Notes under the pieces: generated by a model | Told to the model about the DNA's origin: nothing | Databases searched by the model: none | Seen by the model: the letters and a program-made list of their open reading frames with translations, nothing else | Virus record (IMG/VR): IMGVR_UViG_3300005731_000044 | Location: 1 to 20,769 of that record | Direction: 5' to 3' (one strand) | DNA length: 20,769 nucleotides | Source of the DNA: a virus | Shown: positions 1 to 20,769 of the stretch, in pieces | Layout: each line of letters starts with the position of its first letter | Position numbering within the stretch: position 1 is the first letter of the stretch | Program-made: the position numbers and the translations under genes

Positions 1-50
1 TGCTTCCGATGGTGCTTCCGATGGTGCTTCCGATGGTGCTTCCGATGGTG
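1..50. repeat. 12-bp tandem repeat, about 4 copies, at left edge
   Basis: The unit tgcttccgatgg is repeated four times without a mismatch and continues as tg before the unique sequence begins. The array starts at base 1, so its true length is unknown. On the minus strand it encodes PSEA repeats in the partial gene after portal. Perfect copies suggest recent expansion by slippage. Confidence 0.9.
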
Positions 51-138
51 TAGTTTCTAGTTTTCGACTTCGAATCACCAAAGAAGAATCAGATCTCTGA
101 TTCTCTTCTGTTTCAATTGTTATTTTTGGATCTGACAT
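1..138 (-). CDS. Partial gene downstream of portal, N-terminus with PSEA tandem repeats
   Basis: An ATG at 138 opens a frame that stays open for 46 codons to the left edge, so only the N-terminus is visible. The first 30 residues are polar and charged (MSDPKITIETEENQ...), followed by four perfect PSEA repeats encoded by a 12-base tandem repeat that touches the edge. It lies 35 bases after the portal stop, and the gap contains a TATATTTG box. By synteny with tailed phages the next genes after portal are usually scaffold, protease or major capsid, so a scaffold-like or head-associated protein is possible, but nothing in the sequence identifies it. I do not recognise the family. The start is supported by the A-rich leader AAATCAAAATG. 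Confidence 0.6.
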   Translation of the reverse strand, partial: MSDPKITIETEENQRSDSSLVIRSRKLETTPSEAPSEAPSEAPSEA

Positions 139-159
139 TTTGATTTGAATTTATTGTAA

Positions 160-167
160 CAAATATA
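160..167 (-). promoter_or_regulatory. TAnnTTTG promoter-like box after portal gene
   Basis: Read on the minus strand, this is TATATTTG, a perfect match to the Bacteroidota -7 element TAnnTTTG. It lies in the 35-base gap between the portal stop and the next ATG, 21 bases before that ATG. I see no TTG element about 20 bases upstream, so it is only half a promoter by sequence. Confidence 0.35.
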
Positions 168-173
168 ATAGAA

Positions 174-2612
174 TTATTTTGGACCGAATTCTGAAAGATC
201 TATTCCGTCAAGCGTATCTTCACTTGATTCAAAATTAACAGCAGGTCCTCCATCTTGTCTTTGAGTTACCATTTTAGATTGTTGAGTGGATTGTTTGTCA
301 ACTCGCTTATCTTTTCGGTCCTCTTTGTAAGATTCAAGCTCCCTTTTATTCGAAATTTCAGCGCCTTTCAATTGCATGTTGTAATCGAACTCAATATCCA
401 TTAACTCTTTTTTTAGTTTAGCTTCCTCCCTCAACACTGCTAATTGACCTTCAGTTTCAGCCCTCTTGACGTTGATTTTAGTTTCAGCTTCAATCATCAA
501 GGCTTCTTTTTTCGCTTCAGCGGCAACTTGAGCGGACTTGATTTGAGAGACTTCAACTTGTTGTAGTTTCTCCATTTCTTTCTGATGTGAAATCTCTTCT
601 CTTCTTCTTCTTCTCAACTTCAACATTTCATTCGCCATCTTGATATTAGATATCTGACGAATGTCAATAGCATCTTCTAGGTCTATCGTTTTTTCAGTAA
701 TAGCAGTCTGAATCTGCGCTTCAAGAGTCGCTTTTTCCTCCGCATCTGGAGATACCTCAATGTATATACCATAAGAATGGAGCGGAAGTCGGTGGATGTC
801 CTCAATTATGTCCATGTTGTACTTTCCGATCTGAGACGCGAATTCAGCTCTGTCTTCGGCATATCTCAAAACATCGGATATCCTGAAAGACAAAGACTCG
901 CACAACCTCTTGGTCATGTCTATTCCTGCATCCAAAATATGCCTTGTAGCTGTGTTCGAATTCAATGCCGCGATCTTTTGTAATCCTACCAGAGATTTAG
1001 AGTCAGGAGTGGACGCATCACTAGCCTTGTTTAGTCCTGTTACATCTCTAAGTAAATCAACATAATGTAAATAGGTTTCTGCCAACGCCTTCAACTTGGC
1101 TAATCCTGCAGAGTTTTTTATTTCTGTTATCGGATATCTTGCATTGTTGTAATCCGCATCCTCGGTCAGGCTTCTTCCTATTGATGATCCCGTTTGGTAA
1201 TACATGAGCATCGCCTCCATTGGACCATAAGCAGATCCAGCTCCAAGTTCAACACCAGTAAATCCGTCAGCATCAATGAAAACACCATCTGGAACCATCT
1301 TTTGAAGTATCTGTTGGAATTTCAAGTGCGTCAGCTGAATCTGGTCAGCGAGCGGAATCATTCTACTTGCGAGAGATTCTGTTTTTCCTTTGTACATCAA
1401 AGGAGAAGAAACGATATAATTCGAATGTATCTTTTGGAATCGAGAATCTGGTTTAACCATATTCTTCATCAATTCCCATTTCAAAAGCGTTTTCGATCCG
1501 AGAACCATTGCGCCCTCGTACCAGACATCGATTTTTTTGTCAACCCTTGAAAACTTGTCGGAGTCAGATGGGTCAGGCATGAAACTTTCGTCTCTTTTGG
1601 TCATCTTGTAACCACCATTACCCATTCTCTTTTTCTTGTAAACACAATTCCGATCAGTCTTGTAGTTGAAAAACATTACTGGAACAGTCTCGCCATCAAA
1701 TGCTGAATTCCGGTACATATTCATTTCTGGAAAGTACTGACTCCATGCGCGTCCTACTTTACCGAATTCAGCTATCTCATCATCAGTTAGATTAGGATTT
1801 ATTTTCTTGAGCTCCAATATCGGAAGATCAACAACTTCTCCCCAGTAAAACACATCCTTGAAATATGGATCCTCAGTATAACTGTGTACTATTGTAGCTG
1901 GATCAACGTACTTAATTCTTATTCCTTCACCGTGAACGTATTCATGCTTGACTGCTCCCATTCCGATTTCAACTTGATCACGATTGTATCTGGATTTGAG
2001 CTCAAAGAAATCGTTGTACTGGAGAATATTATCAAGTGCAACCTCTTCAGCTATTTCGATGGCTGGTTTGAAGTCCATTTGCATGTGCAATTCCAACTCC
2101 TGAGTGTTTCTCGGAAGCGAATCAGGATCTACATTGAAAGCATCGATTCCGAACTCGCTTTTGGTCTGATCCAGAAACTTTTTAGCAATCATATCCTGCT
2201 CAATGTTCCGCTGATACGAACCTCTCATTTCCTCAGAAACAGCATCAACAGCTCGCGCTTTTGGTTTGAACATTCTGTCGTTCATTCCATTCACAACAAT
2301 GTCAACAAATTTTGGCATTGCCTGAATAATTGACCAGTCCAGATTCAAATACGAGTTGTCACCATTGATTTTCAAGGCTTCCTTGTATTTCGCTGGCGAT
2401 TGTTGGCCTCTCGCATACAATCTTCTGTTGTGAAAATCAATCCATCTGCTGTGATAACTGCAAGAACCCCCAGTCTTATTGAACCATTCGTACTGAATAG
2501 ACTCTCCAACCAATAACCCGAAATCTTCTCCATCCTTCTCGTCGTTTGAAGCTGAATGATTAGGGAAATCCCTTCTCAGAATACTTATTACATGAGGTTT
2601 GTCTTTTTTCAT
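174..2612 (-). CDS. Portal protein (crAss-like/Bacteroidota podovirus type)
   Basis: An 812-residue protein starting 10 bases after the terminase large subunit stop, the classic TerL-portal order. Portals form the dodecameric ring at the special capsid vertex through which DNA is packaged and ejected. The length fits the large portals of crAss-like phages. The N-terminal two thirds is mixed helix/strand, with an aromatic-rich early part and a long middle region. From about residue 660 there is a strongly charged helical coiled-coil tail: an Arg run near 667-671, then heptad-like E/K/A-rich sequence to about 775, ending in an acidic tail (EDTLDGIDLSEFG). This tail would be expected to form the barrel or crown inside the capsid. 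The call rests on position next to TerL, size and architecture rather than a single catalytic motif. Confidence 0.82.
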   Translation of the reverse strand: MKKDKPHVISILRRDFPNHSASNDEKDGEDFGLLVGESIQYEWFNKTGGSCSYHSRWIDFHNRRLYARGQQSPAKYKEALKINGDNSYLNLDWSIIQAMPKFVDIVVNGMNDRMFKPKARAVDAVSEEMRGSYQRNIEQDMIAKKFLDQTKSEFGIDAFNVDPDSLPRNTQELELHMQMDFKPAIEIAEEVALDNILQYNDFFELKSRYNRDQVEIGMGAVKHEYVHGEGIRIKYVDPATIVHSYTEDPYFKDVFYWGEVVDLPILELKKINPNLTDDEIAEFGKVGRAWSQYFPEMNMYRNSAFDGETVPVMFFNYKTDRNCVYKKKRMGNGGYKMTKRDESFMPDPSDSDKFSRVDKKIDVWYEGAMVLGSKTLLKWELMKNMVKPDSRFQKIHSNYIVSSPLMYKGKTESLASRMIPLADQIQLTHLKFQQILQKMVPDGVFIDADGFTGVELGAGSAYGPMEAMLMYYQTGSSIGRSLTEDADYNNARYPITEIKNSAGLAKLKALAETYLHYVDLLRDVTGLNKASDASTPDSKSLVGLQKIAALNSNTATRHILDAGIDMTKRLCESLSFRISDVLRYAEDRAEFASQIGKYNMDIIEDIHRLPLHSYGIYIEVSPDAEEKATLEAQIQTAITEKTIDLEDAIDIRQISNIKMANEMLKLRRRRREEISHQKEMEKLQQVEVSQIKSAQVAAEAKKEALMIEAETKINVKRAETEGQLAVLREEAKLKKELMDIEFDYNMQLKGAEISNKRELESYKEDRKDKRVDKQSTQQSKMVTQRQDGGPAVNFESSEDTLDGIDLSEFGPK

Positions 2613-2622
2613 CGAGATTGAT

Positions 2623-4872
2623 TTAATCTATCATCTTGGATTGGATTCCAGATTGGTTGTATCTAGCAAATTTAATCGAAATTTTTTGAACTTCTCTTTT
2701 AGGTTGGAGTACGTGTCTTCGATTGGCCATGAGCGCGAACCCAGAACTTATTGAGGCATCATGTTTGGTTCTGTCTCTGATGTCAAATTTAGCCCAGTCT
2801 TCAAGCGTTCTATTGAACGGCATGTTTCCACACTCATCTGGAGATCTATATTCTCCAGTCCGATCATACCCGACATTTTGCTTGATGTAAACATCAATAC
2901 AATCAGCGTGAAGCTGTATCACGTCTTCTTGAGTATTCGGTATTCCTCCAAGTTCTTTTTCGGTTTTAGACAATGCGCTTTTGGGTTTGTCTGGTCTATC
3001 TAAAGAAAAAGCTCTGTACCCTCTATTTTTTAGATGGTACAATATCCTTGGCTTATTGTTTTCAATTAGCGCTGGCATTCCATAATAGAAGCAAGCCATT
3101 ATGAGATCTTCATAGAAGATTTCAGCAGAATCAGGTCTATCAATGTACTCCAAAAAGAAATAGTTGGAAGGAACAAAATCAAGAACGTTTGGTTTCAAAT
3201 GACCATGTATCGCTCCATTTGATCCTCTCCCATCCACGGTTCCAGATATGTCATAGGAATCGACTCCGAACGATCCAAGTTCAGCATTCAAAGGATAGTA
3301 TTTTCCGTCTTTTTTCTTTACGTTATTCTTCAACTTATCACCTGGAAACCATGAAATCAAAAAACGACCTCTCTTATCTGGACTCCATATCACTTCTGAA
3401 TCTTTCACTCCATCCTTCCAATGGAAGCTACCCCTAGTCAAAACCCTATCCTTGACCATAGCCCCATCATTGAAGTCGATCTGATCGTAGACGTGAGTTA
3501 AACTAAATACAGAAGAACTGGATTCATCTCGGAAAGCATGAGAAATAGTTCTTGGGAACTGACGGTAAAACTCATTTAGATCGTCAGGCCTGTCTTTTTT
3601 CGAGTCAACCTCATTTTCCCAGTAGTCAATCACCCCAGTAGTTATCCATTCACCATCTACACCCTTAATTGGTTTGCTGGGAGTTTCAAACACGGGGAAT
3701 CCATATTCGTCAATAAATCCCTCGTAATTCCACTCCATAGGAATAAAAAGAGCGTACAATCCAGATTTGGTCTGTCCGTTCTTATTACGCTTGGATGGAT
3801 CAGATTGTTCGTATATGACCTTGAAATTGGCTCCCCCTTTAGGTAGCGCGTTGACAGTAGACCCCATGAGACATTTACCAATGATCTTACTTCCGACCCT
3901 TAAACAGGTCTTGGTTACATCCCAACTCTTAATTATAGAATAAGGCTTGAGCAGTTTTCCAGATTCATCATGAAGCAGTCTAAGTAATTTTTCCCCATCG
4001 TAAGCGTTGTCATCCGTGTTTCTCCAGTCCAGCTTAGTTTCAAGACTGTCAATATCTTCCTCTTCAGTATCGATTTCCTGTATCGACTTTTTCGTGATCT
4101 TGGTCGCTGGCGTACTGTAAAGTATCTCTGTCTTTGGCTTATCCATACCAGCTTGAACAGGCTTGAAGAAGAACGGATAATTATTCGAAATCGGAACCAC
4201 TTTCGAGGTAAAGAGCGATTTTGCGTCACCACCCGTTTTTGATAGGATTCCGATCTGGGAATCTCTCGATACCGTGGCCGTGTCCACACAGATGGATGCC
4301 CCCATGAACGAGAACCCGGAACGTCTGATTTTCACATAATTGATTCCGAAGCACCGATTGTCGGCCACGCAAGCTTCCCAGTATATGAAAAAGACTCTAT
4401 TTGCTTCCCTAAAATCAGGTTTACCAACATCAATTTTTGTATGAGTCAGGTACATATAATGATGTCCTGTGATGTAGGTTTTCGCTCCATTGTTCATGAA
4501 CCAGTATCCAGTCTCTCTTCTACTGAACTCTTCGTTTATGTAATCAGTGTATCGATCAATAAACGATGAAGGCATGGATTCAAATTGGGCAATACTCTTA
4601 ATTTTTTTTAAAGGAGCAGGAACATCTTCTGGAACCCATTTATTTTGCCCCTTATTCATTTGGTAAGGAGCTTTTGGGAGTGCGATTCTTAATGAGTTGA
4701 TGTTGTATATCTCACCAATTGTTCCGTCTTTGGAGATGATGACAATATCATGTTCAGCGTTGTAGCCATACTTCCAAGATTTATTCCTGTTCTTTTTGGT
4801 TAGAGTTGATTTATTTATAAAATTCTCCTCTATCGTAAATAAATCGTTCCATCTTTTCTCATGACTTTCCAT
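2623..4872 (-). CDS. terL: Terminase large subunit
   Basis: A 749-residue DNA-packaging motor with ATPase and nuclease halves. The ATPase half shows a degenerate Walker A, RRSGFSFMGA at 183-192, in the R-x-G-F-S form common in this phage group instead of GKT. A Walker B-like LLRLLHDES follows with acidic residues at 302-303, then a coupling motif GKCLMGSTV near 332-340. The C-terminal nuclease half begins with FGVDSYD (Asp538), continues with an acidic second motif around ALIE (Glu604), and ends with HDASISSGFALM (Asp705), the RNase H-fold metal ligands expected for terminases. The start overlaps the upstream small gene by 14 bases, so translation is probably coupled. The portal follows 10 bases downstream. 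The length fits crAss-like TerL. Confidence 0.88.
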   Translation of the reverse strand: MESHEKRWNDLFTIEENFINKSTLTKKNRNKSWKYGYNAEHDIVIISKDGTIGEIYNINSLRIALPKAPYQMNKGQNKWVPEDVPAPLKKIKSIAQFESMPSSFIDRYTDYINEEFSRRETGYWFMNNGAKTYITGHHYMYLTHTKIDVGKPDFREANRVFFIYWEACVADNRCFGINYVKIRRSGFSFMGASICVDTATVSRDSQIGILSKTGGDAKSLFTSKVVPISNNYPFFFKPVQAGMDKPKTEILYSTPATKITKKSIQEIDTEEEDIDSLETKLDWRNTDDNAYDGEKLLRLLHDESGKLLKPYSIIKSWDVTKTCLRVGSKIIGKCLMGSTVNALPKGGANFKVIYEQSDPSKRNKNGQTKSGLYALFIPMEWNYEGFIDEYGFPVFETPSKPIKGVDGEWITTGVIDYWENEVDSKKDRPDDLNEFYRQFPRTISHAFRDESSSSVFSLTHVYDQIDFNDGAMVKDRVLTRGSFHWKDGVKDSEVIWSPDKRGRFLISWFPGDKLKNNVKKKDGKYYPLNAELGSFGVDSYDISGTVDGRGSNGAIHGHLKPNVLDFVPSNYFFLEYIDRPDSAEIFYEDLIMACFYYGMPALIENNKPRILYHLKNRGYRAFSLDRPDKPKSALSKTEKELGGIPNTQEDVIQLHADCIDVYIKQNVGYDRTGEYRSPDECGNMPFNRTLEDWAKFDIRDRTKHDASISSGFALMANRRHVLQPKREVQKISIKFARYNQSGIQSKMID

Positions 4873-5209
4873 CTCCAGGTTTTCTTAGTGACTTCTTTTT
4901 AAATTCATCCTCTTCAGCATTCATCATGGCTTCTAACCTTCGATTCATCCCTATAATCTCATCAATTATCACAACTGAATCCACAATAGATGCCTTTTTC
5001 GCGGCAGCAGCTCTCGTGAGCTTGTCCGAGGCTAAATCCTCGATATTCCTTTTTTCTTCATCGGAACTAGATTCAGAATCTTTCTTTTCACTAAGTACAA
5101 TTCTTTTCGAAGCTACAAGCGCCAATTCTTCAAGCGCTACATATCCAGCATCTCTAGCCCTGATTAATGCTTCTTTAATTTTATCGTCCTGCCCTTTGAT
5201 TTCTTTCAT
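4859..5209 (-). CDS. Small helical protein upstream of terL, terminase small subunit candidate
   Basis: A predicted 116-residue, highly charged protein directly before terL, overlapping it by 14 bases. I prefer the ATG at 5209 because it forms an ATGA overlap with the upstream stop; an in-frame ATG at 5218 is also possible. The sequence is almost all predicted helix: an N-terminal amphipathic part (KEALIRARDAGYVALEELAL), a Ser/Glu/Asp-rich linker, an Ala/Lys-rich helix and a Lys-rich tail. Small terminase subunits are short helical DNA-recognition proteins encoded just before TerL, so position and size fit. I see no clear helix-turn-helix, and the assignment is from context only. Confidence 0.4.
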   Translation of the reverse strand: MKEIKGQDDKIKEALIRARDAGYVALEELALVASKRIVLSEKKDSESSSDEEKRNIEDLASDKLTRAAAAKKASIVDSVVIIDEIIGMNRRLEAMMNAEEDEFKKKSLRKPGDGKS

Positions 5210-5721
5210 CTGAAACAAATATTTTTCTGTGGAACACGATACATGCTCACATCATCGATTCTGAACTCGTATTCGGATCCGGGCTTGTAATAAAACTTCT
5301 CCCCTTCTGAGAATCCTTGTGATCTTGATTCTGGTGATGATATGAGAATTTTCCCAAAGTGCTTGTTGTCAGTTGAAAAAAACAAGTAAGGGTACACGGA
5401 TTCCCATCCGCTTCCGTTTCTGTTAAAAGCGAAGACCTGAAGCAAATCTGCACGATATACGGTACTCCTTATCATGGAATGACTAAACTTCTCCCTACCT
5501 TTGACATCATTGTACTTTCGGAATACATTGTGATGGACAATGGCAGAATCCCCAACCTCAATAGGTCCATTATAACCCAATGGAACAGACTTGATTATTG
5601 CAACCCTGTTACTGACCCTGTGATCTTCTATTGAAGAAGACATAGTGAACCCTTCTTTACTTTTCGGAGTCGATATTTTACCATTCAAAGGTTCGACTAT
5701 AAATTCGCTTAATGATCTCAT
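5206..5721 (-). CDS. Conserved-looking phage protein, possible GroES-like beta-barrel
   Basis: A 171-residue protein of unknown function between a 75-residue-class gene and the terminase module. It starts at ATG 5721, one base after the upstream stop, and ends in an ATGA overlap with the next gene. It is rich in beta-strand signals. FIVEPLNG at the start, VSNRVAIIKS...EVGDSAIVHHNVF in the middle and EYEFRIDDVSMYRV at the end resemble, in order, the first strand, the GEV-VG-...-VGD-V-F core and the final strand of GroES-fold proteins, with an insertion of about 60 residues. This is a weak pattern match by eye. A structural role or a packaging-associated chaperone role is equally possible. Confidence 0.4.
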   Translation of the reverse strand: MRSLSEFIVEPLNGKISTPKSKEGFTMSSSIEDHRVSNRVAIIKSVPLGYNGPIEVGDSAIVHHNVFRKYNDVKGREKFSHSMIRSTVYRADLLQVFAFNRNGSGWESVYPYLFFSTDNKHFGKILISSPESRSQGFSEGEKFYYKPGSEYEFRIDDVSMYRVPQKNICFR

Positions 5722-5722
5722 T

Positions 5723-5944
5723 TTAATCGAAATTCAAGTTATATTCAATATGAATTGGTACATTTTTGTACCTTTTCCAAGGTAGAATTTCATTTTCAGC
5801 ATTTCTGATCCACACTACTACATCTCCTGAATCTTCTTCATTGATGCATTCAATCCTATGGTCTTTCAGAACAGTTTGACCTACAGTATAATTCATACTG
5901 TTAAACAAATCTGGACCTATGGATATTTTTCTAATTACATTCAT
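5723..5944 (-). CDS. Small conserved-looking phage protein (MNVIRKISIGPDL type)
   Basis: A 73-residue protein starting MNVIRKISIGPDLFNSMNYT. I chose the ATG at 5944 rather than the TTG two codons upstream; the context GAAAATG is A-rich. The protein looks like a small beta-strand domain with a WKRYKNVPIHIEYNL ending. Similar short proteins opening with this phrase are, to my recollection, common near the packaging genes of Bacteroidota phages, but no function is known to me. It is the first gene after the terminator at 5966-5996 and is followed after one base by the next gene, so it is probably the head of the packaging-gene transcript. Confidence 0.6.
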   Translation of the reverse strand: MNVIRKISIGPDLFNSMNYTVGQTVLKDHRIECINEEDSGDVVVWIRNAENEILPWKRYKNVPIHIEYNLNFD

Positions 5945-5962
5945 TTTCAAAATCTAAAATAA

Positions 5963-5996
5963 CAAAAAACCCCTACAACCCGAAAGGTGCAGGGAT
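5963..5996 (-). terminator. Rho-independent terminator closing the holin operon
   Basis: On the minus strand CCCTGCACC pairs with GGTTGTAGGG around the loop TTTCG, with one G-U pair and one bulged T, followed immediately by GTTTTTTG. This is a strong intrinsic terminator located 24 bases after the stop of the upstream gene and 19 bases before the first packaging gene. It separates the lectin/holin operon from the packaging operon. Confidence 0.8.
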
Positions 5997-6019
5997 TAAG
6001 TTTGGTTAACTCGCGGAAT

Positions 6020-6352
6020 CTAGTCCACGATGTCTTCAATAAGCAAATACAAGTACTTGGTTATGCTCATCCCGTAAATAGCTTGATTACGAGTGAATTT
6101 CAATTCGCCATTCCATTCACTCATGACGAAATCAACCAACTCCCCGATCTGCTCATCGGTAATGGTTGATACTTGAAACCCTTTTAGGTTTACTATAGCT
6201 TTGACCACATCAATTGATTCAAGTGCTATCTTGAATCTTTCAACCCAACTAACATTTTCATCTTCTCGGGACCTCTTAATCTCAGTTCCAAGCTCTTTAA
6301 ACTCTGTAAATAACGTAACCAGTTTTTTTACGTCTTCTGCATTTTTATTCAT
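6020..6352 (-). CDS. Hypothetical helical protein, last gene of holin operon
   Basis: A 110-residue soluble protein of unknown function. The N-terminal 40 residues are amphipathic helix (EDVKKLVTLFTEFKELGTEI), followed by a short polar part and a second helical half (ITDEQIGELVDFVMSEWNGEL...YLYLLIEDIVD). There is no signal peptide or membrane segment. The ATG overlaps the stop of the upstream holin-like gene by four bases, so it is translationally coupled to the membrane proteins. Coupling to holin-like genes makes a lysis accessory or regulatory role conceivable, but nothing in the sequence proves it. It is followed by the terminator at 5963-5996. Confidence 0.65.
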   Translation of the reverse strand: MNKNAEDVKKLVTLFTEFKELGTEIKRSREDENVSWVERFKIALESIDVVKAIVNLKGFQVSTITDEQIGELVDFVMSEWNGELKFTRNQAIYGMSITKYLYLLIEDIVD

Positions 6353-6606
6353 TTTTCCTGTTTTATTGCGTTTGAGTAAATTTCTCCATTCGCCAATATT
6401 GATTCTGTCGCCTCAAATATTCCGCTCAATCCTACCCTTAGTATCAATATCAGTAACGACTCTTCTGAATAGCCAATACTCAAAAGAATTATAGTAGAAG
6501 TGTCAGCCAATATTGTTACAGCTTTTTTCAATTTTCTAAACCATCTAGGAGCTGGACTTGAAACGTTTTTCAAAGAAACTGTAATCTCATTCTTTTTTGT
6601 TGTCAT
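6349..6606 (-). CDS. Holin-like small membrane protein
   Basis: An 85-residue protein with a basic amphipathic N-terminus (APRWFRKLKKAV) followed by two hydrophobic stretches, about 28-47 (VTILADTSTIILLSIGYSEE) and 50-65 (LLILILRVGLSGIFEA), then a polar tail. The size and two short membrane segments fit a phage holin or membrane-associated partner. It overlaps the preceding two-TM gene by 20 bases and the next gene by four. Two adjacent small membrane proteins in a late operon suggest a holin with an antiholin or pinholin-type partner. I cannot say which is which, and no endolysin is visible in this window. Confidence 0.55.
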   Translation of the reverse strand: MTTKKNEITVSLKNVSSPAPRWFRKLKKAVTILADTSTIILLSIGYSEESLLILILRVGLSGIFEATESILANGEIYSNAIKQEK

Positions 6607-6820
6607 CTTCGTTCAATGTTTTTTTTCTTATCTTGACATCGAGAATTATCAATTTGATCTTGAACCACAAGAAAACCAAGCCTCCAATGGATAAGAGTAA
6701 TTGAAGTATATCATTCAGTTTTATCTGGGTGAGTAATTCAATGATTCCAGATCCGACTGCAAGAAAAAACGTAGTCCACCCTGCGCCTTCAATGACATCA
6801 TTAGCCATAAATTCGTTCAT
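6587..6820 (-). CDS. Holin-like protein with two transmembrane segments
   Basis: A 77-residue protein with two clear membrane segments: about residues 13-30 (GWTTFFLAVGSGIIELL) and 38-58 (ILQLLLSIGGLVFLWFKIKLI). A strongly charged C-terminus ends NEDDNKKE. This is the usual layout of small class II holins, which make the inner-membrane lesions that time lysis. The ATG at 6820 is preferred; a GTG at 6838 would add six residues. It overlaps the next membrane protein gene by 20 bases. The 76 to 94 bases upstream carry no clear terminator, so it is probably co-transcribed with the exported protein and lectin-like protein upstream. Confidence 0.6.
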   Translation of the reverse strand: MNEFMANDVIEGAGWTTFFLAVGSGIIELLTQIKLNDILQLLLSIGGLVFLWFKIKLIILDVKIRKKTLNEDDNKKE

Positions 6821-6914
6821 CGAAAATTCGGTTTTCACACTGTTGGGAGTTGGTTTTGTGTGATTTAGTTAATTTAGACGCGCGGTGAAAAAAATTGCTT
6901 TCATTACGCTTGTT

Positions 6915-7364
6915 TTATATGGTTATTACTTCTTTAATTGTGTACAACAAGGAATAAACTCTCAGCGGAGCCGATCCAATAGGGGACTTTCCGAAAACGG
7001 CTTCCAAATAAATACTTCCACTAGAATCAGGAATTACAACCCAGGATATTTCAGATGTAATGATTTCACCGTAACCCCTTGGGAACATCTTGATATTAGT
7101 AGTTACTTGAACTCCATTAGAAAGTAAATTGATCAAGGCGAATTCATCAGGAGATAACGGGTTTAAATTCCAAACGACTAGAACAGAAACTTTATATTTC
7201 AATGATGGGTCTAGCCCTGTTTTTAAGAAGTTTACAGGATGTGTTGTTAACGGATAAAATCCTGTAAACTCTTCCGTTACTGAAGTTGTTTTCACGAACT
7301 CTTCCTGTTGGCTGATAGATTGGTTAGAAACCAATAGTGCGATAACGATTAAAATTGTTTTCAT
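6915..7364 (-). CDS. Exported protein of unknown function
   Basis: A 149-residue protein beginning with a typical flavobacterial signal peptide, MKTILIVIALLVSNQSISQQ, with probable cleavage before Gln-Gln near 19-20. The mature part is about 130 residues, beta-rich (KYKVSVLVVWNLNPL, EISWVVIPDSSGSIYLEAVFG), with no cysteines, lipobox or catalytic motif that I can see. It follows the lectin-like gene by 16 bases. A phage-encoded secreted protein next to holins may act in the periplasm or outer membrane, in superinfection exclusion or lysis, but function is not recognisable. Confidence 0.65.
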   Translation of the reverse strand: MKTILIVIALLVSNQSISQQEEFVKTTSVTEEFTGFYPLTTHPVNFLKTGLDPSLKYKVSVLVVWNLNPLSPDEFALINLLSNGVQVTTNIKMFPRGYGEIITSEISWVVIPDSSGSIYLEAVFGKSPIGSAPLRVYSLLYTIKEVITI

Positions 7365-7380
7365 GGCTTTTTTTGTTTTT

Positions 7381-8244
7381 TTATATTTCTAAAATGTTGG
7401 TTTTTCTCACTGGAAAACCTCTTACAGATGTGTTTATTGATGATGGAAAGGATTGAATTGTTATGTCTCTTAGTGCATGATAATTTGATGTTCCTGATTG
7501 AATTGTTTTCGTCCAAAACCAGCCGTTAGTTCCTGAAAGCTCAAAGGGAAGCTGCTGAAGGGCATTTGTATTGGGTTGATACCACAGATTAAATATTTCA
7601 GTAAGTGTTGGCATATCCCAACCGCTTGAAAATGTAGTTGTCGAAAATGCTTCACAACTTGACAAGGCATCCGCTTGTGTTTGAGTAGCAAATACAAGCG
7701 GATCAATTTGCCACATTAAAAAGTATCCAACTCCATCAATACGACCTAAATCACACACCACTCCTTCAGGGAATGCGAGTGCTTTGGTAGTGGTGTTCCC
7801 ATCAATATCGAAATAACCTGATCCATCGGTATAACCTCCTGAAATTCCGCAAAATCTCCAATTATGTCCGAAATGATAATACTGTGATGGAGGTCGTTTC
7901 CAGAAATCAATTCCTGAACTTCCAGGCTCTCCACTTGAATAAACAGGATATGCTACAGAGTTATCCACGCTACCTCCCGTGGACGAACTAAAAACCGCAT
8001 TCAAGCTCATGTAATCCTCGATCGTATTGTAATCTGATCCAGTAGGGTCCACTTGACTACCTGACTGATCAAGGATTTCATCATAAGCTGCTTCCCAGCT
8101 TCTTCGTCCGTCTGCACTTTTTATGTAAACAACCTTCCTTGAATCATCAATCCTAAAGTTGACAGGTACAGCTTCCGACTTGTCACTGCCTGACTCCTTA
8201 ATGATAGTTAGTCCGTTTTTTAGATAAATCTGAATGTCTGACAT
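7381..8244 (-). CDS. Receptor-binding protein candidate with DUF1566/C-type-lectin-like C-terminus
   Basis: A 287-residue protein. Residues 1-85 (MSDIQIYLKNGLTIIKESG...) look like a small N-terminal docking domain also seen, from memory, on Bacteroidota phage virion proteins. The rest matches the DUF1566/Lcl-C pattern: SGWDMPTLTEIFNLW at 207-221, NGWFWTKT at 240-247 and a closing VRGFPVRK at 274-281, in line with the family's W-R-LPT-EL, YWSST and VRPVR blocks. This fold is C-type-lectin-like and is used by phages for receptor binding, including as diversity-generating-retroelement targets. There is no signal peptide, as expected for a virion protein. It sits between a basic protein gene and an exported protein gene in the late operon. 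The exact virion position is unknown. Confidence 0.7.
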   Translation of the reverse strand: MSDIQIYLKNGLTIIKESGSDKSEAVPVNFRIDDSRKVVYIKSADGRRSWEAAYDEILDQSGSQVDPTGSDYNTIEDYMSLNAVFSSSTGGSVDNSVAYPVYSSGEPGSSGIDFWKRPPSQYYHFGHNWRFCGISGGYTDGSGYFDIDGNTTTKALAFPEGVVCDLGRIDGVGYFLMWQIDPLVFATQTQADALSSCEAFSTTTFSSGWDMPTLTEIFNLWYQPNTNALQQLPFELSGTNGWFWTKTIQSGTSNYHALRDITIQSFPSSINTSVRGFPVRKTNILEI

Positions 8245-8274
8245 TGCCTTAATTTTCGACTAAGATAAGAAATA

Positions 8275-8580
8275 TTATTTACTCGATTTATTGCCGCCTC
8301 TAGCTCTTTTGTCTCCAGGTTGGTTAGATTTGCTTCCTCGGTTTTTTGATCTATGCTCTTTCGAAAAATAACTAATAAGATGACCGTTTTCATCAATTCT
8401 AGTTTTACGACTAGCATCACGATGATCACCCTTTTTTAGGCCAAGATCTTTTCTGGCCTTGTTGTCTTCAGCACGACTTTTCTTCGCTTTTTCGGTCTTA
8501 TTGTATTCTCGTTGGTATTTTCGGTGCTGTTCTGCTGCTTTTGGATTTTCAGCATAGTACTTTGATGTTTTTCCAGCCAT
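8275..8580 (-). CDS. Small Lys/Arg-rich conserved phage protein
   Basis: A 101-residue very basic protein, MAGKTSKYYAENPKAAEQHR onward. ATG 8580 is preferred over the GTG two codons upstream. The N-terminus (KYYAENPKAAEQHRKYQREYN) and the C-terminal SKNRGSKSNQPGDKRARGG are of a type that, from memory, recurs in marine and crAss-like phages with no assigned function. The positive charge suggests nucleic-acid binding or a disordered virion component. It is the first gene of the minus-strand late operon and is divergent from the plus-strand winged-helix gene across a 44-base gap. Confidence 0.65.
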   Translation of the reverse strand: MAGKTSKYYAENPKAAEQHRKYQREYNKTEKAKKSRAEDNKARKDLGLKKGDHRDASRKTRIDENGHLISYFSKEHRSKNRGSKSNQPGDKRARGGNKSSK

Positions 8581-8596
8581 ATTCACTATTTTGCAT

Positions 8597-8625
8597 TAAA
8601 AGTATCGAATTAATTCTAAATGCAA
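8597..8625 (-). promoter_or_regulatory. Candidate late-operon promoter in the divergent gap
   Basis: On the minus strand TTG at 8625-8623 is followed after 18 bases by TACTTTTA at 8604-8597, one mismatch from the Bacteroidota -7 box TAnnTTTG. The -7-like element is 16 bases upstream of the basic protein's ATG. The TTG element overlaps the start codon of the divergent winged-helix gene, so that regulator could control its own gene and this operon from one site. Spacing is slightly short and the last base of the box does not match. Confidence 0.35.
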
Positions 8626-9122
8626 TGCCAAGAAAAAAGAAGAAGATAGAAACAACTGTCGTAATAAAAAAGAACCTTCAAAGAAGACAGCCAAAAAATG
8701 ATTATTTGAAATATTATCGGGTCGTTAGATATTGGGCAAAAAGAAAGTATAACTTAAAAGATCAAGATTTGGAAATCTTGTTTTTTGTGGCCACTGAAAG
8801 ACTGTTTTCAAAGACCGAATTCGAAAATTACGCTTCCGTGTTCTCGTGGAATAAAAATAGATTCAAAAATTTATTAAGAGACGGATGGATTCAGTCGTTC
8901 AGAAATGCAGAAGGGGGTCTTCATGCTCTATACGAGGCTACATTCAAAACAAGAAGAATGCTTGATACATTTTATAAATTGCTAAACGGTGAACAGGGGT
9001 TCCCAGTAGACCCTAGGAACAACCCTGTATTCAAAAGAGAAACCTACACAGATAAGGTAATGGCTCATCAGATGCTCAGCATAAACAAAAAGTTCAAAGA
9101 TTCATTGCCGTCAATCAAGTGA
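8625..9122 (+). CDS. MarR-like winged-helix DNA-binding protein (only plus-strand gene)
   Basis: A 165-residue protein starting MPRKKKKIETTVV at ATG 8625. After a basic N-terminal tail, residues 27-57 form a helix (DYLKYYRVVRYWAKRKYNL). The block 61-89 resembles a helix-turn-helix, with recognition helix SWNKNRFKNLLRDGWI at 74-89. A wing-like turn at 91-106 (SFRNAEGGLHALYEAT) is followed by a long helix. This follows the MarR order: helix, turn, recognition helix, GWI, wing, LYEAT. MarR-like proteins bind palindromic operators as dimers. It is the sole gene on this strand, diverges from the late operon over 44 bases, and overlaps the groES-like gene tail-to-tail by 12 bases. A late-gene regulator role is inferred; a structural role is possible. 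Confidence 0.6.
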   Translation: MPRKKKKIETTVVIKKNLQRRQPKNDYLKYYRVVRYWAKRKYNLKDQDLEILFFVATERLFSKTEFENYASVFSWNKNRFKNLLRDGWIQSFRNAEGGLHALYEATFKTRRMLDTFYKLLNGEQGFPVDPRNNPVFKRETYTDKVMAHQMLSINKKFKDSLPSIK

Positions 9123-9386
9123 ACCGACAAGGACTATTGATCCAATAGGGATCATAATCACAGACTCTCCCTCTAACGTTTTGAAGGAGAATTTTCTAGC
9201 TTTGTTGTAATAAACGGTTTCATCAATTTTTATGACTTCCTCATATTTCTCAGGAACATACTTGACTTTTCCAATTTGAATAATCATTGACTCTTGTTCA
9301 GAGCCAGCGAACTTGAAATCTCCAGATATAGAAAGATCTTTATTAACCGCTTCTATTCCTATGTAATCGTTTAAAGCTCTATTCAT
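9111..9386 (-). CDS. groES: Divergent GroES-like co-chaperonin
   Basis: A 91-residue protein of GroES size (GroES is about 97). It has the family's strand order: RALNDYIGIEAV at 3-14 matches the RPL-DRVIV strand, SMIIQIGKVKYVP at 33-45 the GEVLAVG strand, IKIDETVYYNKARKF at 52-66 the VGDIVIF strand, and GESVIMIPIGSIVLV at 73-87 the closing EEVLIM...DILAI strand. Residues 15-34 (NKDLSISGDFKFAGSEQESM) take the place of the mobile loop, but the GroEL-contacting IVL tripeptide is not conserved; FKF may stand in. The gene starts inside the groEL stop region (ATGAATAG, 8-base overlap), so it is coupled to groEL, in the reverse of the usual bacterial groES-groEL order. Co-chaperonin identity is inferred from these patterns plus the neighbour. 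Confidence 0.72.
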   Translation of the reverse strand: MNRALNDYIGIEAVNKDLSISGDFKFAGSEQESMIIQIGKVKYVPEKYEEVIKIDETVYYNKARKFSFKTLEGESVIMIPIGSIVLVGSLD

Positions 9387-11019
9387 TGCTGATATTTGTT
9401 ATGATTGCAGATGTATTCATAATCGTAGTCGCAACAGAAGTCGCATTCTGAATTGATTTCCGAGTCACTTTCGTTGGGTCTATGATTCCGCACAAAACCA
9501 TGTTACAGATTACCTCTTGTTTGGCATCATAACCATGTCCTATGGTAGACCGTTCCACTGAATCGACTATGTTATCGATTTCGGACTCGCGTAGTCCGGA
9601 GTTTCTGATAATTTGTCTCAACGGCTCACTTAGAGATTCGCTTACGATCAATCTAGCAATCAATAATGGTGGGAGAGACGATGGGCTGAACCTTAACTTC
9701 AATCTCTGAATTAAGTTCAGTTTCGGTTTCAGTCTCACAGCAGCGTTGAACATTGAAATGCCGCCACCTGGTAATATCCCTTCCTCAATTGCAGCTTTTG
9801 TAGCGAGAACAGCGTCATCTACACGATCCTTCTTTTCTTTTTGTTCAATATCAGAGTTCGCTCCTACGTAGATAATCGAAGCCATTCCAGAAAGTCTTGA
9901 TATTCTCTCTCTCAAAAATTCAATTTCATTTTGATCGTCCTCAACTTCGATTTGAGCTTTTAATTCTTCAACCCTTTTAGAGACTCTTTGCTTAACCTCT
10001 TCTGAATCGTTCATCGAAATCAAAGTGGAAGTCCTACTTACGGATACTCTCTTGACTTCACCCAAATCCGAAAACTTAAACGTATCCCAATTGTCTCCTT
10101 GGTTTTTGTCAATGAATCTTGCCCCGAATGTTATTGCCATATCGGACATGAAATCATTAGTTTGATCGCCAAAGGAAGGAGGTAGTATATGACATCCTCT
10201 TATACTTCCATCAGCTAAATTAGAGTTGAAAGTTTTAAGCGATTCATGAGATAAATTACCTATAATCAGCAAAGGTCTTCTGGATTTCATTACTTCGGAC
10301 ATTACACCTTGAATTGAATAAAAGGTTGGCAACTCCACCGTACTCAAAAGCACTAACGGATTATCCAGCTCGCAAACCTTTCTTCTGAAATCAGTGACCG
10401 AATAAGGAGAAATAAGACCTCTTTTGAGCCGCATCCCAGAATAAGTTTCAAAGTAGGTTTTGTGGTTTGGACTTTTATCAACCATTACAGATCCATCTTC
10501 TCCAGCTTCTATATAAGCTTTACTTATGATTTTTCCCAGTTCGCGATCATTGTTCGCTGAAATGGATGCTACCATTTCCATTCTTTCATTGGTGATCGGT
10601 ATATTATGAGAAACAAGATCATTGTCGGCCATTGAAGTAAGACGCTTCACTTGCTTGATGATCTCATTCATATTTGACCTTTTGTCGGTGTACTTTCTGG
10701 TAGCCTTCAAAATAGCATGAGCAACAACAATAGAGGTCGTGGTTCCATCTCCAGCTTCTTCTGCAGTTTTCTTTGCGGCTTCAATTATAAGACGAACAGC
10801 TAAATCCTCAGTGGGATCATAAAGAAAAACCGATCTAGCCACTGTTACACCGTCCTTAGTTACGGTTAATCCTCTAGTGTGGGATCTGGACTCAATTATT
10901 ACCGTTCTACCCCTTGGACCTAGAGTAGACCCTACTGCTTTCGATACTTTCTCTATTCCAGAGAACAATTTAGATTCCGCTTCCTTCTCGAATAAAATTT
11001 GATTTGAATTTGATTCCAT
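9379..11019 (-). CDS. groEL: Phage-encoded group I chaperonin GroEL
   Basis: A 546-residue full-length chaperonin that forms the ATP-driven folding cage. ATPase signatures are intact: STLGPRGRTV at 31-40, TKDGVTVA at 54-61, GDGTTT at 90-95, RVDDA at 399-403, GILPGGG at 414-420 and IIDPTKVTR at 512-520. ISANNDRELG matches the intermediate domain. Differences from E. coli GroEL: GYNA is GYDA near 496-499, the equatorial domain has a short insertion around 438-452, and the C-terminus ends NISNE with no GGM tail. In the apical domain the peptide/GroES-binding surface is altered (GYLSPYF becomes GLISPYS at 201-207; the VV after LATL becomes NS at 265-266). It heads a two-gene unit with the groES-like gene downstream. 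A role in folding phage capsid or tail proteins is inferred. Confidence 0.95.
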   Translation of the reverse strand: MESNSNQILFEKEAESKLFSGIEKVSKAVGSTLGPRGRTVIIESRSHTRGLTVTKDGVTVARSVFLYDPTEDLAVRLIIEAAKKTAEEAGDGTTTSIVVAHAILKATRKYTDKRSNMNEIIKQVKRLTSMADNDLVSHNIPITNERMEMVASISANNDRELGKIISKAYIEAGEDGSVMVDKSPNHKTYFETYSGMRLKRGLISPYSVTDFRRKVCELDNPLVLLSTVELPTFYSIQGVMSEVMKSRRPLLIIGNLSHESLKTFNSNLADGSIRGCHILPPSFGDQTNDFMSDMAITFGARFIDKNQGDNWDTFKFSDLGEVKRVSVSRTSTLISMNDSEEVKQRVSKRVEELKAQIEVEDDQNEIEFLRERISRLSGMASIIYVGANSDIEQKEKKDRVDDAVLATKAAIEEGILPGGGISMFNAAVRLKPKLNLIQRLKLRFSPSSLPPLLIARLIVSESLSEPLRQIIRNSGLRESEIDNIVDSVERSTIGHGYDAKQEVICNMVLCGIIDPTKVTRKSIQNATSVATTIMNTSAIITNISNE

Positions 11020-11032
11020 TTGTTTTTTTGGC

Positions 11033-11062
11033 TAAAAATAGCTTAACCAATAACAATATCAA
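11033..11062 (-). promoter_or_regulatory. Candidate groEL promoter
   Basis: On the minus strand TTG at 11062-11060, then 19 bases, then TATTTTTA at 11040-11033, one mismatch from the Bacteroidota TAnnTTTG element. The box ends 13 bases before the groEL ATG, so the leader would be very short. It begins directly after the terminator at 11064-11093, which is where a new transcript would be expected to start. Confidence 0.4.
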
Positions 11063-11063
11063 A

Positions 11064-11093
11064 GAAAAAATCGCCCCAATAAATAGGACGATT
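11064..11093 (-). terminator. Rho-independent terminator between basic protein gene and groEL
   Basis: On the minus strand AATCGTCC pairs with GGGCGATT (one G-U pair) around an A/T-rich loop, followed by TTTTTTC. It lies 28 bases after the stop of the basic protein gene and ends the transcript coming from the DUF4494/repeat-protein region. This makes groEL-groES a separate unit. Confidence 0.7.
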
Positions 11094-11121
11094 CAACCAT
11101 ACTTCTGGAATCAATGCACTG

Positions 11122-11442
11122 TTATTTGCCGAAATATCCTTTTTTCTTGAAGTTGTCTTGATCAGAGTTCTTGAACGTGGAACGTTCCTTCGCTGCTTCA
11201 GCTTCTCTTTCTCTTTGCTGTCTGGCTTGAACCTCGTCAATGTTTCTTTCTCTGTTTACGGAGCTGTACTTCACTTTGTCACCAGACTGCGATCTTTTTT
11301 TCGCTTCTGCTTCCTGTTGGGTTCTCATTTTAGAACCTTTAGGAGCAAGTTTGGTTCCTGGACCGGCATACGCTTTTTCTGCTTGTTTGCGTTCCCACTC
11401 AGCACGAGTCATCCCTTTTTTCTTTTTTCCTTTATCTGGCAT
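11122..11442 (-). CDS. Small very basic, probably disordered protein
   Basis: A 106-residue protein, MPDKGKKKKGMTRAEWERKQ onward, made mostly of Lys, Arg, Glu, Gln and Ala with almost no hydrophobic core. A central AEAKKRSQSGDKVKYSS is followed by a helical Arg/Glu-rich segment (RQQREREAEAAKERS) and a Lys/Gly tail ending KKKGYFGK. Such proteins are often disordered or nucleic-acid associated. No family is recognised. The gene is preceded by a TATATTTG box 30 bases upstream and followed by a strong terminator. An alternative frame at 11043-11240 overlaps its end and looks like a shadow. Confidence 0.6.
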   Translation of the reverse strand: MPDKGKKKKGMTRAEWERKQAEKAYAGPGTKLAPKGSKMRTQQEAEAKKRSQSGDKVKYSSVNRERNIDEVQARQQREREAEAAKERSTFKNSDQDNFKKKGYFGK

Positions 11443-11471
11443 AGCACTATTTTTTCTGTGATTGTTATTAG

Positions 11472-11479
11472 CAAATATA
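11472..11479 (-). promoter_or_regulatory. TAnnTTTG promoter-like box before the basic protein gene
   Basis: The minus strand reads TATATTTG, a perfect -7 element, in the 52-base gap upstream of ATG 11442. No TTG is seen at the expected 19-21 base distance, so it may be weak or activator-dependent. The same octamer occurs in the gaps at 160-167 and 12312-12319. Confidence 0.35.
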
Positions 11480-11494
11480 GCACTTTAACATTAA

Positions 11495-11938
11495 TTACTC
11501 TTTTCGCTCAACTGAAAATTCGAGCACGTCAAAGTCCATCAAAAGAAAAACTGAATACTTGATTCCGTCAACACGTATGTTCCACGCCTTTCGAATGCTT
11601 TTGTACTCCATCAAATCTATGAGGTTGATTAACGACATCGAAGGGTCCAAATCCAGATACATGTCTGAGTCGTCTCGATCTGGATTCCAGATATCTTTGC
11701 TTGTGTATTCTAGGAAGCTTCTGCATTCAGAAATGACCTCCTCGATTTCTTTGGATCCGAATTCCCCTCCTGAATATCTGAGTATATATCCATTAGTTGC
11801 TGAGGTTCTGGTTCCAGATTCGCAAATTAATGTGCTTTCAACTGACTCTTCATAGTCAGAAAAATATGTTTCAAGTTCATCTTGACAAAATGAAGTGAAC
11901 GAAACGAGTAAAACTAGAGATAAAATCAAATTTTTCAT
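11495..11938 (-). CDS. Exported protein of unknown function
   Basis: A 147-residue protein with an N-terminal signal peptide MKNLILSLVLLVSFTSFCQ, typical of Bacteroidota secreted proteins; cleavage is likely around Cys18-Gln19. The mature protein is acidic (DELETYFSDYEESVES...NPDRDDSDMYLDLDPS), with a mid region KEIEEVISECRSFLEY and a beta-rich end (WNIRVDGIKYSVFLLMDFDVLEFSVE). Two further cysteines (ICES, SECRS) could form a disulfide. The gene resembles host-type proteins in its signal peptide but has phage-like size and context. No family is recognised. It lies 24 bases after its upstream neighbour in the same transcript. Confidence 0.65.
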   Translation of the reverse strand: MKNLILSLVLLVSFTSFCQDELETYFSDYEESVESTLICESGTRTSATNGYILRYSGGEFGSKEIEEVISECRSFLEYTSKDIWNPDRDDSDMYLDLDPSMSLINLIDLMEYKSIRKAWNIRVDGIKYSVFLLMDFDVLEFSVERKE

Positions 11939-11962
11939 GGTCCTTTTTTTGATTAAAGATAC

Positions 11963-12307
11963 TTATTTTAACCCGTCCATTAGCGAGAAATCGTCTGAAA
12001 GGTAATTTCTCTTGATGATTGGTTTCAAATCGTGTTCAGTGTTTGTGGCAGCATTGTAATGATTGATTATCCAGTTGTCTCCGTAATCGCTGAACGGACG
12101 AAAGTTTTTCGTACTCTCAACTATACCATCCCAGTCAAAGTAAAAATTCCCTACCTTGGTTATGACGTGATTGTTATCGTAATAAGAAACCGCGTCTTGA
12201 AATTTTTGCTTTATCATACATGATACTAGAAAGCATTGAGGCCGATGTTCTATCATCGACCTCATGTATGCTATAAACTTCAGTACCGATTCTTTTGATG
12301 AGGTCAT
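11963..12307 (-). CDS. Hypothetical protein
   Basis: A 114-residue soluble protein starting MTSSKESVLKFIAYMRSMIE. It has an N-terminal helical part and a beta-rich middle, VITKVGNFYFDWDGIVESTK, followed by a His/Asn-rich stretch (WIINHYNAATNTEHDLKP) and a polar end. It looks like a small globular domain, but no catalytic motif or known family is visible. The start is close to the stop of the upstream gene (18 bases). The octamer TATATTTG lies only four bases before the ATG, too near to serve as a normal promoter for this start. Confidence 0.6.
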   Translation of the reverse strand: MTSSKESVLKFIAYMRSMIEHRPQCFLVSCMIKQKFQDAVSYYDNNHVITKVGNFYFDWDGIVESTKNFRPFSDYGDNWIINHYNAATNTEHDLKPIIKRNYLSDDFSLMDGLK

Positions 12308-12325
12308 GAAGCAAATATAACAATT

Positions 12326-12763
12326 TCAAGAACTTTTAAATCTAGATGCCATCCATTCAATAATCAAAGCAGAATTGGCTCCTGTGTGTGATGTCAGTTG
12401 ATCGATATCATCTCCGTATACGTGACTGGTAATGTATTTACCTTTCACTTCAACTGAAGATTTTATGTCACCAGCCTTATCAAACTTGAAATTTGTTCTT
12501 TCTGGCACAAGTATTTTGGCTACAAATCCAGTTTTTCCAGTTTTTTCGAGAAATTCAAGCATTGATTTTTCACTGGAAAAACATTCATCGCATTCAAGCA
12601 TACCTGGGAAATTAGTTTCAAGATCATCGTCAGAAAATGACTTGATCATCCTAAATAGTTTCGAGCTGTTGCCTGGAATACAAGAAGCGATCCATATTAA
12701 CTGGTCGATTTTAACTCCCGTTTGAGATATGGCTTCCTGTATTTTTGTTTTTGCTTCTTCCAT
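12326..12763 (-). CDS. Hypothetical protein following the repeat protein
   Basis: A 145-residue protein, MEEAKTKIQEAISQTGVKID at its start. Residues 20-75 hold a helical region with CECDE-like clustering (MLECDECFSSEKSMLEFLEKTG), then a probable beta domain (FVAKILVPERTNFKFDKAGD, VEVKGKYITSHVYGDD) and a helical end NSALIIEWMASRF. The two close cysteines (CDEC) could bind metal, but only as a single pair. It starts two bases after the stop of the large repeat protein, so the two are co-translated and probably act together. No known family is recognised. Confidence 0.62.
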   Translation of the reverse strand: MEEAKTKIQEAISQTGVKIDQLIWIASCIPGNSSKLFRMIKSFSDDDLETNFPGMLECDECFSSEKSMLEFLEKTGKTGFVAKILVPERTNFKFDKAGDIKSSVEVKGKYITSHVYGDDIDQLTSHTGANSALIIEWMASRFKSS

Positions 12764-12765
12764 GC

Positions 12766-14370
12766 TTATTCCTTATTGAATTTTTGAATTTCTTTGTTCG
12801 ACCATGACGAGAATCCGTTGAATTTCTGAATCACATTCGCCCACACAGCTTTTCCGTCCTCAGTTGAGAGATCAATTTCAGGAAGAGAAACAGAGCTAAT
12901 CGCATGAATCATCTTTTCCTTGTCTGGACCCTCGTTCAGTTCCTGTTGACGTTTGGCTTCGGCTTCGGTTTCGGCTTTCTTTTTGCGTTCATACTCCCAG
13001 TGCTGTTCGGCTCCTTTTTTGATTTCAGCCAATTGAGTTTGGTAACTTTCTTCATCGGACTCAATCAATCCTGAATAATCTCGTATGAAGGTAATATATG
13101 GTCGCAATTCTGGTTCGCGTTTTTCTCGGAGTTTTTGCTTTCTCTCCAACTCAGCAACACGCTCGGCTTCGGCTTTCTTTTCAGCTTCGGCTTCTTCGAA
13201 TTTACTCTTGAGTTTTTTGAATCTTTGATCAAATTCACCCTCAGTAAGTTCAGATAAATCGTAACCAGATTCAAGAGGATCTATCAAGTATGGAGTGATT
13301 TTTGCAAGTCGATCCGAATGCAGTTTCTCATTCGCTTCCTTTTCCTGTTTCGCGGAAGACCATGATTCGATTTTAGCAGTCCATTCCTCTTCGCTGAAAT
13401 CAGAGAAGTCTTGATCGATTTCTTCCTGAGAAAGGAAATCCCAATACGGAGCAATCTCTTTGGCTCTTTTTGATTTGAGCTCAGCTTTTACCTTTTCCGC
13501 TTCTTTCGACGCTTTCGCAGAAGAAATCAATTCGTTGAATTCTTCCTCGGTTGTTTCGATTGTCAAGTCTGAAATATCGCAGAAATCACTCAACGGCAAC
13601 AATTCCTCTTTTCTGGACTTGAACACTTTTTCCAACTCAGCAACACGCTCGGCTTCGGCTTCATTATCTTGAGCTAGTTTCAGGATTCGATCCCAATCCT
13701 CATCGGAAGTTTCCAATGTTGGTTTCTCTGTCGCATATTCCCCGAATTCAGAAATGATCGCCATACGTTCGTTAAGTAGATTTTGCTTCCGCTCGTTCTC
13801 TGCCTTCTCAGCTTCGTCCTTTTCGAATTTTGCCCTTGTTCCTGTGAGGAAATTATCCCAGACTGCATCTGGCATTGATCCTAAATGCAACGTTTCTCCT
13901 TCGACTCCGAACTTGGCAATTTCTTCGATTCGTTCCTTTTCTAGATTCTCAATTCGTTCCTTTTCCAGATTCTCAAAGTGATTTTCGACAGCGAGCAGTT
14001 TTTCTTCCCAGTCTTGGTTCACGGCTACTTCCTTTCTTTTTACCGCATCCAGAAGCTTGCTGGCGGCTAAGTGTACATCTTTTTCAGTTCTATGCCAAAC
14101 ATTGATGCCTTTAGTCCTGTTCTTTGCAATCTTTAACCGTAATTCTCTTGCTTCTTTCGCGGTTTCTTTCGTGACCTCCTGAGGAATCAAAGCCAGATAC
14201 GATTCCTTGAGCAATTCCCTTTCAGCCAAGTGTGTTTCAAGTCCAGAAACTAATTTAGCCGCGAAATCTTTATTCAGTCCAAACTCTTCGTAAGAGACAG
14301 TTTCAAGGATAGCAACTTCTTGAGTTTCTACTACTTGAATTTCATTTTTTGTGTCGTTATTTTCTGACAT
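12766..14370 (-). CDS. Acidic repeat protein with six ~50-residue units
   Basis: I place the start at ATG 14370 (MSENNDTKNE), giving 534 residues; an in-frame ATG at 14415 would add 15. The first 130 residues are helical (ETHLAERELLKESYLALIPQ, VTKETAKEARELRLKIAKNR), followed by Glu/Lys/Ala-rich coiled coil. From about residue 147 six degenerate repeats begin at 147, 202, 253, 302, 354 and 418. Each runs R-x-x-E/I-I-x-x-[FY], then a polar stretch, an acidic [D/E]-x-x-[WF] and a charged Glu/Lys/Ala helix. The C-terminus (SLPEIDLSTEDGKAVWANVI...) differs. The N-terminal part vaguely recalls phage DUF1351-type proteins, but I would not assign a function. The neighbour two bases downstream is probably co-translated. 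Confidence 0.72.
   Translation of the reverse strand: MSENNDTKNEIQVVETQEVAILETVSYEEFGLNKDFAAKLVSGLETHLAERELLKESYLALIPQEVTKETAKEARELRLKIAKNRTKGINVWHRTEKDVHLAASKLLDAVKRKEVAVNQDWEEKLLAVENHFENLEKERIENLEKERIEEIAKFGVEGETLHLGSMPDAVWDNFLTGTRAKFEKDEAEKAENERKQNLLNERMAIISEFGEYATEKPTLETSDEDWDRILKLAQDNEAEAERVAELEKVFKSRKEELLPLSDFCDISDLTIETTEEEFNELISSAKASKEAEKVKAELKSKRAKEIAPYWDFLSQEEIDQDFSDFSEEEWTAKIESWSSAKQEKEANEKLHSDRLAKITPYLIDPLESGYDLSELTEGEFDQRFKKLKSKFEEAEAEKKAEAERVAELERKQKLREKREPELRPYITFIRDYSGLIESDEESYQTQLAEIKKGAEQHWEYERKKKAETEAEAKRQQELNEGPDKEKMIHAISSVSLPEIDLSTEDGKAVWANVIQKFNGFSSWSNKEIQKFNKE
13145..13661. repeat. 31-bp exact direct repeat inside the repeat-protein gene
   Basis: Bases 13145-13175 and 13631-13661 are identical, 486 bases apart and in the same reading frame. 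They encode the AEAERVAELE stretch that closes two of the six protein repeats. The exact match contrasts with the degenerate rest of the repeats and suggests recent duplication or gene conversion. Confidence 0.85.
13928..13975. repeat. 24-bp tandem duplication (two copies)
   Basis: Copies at 13928-13951 and 13952-13975 differ at a single base. They encode two consecutive ENLEKERI octapeptides in the coiled-coil part of the acidic repeat protein, just before its first ~50-residue repeat. Confidence 0.85.
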
Positions 14371-14588
14371 TTTATTGATTTTTTGATTGGTATTCCTTTT
14401 TCTCCTGTCTTCCATTCACGGGGAAGACTTCCCGTTTCTCCAGATGGATACTGATACATCTGAATAGTCGAATCTGTGTAAAACTCAAATTCCTGCTCCG
14501 ATTCACAAACAGGCTTAGATTCATAATCACGACCACAACCCAGTTGGATCGTGGCCATGATTAGAACGATGATACTACTCTTCTTCAT
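14331..14588 (-). CDS. Small lipoprotein-like exported protein
   Basis: An 85-residue protein with N-terminus MKKSSIIVLIMATIQLGCGR: two lysines, a hydrophobic stretch and a Cys at position 18 in LGCG, which fits a Bacteroidota lipoprotein signal loosely (the usual -3 Leu is replaced by Gln). The rest, rich in Glu, Ser and Tyr (VCESEQEFEFYTDSTIQMYQ), is polar. ATG 14588 overlaps the end of the DUF4494-like gene by 14 bases. Its 3' end overlaps the repeat-protein start by about 40 bases, which is unusually long and lowers confidence. Periplasmic or outer-membrane lipoproteins of phages often serve in superinfection exclusion; that is only a possibility here. Confidence 0.5.
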   Translation of the reverse strand: MKKSSIIVLIMATIQLGCGRDYESKPVCESEQEFEFYTDSTIQMYQYPSGETGSLPREWKTGEKGIPIKKSIKCQKITTQKMKFK

Positions 14589-15048
14589 CGGATGATTTAC
14601 GTGAAAGCTCTCGGTCAAGATTTTCCTTGTATGGGAAAACTTCTACGATCGGAGAAACTACTACGGATGGGATTTCGAAATCTACCATCAACGTTGAAAG
14701 TGACTCCTTGATTCTTTCGTAAGCCTGTTTAACCGATCCAGCCGTTACGAGGAAATTCTGATTCACCTTGCGCGATTTTTCTGAATCGGCATCCATTGTT
14801 TCGTAGCGAACCTTACACTTGTGCCAAACATCGGCATCATCGTAAGCGAAAATGTCGTGTACTTCGGTTCGATTGATACCAACAACATTGAACTCGCCAC
14901 GGATAATCTGACCAAGTTCTTCATTAATTCTCGCCTCTGCATCGGTGAAGGTCATTGCCGCGAGCAGATACGGTTCCGAAACACGTTTCAGTGATCCATT
15001 GTCAAGTTGTTTCGTGTACTTGACTTTTACTGTAAACCAATTATTCAT
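14575..15048 (-). CDS. DUF4494-like phage protein
   Basis: A 157-residue protein beginning MNNWFTVKVKYTKQLDNGSL. I chose the ATG at 15048, not the TTG at 15099, because NNWFTVKVKY is where the family's conserved sequence starts. The pattern W-x-V-K-V-x-Y-x-K-x-x-x-x-G-x-x-x-x-V-x-E-P-Y-L-x-x-A-x-T-F-T-x-A-E-A-R at the N-terminus, then GEFNVVGINRTEVHDI and VWHKCKVRYET, fits DUF4494, a domain of unknown function common in Bacteroidota and their phages. The C-terminus is acidic (SSDEEE). It is the first gene after the structured non-coding region at 15125-15222. Confidence 0.72.
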   Translation of the reverse strand: MNNWFTVKVKYTKQLDNGSLKRVSEPYLLAAMTFTDAEARINEELGQIIRGEFNVVGINRTEVHDIFAYDDADVWHKCKVRYETMDADSEKSRKVNQNFLVTAGSVKQAYERIKESLSTLMVDFEIPSVVVSPIVEVFPYKENLDRELSRKSSDEEE

Positions 15049-15124
15049 ATTTAAACTGTATTGAATTGAATTCGAATCTAGTGAATAATCGGGCAGCAAT
15101 GAACCAATTTATGATGAACGGTTA

Positions 15125-15222
15125 ATGCTAATTACAAAAGGAAATCCCCTAACTGAATAAACAGAAAGGGGATCAAGGAAATTAAATCAAATTAGCATCC
15201 TACTTTGGTTGGGAGTGCTAAT
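15125..15222 (-). promoter_or_regulatory. Structured leader with alternative pairings and terminator-like hairpin
   Basis: In the gap between the RyR-domain gene and the DUF4494-like gene, three short complementary segments occur in minus-strand order: ATTAGCA (15222-15216), ATGCTAATT (15198-15190) and AATTAGCAT (15133-15125). The middle one can pair with the first (7 bp plus a TCC/GGA extension) or with the last (9 bp), but not both. Between the second and third lies the hairpin at 15144-15173. This is the arrangement of an attenuator or riboswitch, though no known class is recognised. It could also be a composite terminator. Confidence 0.5.
15137..15173 (-). terminator. Terminator-like hairpin downstream of the RyR gene
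   Basis: On the minus strand ATCCCCT pairs perfectly with AGGGGAT, with an inner CTG/CAG stem around the six-base loop TTTATT, followed by TTCCTTTTG. It is an intrinsic terminator with a slightly interrupted T-tract. It sits inside the larger alternative-pairing element, about 60 bases after the RyR gene stop. Confidence 0.6.
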
Positions 15223-15231
15223 ATAATGATT

Positions 15232-15588
15232 TTATTTCAAAGCGTAAACAACCGCAATAAAAAGTGAATCTTTCAGCTTCTGTTCCATCGGGAGTTCCTC
15301 GTAAGGAACAATGCAAGGATGCTCTTTTTTCTCTGGATCTTTTACTGGTCCGAATTTCCACCCAGCATCAACTTTCTCTTTCATCCAACTGTCATGGCTG
15401 GCAGAAGGTCCAGCGTCTTTGTTGTTGATATGAAACATGACTCCATTTCGAGCTGACTCCTTTTGCCAATCTGGAGCATTCTCCCATGAAGGTTGAGAAT
15501 CGTCACCGATTCCAATACAATAAGCTCGATTCGCCTCGTGACAAACTCTAGCAATTTTTTCTACGTAATCTGGATTAAAACTTTCCAT
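15232..15588 (-). CDS. RyR-domain protein
   Basis: A 118-residue protein consisting almost entirely of one RyR (ryanodine-receptor repeat) domain. The N-terminal IARVCHEANRAYC at 12-24 is followed by PSWENAPDWQKESARNGVMF at 33-52, then SHDSWMKEKVDAGWKFGP at 64-81, KDPEKKEHPCIVPYEELP at 83-100 and a closing helix QKLKDSLFIAVVYAL. These are the family's hallmark blocks (H-x-x-W-x-x-x-K-x-x-x-G-W-x-x-G, H-P-x-x-x-P-Y-x-x-L-P). RyR domains occur widely in bacteria and phages; their biochemical role is not settled, and ligand or nucleotide sensing has been proposed. It is the last gene of the overlapping accessory operon before the structured region. Confidence 0.85.
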   Translation of the reverse strand: MESFNPDYVEKIARVCHEANRAYCIGIGDDSQPSWENAPDWQKESARNGVMFHINNKDAGPSASHDSWMKEKVDAGWKFGPVKDPEKKEHPCIVPYEELPMEQKLKDSLFIAVVYALK

Positions 15589-15628
15589 TTAAAATAAATT
15601 TATGTGTGAACTGTAAAACTACTAATTC

Positions 15629-15640
15629 AAATTCGAATTT
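15629..15640. promoter_or_regulatory. 12-bp perfect palindrome upstream of RyR gene
   Basis: AAATTCGAATTT is a perfect 12-bp palindrome in the 75-base gap upstream of ATG 15588. The core ATTCGAAT recurs at 15070-15077 upstream of the DUF4494-like gene. It could be an operator for a dimeric repressor. The core is short enough to occur by chance in AT-rich DNA. Confidence 0.3.
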
Positions 15641-15663
15641 CATATACTTAGAAATGAGGATAT

Positions 15664-15912
15664 TTATATCCCCTTTTTAGACGAGAAAAGTTTGATTTTT
15701 CCTGTTACGTAAGAAAGCTGTATTTTTTCTTTTCTGTCTAATTCTCGATTCAGACTAAGTTCATACAATCGATCTCGAATCTGACCCAGATACTTAACAT
15801 ACTTCCTTTCTGCTCCTGGAACATCACAACCGCGAGCTGAAATGTTTATGTTCTTGTCTTCGATTACGATTTTGCCATCGAGCTCGAATTGATTGAGGGG
15901 AAGGTTTGTCAT
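15664..15912 (-). CDS. Hypothetical small protein
   Basis: An 82-residue protein starting MTNLPLNQFELDGKIVIEDK. The first half looks beta-rich with a cysteine (INISARGCDVPGAERKY). The second half looks helical (GQIRDRLYELSLNRELDRKEKI) with a Lys-rich end. No family is recognised. It follows the mini P-loop ATPase gene by 12 bases and belongs to the same run of short, close-packed genes. Confidence 0.58.
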   Translation of the reverse strand: MTNLPLNQFELDGKIVIEDKNINISARGCDVPGAERKYVKYLGQIRDRLYELSLNRELDRKEKIQLSYVTGKIKLFSSKKGI

Positions 15913-15924
15913 TTGTCCTACAAT

Positions 15925-16335
15925 TTAATCAGTAAGTCGCTCAGAACAGAAGATAGGTACTGAATTCTCATCAGACTCAATCCAAGTTCTGACAATGTTG
16001 CACCTCCTTTTAGCAGAAAGACTTAAATTCTCGTATTTCACATTTGAGACCACTACAACATGAGGTGTCTTCATTTTGAATGGAGCCATACTCTGTTTCT
16101 CTATCTGTATTTCGTCGGACAACAATGTAAGCATAACATCAAGAAAAAATTCTTCTTCAACACCATCAACCACTATTAGATCTGTATCCTTGTTGACCAT
16201 TTGAAATGGAAACGCGCTCTGTGCGACATGTCTTCCATCTAGTACGACTGGATTTTCAAATCCGAGAGAAATGCCTCTTGATAAGAAGCTCTTTCCACTC
16301 CTTTCTTCTCCTATTATTAATTTTACCTTTTTCAT
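15925..16335 (-). CDS. Mini P-loop ATPase, SF3-like layout
   Basis: A 136-residue protein starting MKKVKLIIGEERSGKSFLSR. ATG 16335 follows AAGGAA; a TTG at 16359 is less likely because it overlaps the previous gene. Walker A is GEERSGKS at 9-16, Walker B is DLIVVDGVEEE at about 51-61, and a sensor-1-like PHVVVVSN lies near 92-99, followed by basic KRRCNIV near 109-115. The tight layout GxxxxGKS, hhhhDG, hhhhSN resembles superfamily 3 helicase/viral Rep ATPase cores without their usual flanking domains. It probably binds ATP, but whether it is a helicase loader, a DNA-metabolism ATPase or something else cannot be told. It is in the overlapping accessory run. Confidence 0.7.
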   Translation of the reverse strand: MKKVKLIIGEERSGKSFLSRGISLGFENPVVLDGRHVAQSAFPFQMVNKDTDLIVVDGVEEEFFLDVMLTLLSDEIQIEKQSMAPFKMKTPHVVVVSNVKYENLSLSAKRRCNIVRTWIESDENSVPIFCSERLTD

Positions 16336-16346
16336 TTCCTTATTTT

Positions 16347-16616
16347 TTATACAGCCCAAAGTGAGCCTGATATTGTTTTCATTTCTAAGTCCATTTTTTT
16401 AAGCGCTTCTTTTTTCGATTTTCCTTTCCCTTCAACGAAATTATCTTGATAGCCAGGTTCGAATGGGCTGGTCTTTCTTCTATATTTGGCTGAAGTGTTG
16501 AAACTGCCCATGATCGCGATCGGCATTCTGCACCAGTGATACTTTTCGCACTTGCTTCTCATCCAGTAAATCTTGGAACCGGATATGCCTACGTTTTTGT
16601 CGGTGTGTATGTTCAT
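16347..16616 (-). CDS. Hypothetical basic small protein
   Basis: An 89-residue protein starting MNIHTDKNVGISGSKIYWMR. It is rich in Lys and aromatic residues, with two cysteines (SKCEKYHWCRMP), a middle PFEPGYQDNFVEGKGKSKKE and a helical KKEALKKMDLEMKT. The start overlaps the preceding stop as ATGA, so it is translationally coupled to the zincin-like gene. The tail GKSKKEALKKMDLEMK resembles the terminal helix of small nucleic-acid-binding folds, but I do not recognise the family. Confidence 0.58.
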   Translation of the reverse strand: MNIHTDKNVGISGSKIYWMRSKCEKYHWCRMPIAIMGSFNTSAKYRRKTSPFEPGYQDNFVEGKGKSKKEALKKMDLEMKTISGSLWAV

Positions 16617-16948
16617 TTCAAAATTTGATTAAGTATTACATGAGAAAGAATCGAGTTATGAGTTTGAAATTGCTTGTGATTCATAAAGAACTTATAATCA
16701 TCTCCAGCAGAATGGTCATTGTACCTTGTCAGCACAACATTTACATGGATTATTTCAGATATCTCGTGAACCAAAAAGTCAAAAACTCTATCTGGGCAAG
16801 TTTTGATATCTCTGGTTCCAATTCCGATCACAGATTCTTGGCAATCAAACCAACCTCCAGCTTGATTCTTATTTTGAACCACCCTAAAGTCTTGGTTGCC
16901 GATCGTAATTTTCTTTGGGATCTTGAATTTTAAGTTTTGATCAGTCAT
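16613..16948 (-). CDS. Zincin-like protein with HEISEIIH motif
   Basis: A 111-residue protein. After a beta-rich N-terminus (KFKIPKKITIGNQDFRVVQN, VIGIGTRDIKTCPD), residues 61-68 read HEISEIIH, sitting where small phage metallopeptidases of the SprT/ImmA type carry their HExxH helix. The second histidine of a classical HExxH is replaced by Glu (HEISE), with a later His at 68, and more histidines follow at 91, 97 and 103 (FFMNHKQFQTHNSILSH). It could bind a metal in a modified geometry or be a non-catalytic relative. It begins two bases after the ASCH reading-frame stop and overlaps the next gene by four bases (ATGA). Confidence 0.55.
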   Translation of the reverse strand: MTDQNLKFKIPKKITIGNQDFRVVQNKNQAGGWFDCQESVIGIGTRDIKTCPDRVFDFLVHEISEIIHVNVVLTRYNDHSAGDDYKFFMNHKQFQTHNSILSHVILNQILK

Positions 16949-16950
16949 AT

Positions 16951-17329
16951 TTACCTTGATTTAAGTTCATCTCCGTGTTTAACCACGAAATACAATTTAC
17001 CTTCTTTCGCGCCCCATTCTTGATTTCCAGTCCGAATCTCGATTCCAGCATGGGCGTATTTCAGGATTCGATCAGTATCAGAATCTTTCGGATACCCGAG
17101 CGTCATAACGTTCGTCTTAAATGGTTTTGGTTCTATTCCTTCCCATTCCAGAGGATGATTCGTTGTCGATTCCAAGAACGTAGCCCACCACTTTTTCGAT
17201 TTTACTTTACCATTAACCAGAAGGAGTCGATTACACCAATACGGGGGTAATCTCGCGATAGTCTTCGAGCTTGGTTCTGATTTTGGTCATGGTGAACCAT
17301 TCCTGAGTAAGTGGGAGTTTTATTTGCAT
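16951..17329 (-). pseudogene. ASCH-domain protein gene broken by a +1 frameshift
   Basis: An ATG at 17329 opens MQIKLPLTQEWFTMTKIRTK and continues LEDYREITP, the opening of an ASCH domain (LPLT-EWF-M...EYREI-PYW). The frame then hits TAA at 17231. Shifting by one base at the C5 run (plus-strand G5 at 17243-17247) restores a continuous frame: PYWCNRLLLVNGKVKSKKWW, then the conserved TLGYPKDSDTDRI, GIEIRTGNQEWGA and GKLYFVVKHGD, to the stop at 16951. Removing one C gives 125 residues, the usual ASCH size. ASCH proteins have an RNA-binding beta-barrel and some hydrolyse modified nucleosides. The start overlaps the upstream gene as ATGCAAATAA. This is either a real mutation, a recoding site or a homopolymer error. 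Confidence 0.75.
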
Positions 17330-17640
17330 CGTATTGATTGAGTGTGTTTGTCAATAATTTTTGATACTTCGTGATATGAGATGTCGTTTCCAATCATCTG
17401 TTTTAATGTAACAATCGCCTCACTATATCTTTCCAACAACTCAAACGGATCAAGATCGAACTTAGCTTTAATGTCGAGCGCGTTCTTGAATAAGTTTGCG
17501 TCATCTTTTCCAGATCTGATCACGGATATTCTTTCAACATTGGTACTCCGTCTTTTTTGGGTGAATCTCCAAACTGTAAAAGTATCTTTAGACTCATGTT
17601 GAATCGAATGAGTCTGTACTTCATTTATGCCTACTGCCAT
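17320..17640 (-). CDS. Hypothetical protein upstream of the ASCH gene
   Basis: A 106-residue soluble protein starting MAVGINEVQTHSIQHESKDT. The first half looks like beta strands with basic residues (FTVWRFTQKRRSTNVERISV). The second half is helical (DANLFKNALDIKAKFDLDPF, ELLERYSEAIVTLKQMIGND). It has no membrane or signal segment and no motif I recognise. It is locked into the operon by overlaps: its ATG overlaps the 33-residue membrane peptide's stop (ATGGCAGTAG), and its stop overlaps the ASCH start (ATGCAAATAA). Confidence 0.62.
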   Translation of the reverse strand: MAVGINEVQTHSIQHESKDTFTVWRFTQKRRSTNVERISVIRSGKDDANLFKNALDIKAKFDLDPFELLERYSEAIVTLKQMIGNDISYHEVSKIIDKHTQSIRCK

Positions 17641-17732
17641 ATTACCAATTTTATGAAAAGCAAGATTATGACCGTAGAAAAGACTATGAACATGATTATG
17701 CTTCCGGTTTTGTTTAATTCGTGTTTGCTCAT
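17631..17732 (-). CDS. 33-residue single-span membrane peptide
   Basis: ATG at 17732 to TAG at 17631 encodes MSKHELNKTGSIIMFIVFST followed by VIILLFIKLVIWQ: ten polar residues, then about 21 hydrophobic ones, a classic one-pass transmembrane peptide. It is supported by its junctions. The start overlaps the upstream stop as TAATG and its end overlaps the next start as ATGGCAGTAG, filling exactly the gap between two longer genes. No other use of this gap is visible. The function is unknown; toxin-like, lysis-related or membrane-exclusion roles are all possible for such peptides. Confidence 0.62.
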   Translation of the reverse strand: MSKHELNKTGSIIMFIVFSTVIILLFIKLVIWQ

Positions 17733-18139
17733 TACTTTGAGTTTGATTTCAAAACGATATCAAGCCTGTCTCCGATTCTGCATCCAGCTTTGGAGTGTTC
17801 GCCATTTGGTTCTTTTTCGATTCCAGCTTCGTCAAGCCGATCATGGACGTAATCTTTGAATGCTTGAAGTTTTGAGTTCTTATTCATTATTCGCGTAATG
17901 ACACCTCTTAGTGCGGAATTAGATCTGTTCAATTTATTTTCTCTTGCTACTGATCGGTAATAAGCCTTCTTGTATCTATCAAGTTCACTTTGTAACTGAA
18001 TGTAATTCTGAGACATAACTTCAGATGCATCCGCTATTCGTTGGAAACATCCTAATTTAACTGCTTCTGGATCTGGTTTTTGTTCATTAGTTGAATAAAA
18101 ATCATTTTTACTCAATTCTCTGAGATTTTTCTTTGCCAT
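17732..18139 (-). CDS. Hypothetical coiled-coil protein
   Basis: A 135-residue protein starting at ATG 18139, MAKKNLRELSKNDFYSTNEQ, one base after the upstream stop; an in-frame start seven codons earlier would overlap the upstream gene. The middle is a long helix with heptad character (ASEVMSQNYIQLQSELDRYK, KAYYRSVARENKLNRSNSAL), then GVITRIMNKNSKLQAFKDYV and a short tail with GCRIGDRLDIVLKS. It is probably a dimeric coiled coil. I know no family for it. It is followed directly by the 33-residue membrane peptide. Confidence 0.6.
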   Translation of the reverse strand: MAKKNLRELSKNDFYSTNEQKPDPEAVKLGCFQRIADASEVMSQNYIQLQSELDRYKKAYYRSVARENKLNRSNSALRGVITRIMNKNSKLQAFKDYVHDRLDEAGIEKEPNGEHSKAGCRIGDRLDIVLKSNSK

Positions 18140-18140
18140 A

Positions 18141-18380
18141 TTAATCTTGTTTTGATTCAAGTATCATCCATCTGTGCGTGGAATCAACTTCTATTATGTT
18201 ACCGGGTAACGTGTTTTCTATTTCGTAATCGTACCAGTGACCATCAATCTTTACTTCCTTGTGGATTTCAAGTTGAAGAGGTTCAGGTTTTTGATCAATT
18301 AATACAACAAGTACTAACATTGAACAAGAAATCAACATAGTACCAACCCATGCAATCGTTTTATTTTTGATCCATTCCAT
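18141..18380 (-). CDS. Hypothetical membrane-anchored protein
   Basis: A 79-residue protein, MEWIKNKTIAWVGTMLISCS at the start, with one membrane segment at about residues 9-28 (IAWVGTMLISCSMLVLVVLI) and a polar domain of about 50 residues, beta-rich (KEVKIDGHWYDYEIENTLPG, IIEVDSTHRWMILESK). The orientation is uncertain: a cleavable signal peptide is possible but no clear cleavage site is seen, so it is more likely an anchor with the domain in the periplasm. It is the first gene after the terminator at 18476-18499 and heads the overlapping accessory operon. No family is recognised. Confidence 0.6.
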   Translation of the reverse strand: MEWIKNKTIAWVGTMLISCSMLVLVVLIDQKPEPLQLEIHKEVKIDGHWYDYEIENTLPGNIIEVDSTHRWMILESKQD

Positions 18381-18470
18381 AATTCTGATTTAGATTTGAA
18401 ATCCGAATATACATCTGATTCTGGTTCAAAAGCAGCCAAATGTGATGAGTGGCCAAGAACCTATTTTAAA

Positions 18471-18499
18471 CGGAAAAGCCCAAGGTTGAACTTGGGCTT
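18471..18499 (-). terminator. Rho-independent terminator after the Acb2-like gene
   Basis: A perfect 9-bp stem AAGCCCAAG/CTTGGGCTT closes the six-base loop TTCAAC (minus strand). On the minus strand it is followed by TTCCGTTT, with two more T from the stem end. It is located 24 bases after the stop of the Acb2-like gene and ends the two-gene cassette. Confidence 0.78.
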
Positions 18500-18522
18500 G
18501 GATTTGGAAATGTGCATGAATT

Positions 18523-18756
18523 TTAAGCTGTTAACGCTTTCACTCCAAAGTGAGATGCGGATTCAAACTCAGTCATCGCTACACTGTACCAGCGTTTTAC
18601 TTCTGGGTCTGGACTCGCGTCTGATTTCTCTTTGCAGAGATCGATCAATTCTGCGACCTTGAGTTTGAAATTACCTACATCGTCACTATTTGACGGATTA
18701 AAGTTTGCGCGAACACGCTGCATGCCGAAAGTCGGCTCTTGATTTTGTTCTGACAT
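18523..18756 (-). CDS. Acb2/Tad1-like cyclic-nucleotide sponge family protein
   Basis: A 77-residue protein, MSEQNQEPTFGMQRVRANFN at the start. The arrangement RVRANFNPSNSDDV at 14-27, KLKVAELIDL at 31-40, KRWYSVAMTEFESA at 54-67 and HFGVKALTA at 69-77 fits the small two-helix phage family (Acb2/Tad1 hairpin, DUF7681) whose consensus is FNPS-x(4)-V-x-x-(I/F)K...A-x-L-I-D...E-x-A-x-x-x-x-V-K-A-x-T. Members of the wider family bind signalling cyclic nucleotides made by CBASS or Thoeris defence and so protect the phage; binding has been shown only for some relatives. The gene is second in a cassette with its own promoter (19315-19345) and terminator (18471-18499). The assignment to the family is fairly firm; the sponge function of this copy is inferred. 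Confidence 0.68.
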   Translation of the reverse strand: MSEQNQEPTFGMQRVRANFNPSNSDDVGNFKLKVAELIDLCKEKSDASPDPEVKRWYSVAMTEFESASHFGVKALTA

Positions 18757-18791
18757 TTTGATTTTGATTTTGCTCTGACAGGCGAGCCGCC

Positions 18792-19280
18792 TTAAAGTTG
18801 TTTTACGAGTTCCAAAGACTTACCGACCAGTTCAAGGACTTTGAATTCTTTTCTGTCTTGAGGTATGGAATGATCATTGATCAACAAGATCGCTTCTCTC
18901 TGGCAACGTAATATTTCCTCAAACTTGTAAACCGAAGATTGATCGTGAGCATCCACAAGTTTCAGTGCTTCATGATCGAAGTCTCTCGATGAATAATTCA
19001 GATCCTCTCGATTAACTGCAATTGAGTTCTTAATCATGGAAAGCATGTCTTCTCCAATTTTCACCGCTTTGGTCCATGATTCTTTTCTCAATTCGTCTTT
19101 TTTGAGTTCCAAATGAGCAGAGAACTTCTTGTTTTCAATGAACTCTCCCAGTAACCAATTCCTGTAATCAGAATCGTTTACAGGTTCATCTTCAAGTTTC
19201 ATCCCTCTTTCGTATAGGGATTTCGTGTAATTCGCGAACTTAACCGCGTCTGTGGAATTTAATAAAGTTTGCATATTCAT
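18792..19280 (-). CDS. Hypothetical helical protein, partner of the Acb2-like gene
   Basis: A 162-residue protein starting MNMQTLLNSTDAVKFANYTK. It appears all-helical and soluble: YTKSLYERGMKLEDEPVNDS, then WTKAVKIGEDMLSMIKNSIA, SSVYKFEEILRCQREAILLI and a last helix FKVLELVGKSLELVKQL. A single cysteine is present. There is no recognisable family or catalytic motif. It is the first gene after the best promoter in the window and lies 35 bases upstream of the Acb2-like gene, so both are expressed together early. This context makes an anti-defence or host-takeover function worth considering, but that is inference only. Confidence 0.65.
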   Translation of the reverse strand: MNMQTLLNSTDAVKFANYTKSLYERGMKLEDEPVNDSDYRNWLLGEFIENKKFSAHLELKKDELRKESWTKAVKIGEDMLSMIKNSIAVNREDLNYSSRDFDHEALKLVDAHDQSSVYKFEEILRCQREAILLINDHSIPQDRKEFKVLELVGKSLELVKQL

Positions 19281-19314
19281 TAGTTTTCATGCAACTGTGG
19301 CAATATCGCCAGTA

Positions 19315-19345
19315 CAAACATAATTGATTACGATCACAAAGTCAA
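19315..19345 (-). promoter_or_regulatory. Bacteroidota-type promoter for the Acb2-like cassette
   Basis: On the minus strand TTG (19345-19343), 20 bases, then TATGTTTG (19322-19315). Both elements and the spacing match the Bacteroidota sigma consensus TTG-N19-21-TAnnTTTG exactly. The start of transcription is expected near 19308, giving a leader of about 28 bases before ATG 19280. This is the best promoter match in the window. Confidence 0.68.
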
Positions 19346-19346
19346 G

Positions 19347-19376
19347 TAGGGATTTCCCTATGATTTCGAGCTCGAA
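19347..19376. promoter_or_regulatory. Two palindromes directly upstream of the promoter
   Basis: TAGGGA-TT-TCCCTA (19347-19360) is an interrupted palindrome one base beyond the TTG element. TTCGAGCTCGAA (19365-19376) is a perfect 12-bp palindrome four bases further. The position just behind the -33 element suits an activator or repressor operator. No binding protein is identified. Confidence 0.4.
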
Positions 19377-19394
19377 CGCGATGGATTTCCTTAC

Positions 19395-19700
19395 CTACCC
19401 CTCAGTCTCAACGTAATTCAAACGGTCGATCTCAGCCGCAATTAAAGCTCCGGCTATGATTAGGCGTTCTTTGTAGGGTTTATTATACATTTTCTGCCAA
19501 ACCTCCAAATCCCATCCCTGTGGAGGTGAGTTATATCGAAATACATCACCCTCAAGATCAGCATCCGATCTTACAAGGATGCATGCAGCTTCACTAAGTT
19601 GTTCATTCCCATTCAACTCGACATCCATATCAACGGTCCGACCGTGCTTCCGAATTTGCTCCTGTCGCTCATCTGCGATTAATTCTATTCCTGATTTCAT
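19395..19700 (-). CDS. MazG-like small phage protein
   Basis: A 101-residue protein starting MKSGIELIADERQEQIRKHG. The pattern GIELIADERQEQIRKHGRT, then EQLSEAACILV, PPQGWDLEVWQKMYNKPYKE and RLIIAGALIAAEIDRL, is the widespread phage family related by layout to MazG-type NTP pyrophosphohydrolases (helix with EL-AA, then W..., RL-KAGALIAAEIDRL). The catalytic EExxE set of true MazG is not clearly complete, so enzymatic activity is uncertain. The gene begins 15 bases after the structured element at 19716-19803, which may control it. It is followed after 19394 by the promoter of the next cassette. Confidence 0.7.
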   Translation of the reverse strand: MKSGIELIADERQEQIRKHGRTVDMDVELNGNEQLSEAACILVRSDADLEGDVFRYNSPPQGWDLEVWQKMYNKPYKERLIIAGALIAAEIDRLNYVETEG

Positions 19701-19710
19701 TTTTTTTATT

Positions 19711-19803
19711 TTAAAAAGGGGTACGTATGGGTGGCTGTTGGCTCCTCAGTTATTAAACTGAAACTTATATTACTATTACTCGTCTACACTTGGCGTACCC
19801 CTT
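19711..19803 (-). promoter_or_regulatory. Long-range stem with inner hairpin in the MazG-like gene leader
   Basis: AAGGGGTACG (minus strand from 19803) pairs perfectly over 10 bp with CGTACCCCTT (19725-19716), closing a 68-base loop that itself holds the hairpin TCAGTT-TAAT-AACTGA (19761-19746). The outer stem is followed by TTTAAAAT and then the ATG at 19700. It could be a terminator for the upstream enzyme gene, or an attenuator/riboswitch for the MazG-like gene. I tested a tRNA reading and rejected it: no T-arm or seven-base anticodon loop fits. Confidence 0.5.
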
Positions 19804-19862
19804 CATTTGATTGAATTTTGATTTTGAATTTAGTTATTGTTTTGGGTTTGATCTCGGGTTAA

Positions 19863-19896
19863 GTGATGAGTGGAAGTATTTCCGTGTTGAGTGGAA
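19863..19896. repeat. Two 13-bp direct repeats with 21-bp period
   Basis: GTGATGAGTGGAA (19863-19875) and GTGTTGAGTGGAA (19884-19896) differ at one base and are 21 bp apart, two helical turns, in the gap after the PAPS-reductase-like gene. An exact GTGATGAGTGG also occurs in another gap at 18442-18452. The spacing suggests protein-binding sites on one face of the helix. Confidence 0.45.
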
Positions 19897-19902
19897 ACAA
19901 TC

Positions 19903-20769
19903 TCACGATGGACCGCAACTCTCACCGTAAGCCCCAGACGGAAGAATCCATTCACCAGTGAAGAAGACCTCTAAAGTGTATTCCTCGGACATGGCCATCT
20001 CCACTAAACTCAATTCGGTTATGGTTCCAGGATAGACTTCGCCCTCTTGTATGAGCTCGACCAAGGTCTTGTTCCTTTTCATGGTCACGCCAAATTCCTG
20101 TTCAAGCGAGACGATTTCCTTCATGCCTTTCGGGTCGATGAAGTTTCCAGTTGCGAATTGGTCTTTGTTTCCGAATATGCAGTGAAGGCACGAGCAACGA
20201 CTGTACCCCAGATAATAACACGGGTGTACGCGCACGTTCCAGCGCTTGATTATGTCCCAGACCATTTTCTCGGTCCAGTCGCGGATCGGTCGTGCACGGT
20301 CCACATACCGGTCTACTTTTGGTCCGCCTCGATTGTCTGATCGATCTGGTTCCAGGACTGAATACTTTGCGCGAGCTGAACTTTCTTCTCCTCGCTCACC
20401 AGATATGACCAATGTCCTAATCCCATTAAATCTGTCCTGCATTCTGATTGCCGCAGCACACACATCAATCTTCAGATATGCTGAACACCACCTCACCTTC
20501 AAGTCCGCAGAAGTCTGTGGAAACATTCGTCTGGTTGAGAGTTTGCCCATTGTTCCGCCTCTGGATATGATTTCTTTCAAATAGTAATCAGCATCAGAGC
20601 CTTCAAGTTCTTGATTCGGAATCTCGGTAAAAATCGGAGCAGTCCTCTGATTACTTTTCAATATCTCGCGCTTGAATCCGCCTTCCTTCCAAGAGTAAAA
20701 GATCGGAACTCCGAACGCTCTTGCGAACTTGCTGCAGTAATCCTTGGTGATCGGCCAGTCAAAAAAGTG
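19903..20769 (-). CDS. PAPS-reductase-family protein, N-terminus cut by window edge
   Basis: The frame is open to the right edge, giving at least 288 residues; the true start lies beyond. The visible part begins HFFDWPITKDYCSKFARAFG, then GVPIFYSWKEGGFKREIL. It continues with the family blocks FPQTSADLKVRWCSAYLKID, IRTLVISGERGEESSARAKY, RPIRDWTEKMVWDIIKRWNV, HPCYYLGYSRCSCLHCIFGN and FGVTMKRNKTLVEL. This is the phage branch of phosphoadenosine phosphosulfate reductase/adenine-nucleotide alpha-hydrolase-like proteins. The cysteine group CSCLHC could carry an iron-sulfur cluster as in DndC-type members. Sulfur transfer to nucleic acid or sulfate-related metabolism is possible; the substrate is unknown. 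The P-loop-like N-terminal SGG motif would be outside the window. Confidence 0.82.
   Translation of the reverse strand, partial: HFFDWPITKDYCSKFARAFGVPIFYSWKEGGFKREILKSNQRTAPIFTEIPNQELEGSDADYYLKEIISRGGTMGKLSTRRMFPQTSADLKVRWCSAYLKIDVCAAAIRMQDRFNGIRTLVISGERGEESSARAKYSVLEPDRSDNRGGPKVDRYVDRARPIRDWTEKMVWDIIKRWNVRVHPCYYLGYSRCSCLHCIFGNKDQFATGNFIDPKGMKEIVSLEQEFGVTMKRNKTLVELIQEGEVYPGTITELSLVEMAMSEEYTLEVFFTGEWILPSGAYGESCGPS

Follow-up and report, generated by a model that had tools for sequence, protein, structure and literature searches.

A 77-aa open frame in a 20.8-kb IMG/VR record (the window, meaning the whole stretch of DNA analysed here) raises the question of whether the phage that carries it makes a sponge for the nucleotide signals of bacterial defence and, if it does, which of these signals the sponge would take up. 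The frame runs on the minus strand from an ATG at position 18756 to a stop codon at position 18523. The first-pass annotation had given these coordinates exactly, leaving the strand unstated, and the arrangement that it had read in the translation (FNPS...V...K...LID...R...A...E.A..HFGVKA.T, with its HFGVKA and DASPDPE stretches) is present there in every part. Reading-frame translation shows the plus strand across 18523-18756 to be closed by many stops, and a plus-strand ORF that overlaps the gene (18396-18662) was judged spurious. A terminator-like hairpin, detected by a consensus scan only, lies 24 bases past the stop codon. The start codon is spanned by a 17-base direct repeat (TTGATTTTGTTCTGACA and TTGATTTTGCTCTGACA, spacing 25, window positions 18739-18780), and the initial codons of the gene seem to be duplicated immediately upstream. 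The features of the locus are listed in Table 1.

Table 1 Positions of the sponge-candidate gene, its conserved residues and its neighbouring elements in the window.
Feature	Position	Strand	Basis
CDS, Acb2/Tad1-hairpin-family sponge candidate, 77 aa	18523..18756	−	ORF; PF24729 match over the cut-off (E = 1.8e-7)
F19-N20-P21-S22 motif, FN invariant (91/91)	18691..18702	−	Alignment; F19 on Y11 (PaP2) / Y8 (T4) in the global profile alignment
Predicted long helix 1, residues 25-47	18616..18684	−	AlphaFold2, pLDDT 94.4
K31 (91/91)	18664..18666	−	Alignment; K26 of PaP2 / K23 of T4
R55 (90/91)	18592..18594	−	Alignment; R67 of PaP2
Predicted long helix 2, residues 51-76	18529..18606	−	AlphaFold2
T62 (89/91)	18571..18573	−	Alignment; T74 of PaP2 / T68 of T4
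H69-F70-G71, unusual site, normally MWA or MWG	18544..18552	−	91-member alignment
Intrinsic-terminator-like hairpin, 9 pairs, then a T-rich tail	18476..18499	−	Consensus scan only
RyR-domain (PF02026) protein, 118 aa, RyDEP-like candidate, possible partner counter-defence gene	15232..15588	−	PF02026 and residue spacing

The 77-aa protein truly belongs to the known family of Acb2/Tad1 sponges, albeit as a divergent member. The Pfam model PF24729 (Acb2_Tad1_hairpin) matches residues 21-76 with 31.7 bits, above its curated cut-off of 27 bits, and the match was reproduced in a DNA-level search of the window; this result and the profile-profile match to solved Acb2 described below agree with the family membership that had been proposed from the motifs. 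A tblastn search with the protein found 153 phage records, nearly all with at least 80% length coverage, and the relatives in unrelated phages are 38-46% identical to it over 86-99% of the length (E down to 2e-10). The best of them, at 42-46% identity, belong to Pasteurella phage Pmp11, phage DSL-LC05 and Flavobacterium phages, and the relative in Enterobacter phage EcP1 is 38% identical. Since the PF24729 match exceeds the curated cut-off and relatives occur in unrelated phages, the motif arrangement is not due to chance. In the phage records that we looked at, the relatives are annotated as hypothetical proteins. With an alignment as the query, relatives of this branch, which we call the FNPS branch, were found in at least 316 IMG/VR contigs, of which the best 80 were kept, and in 33 genome assemblies of Bacteroidota, Pseudomonadota, Acidobacteriota and Saccharibacteria. 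Searches with the single 77-aa sequence gave zero matches in a scan of viral contigs, weak matches only in PHROGs and chance-level matches only in the PDB (phmmer).

All 91 aligned members of the branch match PF24729. Residues F19, N20, K31, A35, A67, V72 and K73 are invariant among them and G11, P21, V27, R55, A60, T62 and T76 nearly so; the window protein keeps all near-invariant positions of the family except M69 and W70. The tree of the branch has two groups, AVG...QTAQMWAVKAxTW and RVR...EEAAMWAVKAATA, and places the window protein in the latter on a long branch together with L020 and L070, although it is built from few columns, its bootstrap is not settled and, as the program warns, long branches meet at the window protein. 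The protein has the same motifs as its relatives in Flavobacterium phage FCV-1, Pmp11, EcP1 and DSL-LC05 (38-46% identity) and differs from them by this long branch within the RVR clade. A third, more divergent hairpin group (L242, L243 and L244), in which, for example, MMVVKSLT replaces MWAVKAxT and R55 is lost, comes from phages that are akin to the window phage by terminase.

The link to CHARACTERISED Acb2 is provided by the profile of the 91 relatives, which finds T4 Vs.4, that is, Acb2 (PDB 7uq2, E = 2.3e-4), and also weakly matches PDB entry 9ptq, 'Acb2 homolog 43'. The p26 protein of PaP2 was found and shown to be the Acb2 chain of the solved structures 8h2j/8ixz. When the FNPS family was compared with a T4 and PaP2 Acb2 alignment profile to profile (hhalign), the probability was 95.3 (E = 2.2e-8) and the score 46.6, against 10.4 for the reversed alignment and 20.0 for the best of 200 column shuffles; the probabilities were 88.8 with T4 alone, 57.5 with PaP2 alone and 95.9 for the RVR clade alone. 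In this comparison K31, R55 and T62 are the counterparts of PaP2 K26, R67 and T74 (for the T4 residues, see Table 1), and K31 lies in a common VxxIK motif. F19, an aromatic Phe and not a Tyr, falls on the PaP2 and T4 tyrosines only in a weaker global alignment (probability 79). Of the PaP2 residues, K26 contributes to the pocket for dinucleotides and R67 to that for trinucleotides. In T4 Acb2, the Y8A mutant is binding-deficient and T68M lowers the affinity (PMC12657230). In these alignments, the positions most strongly conserved in the FNPS branch correspond to the residues of importance in Acb2.

Beyond this match, the window protein and Acb2 (T4 Vs.4, 7uq2; PaP2 p26, 8h2j) have the Pfam hairpin domain and the helix layout in common, but the identity of the aligned core is only about 18%. 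The window protein is 77 aa long whereas Acb2 has 88-93 aa, it carries TFG..RVR..FNPS instead of the N-terminal IKGY motif of Acb2, its inter-helix region is shorter and it displays H-F-G at the M-W-A site. The published Acb2 protomer consists of one short N-terminal helix and two long antiparallel helices (PMC10419184). AlphaFold2, run as a monomer with the 91-row alignment, predicts the same layout for the window protein with a pLDDT of 94.4 and zero strands: a short helix at residues 10-14 is followed by an antiparallel hairpin of two helices (25-47 and 51-76), the fold that the first-pass annotation had expected. Among the 50 best Foldseek matches listed against the PDB, Acb2 and Tad1 chains are absent and unrelated helical proteins come top with E > 0.5; this comparison is uninformative because a hairpin on its own is too common a shape. 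Among viral models, the two best Foldseek matches are proteins named Acb2/Tad1 hairpin.

At the H69-F70-G71 site, MWA is found in 78 of the 91 members, MWG in 8, HWA in 3, MFG in 1 and HFG in the window protein alone, but the pattern by which the members were retrieved admitted only M or H, W or F, and G or A there, so that variation at the site is under-sampled and its true spread may be wider. The first-pass annotation had singled out both this site and the DASPDPE loop as a reason why ligand preference may differ from that of studied members. HFG is indeed rare, whereas the loop is nothing special, as the family varies most in this loop, where a D/N-P-E-V-K-R ending is common. A shifted preference is conceivable, but HFG justifies no inference about the ligand because the replacement of W70 by F keeps an aromatic residue and the corresponding positions of PaP2 Acb2 are both Met; H69 itself occurs in three relatives and is common to the window protein, L020 and L070.

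About 3 kb from the sponge-candidate gene and on the same strand lies a gene for a 118-aa RyR-domain protein, which matches PF02026 with E = 5.1e-12 and 46.3 bits (cut-off 27.4). The phage protein RyDEP acts on the cADPR signals of Thoeris by cleavage or sequestration (PMC13232231), and residues H65, W68, H90 and D107 of the 118-aa protein are spaced (+3, +25, +42) exactly as H75, W78, H100 and D117 of RyDEP, a match reached by 25 of 200,000 residue shuffles. The neighbour is a candidate anti-Thoeris cADPR glycosidase or sponge, its sequence fitting either type, and it differs from the hairpin sponge candidate in fold and in gene. Retention of the complete set of four RyDEP ligand residues raises the possibility that the phage uses one gene against CBASS and another against Thoeris. 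In record G034, a distant relative of the window phage as judged by terminase, four consecutive same-strand genes (L246, 8417-11000) are a hairpin gene, GroEL, a RyDEP-like RyR gene whose product is 60% identical to that of the window, and GroES. Of the other hairpin phages, 0 of 45 had an RyR gene, and a general pairing of hairpin and RyR genes was rejected; this absence is a weak one in that the search matched nowhere, although its model did pick up the copy in G034. The pair was seen in one relative of the lineage.

The window portal and terminase match PHROGs 6547 and 6681, and 86 of the 87 terminase-matching phage records are Flavobacteriia phages, the remaining one being from an unassigned spring metagenome. 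Judged by terminase sequence, the closest relatives with known hosts infect Flavobacteriia, in support of the earlier placement of the phage in Bacteroidota. A search for Bacteroidota −33/−7 promoters gave zero matches, so the host evidence rests on the terminase relatives. Elsewhere in the window, all on the minus strand, a phage GroEL gene (9379-11019, PHROG 5725) overlaps a small GroES-like ORF (9111-9386) that was matched only indirectly; a second GroES-like protein (5206-5721, PHROG 13932) adjoins the terminase; a DUF4494 protein is encoded at 14575-15099 (PF14902, E = 1.8e-48); and a PAPS-reductase-like auxiliary gene (19903-20769, PF01507, PHROG 424) runs past the window end.

The placement of the hairpin gene varies from phage to phage. 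MW202828, the closest complete relative of the window phage, lacks it, and a survey of about 110 hairpin loci for a conserved operon partner found every neighbour family in 10 loci or fewer. Members of the AVG sub-clade often adjoin terminase or portal genes (L019, L043, L003 and similar loci), which would put the sponge in the late region. In two further records besides G034 (G030 and G024), about 1 kb or less separates the hairpin gene from phage GroEL/GroES. GroEL is present at 4 of 119 hairpin loci; a general linkage was therefore rejected, and the association holds in three phages of the window-phage lineage. Patchy and mobile placement of this kind fits an accessory counter-defence gene.

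By analogy with Acb2, the likeliest function of the 77-aa protein, and in our judgement a probable one, would be that of an oligomeric sponge for the cyclic di- and trinucleotides of CBASS. The gene product, small and all-helical and belonging to the RVR clade of the FNPS branch in the Acb2/Tad1-hairpin family, would by homology with Acb2 assemble into a hexamer. Cyclic dinucleotides would be held in inter-protomer pockets composed of the N-terminal segment and the hairpin (F19, K31, T62); the interfaces of trimers (R55) would take up the cyclic trinucleotides. The CBASS effectors would then not be triggered and the infection would continue.

The first-pass annotation had named CBASS or Thoeris as the system to be blunted; CBASS is the better guess. 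That the protein is a sponge of this family but, like Tad1, chiefly binds an NAD-derived signal of Thoeris (2'cADPR or 3'cADPR) appears quite improbable, even though PF24729 includes the Tad1 hairpin besides that of Acb2, so that the domain is common to Tad1 and the window protein, and Tad1 binds both types of signal (PMC12043709). The gcADPR pocket of Tad1 is made of loops of its N-terminal β-strands together with helices (PMC12043709), whereas the 77-aa protein is all-helical in the model; as it lacks the N-terminal β domain that builds this pocket, it is less likely to act directly against Thoeris. The phage also has the separate RyR-domain gene of a cADPR-handling kind (PMC13232231), which is the better anti-Thoeris candidate of the two.

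A hairpin that has been repurposed, with a role in packaging, assembly or another phage process in place of nucleotide sequestration, is unlikely. It would suit the many relatives that lie within a terminase-portal cluster (e.g. L019, L043, DSL-LC05 and Pmp11) and the three lineage relatives that adjoin GroEL/GroES and have lost R55 and the W. The residues equivalent to the Acb2 ligand sites are, however, the most conserved of the FNPS branch, and the gene is patchy among close phages, down to its absence from the nearest complete relative, with positions that range from replication to packaging regions, as fits an accessory and not a structural gene. That the frame is a chance one or a decayed remnant is barely credible: the ORF is short and its branch long, but the full-length frame is open and matches a curated family, the near-invariant positions are all kept bar M69 and W70, and the terminator-like hairpin stands directly past the stop codon. 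The CBASS sponge remains the preferred reading.

A broader proposal is possible but doubtful. The FNPS branch may be a large sponge clade whose AVG and RVR sub-clades read different signals, in which the HFG protein would have a ligand range shifted toward the CBASS signals of Bacteroidota and, alongside the RyDEP-type gene, would let the phage block CBASS and Thoeris separately.

Acb2 has been described in a recent preprint as relatively rare and confined to particular groups of phages (PMC11722364). The breadth of the FNPS branch suggests that nucleotide sequestration by phages may be far commoner than the characterised set implies, and the sponge idea is directly testable thanks to the conserved residues that line up with the ligand sites of Acb2. 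Furthermore, the nearby RyDEP-like gene suggests that a single phage may disarm two second-messenger defences.
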